64,000 bases of DNA from positions 29,335-93,334 of the forward strand of contig JAABUD010000122.1 in the NCBI GenBank assembly GCA_011389555.1. Direction: 5' to 3'. Position 1 is the first letter of the stretch; each line of letters starts with the position of its first letter. The position numbers and the translations under genes were made by a program. Shown piece after piece: positions 1-64,000 of this stretch. Source of the DNA: Desulfotignum sp. GTDB taxonomy: Bacteria; Desulfobacterota; Desulfobacteria; Desulfobacterales; Desulfobacteraceae. The notes beneath the pieces were generated by a model, which saw only the letters and a list, made by a program, of their open reading frames with translations, had not been told where the DNA came from and did no database searches.

Positions 1-1004
1 ACCTGCTGCCCAAAGGCCTGTTTCTGGCGCCTGAAGATATCTGGAACTCTGTGGGATATGTGCTGTCGGTCAAACTGTCCGAAGCCCAGTTTTCGGGTCA
101 GACCAAGGAACGGCTTTCTTCCCGCCACTGTGCGGGCCTGATCAATCTCCAGGTGCGGGATGCCTTCAGTCTGTGGCTCAACCAGCATGTGGATCTCGGA
201 GAAGCCCTGGCGGAACTGGCCATGGAACATGCCCGGGCCCGGGTGAGAAAATCCAGAAAAGTGACCCGCAAGCCGTCGGCCAACGGCGGCGTCATGCCGG
301 CCAAACTGTCGGACTGCACCAGTGATGATCAGCAGCGGCGGGAGCTGTTTTTCGTGGAAGGAGATTCTGCCGGCGGATCAGCCAAACAGGCCAGGGACCG
401 GCGGTTTCAGGCCATCATGCCCTTGCGGGGCAAAATCATGAACACCTGGGATATGGCACCGCCCGCCATTATGGAGTCCAAAGAGATCCGGGATATTGTC
501 CAGGTGCTGGGCGTGATGCCCGGAGAAGCGGAGCTGTCCCGGATGCGGTACAATAAAATCTGTATCCTGGCGGATGCGGATTCCGACGGCCTGCACATTG
601 CCACGCTTCTGTGCGCCCTGTTTCTCAGGCATTTTCCCGATATCGTGAAAACCGGTCATGTGTTCATGGCCATGCCTCCTTTGTACCGGATCGATGTGGG
701 AAAAGAGGTGTTTTACGCACTGGATGACGAGGAAAGACAAAGCATTGTCAAACGCATCAACCGCCGGAAAAAATCCGGAAAAATTCATGTTCAGCGGTTC
801 AAGGGGTTAGGAGAAATGAATCCGGCCCAGCTCAAGGAAACCACCATTGCCCCTGATTCCCGGCGCCTGGTACAGTTGACCGTCGATGCGGCGGATACCC
901 TGGCCGATGTGTACGAAACCATGGACATGCTTTTGGGAAAAAAACGGGCCAAGGACAGAAAAGAATGGATCGAGGCACAGGGTGACATCAAAGAGATCGA
1001 ATGA
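1..1004 (+). CDS. parE: DNA topoisomerase IV subunit B, C-terminal part (5' truncated by window edge)
   Basis: The reading frame is open from base 3, so the gene begins before the window and the ATG-like start at 51 is internal. It is the ATPase and TOPRIM subunit of a type IIA topoisomerase, which decatenates daughter chromosomes together with ParC. The visible part (about 333 residues) starts in the transducer domain ([20 protein letters not shown]). It then shows the TOPRIM motifs EGDSAGGSA and ADADSDGLH, and the C-terminal core ending near [10 protein letters not shown]. The short tail and the parC gene one base downstream favour ParE over GyrB, although a GyrB assignment cannot be fully excluded from the fragment alone. 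It is translationally linked to parC: the stop TGA is followed by a single C and then the parC ATG. Confidence 0.9.
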
Positions 1005-1005
1005 C

Positions 1006-3270
1006 ATGAAAGATCAGCCGGTTTCCGATATGGAAGCGCATGAGCAGATCGCTTTTCAGGAGTTTACCAGAAAAGCGTATCTCAATTATTCCATGTATGT
1101 GATACTGGACCGGGCCCTGCCCCATATCGGAGACGGGCTGAAACCGGTGCAGCGGCGCATTGTGTATGCCATGAGTCAGCTGGGACTTTCTTCTTCAGCC
1201 AAATTCAAGAAATCCGCCCGCACCGTGGGCGATGTGCTGGGTAAATTCCATCCCCACGGGGATACGGCCTGTTATGAAGCCATGGTGCTCATGGCCCAGC
1301 CGTTTTCGTTACGATACCCGTTAGTGGAAGGCCAGGGCAACTGGGGGGACCCCAATGACCCCAAATCCTTTGCCGCCATGCGGTATACGGAATCCCGGCT
1401 TTCCAGATATGCGGATCTTCTGCTGGATGAACTGGATCAGGGCACGGTGGAATGGGTACCCAATTTCGACGGCACCTTGAATGAACCCCGGCTGCTGCCG
1501 GCCCGGCTGCCCAACCTGCTGCTCAACGGCACCACCGGGATTGCCGTGGGCATGGCCACCAGCATTCTGCCCCACAACCTCAGGGAGATGGCCAGGGCCC
1601 TGATACTGCTCATTGAAAATGAAAATGCCTCTCTGGATGAACTGCTCAAGCACATCAAAGGTCCTGATTTTCCCACGGCTGCCGAGATCATCACCCCGGC
1701 GGAAGAAATCAGGGGCATCTATGATACCGGTTCCGGGCGGATCAAAATGCGGGCCCGGTTCCGCATCGAGGATGGGGATATCGTTTACTTTGCCCTGCCT
1801 TATCATGCTTCGGCTGAAAAGATTTATGAACAGATTGCGGCCCAGATGGCGGATAAGAAACTGCCCATGGTCAGTGATATCAGAGATGAATCCGATCATG
1901 AAGACCCCACCCGCCTGGTGGTGATTCCCCGGTCCGGACGGGTGGATTTGTCCGCTTTGACCGATCATCTGTTCGCCACCACGGATCTTGAAAAATCCTA
2001 TTCATTCAATATGAATATGATCGGGATCAATGGGCGGCCTGCAGTGAAAAACTTGAAAACCCTGCTCAAAGAATGGCTGACATTCAGATTCCAGTCGGTG
2101 AGAAACAAACTCTCGTTTCAGCTGGACAAGGTGATGACCCGGCTCCACATCCTGGAGGGTTTCCGCACCGTATTTCTGAACCTGGATCAAGTGATTCAAA
2201 TCATCCGGGAATCCGATCGTCCCAAAAAGGATTTGATCAAAGCGTTTTCCCTGACCCGGGAACAGGCGGATGCGATCCTGGAGATCCGTCTGCGTCAGCT
2301 GGCCCGGCTGGAAGAGATCAAAATTCTTTCTGAAATAAACGAGCTGGAAACCCGAAAAAAAGAGATAGACACGCTGTTGAATGATGCGGCGGCTTTCCGG
2401 GCGTATATTGTCCAAGAAATTCGATCCGATGCAAAAAAATACGGAGACAAACGCCGGTCGCCCATCAAAGAGCGAAAAGAAGCAGAAGCGTTTTCCGTGA
2501 CCGATGTCATCGAAGTGACGCCGGTGACCATTATTTTATCTGAAAACGGATGGATCCGATCGGCCAAAGGCCATGACATCGATCCGGAAAACGTCAAGTT
2601 CCGGTCCGGGGATTCTCTGCTCTGCCATCTGCGGACCCGCAGTGACAAACCCATTGTTTTTCTGGACAGTTCCGGCCGCAGCTACACGTTGTATTCCCAT
2701 GTGCTGCCGTCAGCCAGAAGCAACGGCGAACCATTGACCGGTCACCTGTCGTTGCAGAACAACGCCCGGATCTGTTTCATGCTCTCGGAAACCCTGGCTT
2801 CCCATTTTCTGGTGGCATCTGACACCGGATACGGGTTTGTCATACAATTTTCCGACTTTCTGACTCATTTCAAAAACGGAAAATCAGTCATCACCCTTAA
2901 AAACGATGCCGTCCTGATGCCCCCCTGCCCGGTGACAGTTCTTGAAACCGATTCGGTTGTGGCTGTCACCACCAAAGGCCGGATGCTGATTTTTCCCTTG
3001 AGTGAACTGCCCCGGCTGAAAAAAGGGCAGGGAAACAAACTGATCACCATCCCCAGGAAAGAACAGCGGTCTTCAGACCCGGAAAAACTCAAATTTCTGA
3101 CAACATTGCCTTTCCATGCCAATATTGTTATACATTCAAAAAAACATTCTCTGATACTCAACCCGGGGAATCAGATGGATTATGTCAAAAAGCGTGGAAA
3201 CAGGGGAAAACTGCTGCCCCGGGGATACCGAACCGTCGATAAACTGGAGGTCCGACTCAATGAAGCATAA
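1006..3270 (+). CDS. parC: DNA topoisomerase IV subunit A
   Basis: This is the DNA breakage-reunion subunit of topoisomerase IV, 754 residues from the ATG at 1006. The ORF-track start at 886 lies inside parE and is rejected. The winged-helix/tower domain contains the catalytic tyrosine in [11 protein letters not shown] (Tyr127) and the quinolone-region loop [11 protein letters not shown]. That loop has Thr87 where E. coli ParC has Ser80, and it keeps the acidic Glu91. A coiled-coil gate region (about residues 370-480) and a poorly conserved C-terminal beta-pinwheel follow. The gene lies one base after parE and nine bases before mltF, so the three are probably co-transcribed. Family assignment is secure. 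The ParC/GyrA distinction rests on the divergent, shorter C-terminus, which lacks an obvious GyrA box, and on context. Confidence 0.93.
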
Positions 3271-3279
3271 AGCGAGTCA

Positions 3280-4662
3280 ATGAAATCGTTTTACTTGAAA
3301 CATTTTATTTTTCTGAACCTGCTGATTCTGTGCATCTATTTTGTGTATCTGAGTTACTTGGTCCATCACAGGGATCCGGGTCAACCGCACGGAACCCTGG
3401 CGCGTATCCAGAAGTCCGGTGTATTGCGACTGATCACGACCCGGTCTTTGAACAACTTTTATTTGTACAAGGGTGAACCCACCGGCTTTGAATACGATCT
3501 GGCCCGGGAATTCGCCCGATATCTGCATGTGGACCTGGACGTGGTCACACCGGGCTGGAACAACCTGCTGGTTTATCTGGACCAGGGAAAAGGGGATTTT
3601 ATCGGTGCCAGCATGACCGTCACCCGGGAACGGCTGGAAAAAGTCGATTTTTCAATACCCTATATGGATGTTCAGCAGCAGGTGATTCATCATGCCCTGG
3701 TGTTCGGCCCCAAAGACATTGAAGACCTGGCATTGCGGACCATTCATGTCAGGCGTGACACCTCTTATCATTACCGGCTCAAAGAAATTCAGGATTCCGG
3801 CATTGATGTGCGCTTTGTCCTGCATGACAATGTCCCCACCGAAGATCTGATTGCCATGGTCCATGACCGGGAGATCAAATTCACCGTTGCCGATTCCAAT
3901 GTGGCCCGGCTCAATCAAAGACACATGCCCGATATCCGTATCGGTATTCCCGTCCAGCCAAAAGAATCTGTGGCCTGGGCCGTGCGCAAAAAGGATCAGG
4001 AAATGCTCGAGGAAATAAACCGTTTTTTTCTGTATGCCAGAGAATCAGGAACGCTTCAGCAGATCGTCAACAAATATTATGGTGATTCCAACGCATTTGA
4101 CGTATCTGAATTCAAGACGTTTCATAAACGGATTCAGTATCATCTGCCCAGGTATCAAGATCTCATTGAAACCCAGTCAAAAAAATACGGGTTTGACTGG
4201 CGCCTGGTGGCGGCAGTGGTATACCAGGAATCCCGGTTCGATCCCGGAGCAAAAAGCGTAACCCACGTGAGAGGACTGATGCAGGTGACCCGGGCGACCG
4301 CCAGGGAAATGGGAATTCAGGATCGGCGGGACCCGGCCCAGAGTGTCACGGCCGGCATCAAGTACTTGAAACAGATGTATGATCGATTTGAAGAGATCGA
4401 GGATACGTATCAGCGGATGCTGTTTGCTCTGGCCAGCTACAATGTGGGATTGGGACATGTTCAGGACGCCATGGCCCTTGCCGAAGAAAAAGGCCTTGAT
4501 CCCCGGATCTGGAATTCCGTAAAAAAAACACTGCCGTTGCTGTCCAAACCCGATGTGTATCAACAAACCAAACATGGATATGCCCGGGGCTGGGAACCCG
4601 TAGAATACGTGGAACGGATTCTCACCTGGTATGATATCCTCAAACAGATAGATTTTTCCTGA
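3280..4662 (+). CDS. mltF: Membrane-bound lytic murein transglycosylase F-like protein
   Basis: The protein has 460 residues. An N-terminal hydrophobic segment (residues 8-27) anchors it in the inner membrane instead of a lipobox. Residues 38-270 form a periplasmic solute-binding (SBP_bac_3) domain, visible as GTLARIQKSGVLRL, GFEYDLAREFARYL and DFIGASMTVTRERLEKVDFS. Residues 295-455 form an SLT goose-type lysozyme domain with catalytic Glu317 in VVYQESRF, then GLMQVTRATA and the ASYNVGLGHV motif. Enzymes of this layout cleave the MurNAc-GlcNAc bond with 1,6-anhydro product formation and are controlled by the sensor-like first domain. The start follows parC by nine bases, so co-expression is likely. 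The transmembrane anchor where the E. coli protein is lipidated is a modest difference. Confidence 0.88.
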   Translation: MKSFYLKHFIFLNLLILCIYFVYLSYLVHHRDPGQPHGTLARIQKSGVLRLITTRSLNNFYLYKGEPTGFEYDLAREFARYLHVDLDVVTPGWNNLLVYLDQGKGDFIGASMTVTRERLEKVDFSIPYMDVQQQVIHHALVFGPKDIEDLALRTIHVRRDTSYHYRLKEIQDSGIDVRFVLHDNVPTEDLIAMVHDREIKFTVADSNVARLNQRHMPDIRIGIPVQPKESVAWAVRKKDQEMLEEINRFFLYARESGTLQQIVNKYYGDSNAFDVSEFKTFHKRIQYHLPRYQDLIETQSKKYGFDWRLVAAVVYQESRFDPGAKSVTHVRGLMQVTRATAREMGIQDRRDPAQSVTAGIKYLKQMYDRFEEIEDTYQRMLFALASYNVGLGHVQDAMALAEEKGLDPRIWNSVKKTLPLLSKPDVYQQTKHGYARGWEPVEYVERILTWYDILKQIDFS

Positions 4663-4725
4663 CATGCGGTTGTCCGTATTCACGGCAGTCAGGAACCAAC
4701 CCGATTTTTTAAAAAGAGTGAAGCC

Positions 4726-6192
4726 ATGACAAGAAAAATTCTGATCAATGCAATGGATCCGGATGTCAGCCGGATCGCAGCTGTCATCGACAGCAAACTG
4801 GACCAGTTTCACATTGAAACCCGGGCCAGGGAAGTTACCCAGGGCAACATTTACAAAGGGATCGTCACCCGGGTGGAGCAAAGTCTTCAGGCGGTATTTG
4901 TGGATTACGGGGCGGAAAAAAATGGATTTTTACAGAAAAATGAAATCCATCCCGACTATTTTCAGGACGTGGAATCCCGGGACAAGTCGTTGTTCAACCT
5001 GATCAAAAAAGGCCAGGAACTCATTGTCCAGGTGGTCAAAGATCCCATCAGCCAGAAAGGGGCCATGCTTACCACCTTCATCTCCCTGCCCGGCCGTCTG
5101 GCCGTACTCATGCCCGGCAGCACCACCAAGGGCGTGTCCCGGAAAATCAGTGAGGAGGATGAAAGAAAACGGCTGGCCAAAGTGCTCAAAACCATGGAGA
5201 TTCCGGAAGGGTTCGGCATGATCGTGAGAACCGCGGGTAAAAATGCCACCAAAACCCAGCTGACCGCGGACCTGAAATATCTGATGCGGGTATGGAAAAA
5301 TATCGACAAACTGGCCATTGACAATCCGGCACCCTCGCTGCTCTACAAAGAACAGAACCTGGCGGTGCGCTCTCTGAGAGATTATTTCACCACGGATATC
5401 ACTGAAATTCTGATTGACAACCCGGACATCTATCGGGAAGTCAAGGAATTCATGGCCATGATCGCCCCGAAACAGAAAAAAATTGTCAAACTGTTCAAAG
5501 GGGAAAAACCGATATTCACCAAATATCAGCTGGAAGAACAGATCGCCTCCATCTTTAAAAGGGATGTGCCGTTGAAATCCGGTGGATTTCTGGTGATCGA
5601 ACAGACCGAGGCCCTGGTCTCCATTGATGTGAACTCCGGCAAATCCACCAAGCGGAAAAATATTGAAGAAACCGCCTATCATACCAACCTGGAGGCGGCC
5701 GAGGAAGTGGCCAGACAATTGCGTTTGCGGGATATGGGCGGGCTTATTGTGGTGGATTTCATCGATATGCGGGAAAGACGGCACAAGGCGGACATCACCA
5801 AATGTCTGAAAAAAAATTTAAAGACCGACAAGGCCAAAACAAAGGTCGGAGGGGTCACGACCTTCGGGCTGCTTGAAATGTCCAGGCAGCGCATCCGGCA
5901 CTCCATCACCTTCGGCAGCTATGAAACCTGCCGCCACTGTAACGGCCGGGGACAGATCCCATCTGTGGAAACACAGGGACTGGCCGTTATACGTCAATTG
6001 AATCTGAAAACGCTGAAGGCGGAAAACAAACAGTTCCAGGTGTACCTGCCCAAAGACGTGGCGTACTATATTCTTAACAAAAAAAGAGAGGACCTCCTTG
6101 AAATCGAAACCAAGCGGGAGGTTTTGGTTGCCATTGAGATCGATCCGGAACTGGTCCCGGGCCAGAGCCGGATTACTGACAACGCCCAATAA
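4726..6192 (+). CDS. rng: Ribonuclease G / E family endoribonuclease
   Basis: The product is a 488-residue Rne/Rng-family endonuclease, which cuts single-stranded AU-rich RNA and matures the 5' end of 16S rRNA. The length matches RNase G, not RNase E, because no long disordered degradosome scaffold follows. Visible features are an N-terminal S1 domain (GNIYKGIVTRVEQSLQAVFVDYG), the 5'-sensor/RNase H region, and the catalytic DNase I-like segment with VSIDVNSGKSTKRKN and GLIVVDFIDMRERRHK, which supply the metal-binding aspartates. The zinc-link motif CRHCNGRGQ follows. The ATG at 4726 has only a weak purine-rich stretch upstream (aaaaagagtgaagcc). A hairpin that includes the stop codon follows the gene and may end or attenuate transcription. 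Confidence 0.93.
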   Translation: MTRKILINAMDPDVSRIAAVIDSKLDQFHIETRAREVTQGNIYKGIVTRVEQSLQAVFVDYGAEKNGFLQKNEIHPDYFQDVESRDKSLFNLIKKGQELIVQVVKDPISQKGAMLTTFISLPGRLAVLMPGSTTKGVSRKISEEDERKRLAKVLKTMEIPEGFGMIVRTAGKNATKTQLTADLKYLMRVWKNIDKLAIDNPAPSLLYKEQNLAVRSLRDYFTTDITEILIDNPDIYREVKEFMAMIAPKQKKIVKLFKGEKPIFTKYQLEEQIASIFKRDVPLKSGGFLVIEQTEALVSIDVNSGKSTKRKNIEETAYHTNLEAAEEVARQLRLRDMGGLIVVDFIDMRERRHKADITKCLKKNLKTDKAKTKVGGVTTFGLLEMSRQRIRHSITFGSYETCRHCNGRGQIPSVETQGLAVIRQLNLKTLKAENKQFQVYLPKDVAYYILNKKREDLLEIETKREVLVAIEIDPELVPGQSRITDNAQ

Positions 6193-6206
6193 TTAACCAT
6201 TGGGCG
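6183..6206 (+). terminator. Hairpin over the rng stop codon, possible terminator or attenuator
   Basis: CGCCCAAT and ATTGGGCG form a perfect 8-bp stem with an 8-nt loop holding the end of the rng stop codon. Only a short mixed T-rich stretch (attcttg) follows, so intrinsic termination would be weak. A sigma-70-like promoter begins directly after it, which fits a boundary between transcription units. Confidence 0.45.
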
Positions 6207-6210
6207 ATTC

Positions 6211-6239
6211 TTGACATCCGTTCCTGTTTTGTGTATCTA
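6211..6239 (+). promoter_or_regulatory. Candidate sigma-70 promoter upstream of the LysM-like gene
   Basis: A perfect TTGACA box (6211-6216) is followed after 17 bases by TATCTA, a weak -10 box. It sits between the rng hairpin and the ATG at 6273, so it would give the next gene its own transcript. Confidence 0.4.
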
Positions 6240-6272
6240 AAACAACCTGATATGCGTTTTCAAAGGACACAC

Positions 6273-7231
6273 ATGAGTCGAGGCAGAGCGAGTCACAAAC
6301 CATGGATAGCCATCGGCATGATCGTTTTGGCCGTTCTTTTGATTGTCGCGTATCTGTTTTTACCCCGGAGGACGGAGCCGGTGCCCGAAGCCGGCGTGTC
6401 TTCGGTATTGAAAAAAAACAAAACGGAGCGATCCGAACCTGTGGATGCAGCAAAAGCCCTTGATGTATTGGAACCTGTAAGTGCAGCTGAACCTGTAAAT
6501 GCAGCTGACACTTTAATGCAGCTGATATTGTGGATGTACCGGAACCGGTGACTGAAACACAGGTCTCCACATCCGCCTCGGTGATGCGGACCCGCCCCCG
6601 GGTGGTGGAAAAACAGATCGTGAGACCGCCGGTGTATGCGTATGACAATCTGGAGACAGGCTCGGAGTTTGACCGGTTGATGAAAAAAAGATTGGAGGAA
6701 ACAGGTATAGAAACCAGCCTGGATATGGTAATTCTGTCCAATGAATCCTTTACCATGGGTGATACCACCGTATCCATGCCCGATGTTTTAGAAAAGGCCT
6801 GTGCCCAAAAAAAGAAAATTCATGAAACCCGGATTACGGAATTTGAACAAACCGCACTGGAACCGATTCACAGATATGGCATCTATGTGGTCCAGCCCGG
6901 CGACAACATCTGGGACATTCATTTCAGTATACTGAAAGAATATTATGCATCCCGGGGTATTCATGTTGCCCGGGATGCGGATGAACCCATGGATACCGGA
7001 TATTCATCAGGGGTCGGGAAAATCCTGAAATTTTCTGAAATCATGGTCATTATCTACAATGTGTTGGATGAAGAAATCGTGATGGATATTGATCTGATAA
7101 AACCGCTGAGTAAACTGGTCATCTATAAATTGGATGAGGTGTTTGAACTGCTCTCGGAAATCGAAGTGAATCAAATAGATCAGATTCGATTCGACGGAAC
7201 GACGCTCTGGATTCCAGCCCCGGAAGCCTGA
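6273..7231 (+). pseudogene. LysM-like membrane-anchored protein, interrupted by a one-base frameshift
   Basis: Two overlapping frames make one gene. The first half starts at ATG 6273, after an AAAGGA ribosome site, with a membrane helix (AIGMIVLAVLLIVAYLFL) and a Glu/Pro/Val/Ala-rich linker, and stops at 6551. The second half (frame of 6530-7231) carries a LysM-like segment (YGIYVVQPGDNIWDIHF) and a conserved-looking C-terminus ending in TTLWIPAPEA. The total span is 959 bases. Adding one A at 6515/6516 restores a 320-codon frame (319 aa plus stop) and turns the break into a regular repeat, ...ADTLNAADIVDVPEPV. The one-base loss lies within 18-bp repeats, so it could be a real mutation, slipped-strand phase variation or a sequencing error. 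I do not recognise a named family; a cell-wall or periplasmic role is inferred from the LysM-like segment. Downstream lies yajC. Confidence 0.7.
6462..6550 (+). repeat. Degenerate 18-bp tandem repeats encoding (D/N/S)-x-A-(E/D)-P-V
   Basis: Five units are visible: gatgtattggaacctgta, agtgcagctgaacctgta, aatgcagctgacacttta, atgcagctgatattgtg and gatgtaccggaaccggtg. All are 18 bases except the fourth, which has 17, and that missing base is what breaks the gene around it. Confidence 0.75.
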
Positions 7232-7273
7232 TTTTTAACGTGATTTATTACATTTTTTTAAGGAGGAACGACC

Positions 7274-7609
7274 TTGATTAGTACAGCATTTGCAATGGGA
7301 GCTACCGAAGGACAGGCAGCCGGCGGTTTGGCCGGATTTCTGCCCATCATTATTCTGTTTGCCATTTTCTATTTTCTTCTGATCCGTCCCCAGCAGAAAA
7401 AAGCCAAAGAGCATCGGGAAATGATTTCAAATTTGAAAAAAGGAAACCGGATTGTCACTTCCGGCGGAATTTACGGCACCATCACCTCCATCGATGATGC
7501 CTCCATCGGCCTTGAAATTGCCGAAAAAGTCAAAATCAAAATATCCCGAGGAAATGTGGCGGCCCTGGTTTCAGATAATGAAACAGCCGTCAAGTCCGAA
7601 AAAAACTAA
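7274..7609 (+). CDS. yajC: Sec translocon accessory protein YajC
   Basis: YajC is a small inner-membrane partner of SecDF in protein export. The 111-residue product starts with TTG at 7274, chosen because a strong AAGGAGG lies about seven bases upstream. It has one membrane helix (FLPIIILFAIFYFLLIRP) directly followed by the family signature RPQQKKAKEHREM, then a small cytoplasmic domain (GNRIVTSGGIYGTI). It is followed by secD after 23 bases, giving the classic yajC-secD-secF operon. The assignment is secure from motif and context. Confidence 0.95.
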   Translation: MISTAFAMGATEGQAAGGLAGFLPIIILFAIFYFLLIRPQQKKAKEHREMISNLKKGNRIVTSGGIYGTITSIDDASIGLEIAEKVKIKISRGNVAALVSDNETAVKSEKN

Positions 7610-7632
7610 TCCTTTGTGCTGGAGCGTGAAGA

Positions 7633-9201
7633 TTGAAACTATTTACCTTAAAGCACGGGTTGATCCTGGTTGTCATTCTGACGGCCATTGTCTGCCTGTT
7701 ACCAACGTTCACAAACACCTGGCCCCACAAAAAGATCAATCTGGGACTGGATCTGCAGGGCGGGATGCATCTGGTGCTCGAAGTTCAGAACATCAAGGCC
7801 GTGGAAGCGGAGCTGGAACGGACCGCCGATGAAATAAAAAAGGAACTGCGCCGGAACAACACCCTGCATCTGGGGGTCAGCCGCCAGGGAAACTCGCTGG
7901 TGGCACAATTGCCGGATCAGGAAGCCAAGGCCGCGTTTGAACGGATCATTTCCAAAGAGTTTCCCAATTTGAAAGTGACCACTGCTGCCGGCCAGGACGA
8001 ATCCATCGGTTTTCAGCTGAGGCTGCCCGATGATGAGATGGAGTTGATTCGTAAGATGGCCACGGATCAGGCCCTGGAAACCATACGAAACCGGATCGAT
8101 GAGTTCGGTGTCAGTGAACCGGACATACGGATTCAAGGTAATAACCGCATTCTGCTCCAGTTGCCGGGGATCGATGAACCGGACCGGGCCAAGGACCTGA
8201 TCGGAAAAACCGCCCAGCTGACCTTTCAGCTGGTGGATGAAGATGCCGGTATCGATGCGGCCCTCAAAGGAAATCTTCCTGTGGGAAGTGTGCTTTTATA
8301 TGAAAAAAAGACAGATCCGGCCACCGGACAAACCACTGAGATTCCCCATGTCATCAAAAAACAGGTGCTGCTGGACGGCAGTCTGCTGGTCAATGCCCGG
8401 GTGGAGTTCGATCAGTTTCAGCAACCCCAGGTAGGTATTGAATTCAATCGCAAAGGGGCCCATATCTTTGACCGGATCACCGGGGAAAACATCAAGAAAC
8501 GCCTGGCCATCATTCTGGACAACACCGTGTACTCCGCGCCGGTCATTCAGGACCGAATCGCCGGAGGCAAGGCGGTGATCACGGGCAACTTCACCATGAA
8601 CGAAGCCAAGGATCTGGCCATTGCCCTTCGAGCCGGCTCATTGCCCGCGCCCGTGACCATCATAGAAGAACGAACGGTCGGACCGACCCTGGGAGCGGAT
8701 TCCATCCGCATGGGCATGATCTCCATGCTGGTGGGCGGGGTGCTGATCCTTTTTTTCATGATGATCTATTACCGGAAATCCGGGGTGATCGCCAACCTGG
8801 CCCTGGTTTTGAATATCATTCTCATTGGCGGGGGACTGGCTGCATTCCAGGCCACACTGACCCTGCCGGGCATTGCAGGCATCATTCTGACCATCGGGAT
8901 GGCCGTGGATGCCAACGTGATCATTTTTGAGCGGATCAGAGAAGAGCTTCGATGGGGAAAAACCGCGTCAGCTGCGGTACATGCCGGGTTTGAAAAAGCT
9001 GCATTGACCATTCTGGATGCCAATGTCACCACCTTGATCGCGGCCATTGTGCTGTTTCAGTTCGGCACCGGGCCGATCAAGGGGTTTGCCGTGACTTTGG
9101 GACTGGGAATCGTTGCCAGCCTGTTCACGGCCCTGGTTCTGTCCAGATCCATTTTCGATCTTGTCTTGCAGAAAAAAACCACCTCATCATTGAGCATATA
9201 A
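7633..9201 (+). CDS. secD: Protein translocase subunit SecD
   Basis: SecD uses the proton gradient to pull exported proteins through SecYEG into the periplasm. The 522-residue product begins with TTG at 7633 after a GGAG site. It shows the N-terminal helix, the D1 signature (INLGLDLQGGMHLVLEV), the long periplasmic P1 domain and the D4-D6 region (VGPTLGADSIRMGMISMLVGGVLILFFM). The RND-type helices include VDANVIIFERIREELRWGK. The length is usual for proteobacterial SecD without the longer E. coli-type insertion. It lies between yajC and secF with 13 bases to secF. Confidence 0.97.
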   Translation: MKLFTLKHGLILVVILTAIVCLLPTFTNTWPHKKINLGLDLQGGMHLVLEVQNIKAVEAELERTADEIKKELRRNNTLHLGVSRQGNSLVAQLPDQEAKAAFERIISKEFPNLKVTTAAGQDESIGFQLRLPDDEMELIRKMATDQALETIRNRIDEFGVSEPDIRIQGNNRILLQLPGIDEPDRAKDLIGKTAQLTFQLVDEDAGIDAALKGNLPVGSVLLYEKKTDPATGQTTEIPHVIKKQVLLDGSLLVNARVEFDQFQQPQVGIEFNRKGAHIFDRITGENIKKRLAIILDNTVYSAPVIQDRIAGGKAVITGNFTMNEAKDLAIALRAGSLPAPVTIIEERTVGPTLGADSIRMGMISMLVGGVLILFFMMIYYRKSGVIANLALVLNIILIGGGLAAFQATLTLPGIAGIILTIGMAVDANVIIFERIREELRWGKTASAAVHAGFEKAALTILDANVTTLIAAIVLFQFGTGPIKGFAVTLGLGIVASLFTALVLSRSIFDLVLQKKTTSSLSI

Positions 9202-9214
9202 AGGAATTATCATC

Positions 9215-10258
9215 ATGCAGCTGATCAAGTCTGATATCAATATCGACTTTCTGGGAAAACGAAACATCGGATTGTTTTTTTCCGGCCTGCTGATCCTGGC
9301 CAGTATCATCGGCCTGATCATTCATAAAGGACCCAATTTCGGCATCGATTTTGCCGGCGGCGCATTGGTCCAGGTCAAGTTCGACCGGGACATCTCCATC
9401 GGACAGGTACGGGACAGCCTGGCCGTATTGAATCTCAAGGATTTGTCTGTTCAGGATTTCGGTGAACCGCAAACCCATGAATTTTTGATTCGGACCGCCA
9501 ATACCGAAACCCGGGAGGGCGGCCTGGCCCAGACCGTGGCAGGTGCCATCGAGCAGGGAACCGGGTTGACCCCGGAAATCCGGCGCATGGAAATGGTGGG
9601 CCCCCAGGTGGGAGACGAACTGAAAAAACAGGCCCTTCTGGCCATCTTTTATTCATTGTTGTTCATTACCATTTATATTTCCGGCCGGTTCGAGCTGAAA
9701 TGGATTTTGTCCGGTGTGACCGCCGGGGCCATGATGGCGGTGGTGTATTTTCTGTCTGTGTTCAATGTCAGCATGCCGATGTTAATCACGGGTGCGCTGG
9801 TGGTGTCTCTGGGACTGTTCTGGCGGCTCCGGCTCAAATATGCCATGGGAGCCATGATCGCTTTGATTCATGATGTATTCATCACCGTGGGGATATTCTG
9901 TATTCTCAATCTGGATTTTTCCCTGCCCATCATTGCGGCCCTGTTGACCATTATCGGGTACTCATTGAACGATACCATCATCGTGTTCGACAGAATCCGG
10001 GAAAATATCAAAGGAGAATCCAGCAAAAATGCGTTGCCGGCCCTTTTCAACCAAAGCATCAACCAGACATTGTCCCGGACGATTCTGACCTCTTTGACCA
10101 CGTTGGTCGTCCTCCTGGCGTTGTTTTTTCTGGGGGGAGAAATCATTCACAATTTTGCCTTTGCCATGATTGTCGGGGTATTGATCGGAACCTACTCTTC
10201 CATATTCGTGGCAACGCCCATTGTTCTTTCCGCATCTTTGAAACGGATCGAGGGATGA
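9215..10258 (+). CDS. secF: Protein translocase subunit SecF
   Basis: SecF is the second half of the SecDF RND-type motor. The 347-residue product starts at ATG 9215 after AAGGAA. It carries the signatures NFGIDFAGGALVQVKF near the N-terminus and YSLNDTIIVFDRIRENIK late in the protein, and six predicted membrane helices with the periplasmic loop after helix 1. The segment MPMLITGALVVSLGLFWRLRLKYAMGAMIALIHDV is slightly longer than in E. coli SecF, a variation I associate with delta-proteobacterial homologues. It is last in the yajC-secD-secF unit; dprA follows after 40 bases. Confidence 0.96.
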   Translation: MQLIKSDINIDFLGKRNIGLFFSGLLILASIIGLIIHKGPNFGIDFAGGALVQVKFDRDISIGQVRDSLAVLNLKDLSVQDFGEPQTHEFLIRTANTETREGGLAQTVAGAIEQGTGLTPEIRRMEMVGPQVGDELKKQALLAIFYSLLFITIYISGRFELKWILSGVTAGAMMAVVYFLSVFNVSMPMLITGALVVSLGLFWRLRLKYAMGAMIALIHDVFITVGIFCILNLDFSLPIIAALLTIIGYSLNDTIIVFDRIRENIKGESSKNALPALFNQSINQTLSRTILTSLTTLVVLLALFFLGGEIIHNFAFAMIVGVLIGTYSSIFVATPIVLSASLKRIEG

Positions 10259-10298
10259 CCTTTTTTTTGACAGAACTCAGCCCGGCCTCTGGTTTGGA

Positions 10299-11423
10299 AT
10301 GAATTCAGATGCTGACAAATATCTGCCCTGGTTTATTCTAAGAGAGATTCCCGGTGTGGGAAATCAGTTATACCTTCGCCTGCTCCAGACCTTTGGCGGT
10401 CCGGAGCAGGCGCTTTCAGCCGACGGTGACTCCCTGGCCGAGATTCCGGGCATGTCACACAAAGCCCTTGGCGGGATCACACATGTCAAACCCTATATGG
10501 CGCTGGCTGAAAAAGAACTGCGCAGAACCCTGGATTATGGCATTTCCATTCTCACGATCCAGGACGACTCCTATCCATCACTGTTAAAAAATATTTCCGA
10601 TCCCCCGCCGTTATTGACATTCAAGGGGGTTTTTGATGAACATGCCGCCTGTATCGCAATGGTGGGATCCCGGGCCGGATCCAGCTACGGCATCTCCACA
10701 GCCAGACGTCTGGCATTCAAACTGGCGGAAAACGGATTCTGTATCGTCAGCGGTATGGCCAGGGGCATTGACACGGCCGCCCATGCAGGGGCCCTGGACA
10801 GCACCGGTAAAACCATTGCCGTGCTCGGATCCGGGCTGAATACCATTTATCCCCGTGAAAACAGGGCGTTGTTTCATAAAATTCAGGAACGCGGTGCCGT
10901 GTTCACGGAATTTACGCTTGACACGGATCCGTTTCCGTATAATTTTCCTGTCAGAAACCGGATCATTGCCGGACTGTCCTGTGGAACCATTGTGGTGGAA
11001 GCCGCCAGAAAAAGCGGTTCTCTGATTACCGCCAGGCTGGCGGCGGAATACAACCGCGAGGTGTTTGCCGTTCCCGGCAGCATTGCATCGCAAAAAAGTC
11101 AGGGAACCCATTTTTTATTGAAACAGGGAGCCAAGCTGGTTGAAAGTGAAGCCGATGTGGTAGAAGAATTGTCTCATCTGGTTCATGGTGAACCGGCACC
11201 GGGAACCAGCCGGCAGAATGCGCCTGAAACGCCGGACGGTCCCATGGCGCTGGGTCGTGACAAAAAAAACGTTTTACAGATTCTGGATGCCTATCCCCAG
11301 CATATCGACCAGATTATTGAGATCAGCCGGATGCCCAGTGATGCGGTATCTGCCATTTTACTGGAACTTGAATTGTCAGGAAAGATCAAACATCATCCCG
11401 GCAATTATTTTTCTTTATCATAA
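10299..11423 (+). CDS. dprA: DNA-processing protein DprA
   Basis: DprA binds incoming single-stranded DNA and loads RecA during natural transformation; many non-competent bacteria also keep it. The 374-residue protein has an N-terminal SAM/HhH-like region (residues 1-70, IPGVGNQLYLRLLQTFGG). The Rossmann core follows, with MVGSRAGSSYGISTARRLA, SGMARGIDTAAHAGAL, TIAVLGSGLNTIYPREN and GSLITARLAAEYNREVFAVPGSI. A C-terminal winged-helix DML1-like domain (ILDAYPQHIDQIIEISRMP) ends it. It precedes topA by 12 bases, a very common pairing. No other competence gene is visible in the window. Confidence 0.95.
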   Translation: MNSDADKYLPWFILREIPGVGNQLYLRLLQTFGGPEQALSADGDSLAEIPGMSHKALGGITHVKPYMALAEKELRRTLDYGISILTIQDDSYPSLLKNISDPPPLLTFKGVFDEHAACIAMVGSRAGSSYGISTARRLAFKLAENGFCIVSGMARGIDTAAHAGALDSTGKTIAVLGSGLNTIYPRENRALFHKIQERGAVFTEFTLDTDPFPYNFPVRNRIIAGLSCGTIVVEAARKSGSLITARLAAEYNREVFAVPGSIASQKSQGTHFLLKQGAKLVESEADVVEELSHLVHGEPAPGTSRQNAPETPDGPMALGRDKKNVLQILDAYPQHIDQIIEISRMPSDAVSAILLELELSGKIKHHPGNYFSLS

Positions 11424-11435
11424 CAAGGAGTTGTT

Positions 11436-13700
11436 TTGGCCAAACCGCTTATCATTGTCGAATCCCCGACCAAAATCAAAACGTTGAAAAAATATGTGGG
11501 AAAAGATTTCCAGGTGGCTGCCAGTTCCGGTCATATCCGGGACCTGCCCGTGAAAAAACTGGGAATCGATGTGGAAAACAATTTTACAGCCGAATATGTC
11601 AATATCAAGGACAAATCCAATGTCATCTCCCAGTTGAAAAAAATCGCCAAAGACTGTGATGATATCTACCTGGCGCCTGACCCGGACCGTGAAGGAGAGG
11701 CCATTGCATTTCATATCATGGATATTCTGAAAAAAAAGGACCGCCGGTTTCACCGGGTCCTCATCCATGAACTCACCCAGAAAGGCATTGAAGATGCCTT
11801 GAAAAAACCGCTGAACCCGGATGAAGACAAATACAATGCCCAGCAGGCCCGGAGAAAACTGGACCGGCTGGTGGGATACCAGGTCTCTCCGTTGCTGTGG
11901 CAGAAAATCCAGCGGGGGTTGAGTGCCGGACGGGTCCAGTCCGTGGCCGTGAAAATCATCTGTGACCGGGAACGGGAGATCCGCGGTTTTGTTCCGGAAG
12001 AATACTGGACCCTGACCGCAGACTTGATGGCCCAGGCGCCGCCCGGTTTCAACGCGGCCCTGGTGAAGATCCGCCGGAAAAAAGCCAGGATCCAGAATGA
12101 GGCCCAGGCACAAAAAATTGTCTCCGACCTCCAGACGGCCCAATTTCAGGTGGATGAAATCAAGAACAAAACCCTCAAACGCAATCCATCTCCACCGTTC
12201 ATCACCAGCAAGCTGCAACAGGATGCCATCAATCGGCTGCGGTTCTCCGCCAAAAAAACCATGGTGGTGGCCCAGCAGCTGTATGAAGGTATCGACATCG
12301 GTACCGGAGGACCGGAGGGGTTGATCACCTATATGCGAACCGATTCCACGCGGATCGCACCGGAAGCGGCCCAGGAGGCATTGACTCTGGTTTCCCAGAC
12401 CTATGGCCGGGAATATGCCATGACCCACCCCCGGCAGTTCAAGAATAAAAACAAGGCCCAGGATGCCCATGAAGCCATTCGCCCCACATCGGTGTTCAAT
12501 GTCCCTGATAAAATCAAGCCCCATTTGACCGATGATCAATACGCCCTGTATGACCTGATCTGGAAACGGTTCGTGGCCTCCCAGATGGCCCGGGCAGTGA
12601 TCGACCAGAAAGCCATTCTCATCAAAGCAGGAGATTACCTGTTTTCCGTGAGCGGCTCCACGGTGAAATTCAGTGGTTTCATGGCATTGTATGATACACT
12701 GGAAACCAAATCAGAGAACGATATCCAGACCCTTCCCCAGGTCAAGGAAAAAGAGTGGCTGACATGTGAAAAAATAAATCCCAGACAGCATTTCACCAAA
12801 CCACCCCCCCGGTTTTCCGAAGCGTCGCTGGTCAAGGAACTCGAGAAAAACGGCATCGGCCGGCCCAGCACGTATGCTTCCATTATCAGCGTGATCCAGG
12901 ACAAGGGGTATGTGGAACTGGTGAAGCGCTATTTTTGTCCCAGCGAACTCGGATTTATTGTCAACGACCTTCTGGTGGCATCGTTTCCCGAGCTGCTGGA
13001 TATCTCATTCACGGCCCAGATGGAGACCAATCTGGACAATGTGGAGAGCGGAACACTGGATGAAGTGGAGCTGCTCTCCCGGTTTTACAATGATTTCAGC
13101 CAGACCCTGGAAACGGCCAAACAGCAGATGGTCAGCGTCAAGGGCGTGGGTATCAAGACCGAGCTGTCCTGTCCCTCGTGCGGACAGCCGCTGCATATCA
13201 AAATCGGAAAAAACGGCCATTTTCTGGCATGCTCCGCTTATCCGGACTGCACCTACACCCGCAACTACACCCGGGATGAAAACGGCCAGATCTCCATTGT
13301 CGAAAAACAGGTGGACGATACCCCGGTCAAGGACTGCCCGGAATGCGGAAAACCCATGGTACAGAAAGACGGCCGGTTCGGGCTGTTTCTGGCCTGTACC
13401 GGATATCCGGAATGCACCCACACGGAATCGGTGATGTCGGAAAACAACAACAGGGATATCGGCATGGACTGCCCGGAACCCGGATGTTCAGGCCGGATCG
13501 TTGAAAAAAAATCCAAACGCGGTAAAGTTTTTTACGGGTGTTCCCGGTACCCGGACTGTACGTTTGCCAGCTGGGACAAACCCGTGGCCTCACCCTGCCC
13601 CGAATGCAAGGCCCTGTTTCTGGTTGAAAAAGAAACCAAGCGGGACGGCCGGTTTCTCAAGTGCAACACTTCCGGATGCGGATATAAGCAAAAGAGGTAG
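11436..13700 (+). CDS. topA: DNA topoisomerase I with four C-terminal zinc ribbons
   Basis: This type IA topoisomerase relaxes negative supercoils. The 754-residue product starts at TTG 11436, selected because AAGGAG lies just upstream. The TOPRIM domain opens with PLIIVESPTKIKTLKKYVG and includes APDPDREGEAIAFH. The catalytic tyrosine is Tyr299 in ITYMRTDSTRIAPEA. Cysteine pairs from about residue 570 onward form four zinc ribbons: CPSCGQPL...CSAYPDC, CPECGKPM...CTGYPEC, CPEPGCSG...CSRYPDC and CPECKALF...CNTSGC. It is co-directional with dprA and convergent with efp, with 12 bases between the stops and no obvious terminator. Confidence 0.97.
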   Translation: MAKPLIIVESPTKIKTLKKYVGKDFQVAASSGHIRDLPVKKLGIDVENNFTAEYVNIKDKSNVISQLKKIAKDCDDIYLAPDPDREGEAIAFHIMDILKKKDRRFHRVLIHELTQKGIEDALKKPLNPDEDKYNAQQARRKLDRLVGYQVSPLLWQKIQRGLSAGRVQSVAVKIICDREREIRGFVPEEYWTLTADLMAQAPPGFNAALVKIRRKKARIQNEAQAQKIVSDLQTAQFQVDEIKNKTLKRNPSPPFITSKLQQDAINRLRFSAKKTMVVAQQLYEGIDIGTGGPEGLITYMRTDSTRIAPEAAQEALTLVSQTYGREYAMTHPRQFKNKNKAQDAHEAIRPTSVFNVPDKIKPHLTDDQYALYDLIWKRFVASQMARAVIDQKAILIKAGDYLFSVSGSTVKFSGFMALYDTLETKSENDIQTLPQVKEKEWLTCEKINPRQHFTKPPPRFSEASLVKELEKNGIGRPSTYASIISVIQDKGYVELVKRYFCPSELGFIVNDLLVASFPELLDISFTAQMETNLDNVESGTLDEVELLSRFYNDFSQTLETAKQQMVSVKGVGIKTELSCPSCGQPLHIKIGKNGHFLACSAYPDCTYTRNYTRDENGQISIVEKQVDDTPVKDCPECGKPMVQKDGRFGLFLACTGYPECTHTESVMSENNNRDIGMDCPEPGCSGRIVEKKSKRGKVFYGCSRYPDCTFASWDKPVASPCPECKALFLVEKETKRDGRFLKCNTSGCGYKQKR

Positions 13701-13712
13701 CCCGGCTTCAGA

Positions 13713-14276
13713 TCATGCATTGACCCGTTCCACATAGGTCTTGGTACGGGTATCGATTTTAATCATCTGCCCTTCATTCACAAACGGCGGAACCTGCACC
13801 TCGAACCCGGTCTCCAGGGTAGCGGGTTTGGTGCTGCCGGTGGCGGTGTCTCCCTTGGCCCAGGGTTCGGTTTTGGTGACCATCAGGTTGATGAAGTTGG
13901 GAAGGGTCACGCCAATGGGGTTCTGGTTGTGCAGCAACACGGTACACACCGTGTTTTCTTTCAACAGATCGATGATTTCCTCGAGCTGGTCCCGGGTCAG
14001 AAAAATCTGTTCATAGTTGCCGGTGTTCATGAAACAATAGGAAGATTTGTCCGCATACAGATACTCCATTTCCTGTTCCTCCAGGTCCGCTTTTTCAAAC
14101 TTGTCACCCGACCGAAAGGTTCTTTCGAACTGGGAACCGGTAATCATGTTCTTGAGCTTGCATTTATACAGGGACTGGCCTTTTCCGGGTTTTTTGAACT
14201 CAAAGTCGACAATGACATAAGGATCTCCATCGATTTCGAATTTCAATCCCTTTCTCAAATCAGATGCTAAATACAT
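13713..14276 (-). CDS. efp: Translation elongation factor P
   Basis: EF-P relieves ribosome stalling at polyproline. I place the start at the complement of 14276 (MYLASDLRKG, 187 aa), because AGGAGA lies just upstream and the family begins here. The longer 228-aa ORF only adds a non-conserved extension. The KOW-like N-domain carries the loop KKPGKGQS, in which Lys32 corresponds to the residue modified in E. coli (Lys34). Two OB domains follow, with the C-terminal signature GFEVQVPPFVNEGQMIKIDTRT. No epmA or epmB homologue is visible nearby, so the modification state is unknown. It is divergent from guaA. Confidence 0.96.
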   Translation of the reverse strand: MYLASDLRKGLKFEIDGDPYVIVDFEFKKPGKGQSLYKCKLKNMITGSQFERTFRSGDKFEKADLEEQEMEYLYADKSSYCFMNTGNYEQIFLTRDQLEEIIDLLKENTVCTVLLHNQNPIGVTLPNFINLMVTKTEPWAKGDTATGSTKPATLETGFEVQVPPFVNEGQMIKIDTRTKTYVERVNA

Positions 14277-14452
14277 GCAGGTTTTCTCCTGTCTGGTTAC
14301 TGATTGGTTGTAAATATTGTAATCTTGAATGGGCCAATAAAACATAATAACGATCCATTGGCAAGAACCAGATAAAAACACCTTGCATTTTAAGGCCATT
14401 TATAGGAAAAATTATGATTTAGAAAATTTTATTCATGAGGAAAAACAAAACC
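14277..14452. promoter_or_regulatory. AT-rich divergent intergenic region between efp and guaA
   Basis: About 175 AT-rich bases separate the two starts and must hold promoters for both directions. I see no pair of boxes good enough to name, and no riboswitch-like fold was recognised. Confidence 0.35.
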
Positions 14453-15982
14453 ATGATTGTTGTCATTGATTTCGGTTCCCAGTTCAATCAACTGATTGCC
14501 AGACGGGTCAGGGAGCATAATGTCTACTGCCAGGTGGAGCCGGCGGATATCCCCATTGACCGGATCAAGGCCCTGAATCCCAAAGGCATCATCCTTTCGG
14601 GCGGGCCGTCCAGTATTTATGAACAAGACAGCCCCGCCGTCGACAAAGCCCTGTTTGAACTGGGCCTTCCGGTATTGGGGATCTGCTACGGGATGCATTC
14701 CATGATCCATACATTGGGCGGAGAGATCCGGCGAACCCAAAAAAGAGAATACGGATTTGCCCGATTGCAGATCCAAGCGGACTCGCCCTTGTTCAAGGAC
14801 ATGCCGTCGGAATTTCAGTGCTGGATGAGCCACGGGGACTCCGCCGGGGCCCTGCCGGATGGATTTGACGTGACCGCTGCCACGGAAAACACCCCGATTG
14901 CGGCAGTGGCGCATCCTGAAAAACAGTTGTACGGGCTTCAGTTTCATCCGGAAGTGGAGCATTCCATCAACGGATCATTGATGATCAGACACTTTTTGTT
15001 TGATGTATGCAAATGTGAAAAAAACTGGACCATGGCCTCTTTTTCAGAAGGGGCCATTGAACAGATCAAAGATGCGGTCAAAGACAAAAAAGTGATCATG
15101 GGGCTTTCGGGCGGTGTGGATTCATCCGTGGCCGCGACCCTGATCCACAAAGCCATCGGTAAAAATTTGCACTGCATTTTTGTGGACAACGGCCTGTTGC
15201 GGCACAATGAAAAACCCCAGCTGGAAAAACGGCTGGGCAGCAACCTGGACATGAATATCCGGTTTGTGGATGCGTCTCAAACGTTTCTGAATGCCCTCAA
15301 AGGGGTCACGGATCCGGAAGCCAAACGAAAAATCATCGGCAATGAATTTATCAAGGTATTTGAAGCCGAAGCCCGCAAAATCCCGGGAGCCGCGTTTCTG
15401 GGACAAGGCACCCTGTATCCGGATATCATTGAATCCAAGTCCGCTTTCGGGGGTCCGACGTCCATCATCAAATCCCATCACAATGTAGGGGGACTGCCGG
15501 AAAAAATGCAACTCAAGCTTATCGAGCCGTTGCAGCTGCTGTTCAAGGACGAGGTCAGAAAACTGGGCCTGGCTCTGGGCATTCATGAAGAACTGGTCTG
15601 GCGCCAGCCCTTTCCCGGTCCCGGTCTGGCCATCCGTATCATGGGAGAAATCACGTCAAAACGACTGGATATATTGAGACAGACCGATGTGATTCTGCTG
15701 GAAGAAATCCGGAACGCCGGTCTTTACCGCAAATTATGGCAGTCGTTTGCCGTGCTGTTGCCCATCAAAAGCGTCGGGGTCATGGGAGACAAACGAACGT
15801 TTGCCTATTGCGTGGCGATCCGTGCGGTGACCAGCAGCGATGCCATGACCGCGGACTGGGCTAGACTGCCCCATGATCTTTTGGGGAAAATTTCCAATCG
15901 GATGATCAATGAGGTGGAAGACATCAATCGCGTGGTATACGATATCACCTCCAAACCGCCGGGCACCATTGAATGGGAATAG
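14453..15982 (+). CDS. guaA: GMP synthase (glutamine-hydrolysing)
   Basis: GMP synthase converts XMP to GMP with glutamine and ATP, the last step of guanylate synthesis. An N-terminal class I amidotransferase domain shows the nucleophile Cys in GICYGMHSM and the His/Glu pair in QFHPEVEHS. The ATP-pyrophosphatase domain has the PP-loop [14 protein letters not shown], and the C-terminal dimerisation domain ends [12 protein letters not shown], as the family does. The ATG at 14453 ([12 protein letters not shown]) is preferred over 14435 because a GAGGA-like site precedes only the second one; the difference is six residues. guaB is not in the window. Confidence 0.96.
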
Positions 15983-16030
15983 ACACCCCCATGTTTCAGG
16001 AACCCGGAAATTCGAAGAGGTACGGACCTT

Positions 16031-16930
16031 ATGAGCCTGAAAGACTATAGAACCGATGCATCGGACCTTCCCCGGGAGGATCCGGACACCTTGCCCCCGT
16101 CCTCTTCTTTGCATCTGAAAGACCGAAATTCGTTGAAAATTGACAAATTATCCACCCGGGTGACCATTATTACCATCATTCTGCCAATCCTCATTGGTGT
16201 GGTTTTGTTTTTCATCTACCTGGATATGAAAGATCAGGTAATGGATGTGGATACCGCCAAAGATACCCGGGTCAACTATCTGTCCCGTCAGCTGGAAGAA
16301 AAAATGAACGCCCTGGATATGCGCATTGCCAAGAACCGGTTTGATCTGGATGAAAAACTGCCGGTGCTGGAACAAAAAACCGGTTCTCTGGCGGAGCAGC
16401 TGGAACAGCTGGCAGCATCCAAGGCAGATGTCACCACCCTGGACACCGGTCTCTCACAACTGGAAGACCAGCTGGCCCGGCAGGATCGCCGGATCCAGAA
16501 CAATGCCGACCAGGATCAGGCCAATCTGGCGGAACTGGAACGGATCAATTCATCGTTGCGTTCTGCCATGGATGAAAACCAGGCTCAATTTAAAAAAGAG
16601 GTCCGGACCCTGAAACAAGAGATGACATCCTTTCAGGCCTTGAAAGAGGAAGTGGCATCCCTTCAGACCCAGAGGCAGGAGCTGATCTCTGTTCAGGAAC
16701 AATTGGACGAAAAAAGTCTTGATCTGGAACGGCTTAAAAAACAGGTAAGCCTTTTGGAAAAACAGCACAAGGAACTGGAAAATCAGTTCATGACCCGAAA
16801 AGAGGTCGACCGGCGATTGACCGAACTTCAGAACGATGTCAACCAAACGCTGAAAAATCTGGAAAATCAGGTCACATCACCGTCGCTTCCAATTCCGGAC
16901 TCCATCTCGGAAGAAACCCTGACACAATGA
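16031..16930 (+). CDS. Membrane-anchored coiled-coil protein of unknown function
   Basis: I do not recognise a named family. The 299-residue protein has a cytoplasmic acidic/Pro-rich start, one membrane helix near residues 43-65 (VTIITIILPILIGVVLFFIYL) and then a long charged heptad-like stretch to about residue 280. That stretch is full of Glu, Gln, Leu and Lys (for example QEMTSFQALKEEVASLQTQRQEL), which predicts an extended coiled coil. The tail is short and Pro/Ser-rich. The ATG at 16031 is preceded by GAGG. It lies 48 bases after guaA and probably shares its transcript. A structural or scaffolding role at the envelope is possible, but nothing in the sequence says which. Confidence 0.75.
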   Translation: MSLKDYRTDASDLPREDPDTLPPSSSLHLKDRNSLKIDKLSTRVTIITIILPILIGVVLFFIYLDMKDQVMDVDTAKDTRVNYLSRQLEEKMNALDMRIAKNRFDLDEKLPVLEQKTGSLAEQLEQLAASKADVTTLDTGLSQLEDQLARQDRRIQNNADQDQANLAELERINSSLRSAMDENQAQFKKEVRTLKQEMTSFQALKEEVASLQTQRQELISVQEQLDEKSLDLERLKKQVSLLEKQHKELENQFMTRKEVDRRLTELQNDVNQTLKNLENQVTSPSLPIPDSISEETLTQ

Positions 16931-16947
16931 ACTTTTTTTGAATCGCA

Positions 16948-16976
16948 TTGAATTATTTGAACAATTGGGGTATACT
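16948..16976 (+). promoter_or_regulatory. Sigma-70-type promoter for the small Cys4 protein
   Basis: TTGAAT (16948-16953), a 17-base spacer and TATACT (16971-16976) form a good promoter. The start would fall near 16983, about 44 bases before the ATG at 17027. Confidence 0.6.
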
Positions 16977-17026
16977 CAGATCATATTTCCCGGATCACCT
17001 AACTGATACAAGGACAACTGGCTGTT

Positions 17027-17203
17027 ATGTCCAAACAACACCCCGAGTGCCCTCTATACAACCACTCCACCTGCAGAGAACTGCACAATCCCAAGCTTTG
17101 CGCCATCATTCGCGAAGATCGAACCTGTCTTAAAAAAAAGCAGAAACCCAAAAAAAAAGACCGGTCTTTTTCTTCGGATCCAGCGGATACGGCCGCTATC
17201 TGA
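17027..17203 (+). CDS. Small lysine-rich protein with four cysteines (58 aa)
   Basis: This ORF is too short for the supplied track, which instead lists a shadow frame at 16948. Translation gives MSKQHPECPLYNHSTCRELH and onward, with cysteines at residues 8, 16, 25 and 35, then a very basic tail (KKKQKPKKKDR) and an acidic/Ala end. The spaced cysteines suggest metal binding and the basic tail suggests nucleic-acid contact; both are inferences. Support for a real gene is a good promoter 50 bases upstream, AAGGA about 12 bases before the ATG, and an otherwise empty gap between two well-defined genes. The last eight bases overlap the 3' end of the convergent transglycosylase gene. Confidence 0.6.
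   Translation: MSKQHPECPLYNHSTCRELHNPKLCAIIREDRTCLKKKQKPKKKDRSFSSDPADTAAI
17154..17171 (-). terminator. 18-bp palindrome with T-run, possible terminator of the MltD-like gene
   Basis: AAAAAGACCGGTCTTTTT is a perfect palindrome lying just downstream of the transglycosylase stop when read on the minus strand, where it runs into nine T. The stem is short and A-T rich. It sits inside the coding region of the convergent small protein, encoding part of its Lys-rich tail. Confidence 0.4.
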
Positions 17204-18302
17204 CTTTCAACCGGTCCCCCGGATGGATCACTTTTTTGTAGGATATTTTGTTCAGTCGCAGCAGTTCCGCTAAAGTCATTCGATAGGATCGGGCGATACC
17301 TGTCAGACTTTCCCCGGGTTTGACCACGTGAATCCGGACCGGTGACGTTTTCTGCCAGTCTGCGTATAGCCGGGAAAACCGGGCATGAAACCCCGCTTCA
17401 CTGTCAGCCGGCACCTGGATGCGGATCGGACCGGGTGACAGGTAATATCCCCGGATATCCGGATTCAGCTCTTTAAAGGTTTTGAACGAGATGTCCGCCG
17501 CTCTGGCAATGATCAGTACGGGCACTTGTGTTTCCAGTGTGAGATCCAGGGCAGCCAGGTTCAGCTGAGGGTACCGGTCTTCGGGATTCAGATGAAACCC
17601 GTATTTTTCCGGATGCTCAAGGATCAGTTTGGCGGCAATGATTTTAAACAGATACTGCTGGGTTTCAAGCGGCAGGTACAGGTCAAAATAGTTGTGGGTC
17701 TGCTGGGCATCGATTTCCACTGCCAGGCCATGTTCGCCCATATTATAGGCGGCCAGGGCCAGAAAAATGGACCCGAATTCAGCTGTCAGTTTTTTCAGAT
17801 ACAGACAGGCCGCCCGGGTTGATTTCCAAATATTTCGCCGTTCATCCATTTGATTGTCGATTTGCAGGCCATACTTGAGGCCGGTGGATTTGAGAAACTG
17901 CCAGTATCCCACGGCATGGGCAAACGATCGGGCATGGGGTCTGAGCGCACTTTCAATGACCGGCACATATTTCAGGTCGTCCGGCATCTGTTCTTCGGCC
18001 AGAATCTTCTGGATAGGAGGAAACAGCCGGGCCGCCCGCTTCATCCACAAAATCACCTGGGGACGGTTCCATAAAATCAAGAGCATTTCTTTTTCCATGG
18101 CTGCTTTCACCATGGGATCTTCCAGAGGAACCGGTATGCCGCAAAATGCAAGCGGGTCCGGAAACCGGATGCTCTGGATCAAAGAAGGGACCGGTTCCAT
18201 ATCAATATCCATACCCGGAGCCTCACGGGAGAACGACTCCGGGATGACGATTCCCGTTCCCAGAAAAACCCAGATCAGACAGACGGCTGAAAAATATCGC
18301 AT
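17196..18302 (-). CDS. mltD: LysM-containing lytic transglycosylase, MltD-like
   Basis: The product is a secreted murein hydrolase that cuts glycan strands. I start it at MRYFSAVCLIW (complement of 18302, 368 aa), because AGGTGA lies five bases upstream; the ORF-track start is 22 codons earlier. A signal peptide is followed by a family-23 SLT domain with the catalytic Glu in VIESALRPHARS, then AVGYWQFLKSTG and LALAAYNMGEHG. A C-terminal LysM repeat (HVVKPGESLTGIARSYRMTLAELLRLNKI) binds peptidoglycan. The layout is that of MltD but with one LysM instead of two. It is the second transglycosylase in the window after the MltF-like protein. Confidence 0.88.
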   Translation of the reverse strand: MRYFSAVCLIWVFLGTGIVIPESFSREAPGMDIDMEPVPSLIQSIRFPDPLAFCGIPVPLEDPMVKAAMEKEMLLILWNRPQVILWMKRAARLFPPIQKILAEEQMPDDLKYVPVIESALRPHARSFAHAVGYWQFLKSTGLKYGLQIDNQMDERRNIWKSTRAACLYLKKLTAEFGSIFLALAAYNMGEHGLAVEIDAQQTHNYFDLYLPLETQQYLFKIIAAKLILEHPEKYGFHLNPEDRYPQLNLAALDLTLETQVPVLIIARAADISFKTFKELNPDIRGYYLSPGPIRIQVPADSEAGFHARFSRLYADWQKTSPVRIHVVKPGESLTGIARSYRMTLAELLRLNKISYKKVIHPGDRLKVR

Positions 18303-18466
18303 GTTCACCTCACAGATAAATGATGTTGACTGCTGGATCATCATGTCAAAACGGACCTGAAAAGTCAATTCACACCCGGTGGGGTCCGGCGTGGAAGTTG
18401 CCTTTTTGAATCATTTCTGATATGCCTTACTCTGCAAAAAACGATATGACGGTATAAGGAACCACC

Positions 18467-19231
18467 ATGCATTCCTTTGTAAAAGAGTTGATTGTCAAGG
18501 CGGGCGATATCTGTCTGGCGGAACAGGGGAAACTCACGTTGCAGTCCCTTGAGTTCAAAAACCGAAAAGATTTGGTCACCGCCACAGACAAGCAGGTGGA
18601 AGCGTTTGTGATTCAACGGATTCAATCCCGGTTTCCGGATCATGGGATTTGGGGCGAAGAAACCGGCCAGACGTTGACCGAAAGCGATTATTGCTGGATC
18701 ATCGATCCCATCGACGGCACCACCTCATTTTTTCATGGACAGCCCTATTACGCCATCAGTATTGCCCTGAAAAAAAAGAATGACATTGTTCTGGGAGCTG
18801 TGTATGCTCCGGCGTTGGGACAGTTGTTTCATGCCCGCAGAAACCGGGGAGCCTGGTTGAACGATCATCGTATCCAGGTTTCTGCCACAACCACGTTGAC
18901 CGATGCGGTCATGGCCACCGGGTTTGCATGTCTTCGCGCAGGCCAACCAAACAACAACCTGGTACATTTCAACCGGATTGTGCCGCAGTTGCGGGATATC
19001 CGCCGGTGCGGCTCTGCTGCCATCGACCTGTGCTATGTGGCGGCCGGTAAAGTGGACGGGTTCTGGGAAATGAATTTGAATATCTATGATGTGGCCGCAG
19101 GAATCCTCATGGTAACCGAAGCACAAGGCGTGGTCACTGATTTCACGGGAGGCCCGGATTTTCCAAAAAATGGTATTGTGGCGGCCAATCCGGTATTGGC
19201 GGACATTTTGAGATCTCAATTGACGTCATGA
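18467..19231 (+). CDS. suhB: Inositol monophosphatase family protein (SuhB-like)
   Basis: This is a Mg2+-dependent sugar/inositol phosphatase of 254 residues. The metal-binding motifs are all present: WGEETG, IDPIDGTTSFFHG, and the late motif reads NIYDVAAGILMVTEAQG in place of the usual WD-x-x-AG. The ATG at 18467 follows AAGGAA. In E. coli the homologue also works in rRNA antitermination, but substrate and role here cannot be told from sequence. The 164-base region upstream is divergent from the MltD-like gene. rbgA follows after 29 bases. Confidence 0.88.
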   Translation: MHSFVKELIVKAGDICLAEQGKLTLQSLEFKNRKDLVTATDKQVEAFVIQRIQSRFPDHGIWGEETGQTLTESDYCWIIDPIDGTTSFFHGQPYYAISIALKKKNDIVLGAVYAPALGQLFHARRNRGAWLNDHRIQVSATTTLTDAVMATGFACLRAGQPNNNLVHFNRIVPQLRDIRRCGSAAIDLCYVAAGKVDGFWEMNLNIYDVAAGILMVTEAQGVVTDFTGGPDFPKNGIVAANPVLADILRSQLTS

Positions 19232-19260
19232 CCTTTGATGTGACAGAGGAATAATTTTTT

Positions 19261-20115
19261 ATGACCATTCAGTGGTTCCCCGGCCATATGCGGGAAACAA
19301 AAAAATGGTTGCTGCAGTCGGCAGCCAAAGCAGACGTTATCATGGAGATGCTGGATGCCCGGATTCCGCTGGCCAGTGAGAATCCCTGGATGGAAAAATT
19401 CTGCCGCCATACCCGGCGGGTGAAAATTCTCAATAAAATGGATCTGGCCGATCCCCGGGTGACGGAACAATGGCTGACGTTTTTTGAAAAACAGCGCAAT
19501 GTCCGGGCCATTGCCATCGATGCCACGGACCGGTTTCGGGCGGCCAAAGCCCTGGAATACGCCATCGAGCGAGTGCCACACAATCGGGCCAGAAAGCGGA
19601 AAGTCATGGTGGCCGGCATTCCCAACACAGGAAAATCCACACTTTTGAACACCCTGGCCGGAAAAAAAATCGCCAAAACCGGCAACACGCCGGCCATCAC
19701 CCGACATCAGCAGCGGACCGGTTTGCGAAACAATATCGACATGTATGATACCCCCGGGATTCTCTGGCCGGTGATTGAACCGCCGCAACGGGCCTATGCC
19801 TTAGCCGTCACGGGCGCTATTTCAGATACTGCACTGGATTTTCAGGATATTGCCTGGTTTGCCGCCAGACTGCTTTTACACCGATATCCGGAACAGCTGA
19901 GGGCCCGGTACCCGTTTCTGGATCCTTTGCCTGGTGATGAAGCCGGGTTGCTGGAACAAATCGGGGCTGCCAGGGGGTGCCTGAAGGCAAAAGGACAAAT
20001 CGATTTTCACAAGGCCGCCACCGTCCTGATTCAGGATTTCCGGTCCGGCAAAATTGGAAGAATAAGCGTAGAAACCCCGTTTGACATATCAGATGATGAG
20101 GAAACAAAACAGTGA
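19261..20115 (+). CDS. rbgA: Ribosome biogenesis GTPase YlqF/RbgA
   Basis: This circularly permuted GTPase helps assemble the 50S subunit. The G motifs appear in the permuted order: G4 as LNKMDLAD, G1 as GIPNTGKSTLLN and G3 as YDTPGILWP. The opening IQWFPGHMRETKKWL is the family hallmark. The 284-residue length and the C-terminal helical domain are typical. The stop overlaps the GTG start of the next gene by four bases (GTGA), which points to translational coupling with the Prc-like protease. Confidence 0.94.
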   Translation: MTIQWFPGHMRETKKWLLQSAAKADVIMEMLDARIPLASENPWMEKFCRHTRRVKILNKMDLADPRVTEQWLTFFEKQRNVRAIAIDATDRFRAAKALEYAIERVPHNRARKRKVMVAGIPNTGKSTLLNTLAGKKIAKTGNTPAITRHQQRTGLRNNIDMYDTPGILWPVIEPPQRAYALAVTGAISDTALDFQDIAWFAARLLLHRYPEQLRARYPFLDPLPGDEAGLLEQIGAARGCLKAKGQIDFHKAATVLIQDFRSGKIGRISVETPFDISDDEETKQ

Positions 20116-22190
20116 CTCGACCGTTGAACAACCCATTGACCCTTTGCTTGAAACATGTGCTGACCGCCTTGCTGTTCCTGTCGGTTTTGCTGGTACTGAC
20201 ATGGACCCCGACGCTGTCTGCCCAACCGGCCCGGCTGACCCCTGAAAGACACCATGCCATTCAGTGCATCCGGATTGTATCCGCGCTTGAGCGCTATCAT
20301 TACCTGGAAAAAAAACTGGATGATGCCCTGTCTGAACAGATCTTTGATCGATATATCAAATACCTGGATCCATCCCGTCACCTGCTGACCCGGGATGACC
20401 TGAAAGAACTGGAAAAATACCGCCAAAAATTTGACACGGATCTGAAGCGCGGCAACCTGAAAACCGCATATGAGATTTACAATCTGCACCATCGCCGGGC
20501 CACTCAGCGGTATGCATACATTCTGGATCTGCTGGAAAAACCGGTTTCTTCTTTCTCTCTCAATTCCCGGGATTTTCTGGTGGTGGACAACACCCAGCGA
20601 CCCTGGCAATCCAGTGAAGATGATTTGCGTCCTTTGTGGGAAAAAGAACTGATCCATCACATCATCACGCTCGAACTCGATGATCACTATACCCGGGCGG
20701 ATGTGTCGGAAACCCTGGAAAAAATATATACGACCCGACAGACCCGGCTGTCCCAGACCACCACCGATGATGTGTTTCAATTGTTCATGAACTGCGTCAC
20801 CGAAAGCTTTGATCCCCATACCCAGTATTTCCCGCCACGGGTATCAGAAGATTTTGATATCCATATGCGGCTTTCCCTGGAGGGGATCGGGGCCGTGCTC
20901 CAGACCGAATATGAATATACCAAGATTGTCAGCCTGGTTCCCAAGGGGCCGGCGGACAAATCCAGCCGCCTGATGCCCGGAGACAAGATCATCGGGGTGG
21001 GCCAGGGGGAAACCGGTGAAATCAAAGACACCATCGGTCTGCGGATCGATGAAGTGGTCAAATTGATCCGGGGCCCGAAAAACACGGTTGTCCGTCTAAA
21101 AATCATTCCTGTAAAGAAAAGCGATTCCACCACCATTGTCAGTATTACGCGCGACACTGTGAAACTGGAGGAACAATCCGCCAAAAAACAGGTAAAAACC
21201 GTGGTTTCAGGCAAGAGAAACTATAAAATAGGCATCATTGAAATCCCTAACTTCTATATCGATTTCGAGGCCTATCACCGAGGCGATCCCCAGTATAAAA
21301 GCACCACTTCGGATGTGAAACAATTGTTGTTTGAACTGGCCGAAGAAAACATTGACGGTCTGATCATCGACCTGCGGGACAACGGCGGCGGGTCGCTCAA
21401 AGAGGCCAGTGATCTGACCGGACTTTTTCTCACGTCCGGCCCCACGGTGCAGATCCGCACCAAAAAGCAGACGACCCGGCTGTATGACGAAGACCCGGAT
21501 ATCCAGTATACCGGACCCTTGCTGGTGTTGATCAATCGTATGAGCGCCTCTGCCTCGGAAATTTTTGCCGGCGCCATCAAAGATTATCACCGGGGAATCA
21601 TCGCGGGAACCCGGAGTTTCGGCAAAGGCACAGTGCAGGAACTCAAGCCGCTGGGAGACGGAAAGCTCAAGCTCACATCCGCCAAGTTTTACCGGGTTTC
21701 CGGTAAAAGCACCCAGCACCGGGGCGTGATACCGGATATTTTGTTTCCCAAAATCTACAAATCCGAAGAAACCGGAGAAAGTTCCCTGGACGGGGCCCTG
21801 CCTTGGGATACCATCTCCCGGGTTCCTTTCCGGTCATACCGGTCTTTAACGCCTTTGTATACGTCTCTTATCCAAAAATTTCAGCAGCGGCGCCTTCGGG
21901 ATCCCGGCATGATCTATCTTGAAAAACGCCTGGCATTGACTTCGCAGCAAAAGACAAATATTCGTCTGCCCCTGGACATCGATGCCCGAAAGCAGCAGAG
22001 AATCGAGGATCAACAGACTGAACTCGAAATAGAAAATGAATATCTGGCCGCCCGGGGAAAAGACCCCATCCCCACCCTGGAAGACCAGGAACCCATTTTG
22101 AACCGGTATAAAGAGATCCTTTTGCAGCAGGCCGAAAAAATCATGGCAGACATGATCCTTTCGGCCCGACAGCAGGGGTATGCATGGTAG
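20112..22190 (+). CDS. prc: C-terminal processing periplasmic protease (Prc/Tsp)
   Basis: Prc is a family S41 serine protease that degrades or trims periplasmic proteins and limits murein hydrolases. The 692-residue length matches E. coli Prc, not the short CtpA type. A signal peptide (HVLTALLFLSVLLVLTWTPTLSAQ) is followed by an N-terminal helical domain, then a PDZ domain (VSLVPKGPADKSSRLMPGDKIIGV). The catalytic core comes next, with INRMSASASEIFAGAI (serine) and TRSFGKGTVQEL (lysine), and then the C-terminal Tsp-specific region. It overlaps rbgA upstream and the AsmA-like gene downstream. The presence of two lytic transglycosylases in this window fits its known link to murein hydrolase control, but that link is only inferred here. 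Confidence 0.93.
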   Translation: MTRPLNNPLTLCLKHVLTALLFLSVLLVLTWTPTLSAQPARLTPERHHAIQCIRIVSALERYHYLEKKLDDALSEQIFDRYIKYLDPSRHLLTRDDLKELEKYRQKFDTDLKRGNLKTAYEIYNLHHRRATQRYAYILDLLEKPVSSFSLNSRDFLVVDNTQRPWQSSEDDLRPLWEKELIHHIITLELDDHYTRADVSETLEKIYTTRQTRLSQTTTDDVFQLFMNCVTESFDPHTQYFPPRVSEDFDIHMRLSLEGIGAVLQTEYEYTKIVSLVPKGPADKSSRLMPGDKIIGVGQGETGEIKDTIGLRIDEVVKLIRGPKNTVVRLKIIPVKKSDSTTIVSITRDTVKLEEQSAKKQVKTVVSGKRNYKIGIIEIPNFYIDFEAYHRGDPQYKSTTSDVKQLLFELAEENIDGLIIDLRDNGGGSLKEASDLTGLFLTSGPTVQIRTKKQTTRLYDEDPDIQYTGPLLVLINRMSASASEIFAGAIKDYHRGIIAGTRSFGKGTVQELKPLGDGKLKLTSAKFYRVSGKSTQHRGVIPDILFPKIYKSEETGESSLDGALPWDTISRVPFRSYRSLTPLYTSLIQKFQQRRLRDPGMIYLEKRLALTSQQKTNIRLPLDIDARKQQRIEDQQTELEIENEYLAARGKDPIPTLEDQEPILNRYKEILLQQAEKIMADMILSARQQGYAW

Positions 22191-25100
22191 TCAGACGAAT
22201 TTGTCTGTATAGTGCCGCCGCCCTGACGGCAGTGATTCTGCTTGCATTTCTTTTTCTGGAACCGATTCTCAATGCACCTCCGGTCAAGCCCTGGATCGTG
22301 AATCACATTGAAAACCGGGTCGGTACAAAAATCGATCCAAAACAGGTGACGTTTCTGCTGACTCCCCAGCCCGGTATTCAGGTTGACGACGTGACACTGC
22401 CTTTGACCCGGCACATGGAATTGTCCGTGGATGACGTTCACCTGAATCTGGACGTAAGTGCGCTGTTGAAACGAAAAATTGAGATTTCCGGCATTTTTTT
22501 AAAGGACCTGGGTATCCAAACCCTGCCGGGTGAAAACAAATCCGGTTTGACCTTTCATGCCCCCCTTGACTTTCAATTTCCCAAACAGCGGATCCAACAA
22601 ATATTCGCCCTGCTTCCGGACAGTGAAAACCAGTTACAGATCCATCTGGAAAATACGGGCACCCAGCAGTTTTCAGCGCTCAAGGGCAGCCTGTGGATTT
22701 CCAAAATTGATGAGACCATGCAGTTTGACACACAGATTAAAGACCTTCATGTGACAAAAGACTGGCTGGCCCGGTTTTTCTCTGCACCGGATTTTCTGAT
22801 TGACCAGCTGGCATCAGAAGCCGCCCGCCTGCATGTCCGGCTGAATCCTGACACCGGAATATCCGGCGACCTCTGGCTGGACCGGTTTGACATCGCTTCA
22901 CACCGGCTGACTCCTGATTCCATCTCAGGCTCCCAGGTGCAGATGCATTTTTCCTATTTGCCGGATCAGGTGTCTTTTCATGTTGACCCCACCCAATTGA
23001 AATATCCGTCCGCACAGGTGGCCATGGCATTTTCAAACAGCCGGACCCGCAAAGAAACCGCATTGACATTCACAGGCGATCAGATAGACATTTCCCAGGC
23101 CCGGGAGGCGACCCTGGCGCTGGCACCGGAAAATCAGGTGGTGAAGCCGTTGTTCGACATATTGCGAAAAGGCCTGGCAAATGACGTGTCCGTGGGGTTT
23201 ACCGCCACATCCTGGGACTCCTTGTTTGATCCCGGGCACCTGATTCTGGATGGCAATGCCCGAAGTGCACTGATTAAAATACCGAACACGCCGTTGATGG
23301 CCGAAAATGTAGCCGGCAACGCCAGCGTGTCGGACGGCATCCTGACCATTAATGCCCGAAACGGCCGCATCGATCAATCCGATATTCAGCAGGGGCGGCT
23401 TACCATCGATCTGCTGCATTCATCCCATGTACCGTTTACCGGTGAATTCGATCTGGATGTGAACCTGGCTGAAGTGCCGGCCGTGTTGATCCGCCTGTTG
23501 CCGGATTCAATGCTGGCAACCGAAATGGCCCGGGTGACAGACCTGAAGGGACAGGCGGATGCCCGGTTGACACTGGCCGTTGAAAACGATCAACCGGATC
23601 TGTTGGTTTCAGTGACCACAAAACCGTTTTCAGCGACCGGATTTTATGATCGGATTCCCTTTCCCCTGATGATTTCCCAGGGGATGGTCGTTTATGAAAA
23701 TGACCAGATCCGGATCAGCGGATTGTCCGGAAATATCGGTGAAAGCCGGGTCACTGACGTGTCGGCCAAGGTCATGCTGGATGAAACCCCTTTGCTGGAT
23801 CTGTCTGCCAGGGGCCTGGACCTCGACATTCAGGAAATCTGGCCGAAACTGTCGTTATGGAAACCGGTCCGTTCCCGCATGGAACCGGTGACAGATATGT
23901 CCGGACAACTGATTGTCAGCCGCCTCCACTATAAAGGCCCGATGTTTGAATTACATCAGGGTGAATTCAATATTGCGGGCACAGGTCAGGATATCCGGAT
24001 CGGAATTTCTTCCAGACCCCATGAGATTCATCAGATGTCCGGTGCGTTTGACGTGTCTGAAAACGCGATGGACATTTCTGATCTGTCTGCGCAAATCACC
24101 GGCCTGGACTGGTTGTCCGACCGGGTCTCTCCGGCGTATACGGCCGGTATCGCCCTGCCCTTGTGGATTAAATCCGGCAGAATCCAGATGGATGACAAAC
24201 AGATGTCCGTGTCCGGGAAAGCGGAATTGGCACCCAATATTGAGTTCTCCATTCAATTGACAGGGAAAGGACCGGCAAAGCTGACACCGGAACGGATTGC
24301 GCTTGAACACAAACCGTTGACCGATGCCGTGATGCTGTTCACCCGGCACCCGAAATACACACAAATCCGGTTTAAAGGGATTCTGGATACCCGGACCCTG
24401 GATATGGTTCTGGACAAACACGCGTTGTTCCATCAGCGTCTGATGTCTCTGACCCGGGGACAGCCGGTGGAAATCGTTGCAGATCCAGATGAAAACCTGC
24501 ACATCAGCGCTCGATTTGTTCAACTGGACACCTTGATATCACTTCTGGGAAGATCTTTTTTCTCAGGCATACCTTTTCAGTTTTCGCAAAAAAATCTGCA
24601 TATCCAGGCGGACCGGCTGGCCTATAAAAAGTTTGAGTTTTCCCATGTGGCGGCACTAGTCACAGGAAAAGGGCATCAACCCGACATTCAGTTGCTCACT
24701 GCGGATTTCTGTGGTGCAACGATTGCCGGCCGGATGCGCCTGGATCTGACATCCCCTGATCTTCAAACGAAGACGGATTTAACGATCACCGCATCAAATC
24801 AAAAGAATATCGCCACCCTGCTTTCCTGTTTTTTCCCGGGAATAGACCTGATGAATGGTGGATACTCGTTGAATGCGGATTTGTCCGGAACCGGATCCGT
24901 GAAAACCCTTCATACTGATCTCACCGGAGACATTTCATTTGAATCCGAAAAAGGGCGGATTTATAAAATGACCCTGTTGTCCCGGCTGCTGTCGGTATTA
25001 AATATTTTGAAACTGCCGGATATCCGCCAGGAAGGGTTCCGGTATCGCAGTATTCAGGTGAACGCACAAATGAAAAACGGCACCATTCATCTGGAAAAAG

Positions 25101-25402
25101 CGGTGATTGATGCGGAAAACATGGCCTTGTTTTTTACAGGCGACATCCATCCGTTTGAAAACCGGCTGGATCTGACCTGTCTGGTGGCACCCTTTAAAAC
25201 CATTGACACCCTTGTGCAATTCATTCCGGTGGTCAATACCATCCTGAGCGGCCGTCTGGTGTCATTTCCGGCAAAAGCCACCGGTGCCATTGATGATCCG
25301 GTCATAACACCTTTGCATCCTTCTGCCGTGGGAGAAGGACTGATCAATATGTTCACCTCTTTGCTGACGTCACCGATTCGATTGTTTGAAAGAACGCCCT
25401 GA
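22184..25402 (+). CDS. AsmA-like / YhdP-type outer-membrane lipid transport protein
   Basis: This 1072-residue protein has one N-terminal membrane helix (residues 5-24) and a very long periplasmic part rich in short amphipathic beta strands. That is the repeating beta-groove pattern of AsmA-family bridges, which move phospholipid between the membranes. The N-terminus (PPVKPWIVNHIENRVGTKIDPKQVTFLLTPQPGIQVDDVTL) and the C-terminus (SEKGRIYKMTLLSRLLSVLNI, TFSGDIHPF-like FTGDIHPFENRLDL, VVNTILSG) match the AsmA/DUF3971 style. It overlaps prc by seven bases and leads into a thioesterase gene. Which family member (TamB-, YhdP- or AsmA-like) is not decided; size and tail favour YhdP-like. Confidence 0.8.
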   Translation: MVVRRICLYSAAALTAVILLAFLFLEPILNAPPVKPWIVNHIENRVGTKIDPKQVTFLLTPQPGIQVDDVTLPLTRHMELSVDDVHLNLDVSALLKRKIEISGIFLKDLGIQTLPGENKSGLTFHAPLDFQFPKQRIQQIFALLPDSENQLQIHLENTGTQQFSALKGSLWISKIDETMQFDTQIKDLHVTKDWLARFFSAPDFLIDQLASEAARLHVRLNPDTGISGDLWLDRFDIASHRLTPDSISGSQVQMHFSYLPDQVSFHVDPTQLKYPSAQVAMAFSNSRTRKETALTFTGDQIDISQAREATLALAPENQVVKPLFDILRKGLANDVSVGFTATSWDSLFDPGHLILDGNARSALIKIPNTPLMAENVAGNASVSDGILTINARNGRIDQSDIQQGRLTIDLLHSSHVPFTGEFDLDVNLAEVPAVLIRLLPDSMLATEMARVTDLKGQADARLTLAVENDQPDLLVSVTTKPFSATGFYDRIPFPLMISQGMVVYENDQIRISGLSGNIGESRVTDVSAKVMLDETPLLDLSARGLDLDIQEIWPKLSLWKPVRSRMEPVTDMSGQLIVSRLHYKGPMFELHQGEFNIAGTGQDIRIGISSRPHEIHQMSGAFDVSENAMDISDLSAQITGLDWLSDRVSPAYTAGIALPLWIKSGRIQMDDKQMSVSGKAELAPNIEFSIQLTGKGPAKLTPERIALEHKPLTDAVMLFTRHPKYTQIRFKGILDTRTLDMVLDKHALFHQRLMSLTRGQPVEIVADPDENLHISARFVQLDTLISLLGRSFFSGIPFQFSQKNLHIQADRLAYKKFEFSHVAALVTGKGHQPDIQLLTADFCGATIAGRMRLDLTSPDLQTKTDLTITASNQKNIATLLSCFFPGIDLMNGGYSLNADLSGTGSVKTLHTDLTGDISFESEKGRIYKMTLLSRLLSVLNILKLPDIRQEGFRYRSIQVNAQMKNGTIHLEKAVIDAENMALFFTGDIHPFENRLDLTCLVAPFKTIDTLVQFIPVVNTILSGRLVSFPAKATGAIDDPVITPLHPSAVGEGLINMFTSLLTSPIRLFERTP

Positions 25403-25403
25403 C

Positions 25404-26171
25404 ATGTCTTTTGATCCGATATTTTCCCAAAAAATGCTTCTGCCTTATTCAGTGATGGGCGCCAACAACCATGTCCGCATGGATCGGCTGCTGTCTGTTT
25501 TTCAGGACGCAGCCGGTATTCATGCGCATCAGATGGGGGTCAGCGGATTTGATCTGGCCCAAAAACAGGTGAAATGGGTGATTTCCCGGTACCAGATCCG
25601 GGTGAATCAGCCGCTGCAATGGCCGGGTCCCTATGAATTGAGAACCTGGCGGTTTCCCTGGAAAAACCTGTATGAAATCCGTCAGTTTGAAATACTTTCC
25701 CCGGACGGTGTTCCCCACATCCAGGCATTGTCGGTCTGGGTCATGGTCAAAGCGGCAAACACCCGGCCGGTCAGGCTGTCTTTTCATATGCCCCCGGAAT
25801 TGATGACCCAGACCGGCACACCACCGGATCTATGGGCCAACACGTTTGATTTCGTCCAGTGGGATCATGAAACGCAGTTTCCTGTCCGGGTCCATGACCT
25901 GGACATGAACCAGCATGTGAACAACACGATTTATACAACCTGGGCGCTTGAAACCCTGCCCATGCCCTGGCTGTTTAATCATGTGCCGGTGACTCTGGTG
26001 ATCAATTTTCTCAAAGAAACGTTCTACCCGGGAACGGTGTCGGTTAAAACCTGTGTATCGGATCACACAGACCCGGTGACAACCCGACACGGTATTTTTA
26101 ATGAATCCGGCGATGAAACACTGGCTGTGCTCACTTTGACCTGGAACCCCAATTCCCATGTCCCTGTTTGA
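25404..26171 (+). CDS. Acyl-ACP thioesterase (FatA-like double hotdog)
   Basis: The enzyme hydrolyses acyl-ACP to free fatty acid. Its 255 residues comprise two hotdog domains. The second carries the catalytic pattern VHDLDMNQHVNNTIYTTWALE, and the first has RMDRLLSVFQDAAGIHAHQMG and WVISRYQIRV. I prefer ATG 25404 over the TTG at 25386, because the latter lies within the AsmA-like coding end without a clear ribosome site. The AsmA-like stop at 25402 lies just before it. Placement after a lipid-bridge gene fits a lipid-homeostasis role. The 3' end overlaps recX by 14 bases. Confidence 0.85.
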   Translation: MSFDPIFSQKMLLPYSVMGANNHVRMDRLLSVFQDAAGIHAHQMGVSGFDLAQKQVKWVISRYQIRVNQPLQWPGPYELRTWRFPWKNLYEIRQFEILSPDGVPHIQALSVWVMVKAANTRPVRLSFHMPPELMTQTGTPPDLWANTFDFVQWDHETQFPVRVHDLDMNQHVNNTIYTTWALETLPMPWLFNHVPVTLVINFLKETFYPGTVSVKTCVSDHTDPVTTRHGIFNESGDETLAVLTLTWNPNSHVPV

Positions 26172-26649
26172 CGACACGCCGGATCCCCGGGAAGAGAAGC
26201 TGTTTCAGACCGCGTTGCGCTATCTGGCCATCCGACCCCGCAGTGTCGGGGAAATGACCGGATATCTGGCAAAAAAAAGTCAGGATCCGGCACACATCTC
26301 TACTGTCATTGACCGGTTGAAGCAATACCGGTATCTGGATGATGAAGAATTCGCCCGGATCTTTATTGAAAACCGGAAAAGAAACCAACCCAAATCAAAG
26401 TTCGCGCTTACCCGGGAACTCAGACAAAAAGGCATCCGCTCCCAAATCATCAGCGATCTGCTTGACTCATATGATGATATGCAGATGGCGGTCACAGCGT
26501 TGGCCGCCCGATATCAAAGATGGCACCATCTGGATCCGGAAGTCCGGCAGAAAAAAGCGGTGAACTATCTGCGCTACAGGGGATTTAATTATGAGGCGAT
26601 CCGGTTTGCCTGGGAACAGGTCGCCAAAGATACGGATTTTAACGGTTAA
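26158..26649 (+). CDS. recX: Regulatory protein RecX
   Basis: RecX binds RecA filaments and modulates their activity. The 163-residue helical protein shows the family pattern: ALRYLAIRPRSVGEMTGYLAKK at the start, then IDRLKQYRYLDDEEFARIFIENRKRNQPKS and ALTRELRQKGIRSQII, and RKKAVNYLRYRGFNYEAIRFAW at the end. It is the last gene of the rbgA-prc-AsmA-thioesterase-recX run, overlapping the thioesterase by 14 bases. recA is not in the window, so the usual recA-recX pairing is absent. Confidence 0.9.
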   Translation: MSLFDDTPDPREEKLFQTALRYLAIRPRSVGEMTGYLAKKSQDPAHISTVIDRLKQYRYLDDEEFARIFIENRKRNQPKSKFALTRELRQKGIRSQIISDLLDSYDDMQMAVTALAARYQRWHHLDPEVRQKKAVNYLRYRGFNYEAIRFAWEQVAKDTDFNG

Positions 26650-26693
26650 GGGGGCTTTGGTTTGAGCCCTGCCCCCTTTCCTCTATTTTTTTT
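26648..26693 (+). terminator. Rho-independent terminator of the rbgA-recX operon
   Basis: AAGGGGGC and GCCCCCTT form a perfect 8-bp stem around a 15-base loop. This is followed by cctcta and nine T that run into the stop codon of the convergent M16 peptidase gene. Confidence 0.85.
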
Positions 26694-29559
26694 ACTGAGC
26701 CGGAAGAATACGGATCCGTGCGGCTTTTTTCAGATCCAGATAGGTGTCGGCCAGTTTCGTCATCTCCTTGTGGGTCAATCCGCTGTATTCAGGAACAATG
26801 GTGTGGGCCCAGTCCAGTTTTTCAGGGTGTTGTCGTGACCCTGCCATCACGGAATTCAGCCAGTAGGCATTGGTTTCCCGCAATACCTCCAGTTGTTTGA
26901 GAACCGGGGCCAGAGCCAGTTCGGTTTCCCGGGCGGAAATTCCATTGGCACGGATGTCTGCAATAATTTCATGAAGGGTCTGTACCACCGGATCCACAGA
27001 TTCATGGGACACCGGCACCACCATCTGCAGCACCCCATATCCATCATGAACCATGGACGGGTGATTGTAAACATACGGCGAATATGCGGCCCCCAGTTTT
27101 TCCCGGATGGTTATTCTCAAATGTTCAGACAGGACCCGGGACAGCAGGGACAATGCCCGGGATAAATTCACATCCCAGTAATCATCGGTTAAAAAAGCGA
27201 TCCGCACCACGCCTTTATCGATTTTGGTATCCAGGGTCAAAGACAGACTTTCCCCTTCAGGAAATTGAACCGGATCCAGATCATTTTGGCAATGAACTTC
27301 GTTTTCCGGGGAGGCAAATCCTCCCAGCAGCGTGCGGGCATGGGAAACCACCCGGGCTGGATCAAAATCTCCCACCAGGGAGACCTCAAATCCCCCCTGC
27401 TTGAAATACGGGGCGAGCCAGGACTGGATATCGGTTAAGTCCAGGCGATCCATTTCATCCGGATGGGGCATGCCGAACCAGGGATTTCCTTTGGCCAGAA
27501 ACCGGTCCCCTTTAATGCGCATGATGCCGTCCGGGGTCTGTTTAAGGGCTTCATACATCTGGCGGTACTGATTTTTGGCCAGGTCAAGACTTTCCTGTTT
27601 GAAACCCGGATCCGTCAGTAACGAGCGGATCAGGTGAAACACCAGTTCGGTCTCACCGGGGTCCGCAGACCCGCTCAGGGAAAAAAAGGTGTCTTCCACG
27701 GTAAATTCCATGGTCACGTCCCGGCCGGCCAATGCCGCGTTCAATTGATCCAGGGTCATGCTTCCCAAACCGCTTTTGTGCACGGTCTGCTCGCTGATAA
27801 AAGCGATGCCGGGTTTGTCCGCCGGTTCACAGGACCGGCCATGCCCGAACACCACTTTGAACAGAAACCGGCCTTTCTGAAAATCGGTTTGCTTGAGATT
27901 CAGCCGGATCTGGTTGTCAAAATCGATCCGGGAAATCTCCAGATCTTTGACATTTTTTTCTATACTCTGAATGGCCGCCGGCGTTTCAGGAACCGGAAGA
28001 TAAGGAAAGCTGGTGGAAAGTTCCGGCTGGAACAGATCCGCTTTTTGGCGGGAACTGTCATTGAATCCGTTTAAAATGGCCTGTTCAGCGGATTCAGAAG
28101 GGTTTGATGCAATGTCTGCGTTCCCGGTGACCATCACCAGCCGGTGATCCGGTTTCCAGGATGTCTGAAATGCCGTGTTCACCTGGTCCACAGACAAACT
28201 TTCCACAAACGGAGTCAGCAGATCTTTTGCCTGAACAGGGGATAAAAACCAGTTCTTGGTTTGAACAGACGTGAGCAGGGATTTTGCCAGGTCGGATGTC
28301 TTCCGGGTGTCAGCCTGCCGGACGGATGTTTCCAGGTCAGCCAGAAAATCTGCTTTGACCCGGTCCAGTTCTTTTTGTGTGAACCCGGTTTCATAAGCCT
28401 GGCGGAGCAATTTTTCCAGTTGTGCCAGACTGGTATCCCAGTGTTTGGCATCACATTTTGCAGTGACCGCCGCCGCATTTATATAATTGAGAAACCGGCC
28501 GGAATATGCGGATGCCGAGGAAAAATCCACGCTGCCTTCCTGGATCATGCGGGACAGGCGATGATCCAGCATGGTATCTGCCAGGGTCCGGGTCACCTCC
28601 TGCTTGAGACTGTCTTCGGTTTCATAGGCAAAATCCGTATATTCGATCCGTTCAATTGTGATCCGTGTGTTTCCTGCTTCCGGCTCAAACAGATAAAACG
28701 GTTTGATGCCCTCGTGGGGGTCCCACTGGATACCTTTGGGTGCATACAGACTTTCCGGCAACCGGGGTTCAAGGGATTGAAACTGCGCTGTGATCCATTT
28801 TTCAGCCGCCTGGATATCCATATCCCCGACCATGATCAAAACCATGTTATCCGGCCGGTACCATCGGTCATAAAATTGTTTGAGCTGTTTTTGATCCGTG
28901 GTTTCAATCACCGGTTCTATTCCGATGGGCATGCGCCGGGGCAGAATGGATCCCGGCAGTTCAAACGCGAAAGTGGATTTGAAGGTCCGGTAGGACACGG
29001 AGTCCCGCTCCTGTTTTTCCGCCAGGATAATTCCCCGTTCCCGGTCGATCTCCTCTTCCAGAAGCAGTGCGCCGGCGGCATAATCCTTGAGCACTTTCAG
29101 GGCATCCTCCAGATGTGCCTGATCCCCTTTGGGCAGTTTCAAATCATACGCAGTATGAAAAAACGAGGTGCTGGCATTCACATCCGCACCAAAGTCCATG
29201 CCGATGGACTGGAAATATGTGACCAGTTCTCCCGGAGAAAAATGTTCGGTGCCATTGAACAGCATGTGCTCCAGATAGTGGGCCATCCCCTGTTCATCCG
29301 CGGTTTCGTGCGCTGAACCGGCAAATATGTTCAAATAAACCCCCACCCGGTCTTTGGGTGTGGTGTTTTTCATGAGAACATACTGAAATCCATTGGACAG
29401 GGTGCCGTGAACCACGGCCGGGTCCTTGATCACCCGATCGGCAGCCACAGGCAACGCATGTCCGGCCGGGCTGAACCAGAGGACCGCACCGATCAGCAAG
29501 GCCCATACCAGGCAACCGATCTGCACCCGATATCGGGTCAGGGGCCACACGCTATCCAT
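26692..29559 (-). CDS. Secreted M16 family zinc metallopeptidase (pitrilysin/PqqL-like)
   Basis: This large two-half M16 peptidase is predicted to be periplasmic. I choose the start at the complement of 29559 (MDSVWPLTRYRVQ, about 955 aa), because it overlaps the ppiD-like stop in ATGGATAG, a typical coupling; the ORF track starts 16 codons earlier. A signal segment (IGCLVWALLIGAVLWF) is followed by the inverted zinc motif HYLEHMLFNG and the downstream Glu in RERGIILAEKQERD. Four clamshell domains follow, the second half lacking the zinc motif, as the family does. The substrate is unknown; small periplasmic peptides are plausible. It is encoded directly after a periplasmic chaperone. Confidence 0.87.
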   Translation of the reverse strand: MDSVWPLTRYRVQIGCLVWALLIGAVLWFSPAGHALPVAADRVIKDPAVVHGTLSNGFQYVLMKNTTPKDRVGVYLNIFAGSAHETADEQGMAHYLEHMLFNGTEHFSPGELVTYFQSIGMDFGADVNASTSFFHTAYDLKLPKGDQAHLEDALKVLKDYAAGALLLEEEIDRERGIILAEKQERDSVSYRTFKSTFAFELPGSILPRRMPIGIEPVIETTDQKQLKQFYDRWYRPDNMVLIMVGDMDIQAAEKWITAQFQSLEPRLPESLYAPKGIQWDPHEGIKPFYLFEPEAGNTRITIERIEYTDFAYETEDSLKQEVTRTLADTMLDHRLSRMIQEGSVDFSSASAYSGRFLNYINAAAVTAKCDAKHWDTSLAQLEKLLRQAYETGFTQKELDRVKADFLADLETSVRQADTRKTSDLAKSLLTSVQTKNWFLSPVQAKDLLTPFVESLSVDQVNTAFQTSWKPDHRLVMVTGNADIASNPSESAEQAILNGFNDSSRQKADLFQPELSTSFPYLPVPETPAAIQSIEKNVKDLEISRIDFDNQIRLNLKQTDFQKGRFLFKVVFGHGRSCEPADKPGIAFISEQTVHKSGLGSMTLDQLNAALAGRDVTMEFTVEDTFFSLSGSADPGETELVFHLIRSLLTDPGFKQESLDLAKNQYRQMYEALKQTPDGIMRIKGDRFLAKGNPWFGMPHPDEMDRLDLTDIQSWLAPYFKQGGFEVSLVGDFDPARVVSHARTLLGGFASPENEVHCQNDLDPVQFPEGESLSLTLDTKIDKGVVRIAFLTDDYWDVNLSRALSLLSRVLSEHLRITIREKLGAAYSPYVYNHPSMVHDGYGVLQMVVPVSHESVDPVVQTLHEIIADIRANGISARETELALAPVLKQLEVLRETNAYWLNSVMAGSRQHPEKLDWAHTIVPEYSGLTHKEMTKLADTYLDLKKAARIRILPAQ

Positions 29560-31447
29560 CGATGAACTGGGAATTGATTTCAATCTGGCTTTTCTCTTTG
29601 AGTTCATTGATCCATGCCTGAAAGTATTGTCCTTGTTTTGCCTGTAAAACCTGGGATTTTATTTCCGATAGATTTTCCTGGATTTCGTCTTCTTCCGGGG
29701 TCTTTCGGTCTTTGTACGCAATGATGAAAAATCCCTGATTTGTCTGTAACACGTCTGAATGCACGGGGTGTTCCGACGTCAGCGTGAATGCGGCATTTTT
29801 AACCGCATCGGAACCCCCGATTTCCTGGATGGTTTCATTTCGGGTAAACCAGTCGGTTGTGGACAAGGCCAGGTTGTTTTCCCGGGCTGTTTTTTCGATA
29901 TTTCCGGTGTTTTTTGCCGACTCCAGCAGTGATTGGGCCCGGTTTTCCGCCGCTGCGTCCCGAAATTTTCCGGCCAGTTCCTCTTTGATTTCATCGGTCA
30001 CCGCTTCCAGAGGAAGCTGGACCGGTTCAATGGTTTCCTTCACCTCGATCAGAAAATAATCCTCCCCGATCTGACGGATATCACTGATCTGCCGGGGCTG
30101 GATTTCAAACGCGGCCTGGGCGAACCCCGGGGCATTGTCCAGTTCAAGTCCATTGCCGTTTACATCAAAAGGGTTTGTGACCCGGACTTCTTTTTGAGTC
30201 ATCAACCCCACCTGTTCCAGGGTATCGCCGTCAATGACCGCATCGAACGCATCTTCCGCCCTGTAATAGGCCAGTTGCTGCATTTCCTCCTGCTTGAGCC
30301 GGGTTTCGATATCTTCGGCCACCTGGTCCAGGGGTTTTGTCTGTGCTTCAAACCGGTTCATCACCTGGATCACATGCCACCCGAACCGGGTTCTCACCGG
30401 TTCGGAAATTTCCCCGGGCTGCAGGGCAAACGCGGCATCTGCAAACGGCTGGACCATGCTATTTCTATCGAATTTTCCCAGGTATCCTCCGTCTTCTCTG
30501 GAAGGTCCCTGGGAGGTTTCTCTGGCCAGTTCGGCAAAATCCGCACCTTTCACAGCACGTTCATACACAGCCAGTGCTTCTTTCCGGGCGGTTTCCACGG
30601 CCAATTCATCCGCCGTATCATCCACCTGGATCAGGATATGACCGGCTTCCACCTGTTCGGGGATGTCAAATTCCTCGGGATGCTGATCATAATACGCGGT
30701 AACCTGTTCTTTGGAAATGGTAACCTGATCCTGAAAATCTTTGCTGGAATATCGGATAAAGGCTGCCTTGCGCCTGGGCTCTGATTGATATCGGTCCTTG
30801 TTTTCTTCATAATGGGCCTGGACCTGCTCCGATGTCACGGAAATCTCGGAAAAATCGGCTGGATCGATTTTCATGTAATCGATTTTCATGGATGTGTTGT
30901 GAAAATCATAAAAACTGCGTGCTTCCATATCCGAGACCGACACGGCGCCCACAATCATGTCCTGAAGTTTTTGTGTTCTCAACTGGGTACGCTGAAGCTG
31001 CTCGAACATCTCAGGGGTCATGGAGTTGAGTCCCAGCAACCGTTTGTACAGTTCCATATCAAACCGGCCGTCTTTCTGGAACACATTCATGCTCAGAATG
31101 GATTCCTGCAGTTCCGAATCCGTGACCCTGATTTCGAAGGCATCCGCCTGTTCAGCCATCAGTTTGTCTTCAATCAGCGTATTGAGGGCCTGCTGCTTGA
31201 CATTCAGCGCCTTTAACAGATCATCGGTCAGGTTGTCCTGAAAGCGGTTCCGCATCTGTTCCACCAGATTCCGATAGGCCACCTGGTACTCATCCATCGT
31301 GATGGGGGTATCATTGACCGACGCCACTGAATTATCCCGGCCGGAATTCATGGATCCCACACCCAGAAACACAAACACCAGCACGATGATACCCAGAAAA
31401 ATTTTGATAATCCAGTTGCCTGAATTCTCCCGCAGATAACGCAGCAT
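29552..31447 (-). CDS. ppiD: PpiD/SurA-type membrane-anchored peptidyl-prolyl isomerase chaperone
   Basis: The protein has 631 residues. An N-terminal cytoplasmic stub and one membrane helix (WIIKIFLGIIVLVFVFLGVG) precede a SurA_N-like chaperone region. A parvulin domain follows, with AGHILIQVDDTADE, FAELARETSQGPSREDGGYLGKF, MVQPFADAAFALQPGEISEPVRTRFGWHVIQV. A second degenerate parvulin-like region completes the C-terminus. PpiD works at the Sec exit site on newly exported proteins. The ATG at 31447 follows AAGGAG. A clear promoter lies upstream, and the M16 peptidase gene overlaps its 3' end. Confidence 0.92.
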   Translation of the reverse strand: MLRYLRENSGNWIIKIFLGIIVLVFVFLGVGSMNSGRDNSVASVNDTPITMDEYQVAYRNLVEQMRNRFQDNLTDDLLKALNVKQQALNTLIEDKLMAEQADAFEIRVTDSELQESILSMNVFQKDGRFDMELYKRLLGLNSMTPEMFEQLQRTQLRTQKLQDMIVGAVSVSDMEARSFYDFHNTSMKIDYMKIDPADFSEISVTSEQVQAHYEENKDRYQSEPRRKAAFIRYSSKDFQDQVTISKEQVTAYYDQHPEEFDIPEQVEAGHILIQVDDTADELAVETARKEALAVYERAVKGADFAELARETSQGPSREDGGYLGKFDRNSMVQPFADAAFALQPGEISEPVRTRFGWHVIQVMNRFEAQTKPLDQVAEDIETRLKQEEMQQLAYYRAEDAFDAVIDGDTLEQVGLMTQKEVRVTNPFDVNGNGLELDNAPGFAQAAFEIQPRQISDIRQIGEDYFLIEVKETIEPVQLPLEAVTDEIKEELAGKFRDAAAENRAQSLLESAKNTGNIEKTARENNLALSTTDWFTRNETIQEIGGSDAVKNAAFTLTSEHPVHSDVLQTNQGFFIIAYKDRKTPEEDEIQENLSEIKSQVLQAKQGQYFQAWINELKEKSQIEINSQFIDG

Positions 31448-31498
31448 TCAATTTTCTCCTTCGTATATCAGAAATAGTAAAAATCAATAAATCCTAGC

Positions 31499-31528
31499 AT
31501 AATATCTTTTGATAAAACCGGATGTCAA
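31499..31528 (-). promoter_or_regulatory. Promoter of the ppiD-M16 operon
   Basis: Read on the minus strand, TTGACA (31528-31523), an 18-base spacer and TATTAT (31504-31499) form a strong sigma-70-type promoter about 50 bases before the ppiD start. Confidence 0.7.
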
Positions 31529-31575
31529 TGTTTAATTCAAAATCGTTCCCGCCCGGTAAAAATATTATTTTTTTG

Positions 31576-31604
31576 TTGACACCGGGCCGTGTTTCGATTA
31601 TTAA
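31576..31604 (+). promoter_or_regulatory. Promoter of tRNA-Ala
   Basis: A perfect TTGACA (31576-31581), a 17-base spacer and TATTAA (31599-31604) sit about 20 bases upstream of the mature tRNA 5' end. This fits a dedicated tRNA promoter with a short leader. Confidence 0.7.
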
Positions 31605-31622
31605 TCACCATCATTTCGATGT

Positions 31623-31698
31623 GGGGCTGTAGCTCAGCTGGGAGAGCGTACGGCTGGCAGCCGTAAGGTCAGGGGTTCGATCCCCCTCAGCTCCACCA
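31623..31698 (+). tRNA. tRNA-Ala, anticodon GGC, CCA encoded
   Basis: The 76-base sequence folds as a complete cloverleaf. The acceptor pair is GGGGCTG/CAGCTCC with one G-U. The D stem is GCTC/GAGC, and the anticodon stem TACGG/CCGTA carries the loop CTGGCAG. The T stem AGGGG/CCCCT carries the loop TTCGATC. The anticodon GGC reads GCC and GCU alanine codons, and the 3' CCA is encoded. Confidence 0.97.
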
Positions 31699-31710
31699 CT
31701 TTTTCAGATA

Positions 31711-31752
31711 AAAAAACCTTCCTGCATTTCCAAACTGCAGAAAGGTTTTTTG
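31711..31752. terminator. Bidirectional terminator between tRNA-Ala and the DegP-like gene
   Basis: AAAAAACCTT-c-CTGCA pairs with TGCAG-a-AAGGTTTTTT around a 9-base loop, a 15-bp stem with one mismatch. A-runs on the left and T-runs on the right make it work on both strands, ending the tRNA transcript and the convergent protease transcript. Confidence 0.85.
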
Positions 31753-31779
31753 GTTTTCGGCCGGTTTTACTCGGTATCT

Positions 31780-33195
31780 TTATTTTTCAAACCGCACCAC
31801 ATACACATGGCTGTTGCCTCTTCTGAACAGCAACTGGGCGGTCCGGCCTTTTTCAATGCGGGATAACACCTCATGATAGGATGTCAGATCAGTGATTCGC
31901 TGGCGGTTGAGCTCCAGGAGCAGGTCTCCGGTCCGGACCCCTGAACTGTCGGCCGGAGAATCCGGTTTGATTTCAGTGACAATCAGTCCTTTGACTTCTT
32001 CAGGATATCCCAGACGCTGGGCCGTGGCGGTATCGAGTTCCTTGAACTTGAAACCGAAACGGTCAAATTCCTCCAGCGATGCCATCACTTCCGGATCCTG
32101 ATCCGGGCGTTTTCCCAGTTTGACCTTCACGGTTTTTTCCTTGCCTTCCCGGATGATTTTGACATCCACCGTCTCATCCACCTTGAGGTTGGCGATGGTG
32201 ATGGTCAGGTCCCGGGAGGTTTCGATTTTTTCACCATTGACCTGGATAATGACATCCCCGGATTTGATTCCGGCCTCATGGGCCGGGTTGTCTTCATACA
32301 CTTTGGCCACATACACACCGCCGGTCGTATCAATTCCATAGTATTCCGCCAGTTCGGGTGTGATGTTCTGGATGGCCACGCCCATCCATCCCCGGGAGAC
32401 GTGTTTGGTGTCGATGAGCTGATCGATGATGCCGGTGGCCAGATCGGAGGGGATGGCAAAACCGATGCCCTGGCCGGATCTCACAATGGCGGTGTTGATC
32501 CCGATGACCTCGCCGTCCAGGTTCAGCAACGGTCCCCCGCTGTTGCCCGGATTGATGGAGGCATCGGTCTGGATAAAATCGTCATAAGGCCCGGAACCGA
32601 TAATCCGTCCTTTGGCGGAAATAATGCCCGCAGTAACGGTCTGCTCCAGCCCGAACGGGCTGCCGATGGCCACCACCCAGGAACCGATGGTCGCTGCACT
32701 GGATTTACCGAATTTCAACGGCTGGAGATTTTCGGCATCCACCTTGATGAGCGCCAGGTCTGTCATGGGATCGGTACCCACGATTTCCGCGTCTAGTTCG
32801 GTTTTATCGTGAAGAATCACCTTAATCTCATCCGCTCCCTTGATCACGTGATGATTGGTGACAATATACCCGTTGTTGGAAATGATAAACCCCGAGCCCA
32901 GGCTCTGTTCTTTCCGGTTCTGGGGCTGCGGGTTCAAAAACGGACCAAAAAAATCTTCAAGTCCTTCCCGGTTCCCGAACGGATGGCCGAAAAAATGCTG
33001 AAAAACCCGTCCTCCGCCCTGAACGGTTTTAACGGTCTGGATGTTGACCACTCCGGGTTTTACCGCTTCCGCCAGAGCGGAAAAACTGGCCGGAATCATC
33101 TGTTGTTTCTGAGCGGCCTGGACCGGCAGGGATATCAGTAGAAAAACACCCACCAGTAACGTGAGAATCCATCGCGTTTGTTTGAAGTATGTCAT
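31780..33195 (-). CDS. degP: DegP/DegQ (HtrA) family periplasmic serine protease
   Basis: This envelope quality-control protease and chaperone has 471 residues from the start at the complement of 33195 (MTYFKQTRWIL), chosen because AAGGAGA precedes it; the ORF track begins 14 codons earlier. A signal peptide ends near VQAAQ. The trypsin-like domain carries the full triad in IVTNHHVIKG, MTDLALIKVD and INPGNSGGPLL. Two PDZ domains follow (GWMGVAIQNITPELAEYYGI and TAQRLGYPEEVKGLIVTEI). A Phe/Gly-rich loop (GGRVFQHFFGHPFGNREGLEDFF) corresponds to the regulatory LA loop. It lies beside an OmpR-type two-component system, which may control it. Confidence 0.95.
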   Translation of the reverse strand: MTYFKQTRWILTLLVGVFLLISLPVQAAQKQQMIPASFSALAEAVKPGVVNIQTVKTVQGGGRVFQHFFGHPFGNREGLEDFFGPFLNPQPQNRKEQSLGSGFIISNNGYIVTNHHVIKGADEIKVILHDKTELDAEIVGTDPMTDLALIKVDAENLQPLKFGKSSAATIGSWVVAIGSPFGLEQTVTAGIISAKGRIIGSGPYDDFIQTDASINPGNSGGPLLNLDGEVIGINTAIVRSGQGIGFAIPSDLATGIIDQLIDTKHVSRGWMGVAIQNITPELAEYYGIDTTGGVYVAKVYEDNPAHEAGIKSGDVIIQVNGEKIETSRDLTITIANLKVDETVDVKIIREGKEKTVKVKLGKRPDQDPEVMASLEEFDRFGFKFKELDTATAQRLGYPEEVKGLIVTEIKPDSPADSSGVRTGDLLLELNRQRITDLTSYHEVLSRIEKGRTAQLLFRRGNSHVYVVRFEK

Positions 33196-33280
33196 GGTAC
33201 TCTCCTTTTTGATTTTTGAGTTTGAAAAAAAAATCAACCCGCGTCTGGTTTCAACGGATCTTTTCTTTTTGTATTGTAAA

Positions 33281-33294
33281 GGTATTATAATACC
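33281..33294 (-). promoter_or_regulatory. Palindrome containing a -10 box upstream of the DegP-like gene
   Basis: GGTATTATAATACC is a perfect 14-bp palindrome about 86 bases upstream of the protease start. It contains TATAAT on both strands. No good -35 box is seen at the usual distance, so the promoter may need an activator. The palindrome could also be an operator. Confidence 0.4.
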
Positions 33295-33306
33295 GGAAGA
33301 TGATTT

Positions 33307-34710
33307 TTACATGACCTGAAAATTACAATATGGCAATGTCAGCGTGAAGCAGGCCCCGTTGCCGGGGCTGCTTTGAACCTGAATATCTCCATCGTGTTCT
33401 CTGGCAACGGCCCTGGCAAAAGACAGTCCCAGACCGCTGCCGGGACTGGTCCGGGAGGATTCTGCCCGGAAAAACCGCTCAAAAATCCGCTCGTGAAACT
33501 GCAAAGAGATTCCCGGTCCGGTATCGGTCACCTGAATATCCAGAACCTGATCATTTTTTCGGATTGTTTCAACCGTGATCTGACCGCCCGGGTCCGTATA
33601 TTTGATGGCATTGTCCAGGAGATTGGAAAATGCGCGCTGAAGCATGTTCACATCCGCCATCACCTCGAACCGGCCCGGCACGTGACAGAAAAATGCAATG
33701 TGTTTGTCTTCGGCCACCGGCGTGAACAAATCACATGCGGCCTGAATCATTCGGGTCAGATCCAGGGGCTCAAAATGAAAATCCCCTTCCCCGGCCCGGG
33801 TTCTGGATATCACCAGCATGGTGTTGATCATGTCCAGAAGCCGGTCCGATTCCTCGATGGTGCTGGCCGCCATGGTATGAAATTCTTCCAGGGACTCGCC
33901 CTGCAACAGGGTCATTTCCGCCGTTCCCCGGATCCGGGTGACCGGGCTTTTTAAATCATGGGCCATGTTGTCTCCCATTTCCCGGATGCCGCTGACCAGA
34001 GATTCAATCCGGTCCAGCATACGATTGAAAGTGCCGGCCAGATGATCGAGTTCATCCTTGCTGCCGGTGACCGGGACCCGTTTCTGAAGGCTGGATCCGG
34101 TAATACTGTTGGCGGTGCGGGTAATGGTATCCACCCGGGACAGGGCTTTTTGAACCAGAAACCACCCGGACAGGGCGGAAAACCCGACAATAAATCCCAT
34201 GGCCACCATGAACACCCGTTTGAACGCACTGAGCAGCCGGGACTGGGACTCCATGGTGATCCCGGTCTGTAGAATCGCGTTCCGGGCCACAAACGTGTAT
34301 AAAATGCGGGCCTTGTTTGCGTTGTCCATCATGCGGGTGTCAAACACCGGGGATTTGTTTTCCATCAACCGGTCCAGCATGGCATGATCCACCTGAATAT
34401 CTTTCCAGTAAGACATGTGGGAAGAGGCAAACACCTCTCCTGTGGGATACAAAAGCCTGAAAAAGATCATTTTTTCGCCGGCGGCCTTGGATTCGATCAC
34501 GGCCAGATTGCGGGCGCCTCTCATCCCGCTTTGCCGGATGACAGACGAAAACTGGGCCGCCTTGTCCAGCAGTTCCTGATCGATCTGGTCCTGAAGGGTC
34601 TGGACAGCCAGGTAATAAAAAAGGATGAATGCCACGGCTGCGGAAACGGAAAAAATTCCTGTAAACCAGAGCGTCAACCGGAACCGGATGGTCCTGAACA
34701 GATCAGGCAT
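33307..34710 (-). CDS. Sensor histidine kinase, OmpR-partner type
   Basis: The 467-residue inner-membrane kinase has helices near residues 12-32 and 165-190 around a periplasmic sensing region. A HAMP segment follows, then a HisKA box (GDNMAHDLKSPVTRIRGTAEM, phospho-acceptor His). The HATPase_c domain has NLLDNAIKYTDPGG, VTDTGPGI and SRTSPGSGLGLSFARAVAREHDG. The layout resembles the CusS/QseC-like class. The start overlaps the end of the response regulator gene by eight bases, so the pair is co-translated. The signal it senses cannot be read from the sequence; the adjacent HtrA protease makes envelope stress a reasonable guess. Confidence 0.93.
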   Translation of the reverse strand: MPDLFRTIRFRLTLWFTGIFSVSAAVAFILFYYLAVQTLQDQIDQELLDKAAQFSSVIRQSGMRGARNLAVIESKAAGEKMIFFRLLYPTGEVFASSHMSYWKDIQVDHAMLDRLMENKSPVFDTRMMDNANKARILYTFVARNAILQTGITMESQSRLLSAFKRVFMVAMGFIVGFSALSGWFLVQKALSRVDTITRTANSITGSSLQKRVPVTGSKDELDHLAGTFNRMLDRIESLVSGIREMGDNMAHDLKSPVTRIRGTAEMTLLQGESLEEFHTMAASTIEESDRLLDMINTMLVISRTRAGEGDFHFEPLDLTRMIQAACDLFTPVAEDKHIAFFCHVPGRFEVMADVNMLQRAFSNLLDNAIKYTDPGGQITVETIRKNDQVLDIQVTDTGPGISLQFHERIFERFFRAESSRTSPGSGLGLSFARAVAREHDGDIQVQSSPGNGACFTLTLPYCNFQVM

Positions 34711-35383
34711 CCGGTTCCCTTATCACATATCCGGCCCCGCGCACGGTATGAATCAGCCGGGCGGGATAGTCTTTGTCGATCTTATCTCTCAAGCGGCAGA
34801 TCCGGGCTTCCACCACATTGGTCATGGGGTCGAAATTATAATGCCATACATGTTCCATGATCATGGTTTTGGACACCACCCGGTTTTTGTTGCGCATCAG
34901 ATATTCCAGCAGGGAAAATTCCAGGGGCTGGAGCTCGATGACATCCTCACCCCGATGAACCCTGCGCTTCAATACATCCATTTTCAAATCCTGGCAAGTC
35001 AACACCACCGGGTCGGTCAGGTTGCCGGCCCGCCGGATCAGGGCCTGAATTCTGGCCAGCAGTTCAGAAAACGCAAACGGTTTGGTCAGATAATCGTCCG
35101 CACCGGCCTCCAGTCCCTTGACCCGGTCATCCACCCGGCCCCGGGCACTCAGCACGATAATGGGGGTATTGTTTTTGTGCCGCCGGATCTTTTGAATCAG
35201 GGTGAACCCATCCATTTCCGGCAGCATGATATCGATGATCAGGATATCATAAGAGAGGTCAAAGGCTTTTTCAAACCCCGAAGGTCCGGTGGCTGCCGTA
35301 TCCACTGCAAATCCGGCGGAATGAAGCCCTTTTTCCACGAACCGGGTGATCTTTTCATCATCTTCCACCAGCAGGATTCTCAT
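34703..35383 (-). CDS. OmpR-family response regulator
   Basis: The 226-residue regulator has a receiver domain with acidic pocket EDDE (residues 7-10), phospho-acceptor Asp51 in IIDIMLPEMDG, and conserved Thr/Ser and Lys (VLSARG, YLTKPF). A winged-helix Trans_reg_C domain follows (LKMDVLKRRVHRGEDVIELQPLEFSLLEYLMRNKNRVVSKTMI). It pairs with the overlapping kinase gene. An excellent promoter and a 20-bp inverted repeat in the leader lie upstream; the repeat is a candidate autoregulatory site. Confidence 0.94.
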   Translation of the reverse strand: MRILLVEDDEKITRFVEKGLHSAGFAVDTAATGPSGFEKAFDLSYDILIIDIMLPEMDGFTLIQKIRRHKNNTPIIVLSARGRVDDRVKGLEAGADDYLTKPFAFSELLARIQALIRRAGNLTDPVVLTCQDLKMDVLKRRVHRGEDVIELQPLEFSLLEYLMRNKNRVVSKTMIMEHVWHYNFDPMTNVVEARICRLRDKIDKDYPARLIHTVRGAGYVIREPDA

Positions 35384-35406
35384 GAATGCGGTTTCTCCCT
35401 GGGTTG

Positions 35407-35426
35407 AACCGGTTGACCGACCGGTT
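35407..35426. repeat. Inverted repeat in the response-regulator leader
   Basis: AACCGGT-tgaccg-ACCGGTT lies between the regulator start (35383) and its promoter. It is a candidate regulator binding site or a leader hairpin. Confidence 0.5.
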
Positions 35427-35455
35427 TGTTTTTTACATTATTTTTTAGTGCCTTT

Positions 35456-35483
35456 ATTATAGGACCCTCGGGTGAATTATCAA
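35456..35483 (-). promoter_or_regulatory. Promoter of the two-component system
   Basis: On the minus strand TTGATA (35483-35478), a 16-base spacer and a perfect TATAAT (35461-35456) form a strong promoter about 75 bases before the regulator start. Confidence 0.65.
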
Positions 35484-35563
35484 TATTGAATTGATTTTTT
35501 TCCACCCACCCGGTAAGCTGTCCCACAATTTTTTTCAACCGCCAAGAACAGGATTTGCTTGAC

Positions 35564-35791
35564 ATGAAACATACATGGTGGATATTCCAGGTACTGCTGC
35601 TTCTGGTGTCGATATTTTTTTTCCTGTTCGGCCTGGATCTGCTCGTATCCGCATACCGGCTTCAGGACCCTTTTTCTTTTATCATGACCTTTTTTGCCGC
35701 CAGTTTTGTACTGCTGATCAGTGCGGCCCTGGCAATCACCTTTCTGATCAAAATGATCCGGGTGTACCGGCGCATTCGAAACCATTCCTGA
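35564..35791 (+). CDS. Small two-helix membrane protein of unknown function
   Basis: The 75-residue product starts MKHTWWIFQVLLLL at ATG 35564; the ORF-track TTG start adds three residues. Two hydrophobic helices (about residues 5-28 and 38-62) are joined by a short loop (AYRLQDPFS), and the tail is basic (KMIRVYRRIRNHS), predicting both ends in the cytoplasm. AGGA lies about 12 bases upstream. No family is recognised. It is divergent from the two-component system and 13 bases before uup, so it may be the first gene of the uup transcript. Confidence 0.6.
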   Translation: MKHTWWIFQVLLLLVSIFFFLFGLDLLVSAYRLQDPFSFIMTFFAASFVLLISAALAITFLIKMIRVYRRIRNHS

Positions 35792-35804
35792 TATCAGGTG
35801 TTGT

Positions 35805-37685
35805 ATGACCGTTTATTTTACCTTGTCCGACATATCCAAGGCGTATGGGGATGACACGCTTTTCTCCGGCCTGAACCTGGATTTCAAAGCAGGAGAACAC
35901 GTAGGCCTGATCGGCAGCAACGGCAGCGGCAAATCCACACTGCTCAAACTCATTGCCGGTGAGGCCCTGCCCGATACCGGGGAGATCACCGTTCAAAAAA
36001 CCTGCCGCATCGTGTATCTTCCCCAGGAAGACCGGCTGAATCCGGATCAGACCGTGGAAGCGGCCTTGTTCAACAGTCTGGCGGATCTACCCATGGATGA
36101 CCGAGAAAAGCACCGCCGGGTGAACCAGGTTCTGGGAAAAGGGGGATTTGTAGATACAAACGTACAGGTCGGGACCCTGTCCGGCGGATGGAAAAAGCGG
36201 CTGGCCATCACCCGGTCCCTGTGCATGGACCCGGATCTGCTGCTTCTGGACGAACCCACCAACCATCTGGACATCCATGGCATTTTATGGCTGGAACAGA
36301 TCCTTGCCACGGCCGCGTTTTCCTTTATGGTGGTGAGCCATGACCGGGCGTTTCTGGAAACCACCTGTACCGGCACCATGGAAATCGCCCCATATTATCT
36401 CAAAGGATATTTCAAGGTCCAGGGCGGGTACCGGGTGTTTGAACAGGAACGAAACAAATTTCTGGCCGCCCAGGAAAAACAGCAGGCCTCTTTGACCAGC
36501 AAAATGCGGCGGGAAGATGAATGGCTCCGCCAGGGGGCCAAGGCCCGGTCCACCAAAGCCAGGTTCCGCATCGACCAGGCAAAACAACTTCGCCAGGTCC
36601 TGGATGCGCTCAAGGAAAGAAACCGCCACACCACCCGGGTGGACATGGATTTCACCGGCACCGGCCGCCAGACCCGGAAACTGATTCAGGTGCACAACCT
36701 GACCAAGGGATTTGACAGCCACCCGCTGTTTTCCGGCATCACCTTTGAACTCGGACCGGGTTTCTGTCTGGGTGTGGTGGGGGTGAACGGGTCCGGCAAG
36801 TCCACATTCCTGTCTTTGCTGGAAAAGCAAATTCTTCCGGACCAGGGCACGGTCAAATGGGCGGACGGGTTGAAAATCGCGGTGTTTGATCAGCACCGGT
36901 CCCGGCTGGACCCGGACAGCCTGCTGCGGGATGCATTGAACCCGGCCGGCGGTGATTCCGTTCATTACCAGGGAAAAAGCGTGCATGTGGTCACCTGGGC
37001 CAAGCGGTTTTTGTTTTTGCCGGATCAGCTGGACATGCCGGTGAAGCGGCTGTCCGGCGGAGAAAAAGCCCGGATCGTTCTGGCCAGCCTGATGCTTCAG
37101 CCCGCGGATGTGCTGCTTTTGGACGAACCCACCAATGATCTGGATATCTTGTCTCTGGAAGTGCTGGAACAGCGTATTGAAGAATTTCCCGGCGCCGTGG
37201 TGATCGTATCCCATGACCGGTATCTCATGGATCGGGTCTGCCACCGGATGCTGTTTCTGGACCCGGATACGTTGCCTGCATTCTACAAAAATTTCAGCCA
37301 GATCCTTTCGGCTGCGGCCCGGCAGCGGTCGAATTCTGAAAAATCACCCGCGGATACCCGCGCAGGAAGCGGGTCCCGGTCTGCCTCGACTCCTGGATCG
37401 ACGGCTGTATCCCGATCCGTTGCAGGGTCCCGGACCGCCCCCGGGCCCGAAACGACCTTTTCATTCAAGGACAAATATGAACTCGAACATATGGAAGACA
37501 CCATTCTGGAAGCCGAAGATGAGGTGACAAAACTGACTGCCAGGGTTCAGGACCCGGACATCATGGCCCGTCCACAGCAGCTGGCCGATGTCTGCCGGGA
37601 TCTGGAAAAAGCGGAAACCCGGGTCCAGAATTTGTATGCCCGGTGGGAAGAGCTGGAACAAAAAAAAGCAGATGCCGGTAAATAA
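35805..37685 (+). CDS. uup: ABC-F family ATPase Uup
   Basis: ABC-F proteins are soluble double ATPases acting on the ribosome or, for Uup, also on DNA stability. The 626-residue protein has two nucleotide-binding domains with Walker A GSNGSGKST and GVNGSGKST, signatures TLSGGWKKR and RLSGGEKAR, and Walker B LLLDEPTNHLD and LLLDEPTNDLD. The linker between them is charged (P-site tRNA interaction motif region). A Ser/Arg/Pro-rich stretch leads to the C-terminal coiled coil (YELEHMEDTILEAEDEVTKL) that marks Uup. The start follows AGGTG. It converges with rsmE, with 14 bases between stops. Confidence 0.93.
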   Translation: MTVYFTLSDISKAYGDDTLFSGLNLDFKAGEHVGLIGSNGSGKSTLLKLIAGEALPDTGEITVQKTCRIVYLPQEDRLNPDQTVEAALFNSLADLPMDDREKHRRVNQVLGKGGFVDTNVQVGTLSGGWKKRLAITRSLCMDPDLLLLDEPTNHLDIHGILWLEQILATAAFSFMVVSHDRAFLETTCTGTMEIAPYYLKGYFKVQGGYRVFEQERNKFLAAQEKQQASLTSKMRREDEWLRQGAKARSTKARFRIDQAKQLRQVLDALKERNRHTTRVDMDFTGTGRQTRKLIQVHNLTKGFDSHPLFSGITFELGPGFCLGVVGVNGSGKSTFLSLLEKQILPDQGTVKWADGLKIAVFDQHRSRLDPDSLLRDALNPAGGDSVHYQGKSVHVVTWAKRFLFLPDQLDMPVKRLSGGEKARIVLASLMLQPADVLLLDEPTNDLDILSLEVLEQRIEEFPGAVVIVSHDRYLMDRVCHRMLFLDPDTLPAFYKNFSQILSAAARQRSNSEKSPADTRAGSGSRSASTPGSTAVSRSVAGSRTAPGPETTFSFKDKYELEHMEDTILEAEDEVTKLTARVQDPDIMARPQQLADVCRDLEKAETRVQNLYARWEELEQKKADAGK

Positions 37686-37699
37686 CCCGGGTGGATAGG

Positions 37700-38410
37700 T
37701 CAGGCAAACAATCGGGCGATGAGGCTGGTGACTGCGGTTTCCACGGTTAAAATCCGGGGTCCCAGGCCGCAGGAGACAAATCCGATATCCGCCAGGGTCT
37801 GAACTTCCAGATCGATCCATCCCCCTTCCGGCCCTATCGCGAGCGTGACCGGCTGGTTCACACCTGCCGGGCAGATCGGATCGGTTCCGGGATGAGCCGT
37901 GATACATTGGGTGGCATCAGAAATTTCCAACAGTTCATTTTTGACAAACCGGCTGAAAAACCGTTTTTTATACACCCCGGGCATCACGGTATCTTTTGCC
38001 TGTTCCAGGCCCAGCCGGCAATATTCTTCCAGTTTGTCATCTGTCAGCAGCGGGCTTTGCCAGAAACTTTTTTCCACCCGCCAGGAATTCACCAGAAACA
38101 CCTGTTTGACCCCCAAAGTCGTGACGTTCTGGAGAATCCGCCGAAGCATCTTGGGCCGGGGCAGCGCCAGAACCAGGGTCAACGGAACACAGGGCGGCGG
38201 CGGTTGATCCAGATTCACTTGCAGCACCAGTCTTTCGGCATCCATGTCCTGAATCATGCCGGTTCCCATGCTGCCGTTGATTTTGCCGCAGGCAACGCAA
38301 TCTCCGGGTCCGGCTTTGAGTACCGTGCTGATATGGTCATACCGCCGGCCGGACAGGCACACGCGGTCGGGTGAAATAAAATCTGTTGGAAAGAGCAGAA
38401 CCAGGTTCAC
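37700..38410 (-). CDS. rsmE: 16S rRNA (uracil-1498-N3)-methyltransferase
   Basis: RsmE methylates U1498 of 16S rRNA with SAM. The 236-residue protein starts at GTG (complement of 38410). It has the N-terminal PUA-like part (YDHISTVLKAGPGDCVACG) and the SPOUT knot motifs LALPRPKMLRRILQNVTTLGVKQVFLV, AIGPEGGWIDLEV and LGPRILTVETAVTSLIA. It lies two bases after the large FAD/Fe-S oxidoreductase gene and is probably the last gene of that unit. The stated role rests on clear family motifs. Confidence 0.94.
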   Translation of the reverse strand: MNLVLLFPTDFISPDRVCLSGRRYDHISTVLKAGPGDCVACGKINGSMGTGMIQDMDAERLVLQVNLDQPPPPCVPLTLVLALPRPKMLRRILQNVTTLGVKQVFLVNSWRVEKSFWQSPLLTDDKLEEYCRLGLEQAKDTVMPGVYKKRFFSRFVKNELLEISDATQCITAHPGTDPICPAGVNQPVTLAIGPEGGWIDLEVQTLADIGFVSCGLGPRILTVETAVTSLIARLFA

Positions 38411-38412
38411 AA

Positions 38413-41400
38413 TCAGAAGGTCACTGTTTTCATAGAAGCGGCCACCGCTTGCAGGCGCCGGGTTTTCCAGTGACTCCCCCCCATTGCCACGGCCAGTTCT
38501 TCCGCCAGATGAACCGGTTCCACCCCGGTCAGCCGGCCCAGACCCTGAACGCAGGACGGACAGTTGGTGAGCATTTTCGCGGGGGCGTTCTGACTGATCC
38601 GGTCTTCCACAAGGGTAAAGGCTTCCTGCTTGCGAATCAGCATGTTATGGCTGATATCGGGCCGGGACAATGCCAGGGTGCCGGCCTGGGAGCAGCAGTG
38701 AGGCACCGGGGTCACGTCGAATCCATGGGTTTTGAGCAATTCAGTTCCCCGGTCTTTCAAAGAATCATGGCAGGGCCCATGGTAAAAACAGGCGCATGCC
38801 GGCGGTTCAGGCGGTGTCCATTGATTCAGGACATATTCACTGACATCGACCACCGGGCTGTCGAAAATCTGGGCCACATCCAGCCGGGTCAGGGATTCCA
38901 TGCAGGTGCCGCAGGACACCACCACCGCATCAAAGGCCAGGTCATTGAACATCTCCCGCAACTGGGTCAGGACAATGATGTTCTTTAACATCAGTTCATC
39001 ATATTTCCGGGTCCGGGCATTGACCCGAAACGGATATCCGCAGCACAGAAACGGCGGCGGCAGGACCACCCGGTGACTGCGGGCCAGCAGGATGTACAGG
39101 GCTGCTTTCGAGATCCGGGAATAGATGCGTTCGCTCCCGCATCCGGGAAAATAAAACACCGTGGAAACCGCGGGTTGTTCCGGTTCCAGAACCAATGCCT
39201 GATTTTTCAATGTCATGGGGACATGGGACCGAAGTGTGGTGAGATCCGGCCAGGGCATTTTCGATTGCAAAAGTTGAAGGGGCCGGACCCGGGAAAACGG
39301 GGAAATGCCGGCAACCGGAGACACCAGTGCGGCCCCGGTCCGCTGAAACACCGTGCCCGCGGTCAGCAGCCACGGCCGGGTCAGCTGGTTGGCCAACGGC
39401 CGCTTGTCCGCCAGATATCCCAGGGTGACCCGGGTGGACACCGGGGTGTGTTTGAACTGCATGGCTTTCAAAATTTCCCGGGACTCGATGGTGATGTTCC
39501 CGGAATCGATATTTACCGGGCATCGGGTCAGACACCGGTGGCAGATGGTGCAGTGATCCGCGATCTCTTCCAGATTCTGCAGGATCTGAAATCCGGTGGA
39601 CCGGGTCCGCTGGGTGATATACAGCAGGGCTTCGATCAAGGCCCCCAGCGCCAGGTTCCGGTTCCGGGGATGAAAAAACATGTTCTTGTCCGGAAAAAAC
39701 ACCGGGCACATGGACTTGCATTTACCGCACCGAACACAATGGGCAATGTTCATGGCCAGGTCGAACAAAGACCCGTGTTTCAGTATCCGGGCCTCCAGTT
39801 TCAGCAGGTTGAACGACGGGGTGAACACCTTGTCCAGAATATCGGGTTCAGACAGTTTTCCCGGATTCATGATCCGGTCCGGATCCACGTGATTGCGGTA
39901 TCCTTCAAACGCCTGAATCGATGACTGGGAAAGATATTTGAATTTGGTGATGCCGATGCCATGTTCGCCGGATACCACGCCCTGAAGATCCATGGCTTTT
40001 TCCATGACCCGGTCCGCCGTCATGGCGGCCCGGACCATCATTTCCCGGTCATTGGACAACACCGGGATGTTCACATGCACATTGCCGTCCCCGGCATGCA
40101 TGTGGGTAGCCACCACAATCAGGCGGGACCGGGCGGTGTCGTAGATGGATGCCAGGTTCTCCAGAATCTGGGAATAGCCCCGCAGGCTTTCGGTGACACG
40201 GGTATAAAAATTTCCGGCATGAATCCCCGCTTCCAGGGCATCCCGGGAGGCAATGGGCAGCTTCTTTTTCGTGGCCCAGGCCAGATCCTTGGCCTGCCCC
40301 ACTTTTTTTTGCAGCCACTGGGGGTCGGCCAGCGGCACGGCCCGGTCCAGGTATGCCACCAGATCGTCGATGATCCGGACCTGGTTGACCGCTTTTTCCT
40401 CCAGGTTGATCTGGTCCACGAATTTGACAAACTGTGCCAGAGAGGTCAGGGGCAGGACGATATCTTCATTGAGCTTGAACGCATTGGTGTGGGCGGCAAT
40501 GGCCCCCAGCCGCTTGCGGTCCTCCCAGAAACGCCGGGCCTCTTCGTCGGTTTCGGCAATGCTAAACCCGGTTTTTTCAAACGGTTCCAGAATGGATATC
40601 AGGGTATTCACCCCCGCATCCAGCCGGGCCATGTCACTGGATACCAGGTCCACCAGCAGCACGGCCTTGAGCCGGTTTCCCAGCGCGGTCTTGGTTTTAT
40701 AGTCAATGGCCTGGATATAGGCTTCGTCAAAATGCTCCAGCGCCATAACAGCCGGATCGTTGTGGTCAAATGTCGTTGAAATGGCGGTGATCACCTGGCC
40801 GGCTTCGGTCATGTCATTGCCGAAAAACTCGATGCAGCAGGTTTTTTTACAGGCGAATTCCGGGTACAGAATAAACCGGGCCGAGGTGATGATGCCGTCA
40901 CACCCCTCTTTCTGAATACCGGGAAGACCGTTGAGATATTTGTTGGTGACATCCTTGCCCAGACCTTTTTTTCGGATCTCTTCCCCGGTCAGTGCAATGG
41001 TCTGGATCTTCTGGCCGGTGTCATCGAAAACCTCGAAAATGACCGGATCGGTAAACAGAATTTTCCGGCCCGGATGGTCTTTCCGGGAAACGGTGTGCAC
41101 GTTGCCGTCCGGCATGACAATCCGATAGGACAGCACATTGTCCAGGGCCGTGCCGTACAGGACCGCGGTTTTGCCTCCGGCATTTTCAGCCAAATTTCCG
41201 CCGATGGTACAGGCCCAGGCAGATGTAGGGTCAGCGGCAAATATCAGCCCCTGTTCCCGGGCCGCGTCCTTGGCATCCTGGGTAATGACCCCGGCCTGCA
41301 CCTCGATGGCGAAACAGGTGCCGTCCCCCACCTCTGTCAATGGTGTGATATCCCCGATGCGGTTGAGTTTCTCCGTGTTGATCATGACACAGTCCCGGGT

Positions 41401-42012
41401 CAGCGGGGTGGCACCGCCGGTCAATCCGGTGCCCCCTCCCCGGGGAATGATCTGCAATCCCAGTTCATGGATTTTTTTTATCAGTTCCGGCACCTGGGAT
41501 TCGCGGTCGGGCCGCAGCACGGCTCTGGGAAGAAACCGCCGCCAGTCCGTGGCATCCGTGGCATGAGCCGTCAACGTAAACGGGTCGAAATAGATGTTGT
41601 CTTTACCGGCCACGGGGCTCAACGCCCGCACCATTTTCCTCTGAAACGCACCCTGGGTGGCAATTTGACGGTCCATGCCACCCAGGACCTGCCGACAGGC
41701 ATCCAGCACCTGGAACACTTCGGAATGCCGGGCCGCTGTTTCAATAATCGCCAGATCTTTTGCAAATTCGGAAAACAGCCGCTTCCGACGGGCCGGACGG
41801 GATACCAGTTCCTGAAAAAGAAACGGATTCCGCCCGATGATGAACAGATCCCCCATGAACCGGTACAGCAGCCGGGCCGACCGGCCGGTCCCTTTTTTGC
41901 GCTCCAGATCCTGTACGGTCTTTAGAATATCCGATCCAAAAAGATGAAGAATGATCTGATCATCAGAGGCAGAGGTGTAATTATAAAGAATTTTTCTTTC
42001 CGGATCACGCAT
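38413..42012 (-). CDS. Giant fused FAD-linked oxidase / Fe-S / CCG-domain oxidoreductase (DUF3683 type)
   Basis: This 1199-residue fusion has, in order, a DUF3683-like helical domain (1-125) and a PCMH-type FAD-binding domain (about 165-320, IPRGGGTGLTGGATPL, GGNLAENAGGKTAVLYG). An FAD-oxidase C domain follows (to about 720, THMHAGDGNVHVNIPV, GVVSGEHGIGITK). Then come two 4Fe-4S clusters (CVRCGKCKSMCP near 760 and CTICHRCLTRCP near 820) and two CCG domains (FPGCGSERIYS, CCGYPF, SCGTC, HGPCHDS, CCSQAG). It joins the roles of GlcD and GlcF, so it oxidises a 2-hydroxy acid and passes electrons to an unknown acceptor. It directly follows serA (two-base gap). D-2-hydroxyglutarate, a SerA side product, is a reasonable substrate guess, as is lactate or glycolate. 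Confidence 0.88.
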   Translation of the reverse strand: MRDPERKILYNYTSASDDQIILHLFGSDILKTVQDLERKKGTGRSARLLYRFMGDLFIIGRNPFLFQELVSRPARRKRLFSEFAKDLAIIETAARHSEVFQVLDACRQVLGGMDRQIATQGAFQRKMVRALSPVAGKDNIYFDPFTLTAHATDATDWRRFLPRAVLRPDRESQVPELIKKIHELGLQIIPRGGGTGLTGGATPLTRDCVMINTEKLNRIGDITPLTEVGDGTCFAIEVQAGVITQDAKDAAREQGLIFAADPTSAWACTIGGNLAENAGGKTAVLYGTALDNVLSYRIVMPDGNVHTVSRKDHPGRKILFTDPVIFEVFDDTGQKIQTIALTGEEIRKKGLGKDVTNKYLNGLPGIQKEGCDGIITSARFILYPEFACKKTCCIEFFGNDMTEAGQVITAISTTFDHNDPAVMALEHFDEAYIQAIDYKTKTALGNRLKAVLLVDLVSSDMARLDAGVNTLISILEPFEKTGFSIAETDEEARRFWEDRKRLGAIAAHTNAFKLNEDIVLPLTSLAQFVKFVDQINLEEKAVNQVRIIDDLVAYLDRAVPLADPQWLQKKVGQAKDLAWATKKKLPIASRDALEAGIHAGNFYTRVTESLRGYSQILENLASIYDTARSRLIVVATHMHAGDGNVHVNIPVLSNDREMMVRAAMTADRVMEKAMDLQGVVSGEHGIGITKFKYLSQSSIQAFEGYRNHVDPDRIMNPGKLSEPDILDKVFTPSFNLLKLEARILKHGSLFDLAMNIAHCVRCGKCKSMCPVFFPDKNMFFHPRNRNLALGALIEALLYITQRTRSTGFQILQNLEEIADHCTICHRCLTRCPVNIDSGNITIESREILKAMQFKHTPVSTRVTLGYLADKRPLANQLTRPWLLTAGTVFQRTGAALVSPVAGISPFSRVRPLQLLQSKMPWPDLTTLRSHVPMTLKNQALVLEPEQPAVSTVFYFPGCGSERIYSRISKAALYILLARSHRVVLPPPFLCCGYPFRVNARTRKYDELMLKNIIVLTQLREMFNDLAFDAVVVSCGTCMESLTRLDVAQIFDSPVVDVSEYVLNQWTPPEPPACACFYHGPCHDSLKDRGTELLKTHGFDVTPVPHCCSQAGTLALSRPDISHNMLIRKQEAFTLVEDRISQNAPAKMLTNCPSCVQGLGRLTGVEPVHLAEELAVAMGGSHWKTRRLQAVAASMKTVTF

Positions 42013-42014
42013 GT

Positions 42015-43598
42015 CTAAAGTTCAAAGGTTCTCATGCTCACCACCAGGGGCAGTGCTTCAATTTCTTCAATCACCTCCGCCGGAACCGGGATATCGGTCT
42101 TCAGAAAAATGATGTTGCGCTGGCCATCCTCTTCCCGGCCCACCATCATGCGGGAGATGTTGATATCGTGTTTGCCCAGGGTATTGCCGATGGACCCGAT
42201 GGAACCGGGCTTGTCCACATTGTGGATCAGCCCCAGGTGACCTTCGGGAATCACTTCCAGCCGGAATTTGTTGATGCGCACGATGCGGGCCGCATCTTTA
42301 CCGAAAATGGTGCCGGTCACCACATCGGTACCGGTATCGGTCACCACGGTCATCCGGATCAGGTTGATGAAATTGCCCGAATCCTGGGCCGTGGATTCGG
42401 AAATTTTGATCCCTTTTTCATTGGCCATGGAGATGGCGTTCACGGAATTGACTTCATAGGGGATGAATTCATTGAGCAGTCCCTTGATGGCCGCGATGGT
42501 GACCGGTTTGATATCCAGGTCCGGAAACTTGCCGATATACTCGATCTGCACCTCCCGAATACCGCCTGAAATGAGCTGGGCCTGTGTCTTGCCCATTTTT
42601 TCCGCCAGATACAGAAACGGTTTGAGCTGGCGCAGCACCTCGCCGGTGACCGAGGGCACGTTCACGGCATTGATCACCGTGTCCAGCAGCAGATAAGCGA
42701 TGATCTGGTTGGCGGCGGCCACCGCCACATGGGTCTGGGCCTCTTTGGTGGAGGCCCCCAGGTGCGGGGTGGCCACCACCGGGTCCAGCCCCAGCAAAGG
42801 CAGATCTTCAGGAGGTTCCGTGGAAAACACGTCCAGGGCTGCGCCCGCCACTTTTCCGGACACAATGGCATCATACAGGGCCGATTCATTGATGATCCCG
42901 CCCCGGGCACAGTTGATCACATACACCCCGTCCTTCATTTTTTCAAACGCCTCGGTATCCAGCAGGTCGATGGTGGCCTCCATCTTTGGGACATGCAAAG
43001 TGATATAGTCGGCCTGGCTGTAAAGGCTGTCCAGGTCCACATACTCGAATCCCTGTTTTTCGATATGTTCTCTGGAAATATTGGGATCAAACACAATGAC
43101 CTGCATTCTCAACCCCTTGGCCAGGGTGGCCACAATGGAACCGATATTGCCGAACCCGATGACACCTAAGGTCTTGTTGAAGATTTCCCGGCCCTGGAGC
43201 CGCTTTTTCTCCCATTTCCCCGCCTTCATGGAGGCTGTGGCCCGGGGGATGTTCCGGGTCAGAGACATCATCATGGCAATGGCATGCTCGGCCGTGGTCA
43301 CGGTGTTGCCGCCCGGCGTGTTCATGACTGCCACGCCTTTGCGGGTGGCCTCGTCGATGTCCACATTGTCCAGGCCGATGCCGGCCCGGGCAACCACCTT
43401 GAGGTTGACCGCCGCATCCAGAAGCGCCTTGTCCACCTTTGTGGCGCTCCGGATGGCCAAAGCGTCATAAGACCCGATGATACCTCTGAGTTCCTCAGGG
43501 GACAACCCGGTGTTCACGTCCACATCGATCCCTTCCTGGTTTCTGAAAATATCGATACCCGCCTCATCCATTTTATCGCTGACCAGCACTTTCATCAT
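42015..43598 (-). CDS. serA: D-3-phosphoglycerate dehydrogenase
   Basis: SerA oxidises 3-phosphoglycerate, the first step of serine synthesis. The 527-residue form has the substrate/NAD domains (GVIGFGNIGSIVATLAKGLRMQVIVFDP; NCARGGIINESALYDAI; catalytic His in ATPHLGASTKEAQTHVA). An intervening ASB domain follows, then a C-terminal ACT domain (GLIHNVDKPGSIGSIGNTLGKHDINISRMMVG) for serine feedback. AAGGAGAACAA precedes ATGATG. The first ATG overlaps the serC stop in ATGA, which indicates coupling. It sits between serC and the fused oxidoreductase. Confidence 0.97.
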   Translation of the reverse strand: MMKVLVSDKMDEAGIDIFRNQEGIDVDVNTGLSPEELRGIIGSYDALAIRSATKVDKALLDAAVNLKVVARAGIGLDNVDIDEATRKGVAVMNTPGGNTVTTAEHAIAMMMSLTRNIPRATASMKAGKWEKKRLQGREIFNKTLGVIGFGNIGSIVATLAKGLRMQVIVFDPNISREHIEKQGFEYVDLDSLYSQADYITLHVPKMEATIDLLDTEAFEKMKDGVYVINCARGGIINESALYDAIVSGKVAGAALDVFSTEPPEDLPLLGLDPVVATPHLGASTKEAQTHVAVAAANQIIAYLLLDTVINAVNVPSVTGEVLRQLKPFLYLAEKMGKTQAQLISGGIREVQIEYIGKFPDLDIKPVTIAAIKGLLNEFIPYEVNSVNAISMANEKGIKISESTAQDSGNFINLIRMTVVTDTGTDVVTGTIFGKDAARIVRINKFRLEVIPEGHLGLIHNVDKPGSIGSIGNTLGKHDINISRMMVGREEDGQRNIIFLKTDIPVPAEVIEEIEALPLVVSMRTFEL

Positions 43599-44683
43599 TT
43601 GTTCTCCTTTTCAAAAGAGATCATGAAATCTCTGAGGGCCTGGATCCCCTCCCGGGTGGCGGCGTTGTAGATGGAAGCCCGGCATCCGCCCACAGACCGG
43701 TGACCCTTGAGCCCGCCCAGGTTCTGTTTCAGGGCATCGGCCACAAACTGTTTTTCCAGATCCTCGGAGGGCAGCCGGAACGTCACGTTCATCAGGGACC
43801 GGGAGTCTTTGTGGGCCGTGCCCCGGTAAAAGCCGGAGCCATCGATCACATCGTACAGCATGGCTGCTTTTTCCTCATTGGATGCCGCCATGACGTCCAG
43901 GGAGCCGAACTGCTCCTGGATCCATTTGAACACCAGACCGATGGTATAGATCCCGAAACAGGGGGGGGTGTTGTACATGGAGTTTTTGGCCGCATAGGTG
44001 CTGTATGTGAGCATGGAGGGCAGATCCGTGTTGGCGGATTCCAGAAAATCCTTTTTAATGATCACCAGGCAGGTGCCGGACGGGCCCAGATTTTTCTGGG
44101 CACCGGCGTAAATCAGGCCGAATTTTTCCATGGGCAAAGGCCGGGAAAAAATATCGGAAGACATGTCCGCCACCAGGGGGATGCCGCCGGTTTCGGGAAA
44201 CTGTGCAAACTGGGTGCCTTTGATGGTGTTGTTGGAGGTAAGATGCACATACCGGGCGTCCGGGGTGCAGGGTATGGTTTCAGGAATACAGGAAAAATTC
44301 TCGTCTTCGGAAGAGGCGGTCACCTGGATGGTTTTTCCCAGAATCTGTGCTTCCTTGATGGCTTTGGTGGACCAGGTGCCGGTGTTGACGTAATCCGCGG
44401 TCTGGCCCTGTCCCAGAAAATTCATGGGAATCATGGCAAACTGCAGGGAGGCCCCGCCCTGAATGAACAGCACATGCCAGGTATCATCCAGGTTCAACAG
44501 CTGCCTGGCCCGGTCGATGACGTCATTGATCACTTCGTCAAACTGGGCGGACCGGTGGCTGATCTCGGTGATGGACATGCCGGAGTGATTGAAATTCAGA
44601 AACGAGGTCTGGATCTTTTCTAAGACCGGCAGGGGCAATGCTGCCGGTCCGGCGTTAAAGTTGTGAATACGCTGTGCTGTCAT
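43595..44683 (-). CDS. serC: Phosphoserine aminotransferase
   Basis: SerC is a PLP enzyme that converts 3-phosphohydroxypyruvate to phosphoserine, the second step of serine synthesis. The 362-residue length is typical. Visible motifs are HNFNAGPAALPLPVLEK at the start, the PLP-lysine region GLIYAGAQKNLGPSG, and GLKGHRSVGGCRASIYNA at the end. AAAGGAGTG precedes the start. The gene lies 36 bases after prfC and overlaps serA by four bases. No serB-type phosphatase is found here. Confidence 0.97.
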   Translation of the reverse strand: MTAQRIHNFNAGPAALPLPVLEKIQTSFLNFNHSGMSITEISHRSAQFDEVINDVIDRARQLLNLDDTWHVLFIQGGASLQFAMIPMNFLGQGQTADYVNTGTWSTKAIKEAQILGKTIQVTASSEDENFSCIPETIPCTPDARYVHLTSNNTIKGTQFAQFPETGGIPLVADMSSDIFSRPLPMEKFGLIYAGAQKNLGPSGTCLVIIKKDFLESANTDLPSMLTYSTYAAKNSMYNTPPCFGIYTIGLVFKWIQEQFGSLDVMAASNEEKAAMLYDVIDGSGFYRGTAHKDSRSLMNVTFRLPSEDLEKQFVADALKQNLGGLKGHRSVGGCRASIYNAATREGIQALRDFMISFEKENK

Positions 44684-44719
44684 GGGGCACTCCTTTCAAT
44701 CGATAAAATAATATATTAC

Positions 44720-46327
44720 TCATATGTTGTGCTCGCGTGTCTTGTGGAACTGGATATCGGGCCATTCTTCCATGACAAATCCCAGCTGATATTCGCTGGT
44801 GGTCATGAAGGTCAGGCACCCTTCCGCATCCAGGGCCAGACTGGATTCATTCTTCTGTCTGAACCGCTTCAGAATGCTGTCATCTTCACAGGTGACCCAC
44901 CTTGCCACGGACAGGTCAATGGGCTCATACCCGGCATGGACATTGTATTCCGCCTTGAGCCGTGCCATGGTCACATCAAACTGCAACACCCCCACAGCCC
45001 CGATCACGTGCATGTTTCCCAGCAGCGGCCGGAACACCTGGATGGTACCCTCTTCCGCCAGCTGGGTCAATCCCTTGTTCAGGGACTTGGTCTTGAGGGG
45101 ATCCTTGAGCAGGACCCGCCGGAAATGCTCGGGCGCAAAACTGGGGATTCCTAAAAATTTCAGCGGCTCCTTGGTGGTAAAGGTGTCCCCGATTTTGATG
45201 GTGCCGTGGTTGTGGATCCCGATGATGTCCCCGGGATAGGCCTCTTCCACATGGCTGCGTTCCCGGGCCATGAAAATGGTGGCATTGGACAGCCGGATCT
45301 CCTTGCCGAGGCGGTGATGCTTGACCTTCATACCTTTGATGAACTTGCCGGAACAGACGCGGAAAAACGCGATCCGGTCCCGATGCTCCGGGTCCATGTT
45401 GGCCTGGATTTTGAACGCAAATCCGGAGAAATCAGGCTCAAAGGGACTGATATCCCGGGTGGACGAGGGTCTCACCCCGGGAGGCGGCGCAATCTGGACA
45501 AACGCATCCAGCATCTCCCTGACCCCGAAATTGTTGATGGCAGACCCGAAAAACACCGGGGTCTGGGTGCCGGTCAGGTACAGCGCCATATTGAAAGGGT
45601 CGGCCGCCCCTTTGATCAATTCCACATCCTCTCTGAGCTGATCGGCAGCTGATTCGGAAATCAGTCCGTCCAGCCGGGGGTCGGACAGATCCTGAATCAC
45701 AATCCCGTCATCATCTCTGGGCGTGTATCCGGATGTGAACAGTCCCAGTTCTTTTTTGTCAAAATTATACACCCCCTTGAACCGCTTGCCCATGCCGATG
45801 GGCCAGGTCAGGGGCACGCATTCGATCTGGAGCTTGTCTTCGATATCCTCGAAGATATCCAGCGGCTCCAGCCCTTCTCTGTCCAGTTTGTTGATAAACG
45901 TGAGGATGGGGGTGTTGCGCATGCGGCACACCTCCATGAGTTTTTCGGTCTGGGGCTCCACGCCTTTGGCATTGTCGATGATCATGACCGCGCAGTCCAC
46001 AGCCGTGAGCACCCGGTAGGTGTCTTCTGAAAAATCCTTATGCCCCGGCGTGTCCAGCAGGTTGATCTCATACCCTTTGTATTCAAACTTCATGACAGAA
46101 GAAGACACGGAAATGCCGCGTTCCTGTTCAATGGAAAGAAAATCGGACAGGGCGGCCCGATCTGTTTTTTTGGATTTCACCGCACCGGCCTGAGTGATGG
46201 CCCCGCCGAACAGCAGCAGTTTTTCGGTCAAAGTGGTTTTCCCGGCATCCGGGTGGGAGATGATGGCAAAGGTCCGGCGTTTCTTTATTTCCCGAACCCT
46301 TGCCCTGTCTATGGTGTCTGATTCCAT
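44720..46327 (-). CDS. prfC: Peptide chain release factor 3
   Basis: RF3 is a GTPase that recycles RF1/RF2 after termination. The 535-residue protein has G1 [17 protein letters not shown]3 [17 protein letters not shown]4 [10 protein letters not shown] and the RF3-specific regions [31 protein letters not shown]. The ATG is the complement of 46327. It heads the minus-strand serC-serA-oxidoreductase-rsmE run. About 227 bases without a gene lie upstream and include the terminator of the polysaccharide locus. Confidence 0.96.
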
Positions 46328-46494
46328 TCACTGACATCCTTGGTTGTCAAATGTTTTTCTGTGTTTCAAAACGGTGGAACCGTCATCAAACCTGCCGGCG
46401 ATGCCTCTTTTGCTCCGACGTTTCTCACCGGTTGCATGTATCACATGCTTTTATCATTTTCCATGGCATCCGGCAATTTATTCTTGAAACAAAA

Positions 46495-46520
46495 CAGGCC
46501 ATGGGACCCCCCATGGCCTG
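46495..46520 (-). terminator. Strong hairpin ending the wecB-vanZ transcript
   Basis: CAGGCCATGGG and CCCATGGCCTG form a perfect 11-bp stem around a 4-base loop. Read on the minus strand it is followed by TTTTGTTTC. It lies 35 bases after the VanZ-like gene and before the prfC promoter region. The rest of 46328-46554 holds no credible gene. Confidence 0.75.
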
Positions 46521-46554
46521 TGACTGAAAACATCAAAATACCGCCCCCCTCCCC

Positions 46555-46962
46555 TCACCCCTTTGTTTTACCGCGGATTCTGAAAAACAACACCATTCCC
46601 CCGACCATACCGGCGGCATTCAATCCGATATCGGACAAACTGCCATACCGGCCCGGCACATACATCTGAAGCATTTCGACAAGAACACCCACCGACATGG
46701 CAATCAAGGCCGAAACCACGGCATTGGCCGGCCGGGAAAACCGGATGCACTCAAAAAAATGAAGCGATACCAGGGTCAGCACCCCATACATGGGAACATG
46801 CATCAGGTTTGTGATCACAGACCTTATTTGTTCCCAAACTGTTTTTTCCTGCTCCGGTATGTCCACCATGGGCATCAAAGAACCCACCAGGATCAGGATC
46901 ATTACCGCTGTGAACAATAACGACAGCCATTGTTTTTTTCTGCAATGTGTGGTCATGTTCAT
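46555..46962 (-). CDS. VanZ-like membrane protein
   Basis: This is a four-helix inner-membrane protein of about 135 residues. It has the VanZ pattern of polar residues in the second half (RPANAVVSALIAMSVGVLVEMLQMYVPGRYGSLSDIGLNAAGMVGG). The ORF begins with TTG at 46965, but ATG one codon later is the more natural start. It directly follows the wecB stop, so the two are coupled. VanZ-like genes often sit at the end of exopolysaccharide loci; the molecular role is unknown. A terminator follows. Confidence 0.85.
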   Translation of the reverse strand: MNMTTHCRKKQWLSLLFTAVMILILVGSLMPMVDIPEQEKTVWEQIRSVITNLMHVPMYGVLTLVSLHFFECIRFSRPANAVVSALIAMSVGVLVEMLQMYVPGRYGSLSDIGLNAAGMVGGMVLFFRIRGKTKG

Positions 46963-46965
46963 CAA

Positions 46966-48054
46966 TCAAACCACCAGCGATTCGATGATATCCGCCACAC
47001 GCCCGGCGGTGTTGCCGTCCCACAGCTCCGGAATACTTCCCGAAGAACGGGTGTCATCCAAAACTGCGGCAACGTGATCAAGAAGCGTGGCAGGCGCACA
47101 CAACCGATTGGTGCCGATGGTAGTAGTGACCGGCCTTTCCGTGTTGGGCCGCAGGGTCAGGCAGGGAATGCCTAAATAGGTGGTCTCTTCCTGGACCCCC
47201 CCGGAATCGGTAATCAACAGCCTGGCGTTGAATACCAGGTTCATGAAATGGATGTATCCCAGCGGATCACTCAGAAAAATTTGATTGTTTTCATTCAAAA
47301 TATGACCCAGCCTGAATTTTTCCAGGTTGGCGCGGGTTCTGGGATGAATGGGGAATATCAGGGGCAGCTTTCGGGATATCTTTGCCAGTTCCAGACACAA
47401 CCGTTCCAGGCTGTCGGGATCATCCACATTGGACGGCCGGTGAAGCGTCACCAGACCATATTGTTTTTTCCGGCAGCCATGCTCCAGAAACACGGATTTT
47501 GCTTCGATAACCGGCCTGGCCATTTCCAGAGAATCGATCATGATGTTACCCACCAGGGTAATTTTTTCTCTGGCAACGCCCTCTTTTTCCAGGTTTTCAT
47601 TTCCGTCCACCGACGGAGTCCACAGGTAGTCGGCAATGGCATCCGTGACAATCCGGTTGATCTCTTCCGGCATGGTCCGGTCTCCGGAACGAAGGCCGGC
47701 TTCCAGATGGGCCGTTTTGATACCCAGTTTCACCGCAGCCAGGGTGGCGGCCACAGTTGAATTCACATCCCCGACCACCACCACCAGGTCCGGCCGGGTA
47801 TCCATGAGTACTTTTTCATAGGCAATCATCACATTGCCGGTCTGCTGGGCATGGGTCCCGCTGCCCACCCCGAGATGGATATGCGGGGCCGGCAGCTTGA
47901 AATCCCTGAAAAAGATATCCGACATGTTCAGGTCATAATGCTGGCCGGTATGGACAATGACCGGCTCCATATTTTTTCTGGAGGCCAGCTCATGATACAG
48001 GGGGGCGATTTTCATGAAATTGGGTCTGGCAGCGGCTATCAAATGTATTTTCAT
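46966..48054 (-). CDS. wecB: UDP-N-acetylglucosamine 2-epimerase (non-hydrolysing)
   Basis: WecB makes UDP-ManNAc from UDP-GlcNAc as a precursor for surface glycans. The 362-residue protein shows AARPNFMKIAPLYHELASR, VHTGQHYDLNMSDIFF, VVGDVNSTVAATLAA, HLEAGLRSGDRTMPEEINR, TLHRPSNVDD and ITDSGGVQEETTYLGIPCLTLRPNTERP, all characteristic. It is the only nucleotide-sugar enzyme in the window, so ManNAc or its uronic acid is a likely component of the polymer made by the neighbouring genes. No wecC-like dehydrogenase is present here. Confidence 0.96.
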   Translation of the reverse strand: MKIHLIAAARPNFMKIAPLYHELASRKNMEPVIVHTGQHYDLNMSDIFFRDFKLPAPHIHLGVGSGTHAQQTGNVMIAYEKVLMDTRPDLVVVVGDVNSTVAATLAAVKLGIKTAHLEAGLRSGDRTMPEEINRIVTDAIADYLWTPSVDGNENLEKEGVAREKITLVGNIMIDSLEMARPVIEAKSVFLEHGCRKKQYGLVTLHRPSNVDDPDSLERLCLELAKISRKLPLIFPIHPRTRANLEKFRLGHILNENNQIFLSDPLGYIHFMNLVFNARLLITDSGGVQEETTYLGIPCLTLRPNTERPVTTTIGTNRLCAPATLLDHVAAVLDDTRSSGSIPELWDGNTAGRVADIIESLVV

Positions 48055-48134
48055 ATTTTTTTCTCAAGATTGGGTTGATGTTTATAATGTTGCAGATCCT
48101 ATAAGAATGATGGCAGGGTAACTGTTCAAATCGC

Positions 48135-48148
48135 CAGTGCCGGCACTG
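48135..48148. repeat. 14-bp perfect palindrome between the EEP gene and wecB
   Basis: CAGTGCCGGCACTG lies in the 155-base gap that separates wecB from the main polysaccharide run. No T-tract follows on either side, so it is more like a protein site than a terminator. No other feature was seen in the gap. Confidence 0.35.
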
Positions 48149-48209
48149 AATCTTTGGCCGAAGCCTCTACCGCCATGGTAACGGCATAGACATCATTCAA
48201 GCGCGGCTT

Positions 48210-49229
48210 TCAGTAGACAAATTCCACCACCACGGGCAGGTGATCAGATCCGAAATCCGGCCCCAGCCATGTCCGGACAGGGCGAATACCGGGTGTGGAA
48301 AGTATATGATCGATCCGCGACTGGTAGCTGAAAATGTTGATCCTGGTTTTTTTGGTGTAGCCGAACCCCAGGCCGGTTTCCGTAAACGCGTTCTGGTAAC
48401 CACTCCAGTATTTGCGGTAAATGGGGCTGTCAGTCGTCAGATTGAAATCCCCGGCCAGAATTTTTTCATCGCCGAATCCTTTGATCCATTTGAATAAATT
48501 CTCCGATTCAGCCCATCTGAAATCGATGCCCTCCTGGGCCGTGTCAACATAATCGAAATTAAAGATCCGGACCGGGTCCAGCACACCGGCAAGGGACCGC
48601 CTCGGGGTCAGCAGGTCCACACTGCAAAACCCGATGATGCCTCCCGGGGTTTTGATGGTGCAGTACAGGCCGCTGGTTTCTGGTACCCTGGGCAGGACAT
48701 AGGAATCATTAATCGGATAGCGGGAAACAACCATTGAATAGACAGAGCGTTTTGTATACCACGGGGATGGCACCTCCAGCCATCTGGGGGAAGCACATTC
48801 CTGAATCGCCACGATATCCGGCTGGACTGCGTCCAGAAGTGCTGCAAATTCCTCCTTGTTGACCTCCCAACGCTGCACATTATAGGTCACCACCCGCAGT
48901 GTAAAAGCGGTGTCCGGAATATTTTTTTTGGGAAAGGCAACATTGAATCCCATAACCGGCCAGATGATGATCCCTGCAATCAATCCCAGGGGAATAAGAT
49001 ATCTACGTTCCCATAAAACAGAAACCGGCAGAAAAAAACACATCGGCAGCAGATATATCCACCGGGGCCCATACAGCAGCACCGTGGCAAACCACCACAC
49101 ATCACCACAGAAACGCAATAGGGCCCAAATGCACAAAACCCCTGCGCCATAAAGGTATACCCCGAGCGAAAAAACCCTTTGAAAAAAAAGGAGCATGCCT
49201 CTGGAACGTGCTGTGTTTGCAGAATTCAC
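48210..49229 (-). CDS. Membrane-anchored endonuclease/exonuclease/phosphatase-fold protein
   Basis: The 339-residue protein begins with three or four hydrophobic helices (about residues 15-95). An EEP domain follows with the complete metal and catalytic motif set: VTYNVQRW, IVAIQECASP, EKILAGDFNLTTDSP and GSDHLPVVVEF. EEP enzymes cut phosphodiesters in DNA, lipids or nucleotides. A membrane-tethered form inside a polysaccharide locus more likely acts on a lipid-linked or polymer phosphodiester, which is inference. It lies 40 bases after the TIGR03790-like gene. Confidence 0.82.
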   Translation of the reverse strand: MNSANTARSRGMLLFFQRVFSLGVYLYGAGVLCIWALLRFCGDVWWFATVLLYGPRWIYLLPMCFFLPVSVLWERRYLIPLGLIAGIIIWPVMGFNVAFPKKNIPDTAFTLRVVTYNVQRWEVNKEEFAALLDAVQPDIVAIQECASPRWLEVPSPWYTKRSVYSMVVSRYPINDSYVLPRVPETSGLYCTIKTPGGIIGFCSVDLLTPRRSLAGVLDPVRIFNFDYVDTAQEGIDFRWAESENLFKWIKGFGDEKILAGDFNLTTDSPIYRKYWSGYQNAFTETGLGFGYTKKTRINIFSYQSRIDHILSTPGIRPVRTWLGPDFGSDHLPVVVEFVY

Positions 49230-49269
49230 TGGGCAGGCCGGGTCATATGATCGTACAGTTTCTGTTTAT

Positions 49270-50556
49270 TCATCTGGTAAAATTATCTTTTTGGGAACCG
49301 GCTTTCTTAAAAGGGGTATAGAGCGGATCTCCCACCAGCACCATCTGCCAGGATAAATAGGGAAGGGACAAAAAATAACATTCAACCAGAGAAAGGTACC
49401 CATCAACCAGCAGGCCGAAAAATATTTCAGGAACAGGAAAAGCCTGCAGGTAAGGCTCACCCACAGGACCGATCGTGGCAGCCACACCATTGTCTATCAT
49501 TTTTTTGCACCAGACCTGACTTTTCTCATTTTTAAGTGTGCTGCACTCTGAGCTGGCAATATGATACCCCACGGCACCCGGCTGCCATTCAAATGCATCA
49601 ATATACTGTTGATGGCTGTACCATCCGCAGTACAATGCGGTATTTGGACAGTCACCCGGTTGGAATAGGGAATGATCATTGTCCAGCACAACAGACATTC
49701 GGTTCTTTCCCCTGACTTTTGCTGCAGCCTGATGAATGGAAACATCATAGGCTGCATATCCCCCTGTATTTTTTTTGGGATTGTCCGGATCAGGTGCCGG
49801 CCACCGCGCATCAAAATATGCCGTGCCTGTCAATCCGATTTTTTCAACCGCAATAGACTCATCGATGATTCTTTTGACCGTGGCCGCATCCGGACCGTCC
49901 AACCGGCTGACCATACGCACATCCTCTTTGGAAATATCAAGTTTCTGGTTTTTAAAACCCAAAAAGTAAGGGTTGGGTTTCCAGCCTTTCAAAGAATAGT
50001 TTTCAAATAACACAAGGGATAGTTCAGAATCAAACGCGGATCGATGGTCATGTCTGGTAATGGACAATCTGGTTTCAGAAATTTGTTTGATCTGCTTCTG
50101 GAGTTCAGTCCGTTTTTCTCTGTCTTCTTTTGGAAGGTTTTTCATCTGTTTACTCAGGGCATATTGTTTTTCCTTGAGCTGGTTTGCCTGTGTTTTCTGA
50201 TCTGGGCGCATTGCCGGTGGCTCAACCCGCAAAGGCAGTCCGTATACTGTAACAAGGCAGCGTATCTTGCCGGACGGATCATTTTCCGTTAAATACCGGC
50301 GGACAGGCACCACAACCTTGCTTTCAAACGCTTCCCGGGTACACCATTCTTTGTCAGTGATCCAAACGGAGATTAGATTGGCCTTGGGAATGCGGCGTTT
50401 TTCCATATAATACCTGGCAATACCAATGCTTTCAGAGGCGTTCTTATTGGCCACAACCACGATCTCATCAGCATTTAGGGCAAATACCGGCTTATAAAAG
50501 AACAGCAGTACAATAAGATTGAATATACAAACAGATGAATTTTTTCTATTGAACAC
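49270..50556 (-). CDS. Secreted TIGR03790-like protein of unknown function
   Basis: I recognise the N-terminus (LNADEIVVVANKNASESIGIARYYMEKRRIPKANLISVWI) as the pattern of the TIGR03790 family, for which I know no function. A signal peptide (IFNLIVLLFFYKPVFA) predicts export. The body shows LVTVYGLPLRV, LTGTAYFDARW, VVLDNDHSLF and PGAVGYHIASSECSTL, and the tail has EPYLQAFPVPEIFFGLLVDGYLSLVECYF and LVGDPLYTPF. The fold hints at a caspase/gingipain-like hydrolase layout, but I cannot confirm a catalytic dyad. Base composition looks more A-T rich than its neighbours. It lies between a PaaK-like gene and the EEP gene. Confidence 0.7.
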   Translation of the reverse strand: MFNRKNSSVCIFNLIVLLFFYKPVFALNADEIVVVANKNASESIGIARYYMEKRRIPKANLISVWITDKEWCTREAFESKVVVPVRRYLTENDPSGKIRCLVTVYGLPLRVEPPAMRPDQKTQANQLKEKQYALSKQMKNLPKEDREKRTELQKQIKQISETRLSITRHDHRSAFDSELSLVLFENYSLKGWKPNPYFLGFKNQKLDISKEDVRMVSRLDGPDAATVKRIIDESIAVEKIGLTGTAYFDARWPAPDPDNPKKNTGGYAAYDVSIHQAAAKVRGKNRMSVVLDNDHSLFQPGDCPNTALYCGWYSHQQYIDAFEWQPGAVGYHIASSECSTLKNEKSQVWCKKMIDNGVAATIGPVGEPYLQAFPVPEIFFGLLVDGYLSLVECYFLSLPYLSWQMVLVGDPLYTPFKKAGSQKDNFTR

Positions 50557-50631
50557 TATCGCCCCCAGTTTGATTCGGATATGAGCTTGTAAAAGAGTTC
50601 AGATGGAAATCGGGTTCAAAGCCATCAATTT

Positions 50632-52008
50632 TTAACAAAACGAGCAGGTTTTGAACATCTCTTCCGCCACTTTGCTGATAACAGGCCGGTATTTCCCGGA
50701 TGGTGCGGGTTTTATGTCATCAACAAGTTCCACGATAATGTGATCATCGCTTTGCAGCCGTTTCTGTACCTGGGATTTGACCTGATCCGGTCCGTCGGCA
50801 GGAAAGCTGTCGTCCACGGCAAGGCGGACCCGGATTTCTCCGAGTTTCTCCTGGATCACCTGGAATTTCACGATGCCTTTCACCGACCGGGCAATATAGA
50901 TGAATGAATAGCCCACCACCCATTTGCCCTCTTTGGTCACGATAAACTCCACAGCCCGTCCGCCACTGATATTGATGGAGGATAAAGATCTGCCGCAGGC
51001 ACAGGACTGGTCGGACAAGGTGACGATGTCCCCGGTACGGTACCGGATAATAGGGAATGCCGGCCCCACGATATTGGTGACCACCAGTTCGCCTTCGCCG
51101 TGCACCGGTTCCAGTGTATTGGGATCGATGGTTTCCAGAATGACCTGTTCATCCATGCAGTGCATGGTGTGGTGCGCACACTCATGTCCCACCAGCCCCC
51201 CTTCCCGCAGACCGAAAGAATCATACACCGGTACTCCGAAACTCCGGGATATGATATCCCTGTCCACATCCGACAGCATTTCACTGGTGGTGATGATGAC
51301 TTGCAGGCCGGAAAATTTCAGCTCCGTTAGATCCAGTCCTATTTCTTTGCACATGTTCACGGTGAGCACAAATGTACTGGGATATCCGAACAGGCATTTG
51401 GGCTTCCAGGAACACCATTGTTCAAAATATTGTCTGACCCTGTCACAATTCAGTTCAAATCCATTGCACAGCCCGTCATTGATGAACAGGTCCCGGACCC
51501 GTTTGATTTTGTCCTGTTTGCTCAGCTCCACAGGAGAACCCCAGTAATACATCTCCTTTTCCCCCCGCCGGACGCCCACCCATTCATGTCCCCGCATCCT
51601 GGCCGCGTTGATATGGGCCTCCCTGCTGGAAGATGTGTAAAATTCCAGGGCCTCATTGGTGGACCCGCTGGTTCTGACCAGTTGAATCCGCTTGCCTTCT
51701 TCTTTCCACACCATCTGTTCGCGATTTTCCCGCAAGGTCAGTTTTTCCAGCAGGGGAAATTTGGTAAGATCCTTCAGAGAGCGGATATCTTCAGGGTGTA
51801 TCCGGCTGTCATCCATCAGGTGTCTCCAAAAGGGTGTGTGGTCATAGGCGGTATGGATAAGCTGCTTCAACCGGTGTAACCGAAGCGCTTCCAGTTCCTC
51901 TTTTTTCCACCACTGACTTTTGTTCAGTTCATTGAGAATAATGAAGCTGGGCCGTCCGAGAAAGGTTTCCTGAAGCCTGAATACGTTTCTGGCAACGAAT
52001 GGAATCAT
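50632..52008 (-). CDS. PaaK/CapK-type adenylate-forming enzyme, copy 1
   Basis: This 458-residue ANL-superfamily protein resembles phenylacetate-CoA ligase. It has the phosphate loop RTSGSTNEALEFY, the motif DSFGLREGG where PaaK enzymes bind the acyl-adenylate, RYRTGDIV, and a C-terminal catalytic-lysine segment PSGKYRPVISKV. A CACG pair near residue 340 resembles the metal site seen in PaaK homologues. Members found in capsule loci are often called CapK and have no proven substrate. It likely activates a carboxylate, perhaps to acylate the polymer. It lies 29 bases after the deacetylase gene. A second, divergent copy is 8 kb upstream in the same transcript. Confidence 0.82.
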   Translation of the reverse strand: MIPFVARNVFRLQETFLGRPSFIILNELNKSQWWKKEELEALRLHRLKQLIHTAYDHTPFWRHLMDDSRIHPEDIRSLKDLTKFPLLEKLTLRENREQMVWKEEGKRIQLVRTSGSTNEALEFYTSSSREAHINAARMRGHEWVGVRRGEKEMYYWGSPVELSKQDKIKRVRDLFINDGLCNGFELNCDRVRQYFEQWCSWKPKCLFGYPSTFVLTVNMCKEIGLDLTELKFSGLQVIITTSEMLSDVDRDIISRSFGVPVYDSFGLREGGLVGHECAHHTMHCMDEQVILETIDPNTLEPVHGEGELVVTNIVGPAFPIIRYRTGDIVTLSDQSCACGRSLSSINISGGRAVEFIVTKEGKWVVGYSFIYIARSVKGIVKFQVIQEKLGEIRVRLAVDDSFPADGPDQVKSQVQKRLQSDDHIIVELVDDIKPAPSGKYRPVISKVAEEMFKTCSFC

Positions 52009-52037
52009 ACGTCACCTCCTACAAATGTTGAAATCTG

Positions 52038-53045
52038 CTAAAACAGGTAAAAATTATTCACCCCCTGGATCACTTTACGTGTCAATGCCCTCACAGGCCG
52101 GTTGATGAAGCACGGATCAACCGATACCGGGCAATACCCCTCATTTTTAACCATCTGCCCCAGGCGCGCAAACGTGCGGGCCGGATAGAGATTCTGCTCT
52201 CGGCCCAGCCATTCGCAGAACTTTTTGAACCGCCTTTCAACAATACGGTTCAATTTCCCTCCGTTGTACTGCTTGTCCTTTACCTTGAACAGGCTGAAAC
52301 TGTGGAGGATCACTACGGCATCCGCTCCGGCGTCGCAGATCATCCTGACGGCGTCTCGGCACTCTTCAAAGGAAGACCCCATCAGGTCCACGGGTTTGGC
52401 CGGATGGAGCCCGGGCCAGGCCGGCTGTCGGAATCCGGACAGGGCCACTTCGAGGACATCTCCATACCATTTGGATCCGTTATATTGCCGGGAGTCTGCA
52501 AACAGACACTGCCCGCCTACATAGGGGAAGGTATAGGAACTGTCTATCCATATACCTGCGTCAGGCAGGATTTTGAGGGTTTCATCAGAAGCACCCATGT
52601 TTCCGGCTCGAAAGGCAATGGGCGCCTGGCCTGTCCACTTTTCAAGACGTGACGCTCCTTCTTCGATGATACGTTTTTGAAGATCCAGTGGCAGGTCCGC
52701 GATCTGATCGGTCATCTTGAACGGCTTGCCCTGGCGCTGGAGGCCGTAGTGATAATGCCCGGGATGGACATGGAGCTGCACATCCTGGCCGTGATCAAGC
52801 AAATACCGGCAAACCGGTTCTGTCTGATCGGGGTATCCCAGTTCATCATTAAAAGGCTCCACAAAAAATGTGGCTTTGACACCGTATTGGTCCAGAATAT
52901 CGCAGATCAGCGGGATTCCGTAAGCCTTGTCCCTGTAATGCCCCATCATGCCTTTTGCCGGAGAAACCGGCCGCAGGTCCGGATTGTTCCAGGCCCCGCC
53001 CATGCTGCACTCCACATCAAAGGTGATGAAAACCCCGGGGTTCAT
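52038..53045 (-). CDS. Polysaccharide deacetylase (NodB-like) family protein
   Basis: The 335-residue protein has the NodB homology pattern. FITFDVECSMGG supplies the catalytic base Asp and a second acid, and VQLHVHPGHYHYG carries the metal His-x-His. FRAGNMGASDETLKIL and VVILHSFSLFK complete the site. It has no signal peptide, so it may act in the cytoplasm on a lipid-linked or nucleotide-linked sugar, not on finished polymer. Its start overlaps the ATP-grasp stop by four bases (ATGA), which ties the two activities closely together. N-deacetylation of a sugar could free an amine for the ligase encoded next to it; this is inference. Confidence 0.83.
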   Translation of the reverse strand: MNPGVFITFDVECSMGGAWNNPDLRPVSPAKGMMGHYRDKAYGIPLICDILDQYGVKATFFVEPFNDELGYPDQTEPVCRYLLDHGQDVQLHVHPGHYHYGLQRQGKPFKMTDQIADLPLDLQKRIIEEGASRLEKWTGQAPIAFRAGNMGASDETLKILPDAGIWIDSSYTFPYVGGQCLFADSRQYNGSKWYGDVLEVALSGFRQPAWPGLHPAKPVDLMGSSFEECRDAVRMICDAGADAVVILHSFSLFKVKDKQYNGGKLNRIVERRFKKFCEWLGREQNLYPARTFARLGQMVKNEGYCPVSVDPCFINRPVRALTRKVIQGVNNFYLF

Positions 53046-54307
53046 GATTTGGAGTCCTGTGATTCCGGGTTGCCGATGATATCATGCCTCTGGGCCCCCA
53101 GTTTTTTTGCCATCTGAATGAAATCCACAAAAAACGGCTTGGGATCACGCCACATGAAAGAATCATCCTTTGTCCAGGGAAAACTGTTCCATAAAAACCG
53201 CAGCATGGTTTCAATTTTTCCCAGCCGTTTCTGACCCGGCGGCAGCTGATCTCCCCGGATCATCCCGATCATCCAGTTGGCATCTCCTCCCAGGATCCGG
53301 GATCGAAGACCCAGACGGTATGTTGTTTTTTTCATTTTCTCCGGCTCAAAATGGCTCTGCCAGAAAAGAAAGGAGGTATTGAACCCAGCCATGATCAAGG
53401 TGGGCGTTCCCCCGATAAACCTGGGGTTGATCTCCAGAAAAATATACTCGTCGGTTTCCGGATCATAATGGTACTGGACTCCGCCAAGTCCCTCGTAGCC
53501 GATTGCCTTGAACAGCTTGACTGCATCATCGATCAGCGGCTGATGGTGACAGCTGATCCGCTGGGTGGTGACGCCCCCGGCCAGGGGCATATGGTGTTCG
53601 CCGATATAATCGCCCACCATGAACGGTTCGCCCTTGTGCATCATCACCTGGACATGGTCTTCCGCCCCCGGGCAGTACTCCTGGACAATAATGTTGTCTG
53701 CAAAGTCCCTTACCTGTTCATGGACTTTCTGCAGCTGGACCTCGTCTTCTGCATAGGCCGCCTTCCAGGGTGCCTGTCCGCCTGAAATGTTCTGCCTTCT
53801 GGTCCTGAAAACAAGCGGGAATTTCAAGGCGGTTTTATCTGACATGAATTCATCCAGGCGCATCCCTTTTGCAACCGGAACACCCAGTTCCCTGCACAAG
53901 GCCTGCATGTAGTCCTTGTCGGTCGCCTTGTCAAAGCATTCCCGGGCCGGGGAAAACAGGTGAACATCCGGTTCAAACTGATCCCGGACATCGATCAGGA
54001 CATTGTGATAAGCCTCTGCCACCGGCATAATGGAACCAACATCCAGCAACTGGGCCAGTTCCTTGATCTCATCGATAAATTCAGGGCTGTGGGTGGGGGT
54101 TTCCATCACCCAGGCACTGGCGGAATACCGGCTGTGGGCCGGCTGGCCATATTTTGATTTAACAATGGAATGAACTGTCAGGCCGTTCATGGCCAGGTTT
54201 CTGACCACCCACAGACCCACCTGGGTGTCACCCACCAGGGCCAGGACCCGGCAGGTTCTGTCTTTTTCTTTTATTTTTTCTTTGACAAACGGTTTTACCG
54301 CATACAT
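53042..54307 (-). CDS. ATP-grasp ligase
   Basis: ATP-grasp enzymes join a carboxylate to an amine or thiol through an acyl-phosphate. I start at MYAVKPFVKEK (complement of 54307, 421 aa), because AAGGAAG lies six bases upstream; the ORF-track start is eight codons earlier. The pre-ATP-grasp Rossmann part (RVLALVGDTQVGLWVVRNLAMNGL) is followed by the ATP-grasp core (FPLVFRTRRQNISGGQ, IIVQEYCPGAEDHVQVMM, GGVQYHYDPETDEYIFLEINPRFIGGTPT) with the expected Glu and Asn metal ligands. A C-terminal region of about 100 residues is unassigned. The deacetylase gene follows and overlaps it. The substrate is unknown. Confidence 0.85.
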   Translation of the reverse strand: MYAVKPFVKEKIKEKDRTCRVLALVGDTQVGLWVVRNLAMNGLTVHSIVKSKYGQPAHSRYSASAWVMETPTHSPEFIDEIKELAQLLDVGSIMPVAEAYHNVLIDVRDQFEPDVHLFSPARECFDKATDKDYMQALCRELGVPVAKGMRLDEFMSDKTALKFPLVFRTRRQNISGGQAPWKAAYAEDEVQLQKVHEQVRDFADNIIVQEYCPGAEDHVQVMMHKGEPFMVGDYIGEHHMPLAGGVTTQRISCHHQPLIDDAVKLFKAIGYEGLGGVQYHYDPETDEYIFLEINPRFIGGTPTLIMAGFNTSFLFWQSHFEPEKMKKTTYRLGLRSRILGGDANWMIGMIRGDQLPPGQKRLGKIETMLRFLWNSFPWTKDDSFMWRDPKPFFVDFIQMAKKLGAQRHDIIGNPESQDSKS

Positions 54308-54333
54308 AGGCCACTTCCTTGAAAAAACCAATT

Positions 54334-54633
54334 TTAGAACGTTGATAATCTACCTGTCCAGTAACGAGGCTTCTGCTTCTGGTGCATGACAGCGACAATA
54401 AGGACTTCATCTTCATGAACAGTGTATAGGATGGAATAGGGGAAACGCCGTATCAAACGTCTTTTTATTCCCGGTTCAATTTCAGGCCATATTTCTGGTT
54501 CCTCGACTATTTGGTTTATGGCCTTTTCAATGATGTCAAGAAAGTTAGTTCCGAGTTTTTCAACCTGCATCTCATAATAGAAGGCGGCATCAAGCATTTC
54601 TTCTTCAGCCGGAGCAAGAAAACGGAATTTCAT
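54334..54633 (-). CDS. RelE/ParE-family toxin
   Basis: The 99-residue protein has the compact RelE/ParE fold pattern: FRFLAPAEEEMLDAAFYYEMQVEKLGTNFLDIIEKAINQI, then IKRRLIRRFPYSILYTVHEDEVLIVAVMHQKQKPRYW. The C-terminal RFPYSILY and HQKQKPRYW are typical of the ParE-like side. Whether it hits mRNA or gyrase cannot be told. Its start overlaps the antitoxin stop by four bases. It lies inside the polysaccharide run, 26 bases before the ATP-grasp gene, all on the same strand. Confidence 0.9.
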   Translation of the reverse strand: MKFRFLAPAEEEMLDAAFYYEMQVEKLGTNFLDIIEKAINQIVEEPEIWPEIEPGIKRRLIRRFPYSILYTVHEDEVLIVAVMHQKQKPRYWTGRLSTF

Positions 54634-54869
54634 CGCAAACCCTGAAGTTTTTTCCTGGCGTCATGAAAAACCTCTGCTCCAGGCCTGGCCACTATGTTTC
54701 CTGCCTTGTATTCCTGAAGCCGCCTGGAACATTCCTTAATCCACAATTGCTCAAGATTTCGTTCGTCAAGATCATCAAGATCTTCAATGAGCGTCTTGAT
54801 CAACAGGGCACGTTCCCGGAAAGAAAGATGCTTTGCCTGCTGTTGGCATTTTTCTAATGCTGTTGACAT
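54630..54869 (-). CDS. Addiction-module antitoxin (TIGR02574-like)
   Basis: The 79-residue partner of the RelE/ParE toxin has an N-terminal helix pair (LSFRERALLIKTLIEDLDDLDERNLEQLWIKECSRRLQEYKAG). Its tail (NIVARPGAEVFHDARKKLQGLR) is the toxin-wrapping part with the usual EVFHDARKKL signature. AAGGGG precedes the ATG. Antitoxin-first order with a four-base overlap is standard. Such pairs usually repress their own promoter; here the pair also lies downstream of glycosyltransferase genes, so it may be read through from the large operon. Confidence 0.9.
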   Translation of the reverse strand: MSTALEKCQQQAKHLSFRERALLIKTLIEDLDDLDERNLEQLWIKECSRRLQEYKAGNIVARPGAEVFHDARKKLQGLR

Positions 54870-54908
54870 AATTTTCCCCTTGTTGCATTTTCCCCAGTTT
54901 GAAATTGT

Positions 54909-56063
54909 TCAAAATTTTATTATTTTATTAAACACTTTTTCCACCTCAATGGCAACCTGGTCCCAAGACCTGACCCCGCTTTTTTCCTGCACGGCTTCAG
55001 GGTCCCATTCCTGACCAATTACCTCGGCAAGCGCAATTTTCAAGGGTTCCTTCTCTTGCGGCGGCACGATCCGCCCTGCATCCGGCACCGGCAGGATATC
55101 CCGCACCGCCCCTACATCTGTGGCCACCACCGGGGTGCCGCAGGCAAGGCTTTCCAGAACCACGTTGGGGCATCCTTCCCGGTAGGAAGCCAGGACACTT
55201 GCATCAGCCGCACTGAAGTATTGCGCCACACGGTCGTAGGGCTGGGGACCTGCAAGCATTACGCGATTTTCAACCCCGGAACTTTTCGCCATCTTCATAA
55301 TGATTTCAGGCGATCCATCCTGGGCAGCACCTCCGACAAGGACCAGAAACACATCTTCAGGCAGCCGGGCCAGGACCTGTATCACTTCATGGTGCCCTTT
55401 TCTGTGTCCCAGGTGGGCAACGGTCACCAGCAGTTTTTTGTTCAGGGGCAGACCCAGTTCCCGGCGCCAGGCTTTTTTGTTCCGGATCTGAAAGGTATCT
55501 TTGTCCACCCCGTTGGGAATGATGAATATCCGGTCTTTGTCCACACCCAGCTGGATTGCTTCGTCAGCCAGCCGGCTGGAAACACTGATGACGGCAGCTG
55601 CATTTTTCAACGCATCTGCACACTGCTGTTTCTGGGATGCAATTTTAATGCACTCATACAGCTTGCCCCGCAGGGTGATGACATAAGGAATACCCAGTTC
55701 CCGGGCAATCCGAGATACCCCCACCCCGTCCGGCCACACAAAATGGGCATCCAGAATATCGGGCCGCCAGTCTCTGCAAAGATCGGCAACATAATGTTTA
55801 ATGCCTTTTGCGTAAAACCGGGCATCCTGGTTTTTTAAAATTTTCGGGGTGTAGAAAAATTTCGGCCGGAATACATCAAGGCCGTTCCAGTTCTCTCTGG
55901 TGTCACCTGCCTGTTTTCCAGCCAGAAACGGAAACCAGGGAACAGGAGAGTACACCTGCAGGGTTTCAAGCCGGGCCAGGGCCGAGATCCGATGAAATAC
56001 AAAAATCCCCCAGTTCGGATTGTCACTGTTGGGAAAGCAATATGAAAACGATAAAATTTTCAT
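54909..56063 (-). CDS. GT4-type glycosyltransferase
   Basis: The 384-residue GT-B enzyme transfers a sugar from a nucleotide donor to a growing glycan. The N-domain starts MKILSFSYCFPNSDNPNWGIFVFHRISAL. The C-domain has NGVDKDTF, VTVAHLGHRKGHHEVIQVL and the E-x7-E motif EGCPNVVLESLACGTPVVATDVGAVRDIL. There is no membrane segment. It starts three bases after the preceding glycosyltransferase stop, so the two are co-translated. Sugar specificity cannot be read from the sequence. The toxin-antitoxin pair follows. Confidence 0.92.
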   Translation of the reverse strand: MKILSFSYCFPNSDNPNWGIFVFHRISALARLETLQVYSPVPWFPFLAGKQAGDTRENWNGLDVFRPKFFYTPKILKNQDARFYAKGIKHYVADLCRDWRPDILDAHFVWPDGVGVSRIARELGIPYVITLRGKLYECIKIASQKQQCADALKNAAAVISVSSRLADEAIQLGVDKDRIFIIPNGVDKDTFQIRNKKAWRRELGLPLNKKLLVTVAHLGHRKGHHEVIQVLARLPEDVFLVLVGGAAQDGSPEIIMKMAKSSGVENRVMLAGPQPYDRVAQYFSAADASVLASYREGCPNVVLESLACGTPVVATDVGAVRDILPVPDAGRIVPPQEKEPLKIALAEVIGQEWDPEAVQEKSGVRSWDQVAIEVEKVFNKIIKF

Positions 56064-56066
56064 TTT

Positions 56067-57191
56067 TTACGACAGGTCTGAATAGAGCTGGATATAGCTG
56101 TCCACCATTCGGTCCATGCTGTATCGGGATTCAACCAGGGCTTTTCCTTTTTGAGCAATGGTATCCCGTTTTTCTTTGTCCTGGAGGCATAGCTGCATGG
56201 CATCTGCAAGTACTTCAGGGTCCCCAGGTTCCACCAGGATGCCGTTGTCTCCCATCATTTGCGGTATTCCCCCCACCCGGGTGGCCACCACCGGCAGACC
56301 TGCCATCATGGATTCCAGTATCACCATGGGCAGTCCTTCGCTGCGGCTGGAAAGAACAAACACATCCGCCCCGTTGTAAAGGGCCGGGGTGTCGCTGCGA
56401 AACCCCAAAAACAGCATGCAGTCTTCCACTTTTTCCTGTTTGGTTTTTTCCATGAGCATCCTGCAGTAGGAATCATCTTTGAGCCTGCCCGCCACCACCA
56501 CCTTGAATACATTGCTGTGATCATGTCTGTGCTTCAGAATCGCGACCGCCTGGATCAGGTCTTCAAATCCTTTTTCCGGCCTGGGGTTTCCCACGGATAA
56601 AAACAAGGTGTCTGTTTCTTTGACATGCAGTTCCTGCCGGATATTTTCCCGGAGCCGGCGGTCTTTTTTACATTCAGGCACCCCGTTGGGGATAATCTGG
56701 ACCGTTTTTTTCCAGTTCAGGTATTGGGTGTGTCGTTGTTTTACAGCATCTGATACCGCACTGATGCCGCTAAAAAATTTTGAAAACAACCGGTACCGTT
56801 TTTGTAACGGTTCAAACCCCAGGTATAAAAGTCCATGGGCGGTAAACAGAACAGGAACACGCCAGAATAATCGGCTTGCCGGGACAACATAGGGAACGCT
56901 GGCGTAATCATGGGCATTGATAATGGAAGGGGCAAAGGCCCTGAGTATCCTTCCCAGTTTCCAGACAGCCGGGATGTCTTTTCCGGAAAAACTGTGCAGC
57001 GCGGTTATATTCACGCCTGTATCAGTTAATTCATCTGCCAGATCCCCTGGTTCCTGAAGGCAGATGACCAGGGTCTGGATCTGCTTTGAAAACAGGCCTT
57101 TTGCCAGGTGTACCACCAGTTTTTCCATTCCCCCGGTCCGCAGTTCTGAAACGATAAGGGCGACCCGCAGGCTGTTTTTTTTTCCACGCAT
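56067..57191 (-). CDS. GT4-type glycosyltransferase
   Basis: I start at MRGKKNSLRVALIVSEL (complement of 57191, 374 aa), immediately after the polymerase stop; the ORF track begins 13 codons earlier inside that gene. GT-B signatures are ELRTGGMEKLVVHLAKGL in the N-domain, then IPNGVPECKK, SVGNPRPEKGFEDLIQAVAIL and EGLPMVILESMMAGLPVVATRVGGIPQMM in the C-domain. It works in the cytoplasm on the same polymer as the next enzyme. The two are about equally long but clearly distinct, which suggests two different linkages in the repeat unit. Confidence 0.92.
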   Translation of the reverse strand: MRGKKNSLRVALIVSELRTGGMEKLVVHLAKGLFSKQIQTLVICLQEPGDLADELTDTGVNITALHSFSGKDIPAVWKLGRILRAFAPSIINAHDYASVPYVVPASRLFWRVPVLFTAHGLLYLGFEPLQKRYRLFSKFFSGISAVSDAVKQRHTQYLNWKKTVQIIPNGVPECKKDRRLRENIRQELHVKETDTLFLSVGNPRPEKGFEDLIQAVAILKHRHDHSNVFKVVVAGRLKDDSYCRMLMEKTKQEKVEDCMLFLGFRSDTPALYNGADVFVLSSRSEGLPMVILESMMAGLPVVATRVGGIPQMMGDNGILVEPGDPEVLADAMQLCLQDKEKRDTIAQKGKALVESRYSMDRMVDSYIQLYSDLS

Positions 57192-57192
57192 C

Positions 57193-58521
57193 CTATTTTT
57201 CGCTATCGCAGGCGTTGGTTTCCGCTTCATAATCCATTACTGCATTTTCATAGGCCCGTCTCAGACATACCGGGAGCATCAGCAGAACCCACAGACCCTC
57301 CATGTAAATCATGGTGATGGTCAGCCCGCAGGTCAGAATGATCACAATGGAAAGAAAAATCCCGAACGCCAGCAGTACAAAATCATGTTCCATTTCAGGG
57401 GGCAGCCGCCCGGAAATCTTTCTTATCCGTCGGGTTTCATTCAGCGCAAACCAGATTATCAAGGCAAATAAGAAAAATCCGTGGACACCCAGTTCAGCTA
57501 TGCATTTTACAAAGGTATTATGGGAGTCCTTGCCCTCATATTCAGGAATATACCGCCCGATGGTCTGGTACCAGTTGCCGATTCCGATCCCCGCGGGATG
57601 GTCATACACCATCTGCAGCCCGGCATTCCAGAGCCGGAACCGGCTCATTGCTGATTCATCCCTTTCTTCCTGTTCGGATACAACAATGGTGGTCAACCGT
57701 TCCAGAAACTGTTCGTCAGATACATAAAGTCCTCCCATGGCACCCAGAACAAGGCCGACAGCAATTTTTTTTCTGTGGCGCTTGGGGGCCATGAGAATGG
57801 CTGCCATGCATCCCATGAAAATCCCCACAAACGCCCCACGGCTTCTGCATAGCACAATGGTGTTGGCTGCGAATGCGGCTGCCGGAAGGCAGAGCAGTTT
57901 ATACCGCCATTTTCTGGCCCGCAGCAGCTGGATCCCGATAATGGGCAGCATGGCCGCCATAAATGCAGCCAGGAAATTGGATTCAGCAAAATCCGCCCCG
58001 CCCAGGCCCTCCAGTCTGCCTGAAACAAAAGACCGTCTGGGCATGTCCCAGGCCTGCAGGCCCAGAATCAGGGCACACATAACAAACACCCACATCAGCC
58101 CATCCAGTTTGTTTCTGTCTGTGATGATGTGTGTCATCAAAAAGAGAAAAACAGCAATTTTGGTAAATTTCACCGCTGGATGATCCACGGTGGAATACCT
58201 TACCACTGTGGAAGATCCGCCCAGAAAAGAAAACCAGATCACCAGCAGAAATAACAGTACGAGTATCTCCTGGCCCTGGAAGACAGCAGACCCGAATCTA
58301 AGTTTTCTGTACTGCAGCACAACGCCCATAATGGTGGCAAGGGCAAGGGTGAAAGAATACCGGATGCCCAGTCCACGAAATGGCACTTCCCACCATTGCC
58401 CATAAGGTCCGATGGAATAGTCCGCCAGGTATCCGTAGACGCCCAGGTGGGGCAAAAAAACCGCACCAATGGCACATACAGAAAACAGGCCGATAAATAT
58501 AATGGATTTTATGGAAAACAT
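57193..58521 (-). CDS. O-antigen ligase / Wzy-like polymerase
   Basis: The 442-residue protein has about ten to twelve hydrophobic helices. The Wzy_C-type loop GKDSHNTFVKCIAELGVHGFFLFALIIWF carries the conserved His-Asn pair, and the preceding periplasmic segment has GIGIGNWYQTIGRYIPEYEG. Such proteins polymerise repeat units or ligate them to a lipid in the outer leaflet of the inner membrane. Which of the two applies here is undecided. It starts six bases after the CapA-like gene. Confidence 0.86.
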   Translation of the reverse strand: MFSIKSIIFIGLFSVCAIGAVFLPHLGVYGYLADYSIGPYGQWWEVPFRGLGIRYSFTLALATIMGVVLQYRKLRFGSAVFQGQEILVLLFLLVIWFSFLGGSSTVVRYSTVDHPAVKFTKIAVFLFLMTHIITDRNKLDGLMWVFVMCALILGLQAWDMPRRSFVSGRLEGLGGADFAESNFLAAFMAAMLPIIGIQLLRARKWRYKLLCLPAAAFAANTIVLCRSRGAFVGIFMGCMAAILMAPKRHRKKIAVGLVLGAMGGLYVSDEQFLERLTTIVVSEQEERDESAMSRFRLWNAGLQMVYDHPAGIGIGNWYQTIGRYIPEYEGKDSHNTFVKCIAELGVHGFFLFALIIWFALNETRRIRKISGRLPPEMEHDFVLLAFGIFLSIVIILTCGLTITMIYMEGLWVLLMLPVCLRRAYENAVMDYEAETNACDSEK

Positions 58522-58527
58522 GGAAGA

Positions 58528-59610
58528 TTATCCGTTCCGGATCATTGACCACAACTTAAAAAAATGAGACCACCGGATTTTATGTAGTTCTGACGGATGT
58601 AAATGATTCATGACAGGCTTGAAAAATTCTATGTAGAATTTTTCCCGTTTATAACGATTGTCTGTAACACCTTTTTCAAGAAGATTATTGGCCTGTTGTA
58701 TACAGGATTCCGTCCAACCGGAATAATCCAGTTCCACGGTTTTACCATTGTCAAATACCGGGATCTGCCGTATGTTTTCAATACCCTGGGCACCCAGATC
58801 AGCTGTAACGATACAGCTGGTTCTTTCAAAGCGGTTCCAGGTCATGATGTCACCATCTTCCCAGTAAACGGGATTGGCCAGAAAATTGCCCAGAGAATAG
58901 ACCACCGGGTACCCCCGGTAGATTTCCATGCCCTGGAGTACATGGGGATGGTGTCCCAGTACCATGGATGCGCCTGCATCTATAAAAGCGCGGCCCTGCT
59001 GTATCTGGGCCGGAGAAGGGATCCGGAACCGCTCTTCGCCCCAGTGAGGGGATACAATAATATGGTTCACCTGTGTGCGCAGGTCCTGGATGTTTTTTTT
59101 CAAGTGCATCATATCCATCGGGGCGAGCCCGCTGCCTGCATCTGCTGCAAATCGTTTTGCGCCGGTGGTATCGGCTGCACATCCCAGAAAAGCGACCTGT
59201 ATCCCTCCGGCTTCCATGACCGCTGGTTTCATTGCTTCCTGTCTGTTGATACCTGCGCCGACAAAAGGGATTCCCAGTGTTGCCAGGGTGTCCTGAACCG
59301 CTTGAAACCCTTTTTCAAGGCAGTCAAACATATGGTTGTTACCCAGGGTGACCACATCAAAGCCTGCGTGGGGTAAAGACGCGACTTGATTCGTGCTTGA
59401 TATGACGCGGGGTTCGGCCGGAACTTTTTCCACCCCCGGCAGCGTACATTCAAGGTTGCCGAAAACGATATCGCAGGATGCAAACAGATCGATTATCTCC
59501 TGTGAAACGGCTTCCAGTCCTCTGCCTGCCTGATAATCAGGCGGTTTTGCACTCAACAGCAGGTCACCGGCTGCGGCAATTCGAATGGTGTTTTTTCGAA
59601 GATTTTTCAC
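58528..59610 (-). CDS. CapA family protein (metallophosphoesterase-like)
   Basis: The 360-residue protein starts at GTG (complement of 59610), overlapping the upstream PaaK-like stop by four bases. All CapA motifs are present: RIAAAGDLLLSAKP, CDIVFGNLECTLPG, VTLGNNHMFDC, HIIVSPHWGEE and VLGHHPHVLQGMEIYRGYPVVYSLGNFL. In Bacillus the family is tied to poly-gamma-glutamate capsule production. Here no CapB or CapC is visible, so a polyglutamate capsule is not supported by this window alone. No signal peptide or anchor is evident, which is unusual for an export-linked CapA. Confidence 0.87.
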   Translation of the reverse strand: MKNLRKNTIRIAAAGDLLLSAKPPDYQAGRGLEAVSQEIIDLFASCDIVFGNLECTLPGVEKVPAEPRVISSTNQVASLPHAGFDVVTLGNNHMFDCLEKGFQAVQDTLATLGIPFVGAGINRQEAMKPAVMEAGGIQVAFLGCAADTTGAKRFAADAGSGLAPMDMMHLKKNIQDLRTQVNHIIVSPHWGEERFRIPSPAQIQQGRAFIDAGASMVLGHHPHVLQGMEIYRGYPVVYSLGNFLANPVYWEDGDIMTWNRFERTSCIVTADLGAQGIENIRQIPVFDNGKTVELDYSGWTESCIQQANNLLEKGVTDNRYKREKFYIEFFKPVMNHLHPSELHKIRWSHFFKLWSMIRNG

Positions 59611-60938
59611 AATGGGCGGTTCTGATTCCTGAACCAGTCATTTCTGACAATCAGAATTTTATCGTTTGCGGTCCGCTCGGCCTCTTTCCATTGAATGGTC
59701 CAGTTTACCTGGTCATCGATTTTGGTTTTCAGATAAGACCTGGTTTCTGCTTCCGTGAGTTGAAAGTTGTTTCCCCGTTTCAGGTTCACGGTGATGTCGT
59801 TTGGTCCGGTCTGGATGAACTGATATTCCAGCAGTCCTTCCATCCAGCGCATGACCAGGGTGAGACCGGGCATGGTAATGGATTTGTTTTTCAGATGGAT
59901 CACATCTCCGGTACGGCCGTCCACCGGTCCGATTCGGGGCCATGTGATGCCGGACGGCGATGGCTCAAATGATTTCCAGTGCAGCATGTCACCGGTATCA
60001 TACCGGATGAACGGCATGGCAAAATTGCACAGGGATGTGGCAATGCCTTTGCCGGTTTTTTCCTTTTCATAAATCTGCCGGTTTTCCGAATCGATGATCT
60101 CCAGAATCCCCCGGTAAAAGGACACATGAAGTCCGTCCTGTTCCTTTCCTTCTGCCGCATGCATGCCCCCGTCATTCAGGCCCCACTGGTCCAGAACATT
60201 GTCGATCTGCAGTATTTCCTTTATCCGGTGCCTGACTTCCGGTCTCAATGGTTCTGCGGTGCAGACCACGCCTTGTATCTGCATGGGCCTGATCTTCAGG
60301 TCATGAAAATGTTCACACATCTCCCGGATCGCAGTGGGATAGCCGTAAATCAGCCTGATCTGGTTGAAATATCCGGTTCTGCTCAATGCAATGACCCGCT
60401 CTCGGGTGATGTTGGAACCACTGCTGATCCACCGGTTCAGCAGCCTGTCCCGCCATATGCGTTTGTCATGCAGTCCCGCACCGATGGATTCTCCCCCGAT
60501 GACCAGAAACGGGTCTCCGATGGAATAACCGGCCCGGGACCATCCCACATACATCTGAGCCCAGGAGATTTCTTCGTCCAGCCGGGTCATCTGGAATTTC
60601 AGGGGCTGGCCGGTACTGCCTCCGGTTCGTGATTCCTGGCTGAAGACCAGTCTGTTTCGGGTTACCAATTCGGTATAGTTGTCAGTAATATCTTTTTTGG
60701 TTATGACCGGGAGCCTTTCCAGGTCTTTGATGTTTCTGATCTCTTCGGGTCCCTGGATGAATTTTTCCCAGATGGTTTTATAAAATGGTACGTAATCCCA
60801 GCAGTAATGCACCATTTTTCTCAGTTTCCGTTCCTGGTACCGGGTGATTCGCTCCAAAGGCCAGTACTGTTTATTCCGCAGGCAGTGAAAATAGCTGGTA
60901 CGGATTGGTACACTGGCGGCCATGATCAAATTTTTCAT
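59607..60938 (-). CDS. PaaK/CapK-type adenylate-forming enzyme, copy 2
   Basis: This is a second ANL-superfamily protein (443 aa from MKNLIMAASV at the complement of 60938, with AAAGGAAG upstream). It has the phosphate loop RTGGSTGQPLKFQ, DQWGLNDGGMHAAE, RYDTGDML, and a C-terminal segment EAERTANDKILIVRND, where the usual GKFR lysine motif is altered but a Lys remains. It differs strongly from copy 1 in sequence, and it lacks the CxCG metal pair. Like copy 1 it probably activates a carboxylate, but substrate and acceptor are unknown. It lies between the pectate-lyase-like gene and the CapA-like gene. Confidence 0.82.
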   Translation of the reverse strand: MKNLIMAASVPIRTSYFHCLRNKQYWPLERITRYQERKLRKMVHYCWDYVPFYKTIWEKFIQGPEEIRNIKDLERLPVITKKDITDNYTELVTRNRLVFSQESRTGGSTGQPLKFQMTRLDEEISWAQMYVGWSRAGYSIGDPFLVIGGESIGAGLHDKRIWRDRLLNRWISSGSNITRERVIALSRTGYFNQIRLIYGYPTAIREMCEHFHDLKIRPMQIQGVVCTAEPLRPEVRHRIKEILQIDNVLDQWGLNDGGMHAAEGKEQDGLHVSFYRGILEIIDSENRQIYEKEKTGKGIATSLCNFAMPFIRYDTGDMLHWKSFEPSPSGITWPRIGPVDGRTGDVIHLKNKSITMPGLTLVMRWMEGLLEYQFIQTGPNDITVNLKRGNNFQLTEAETRSYLKTKIDDQVNWTIQWKEAERTANDKILIVRNDWFRNQNRPL

Positions 60939-61062
60939 AGGCAATTACGGCTTCCTTTCAAAGAGCAAATGGGGGATCAGCCGGCCCACTGCCTTTAAAA
61001 CAAATCTCTCCCTTCGGGATGATGGTGGCGCCGTTACCGGACCGGGAACGAATCGTGAACAA

Positions 61063-63597
61063 CTACCTATCCGGTTCGGAAACGGAAAGCATTATTCCCT
61101 TTGCATACCGGGCGCCTTTGACATCGGTCACGACAAAATGGACTGTCCCGTTCCAACCGATATCAGCCATACCCGGTGACCACAGATATGTATAGGTATG
61201 GAATGTGCCGCCGCCTTTGAGGTTGTTTCTCGTCTGTCCTGTGTCCGTCAGTATTCCTCCGGCAGGACTGTTTTCAACATGGACTTCAAATGGCTGACCA
61301 TCCTGTTCCTGCACATGAAATTTCACAAAGAACTGATCTCCGGGTTCAATGGTCTGCCGGCGATGGATGCTGATACTCTTGCCCTCCGCATCAGTAAGCA
61401 TATGATAAATGTAGGGGGCGCGATTGACATCTTCCACCCGGACATGAATTGTTTCCGAAACCATTGTGGTGCCATCGGATGCATGGACCGTAAAATCATA
61501 ATCCCCGGCCTGATCATAATCCGGGCTCCAGATGAAGACCGGTCCCGGTGTCCGGCCGTATCCAGGCAATTCGGTTTCATTCAGGCCGTTTTTATATATT
61601 TCGTCAAGTATCAGGCGATCAGCCAGTTCATGGATATAATATTCGATATAGGTATATCCGTGATACCGGTTCTCGGTACCAGGAACCGGCATGCCGTTGT
61701 AAGTAAGAACACTGTCCCCCCATTTTACAATGGAATGGACATCTCCGGCATCCTCAGGGTTCAACCCGCGGGCAATCTCCCATTCATCGGGAATACCATC
61801 ATCATCTGAATCCGGCCGGGGATTTTCCGGGGTGAGTCCTGCCATCAGACCGCCCTGGGAAAAGGTTTTTCCCCATTTCCCTGTACCGGTTCTGATGTCG
61901 TTCACATTGCGGCGGGTCACCGCATCTTTGGGCAGACAACCGGCATGGGCCAATACCTGCTCATACGAGTCCAGAACCGCATGTGTGGTTACCGGTGTTG
62001 CAGGAAATGGGAAACTCGCCCTTTCGTCATTACTGCCATTGTAAATAAACGCTCTATCGGAATCAAAGAGATCAAGAAAACCCTGCGGCTCATCCAGCAT
62101 GTCAAAATAGTTGTCTTCACTGAAAATAAGACTTTTGCCGCTTGCAATCAGGGGATTGTAATAAACATTTTCACTCATGCGTTTTGCGCTGTTAGGTCCG
62201 ACCTTGAAATAATTTCCGATAATATTGGTGCGGAACAGCTCTCCTTTCCGTTGCTGGTTCATGTGCAAAGGATGCCAGGCAATACCAAGGTCGCAGTTGT
62301 AAATGACGTTGTTGCGATAATCCAGTATTTCGATTCCGCTCAACGGGGCACGGATTTTATGGTGCGAATAAAAGGTGTGGTGTAGACTGATGTCTTTCCC
62401 GCTGTAGCCCAAAATCATGCCGAAATTATGGGTAGGGCTATTAAGGGGATCGGTTCCGGCAAGAAATTCGTCGAGGTTGGTTGAAAGATCTCCATCCAGA
62501 TCATCTTCAGGGCGGACATCCTTCAACGTTTCAATGTCATCGCTGTCAGAATAATCGATCACCATTTTTTCCCACCAATCTGGAATACCGTCGTTATCCG
62601 TATCCAGATGAAAGGACCATTCAGGCGACGATTCGGTGCCGGGAACAAACGGATTCGAGCCCAGCAGATACTCTTCCAGATTGGTGGCGCCATCCATATC
62701 CGGATCAGCCTCCGGATGAAAATCGGTAACAAAATCAGTGTACTGATCGTCTTCAGAAAATATCATTGCCATTTTTTCCCAATGATCTGACATGCCGTCC
62801 CTGTCCCGGTCGATAAAAGTATCCCAGGGACTGCCGTATCCGGCGGACTCTTCCACACCGCACCATTGCACTGTTGCCTGTCTGAGGTTGCTGAAATCAA
62901 AATTTTCATCGCTTCCCCAGGCCCCTGAGATATGGTCGAACACAGCGCCGCGGCCGCCTGCCCTCAGATTGTCCCCTTCGGAACCCTGATGAAACGGGGC
63001 CCGCAGCCTTAAAAAACGCAGGATAACATCGTCAACCGAGTTGCCGCCGTCCCCGTCACTTAGATTCAACATCCCGTTAATCGTAATCCCTGCCCCGGGC
63101 GCTGTCTGACCGGCAATGGTAAGCGGAGCATTGGCTGTATACAGGCGATGGGATTTCTTCAGCAGCCACTCGCCTGCAGGCGGCGGACAGTCGATGACAC
63201 CGCTGACATCAAAAACAATAATCCGCGGTTCATTCACCATGAGGGCATCATGGAGACTGCCAGGTCCGTCTGAATTCAGGTTGGTCACTTTGATTACCCG
63301 CCCCCTTCTGCCTCCCTGGGTTGCCATCCCAAAACCTTCCGCCCCGGGAAAGGCCGGCACGCTCGAAAAAACAGCGCCTTCAGGTAAACCTTCCACCTGC
63401 CAGGTGATGTCCGGTCCCAATCCCTCGGGTGGGGTAAACTCCAATGATAGAGGGGTCCCTTCTTCAACAGTTTGATATCCAGCTATGCCAAGAATATGAG
63501 AAGAAACCCCGGCATAAACCGTAAAAATGGTAAAATGCAGCATACAGATTTGTATCAGCAAGGCTGTGATGAAGGATTTTAATTTTATAAAAAACAT
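61063..63597 (-). CDS. Secreted pectate-lyase-like (PL1) beta-helix protein with nested Ca-binding and Ig-like parts
   Basis: The 844-residue protein has a signal peptide (about 1-29). Residues 40-80 look like the first half of a putative Ig domain (YQTVEEGTPLSLEF...WQVEGLPEGAVFSS). A PL1-type beta-helix begins at 82 (FPGAEGFGMATQGGRRGRVIKVTNLNSDGPGSLHDAL) and continues to 255. It resumes near 392 (GYSGKDISLHHTFYSHHK) and runs to about 660. Between 261 and 390 two thrombospondin-type Ca repeats are inserted (DRDRDGMSDHWE, DTDNDGIPDWWE), and a third lies at 595-606. At 689-727 FIWSPDYDQAGDYDFTVHASDGTTMVSETIHVRVEDVNRAP is the missing second half of the Ig domain, followed by a further Ig-like tail. 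It probably cuts or binds a uronate-containing polymer, perhaps the one made by this locus. It follows a glycosyltransferase gene by two bases. Confidence 0.82.
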   Translation of the reverse strand: MFFIKLKSFITALLIQICMLHFTIFTVYAGVSSHILGIAGYQTVEEGTPLSLEFTPPEGLGPDITWQVEGLPEGAVFSSVPAFPGAEGFGMATQGGRRGRVIKVTNLNSDGPGSLHDALMVNEPRIIVFDVSGVIDCPPPAGEWLLKKSHRLYTANAPLTIAGQTAPGAGITINGMLNLSDGDGGNSVDDVILRFLRLRAPFHQGSEGDNLRAGGRGAVFDHISGAWGSDENFDFSNLRQATVQWCGVEESAGYGSPWDTFIDRDRDGMSDHWEKMAMIFSEDDQYTDFVTDFHPEADPDMDGATNLEEYLLGSNPFVPGTESSPEWSFHLDTDNDGIPDWWEKMVIDYSDSDDIETLKDVRPEDDLDGDLSTNLDEFLAGTDPLNSPTHNFGMILGYSGKDISLHHTFYSHHKIRAPLSGIEILDYRNNVIYNCDLGIAWHPLHMNQQRKGELFRTNIIGNYFKVGPNSAKRMSENVYYNPLIASGKSLIFSEDNYFDMLDEPQGFLDLFDSDRAFIYNGSNDERASFPFPATPVTTHAVLDSYEQVLAHAGCLPKDAVTRRNVNDIRTGTGKWGKTFSQGGLMAGLTPENPRPDSDDDGIPDEWEIARGLNPEDAGDVHSIVKWGDSVLTYNGMPVPGTENRYHGYTYIEYYIHELADRLILDEIYKNGLNETELPGYGRTPGPVFIWSPDYDQAGDYDFTVHASDGTTMVSETIHVRVEDVNRAPYIYHMLTDAEGKSISIHRRQTIEPGDQFFVKFHVQEQDGQPFEVHVENSPAGGILTDTGQTRNNLKGGGTFHTYTYLWSPGMADIGWNGTVHFVVTDVKGARYAKGIMLSVSEPDR

Positions 63598-63599
63598 GT

Positions 63600-64000
63600 T
63601 TACCCACTTTGATACTCTTTGTGAATCTTTTCCAGCTCTCTGATTTCAACCTGCATCCGTTCTTCCCAAGTCCAGAATTTTGCGGCCAGTTTTTTTTGTT
63701 CCGCTTGAAATTTTTTCTTCTGTGCATCGTCTTTGAGCAGATCTGCCAGGTATCTGCCCAGGGTGTCGGTGTCTTCTTTCGGGGCCAGCAATGCATTGGT
63801 CCGGTGATCGAGCAGGTCGGATGTCGACGGATCGATAACTGAGACAACCGGGCAGCCGGCCCATGCCGCCTCATACAGAGGATTGCACCGGTTGGTGACA
63901 TCATTGGTGATCATGAACACATCCGCCAGGTTCATCAATGCCCAGATATCTTCATGGGCCACCGACCTGAACCAGATGACATCATCTGTCAGACCAAGTT
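63600..64000 (-). CDS. Glycosyltransferase, C-terminal fragment (5' end beyond window)
   Basis: The frame is open to the right edge; the ORF-track start is an internal GTG. About 133 residues are visible and match the C-terminal half of a GT4-type GT-B enzyme. After DIWALMNLADVFMITNDV comes a degenerate E-x7-E region (NPLYEAAWAGCPVVSVIDPSTSDLL), then the helical end (DTLGRYLADLLKDD...WEERMQVEIRELEKIH). The first acid of the usual motif is replaced (NRCNPLYEA). It is upstream in the same transcript as the lyase-like gene, two bases before it, so the polysaccharide operon extends beyond the window. Confidence 0.8.
   Translation of the reverse strand, partial: LGLTDDVIWFRSVAHEDIWALMNLADVFMITNDVTNRCNPLYEAAWAGCPVVSVIDPSTSDLLDHRTNALLAPKEDTDTLGRYLADLLKDDAQKKKFQAEQKKLAAKFWTWEERMQVEIRELEKIHKEYQSG

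Follow-up and report, generated by a model that had tools for sequence, protein, structure and literature searches.

The giant FAD/Fe-S fusion protein encoded next to serA in the window, the whole 64,000-nucleotide stretch of Desulfotignum sp. DNA analysed here, is best explained as a respiratory, NAD-independent D-3-phosphoglycerate dehydrogenase that is co-encoded with the NAD-dependent enzyme SerA (probability about 0.6). The fusion is a member of the DUF3683 family. A role of this family as a phosphoglycerate dehydrogenase (PGDH) is supported by the serine phenotype of mutants in a homolog, the occurrence of DUF3683 in genomes that lack SerA, an invariant predicted substrate pocket, a signature shared with a GlcD protein encoded near pdxA, the serA-independence of Achromobacter and the presence of SerB. 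In the window, a compact block on the minus strand, lying downstream of prfC, comprises serC, serA, the fusion gene and rsmE:

44720..46327, minus strand: gene for a prfC-like peptide-chain release factor 3, upstream neighbour of the block, assigned by sequence similarity, context and the conserved synteny prfC-serC-serA-(DUF3683)-rsmE
43595..44683, minus strand: serC, phosphoserine aminotransferase, 362 aa (TIGR01364, 477 bits against a cut-off of 443.6)
42015..43598, minus strand: serA, Type I D-3-phosphoglycerate dehydrogenase, 527 aa, with ASB and ACT domains (TIGR01327, 632 bits against a cut-off of 454)
38413..42012, minus strand: DUF3683 FAD/Fe-S fusion, 1199 aa, proposed FAD/Fe-S D-3-phosphoglycerate:acceptor oxidoreductase (domains, pocket and AlphaFold model)
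37700..38410, minus strand: rsmE, 16S rRNA m3U1498 methyltransferase, last gene of the block (NF008700, 298 bits against a cut-off of 252)

The genes are very closely packed. serC and serA share 4 bp, and gaps of 2 bp separate the serA stop from the start of the fusion and the fusion stop from the start of rsmE. The earlier note on this DNA had described serC-serA as coupled to a giant fusion in exactly this arrangement, and its coordinates proved exact. Judged by their sequences, SerC is canonical and SerA a Type I enzyme of full length. The latter matches the PGDH_inter and ACT domains, belongs to TIGR01327, and has the M. tuberculosis PGDH (1YGY) as its closest solved relative over the full length. 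SerB is encoded elsewhere in the same genome, and rsmE is probably functionally unrelated to the rest of the block.

The fusion contains the Pfam domains DUF3683 (PF12447), FAD_binding_4, FAD-oxidase_C, Fer4_8 and CCG, which bears out its first description as a DUF3683-type, GlcD/GlcF-like flavo-Fe-S protein; the DUF3683 match, at 120 bits against a cut-off of 27, places it in the DUF3683 FAD-linked oxidase family. Two [4Fe-4S] motifs (C759/762/765/769 and C821/824/827/831) and two CCG units (C958, C990-991, C1034, C1037; and C1081, C1106-1107, C1151, C1154) are invariant among the homologs, the second CCG unit being recognised from the invariant cysteines themselves. No segment of the fusion is sufficiently hydrophobic to form a membrane helix. 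An AlphaFold model of the full-length protein (pLDDT 84, pTM 0.81) represents the DUF3683 domain as all-helical. In a fold search with this model, the GlcD part matches D-lactate and D-2-hydroxyglutarate (D2HG) dehydrogenases, with D-lactate dehydrogenases closest overall, a predicted likeness that says nothing about the substrate.

The same family and the same domain order (DUF3683, FAD_binding_4, FAD-oxidase_C, 4Fe-4S dicluster, CCG) are found in BPHYT_RS03150 and HSERO_RS19500, which, unlike the fusion with serA in its own operon, come from strains without a standard serA (PMC5764234). A C-terminal DUF3400 domain, reported for Burkholderia and Herbaspirillum members, has no match in the window fusion at E<=0.001 in the Pfam search; the corresponding region may have diverged. 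YdiJ of E. coli and Pantoea is likewise a single-chain fusion of GlcD and GlpC/CCG-type parts with FAD and 4Fe-4S, and it has equivalents of the metal ligands and the catalytic His, but it lacks the DUF3683 domain and its pocket residues differ (PMC9504171). Identification of the fusion as YdiJ was rejected at 89 bits against the NF049975 cut-off of 1350, and identification as the glycolate oxidase subunit GlcD at 212.7 bits against the TIGR00387 cut-off of 567.9. The electron-transfer logic, flavin plus Fe-S/CCG, is shared with GlpABC, GlcDEF and LctD-EtfAB, which differ in substrates and subunit make-up and below whose curated cut-offs the fusion falls.

With NAD as the acceptor, the first step of serine synthesis is thermodynamically uphill, and the answer found in Pseudomonas is D2HG cycling. 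In the mechanism proposed here, the GlcD-like half of the fusion would use a metal/FAD site to oxidise 3-phosphoglycerate to 3-phosphohydroxypyruvate, and the electrons would travel by way of the two [4Fe-4S] clusters and the pair of GlpC/HdrB-type CCG units to a carrier of higher potential, for which a quinone, ETF or another protein are candidates. This transfer would pull the unfavourable step forward, as D2HG cycling does in Pseudomonas, and SerC and SerB would then finish the pathway. The DUF3683 enzyme would stand in for SerA in many Burkholderiales, and in the window's organism it would provide a second route beside the NAD-dependent SerA, possibly for use under different conditions, for regulation through the SerA ACT domain or as an electron shuttle. 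Both substrate and acceptor are predicted, and the putative function is transferred to the window protein from relatives; that protein shares only about 37-38% identity with its Burkholderiales homologs. An anaerobic electron acceptor, as first suggested for the fusion, is not indicated, DUF3683 being common in Burkholderiales.

Genetic work on relatives connects the family with serine. Transposon mutants of BPHYT_RS03150, a DUF3683 gene, grow poorly in minimal medium and are partly rescued by L-serine; a standard serA was not found in the host, Burkholderia phytofirmans, and Price et al. (2018) proposed that the DUF3683 oxidase supplies the missing phosphoglycerate dehydrogenase activity (PMC5764234). 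That gene is called SerA in a later paper (PMC11535334). The requirement of DUF3683 for serine synthesis has been published for B. phytofirmans only, and the failure of two DUF3683 homologs to complement an E. coli serA mutant is a counterpoint to the PGDH reading (PMC5764234). No published assay of any DUF3683 protein was found in the papers searched. A 2024 complementation screen was considered as functional proof and set aside: a Rhodoferax DUF3683 gene is listed there among the expected hits, and the main text of that study does not report its recovery. The link between the fusion and serine synthesis drawn in the earlier note is upheld by this homolog genetics together with the gene context of the family (PMC5764234).

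A census of 160 Burkholderiales genomes, given as raw genome counts with kinship ignored, shows how DUF3683 and SerA are distributed. DUF3683 is present in 120 genomes, as one gene each, and ACT-type SerA in 80; 69 genomes have DUF3683 only, 51 have both, 29 have SerA only and 11 have neither (Fisher p=0.0017, kinship ignored). The 69 DUF3683-only genomes were searched for any D-2-hydroxyacid dehydrogenase, so as to cover a short SerA without the ACT domain, and in 17 of them no protein of this family was found at E<=1e-10. SerC is present in 16 of these 17 genomes and SerB exceeds the cut-off in 13; more widely, SerB is over the cut-off in 43 of the 47 DUF3683-only genomes tested and in 3 of the 11 with neither gene (p=3e-5). 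The retention of SerC and SerB in SerA-free holders indicates that the phosphorylated pathway is kept without SerA when DUF3683 is present. DUF3683 thus takes the place of SerA in census genomes that keep SerC and SerB; the window's own genome has SerA, as do well-assembled DUF3683-positive genomes of its family. There, and in the 51 of 120 DUF3683-bearing Burkholderiales that also encode SerA, DUF3683 need not be the working PGDH. Two SerA-free Desulfobacterota holders, G186 and G014, have no clear SerB; the former, from the window's order, has DUF3683 beside prfC, encodes SerC and has no SerA-type protein.

The predicted substrate pocket is strictly conserved. Residues R499, K513, N515, E516, D517, H637, H639, H646, N648, E683 and H684 are identical in 125 of 125 DUF3683 homologs from SerA-positive and SerA-negative lineages, a sequence pattern pointing to one substrate. 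Among them, H639, H646, E683, R499 and H684 are the counterparts of the metal ligands (His434, His441, Glu475), the C1-carboxylate residue (Arg386) and the base (His476) of human D2HG dehydrogenase (D2HGDH) (PMC7801405), a set that is common to the whole GlcD-type family and hence not diagnostic. The signature K-x-N-E-D ... GDGN-x-H-x-N, as found in DUF3683, is also carried by a lone GlcD in the window's genome, encoded two genes from pdxA and near dnaA, and by its counterpart in a second, DUF3683-free genus with the same dnaA/pdxA neighbourhood; it is absent from the lactate and glycolate enzymes in the PDB. The pdxA-linked GlcD fits proposals that GlcD-type FAD enzymes replace PdxB on 4-phosphoerythronate (PMC9997740) and is plausibly a 4-phosphoerythronate dehydrogenase, so the signature may mark phosphorylated D-2-hydroxyacid substrates. 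PdxR and DVU0826/0827 offer a parallel: they are GlcD-type flavoenzymes that replace, or are proposed to replace, an NAD enzyme on a phosphorylated D-2-hydroxyacid, although DVU0826/0827 has separate GlcD and GlcF subunits, and this type of enzyme lacks DUF3683 and has its role in vitamin B6 (PMC9997740).

The earlier note had tentatively interpreted the fusion as a D2HG dehydrogenase that re-oxidises D2HG made by SerA from 2-oxoglutarate during 3-phosphoglycerate oxidation, an interpretation that now appears unlikely. Such recycling has precedents in Pseudomonas stutzeri and in YdiJ of E. coli, itself a GlcD+GlpC-like fusion (PMC9504171), and classical d2hgdh genes often adjoin serA (PMC8651671), as the fusion gene does at 2 bp in the window's family. 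The fusion retains the metal ligands and the catalytic His, and its N648 matches Asn443 in the human D2HGDH; the other residues that bind the C5-carboxylate in the human enzyme (Thr390, Lys401 and Tyr432, alongside Asn443; PMC7801405) are replaced. The window fusion has G503, N515, H637 and N648 at the four positions, and the DUF3683 family has Gly/Ala/Ser for Thr390, Asn for Lys401 and His for Tyr432. YdiJ, with Arg for N648, Ala for N515 and Pro for K513, is unlike both DUF3683 and D2HGDH, and the low score of the fusion against the YdiJ model speaks against equating the two. Classical D2HGDHs (P. stutzeri, P. aeruginosa PA0317, human 6LPN; ETF-linked) share the VAO/PCMH flavoprotein fold of the GlcD part but, unlike the fusion, have no Fe-S/CCG half. 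The recycling model is also at odds with the 69 of 160 Burkholderiales that carry DUF3683 but no ACT-type SerA, and of which 17 contain no 2-hydroxyacid dehydrogenase either, and with the retention of serC-serA-rsmE in relatives without DUF3683. Moreover, the window SerA is of Type I, like the M. tuberculosis enzyme, and such PGDHs are reported not to use 2-oxoglutarate (PMC6300728).

Findings in Achromobacter denitrificans bear on the same question. Its SerA produces D2HG in vitro. Growth on D2HG is lost with d2hgdh, and the classical D2HGDH alone accounts for it; delta-serA and delta-serA delta-d2hgdh strains grow without serine, from which the authors infer an "unidentified pathway" (PMC8651671). 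The congener A. anxifer carries DUF3683 (locus L193). If A. denitrificans has DUF3683 too, this protein would be an obvious candidate for its serine pathway and would not be a D2HGDH there. Given the SerA-free holders, the YdiJ score, the pocket and the Achromobacter genetics (PMC8651671), D2HG recycling is probably the wrong interpretation, and 3-phosphoglycerate oxidation, judging from relatives, is the more likely activity of the fusion.

A further alternative, regarded as very unlikely, is that the fusion is a D-lactate/glycolate-type or other 2-hydroxyacid oxidase without a role in serine synthesis, and that its adjacency to serA is a by-product of the prfC-rsmE locus. Of the 86 genomes in the window's family, 52 encode the fusion (E<=1e-50), and 40 of the family loci were read, 4 of which are cut by contig ends. 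serA lies directly upstream of DUF3683 in 24 of the 36 resolvable loci; the other 12 have the order prfC-DUF3683-rsmE, with prfC directly upstream and serC-serA elsewhere, found as a pair for seven loci. rsmE directly follows DUF3683 in 39 of the 40. The DUF3683-free relatives read keep serC-serA, mostly with rsmE after and prfC before, so that the fusion represents a clean insertion or loss. The tree places serA-linked loci on the family's earliest branches, among others, and indicates at least two departures of serC-serA from the locus. Elsewhere in the phylum DUF3683 is rare (13 of 297 sampled Desulfobacterota genomes), and serA adjoins it in 0 of 12 loci from other Desulfobacterota families; prfC-DUF3683 adjacency recurs outside the family (L016, L120, L126). 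Across 80 named loci, in a survey of other phyla, serA is adjacent only in L115, which belongs to the window's family, and no other neighbour recurs in more than about ten; in a spirochaete (L142), serA and serC lie one gene from DUF3683 in opposite orientation.

The serA-DUF3683 adjacency is therefore genuine and more than chance, but limited to the window's family, and taken alone it is weak evidence of coupled function. The linkage expected in related genomes holds inside the family and fails across Desulfobacterota, an outcome that the earlier note itself had named as refuting its proposal. The 12 prfC-rsmE loci without serC-serA, the recurrence of prfC beside DUF3683 outside the family and the overall fold nearest to D-lactate dehydrogenases would all suit an oxidase unrelated to serine; against it stand the serine phenotype of homologs (PMC5764234), the retention of SerC and SerB in SerA-less holders, N648 in place of the hydrophobic pocket residue of lactate and glycolate enzymes, and a glcD score of only 213 of 568 bits. 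Least probable is a 4-phospho-D-erythronate dehydrogenase that substitutes for PdxB in vitamin B6 synthesis and is linked to the block through the dual-pathway SerC: in Sinorhizobium PdxB is replaced by FAD-linked enzymes of the GlcD type, DVU0826/0827 has been put forward for Desulfovibrio (PMC9997740) and the pocket signature is common to the fusion and the GlcD near pdxA, but both the window's genome and a DUF3683-free relative already have a fitting candidate for the B6 role in that separate GlcD, the Burkholderia DUF3683 mutant phenotype is rescued by serine (PMC5764234), and no pdx gene lies beside DUF3683 in the neighbourhoods read.

The preferred reading, an NAD-independent 3-phosphoglycerate dehydrogenase, extends a published idea, since phosphoglycerate dehydrogenase activity was already proposed in 2018 by Price et al. 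(PMC5764234); as far as the literature searched shows, the new elements are the operon that includes serA, the census of SerA-free genomes and the signature shared with the pdxA-linked GlcD. The chances seem even that DUF3683 proteins as a whole are widespread, biochemically undescribed D-3-phosphoglycerate:acceptor oxidoreductases that couple the first serine step directly to the respiratory chain, co-encoded here with SerA. That SerA and the fusion act as a phosphoglycerate/phosphohydroxypyruvate shuttle from NADH to quinone, like the glycerol-3-phosphate shuttle, is pure speculation. Many bacteria appear to rely on the DUF3683 enzyme instead of SerA. A respiratory phosphoglycerate dehydrogenase, if true, would be a second, simpler way past the uphill first step of serine synthesis. 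It would account for serine prototrophs without SerA, three quarters of the sampled Burkholderiales carrying DUF3683, and would explain both the prototrophy of the Achromobacter serA mutant and wrong predictions of auxotrophy. A large protein family would thereby gain a testable function, and its likely misreading as D2HG or lactate dehydrogenases would be corrected.

DUF3683, the FAD/Fe-S fusion, is retained in two genomes of genus g208 within the window's family, G371 and G372 (locus L085 in the latter). Full-length SerA was not found in either of these incomplete assemblies, each of which yielded just a SerA-like protein of about 320 aa; the pair can only suggest that SerA has been lost inside the family. 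A second SerA-like paralog of 319 aa (for example G337:C83:31622-32563) is common, occurring in many genomes of the family. It shares 56-61% identity with SerA and, judged by its length, is devoid of the ASB and ACT domains.

Outside Desulfobacterota, the sole case found of near-linkage between serA and DUF3683 is a spirochaete MAG (L142:8959-15764), where a short ACT-type serA and serC lie one gene away from DUF3683 in the opposite orientation. In two Gammaproteobacteria, DUF3683 and an adjoining gene for a 2-hydroxyacid (glycerate/hydroxypyruvate-type) dehydrogenase are divergently oriented:

L159:7861-8847, minus strand, 2-hydroxyacid dehydrogenase gene
L180:7949-8914, minus strand, 2-hydroxyacid dehydrogenase gene

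A lone GlcD whose pocket signature matches that of DUF3683 follows dnaA, with pdxA two genes off, at two loci:

L239:6501-7883, plus strand, lone GlcD, window's genome (contig C194)
L240:6245-7624, plus strand, lone GlcD, related genus

The vitamin B6 pathway of these sulfate reducers is missing its 4-phosphoerythronate dehydrogenase, and this protein is a good candidate to fill that gap.
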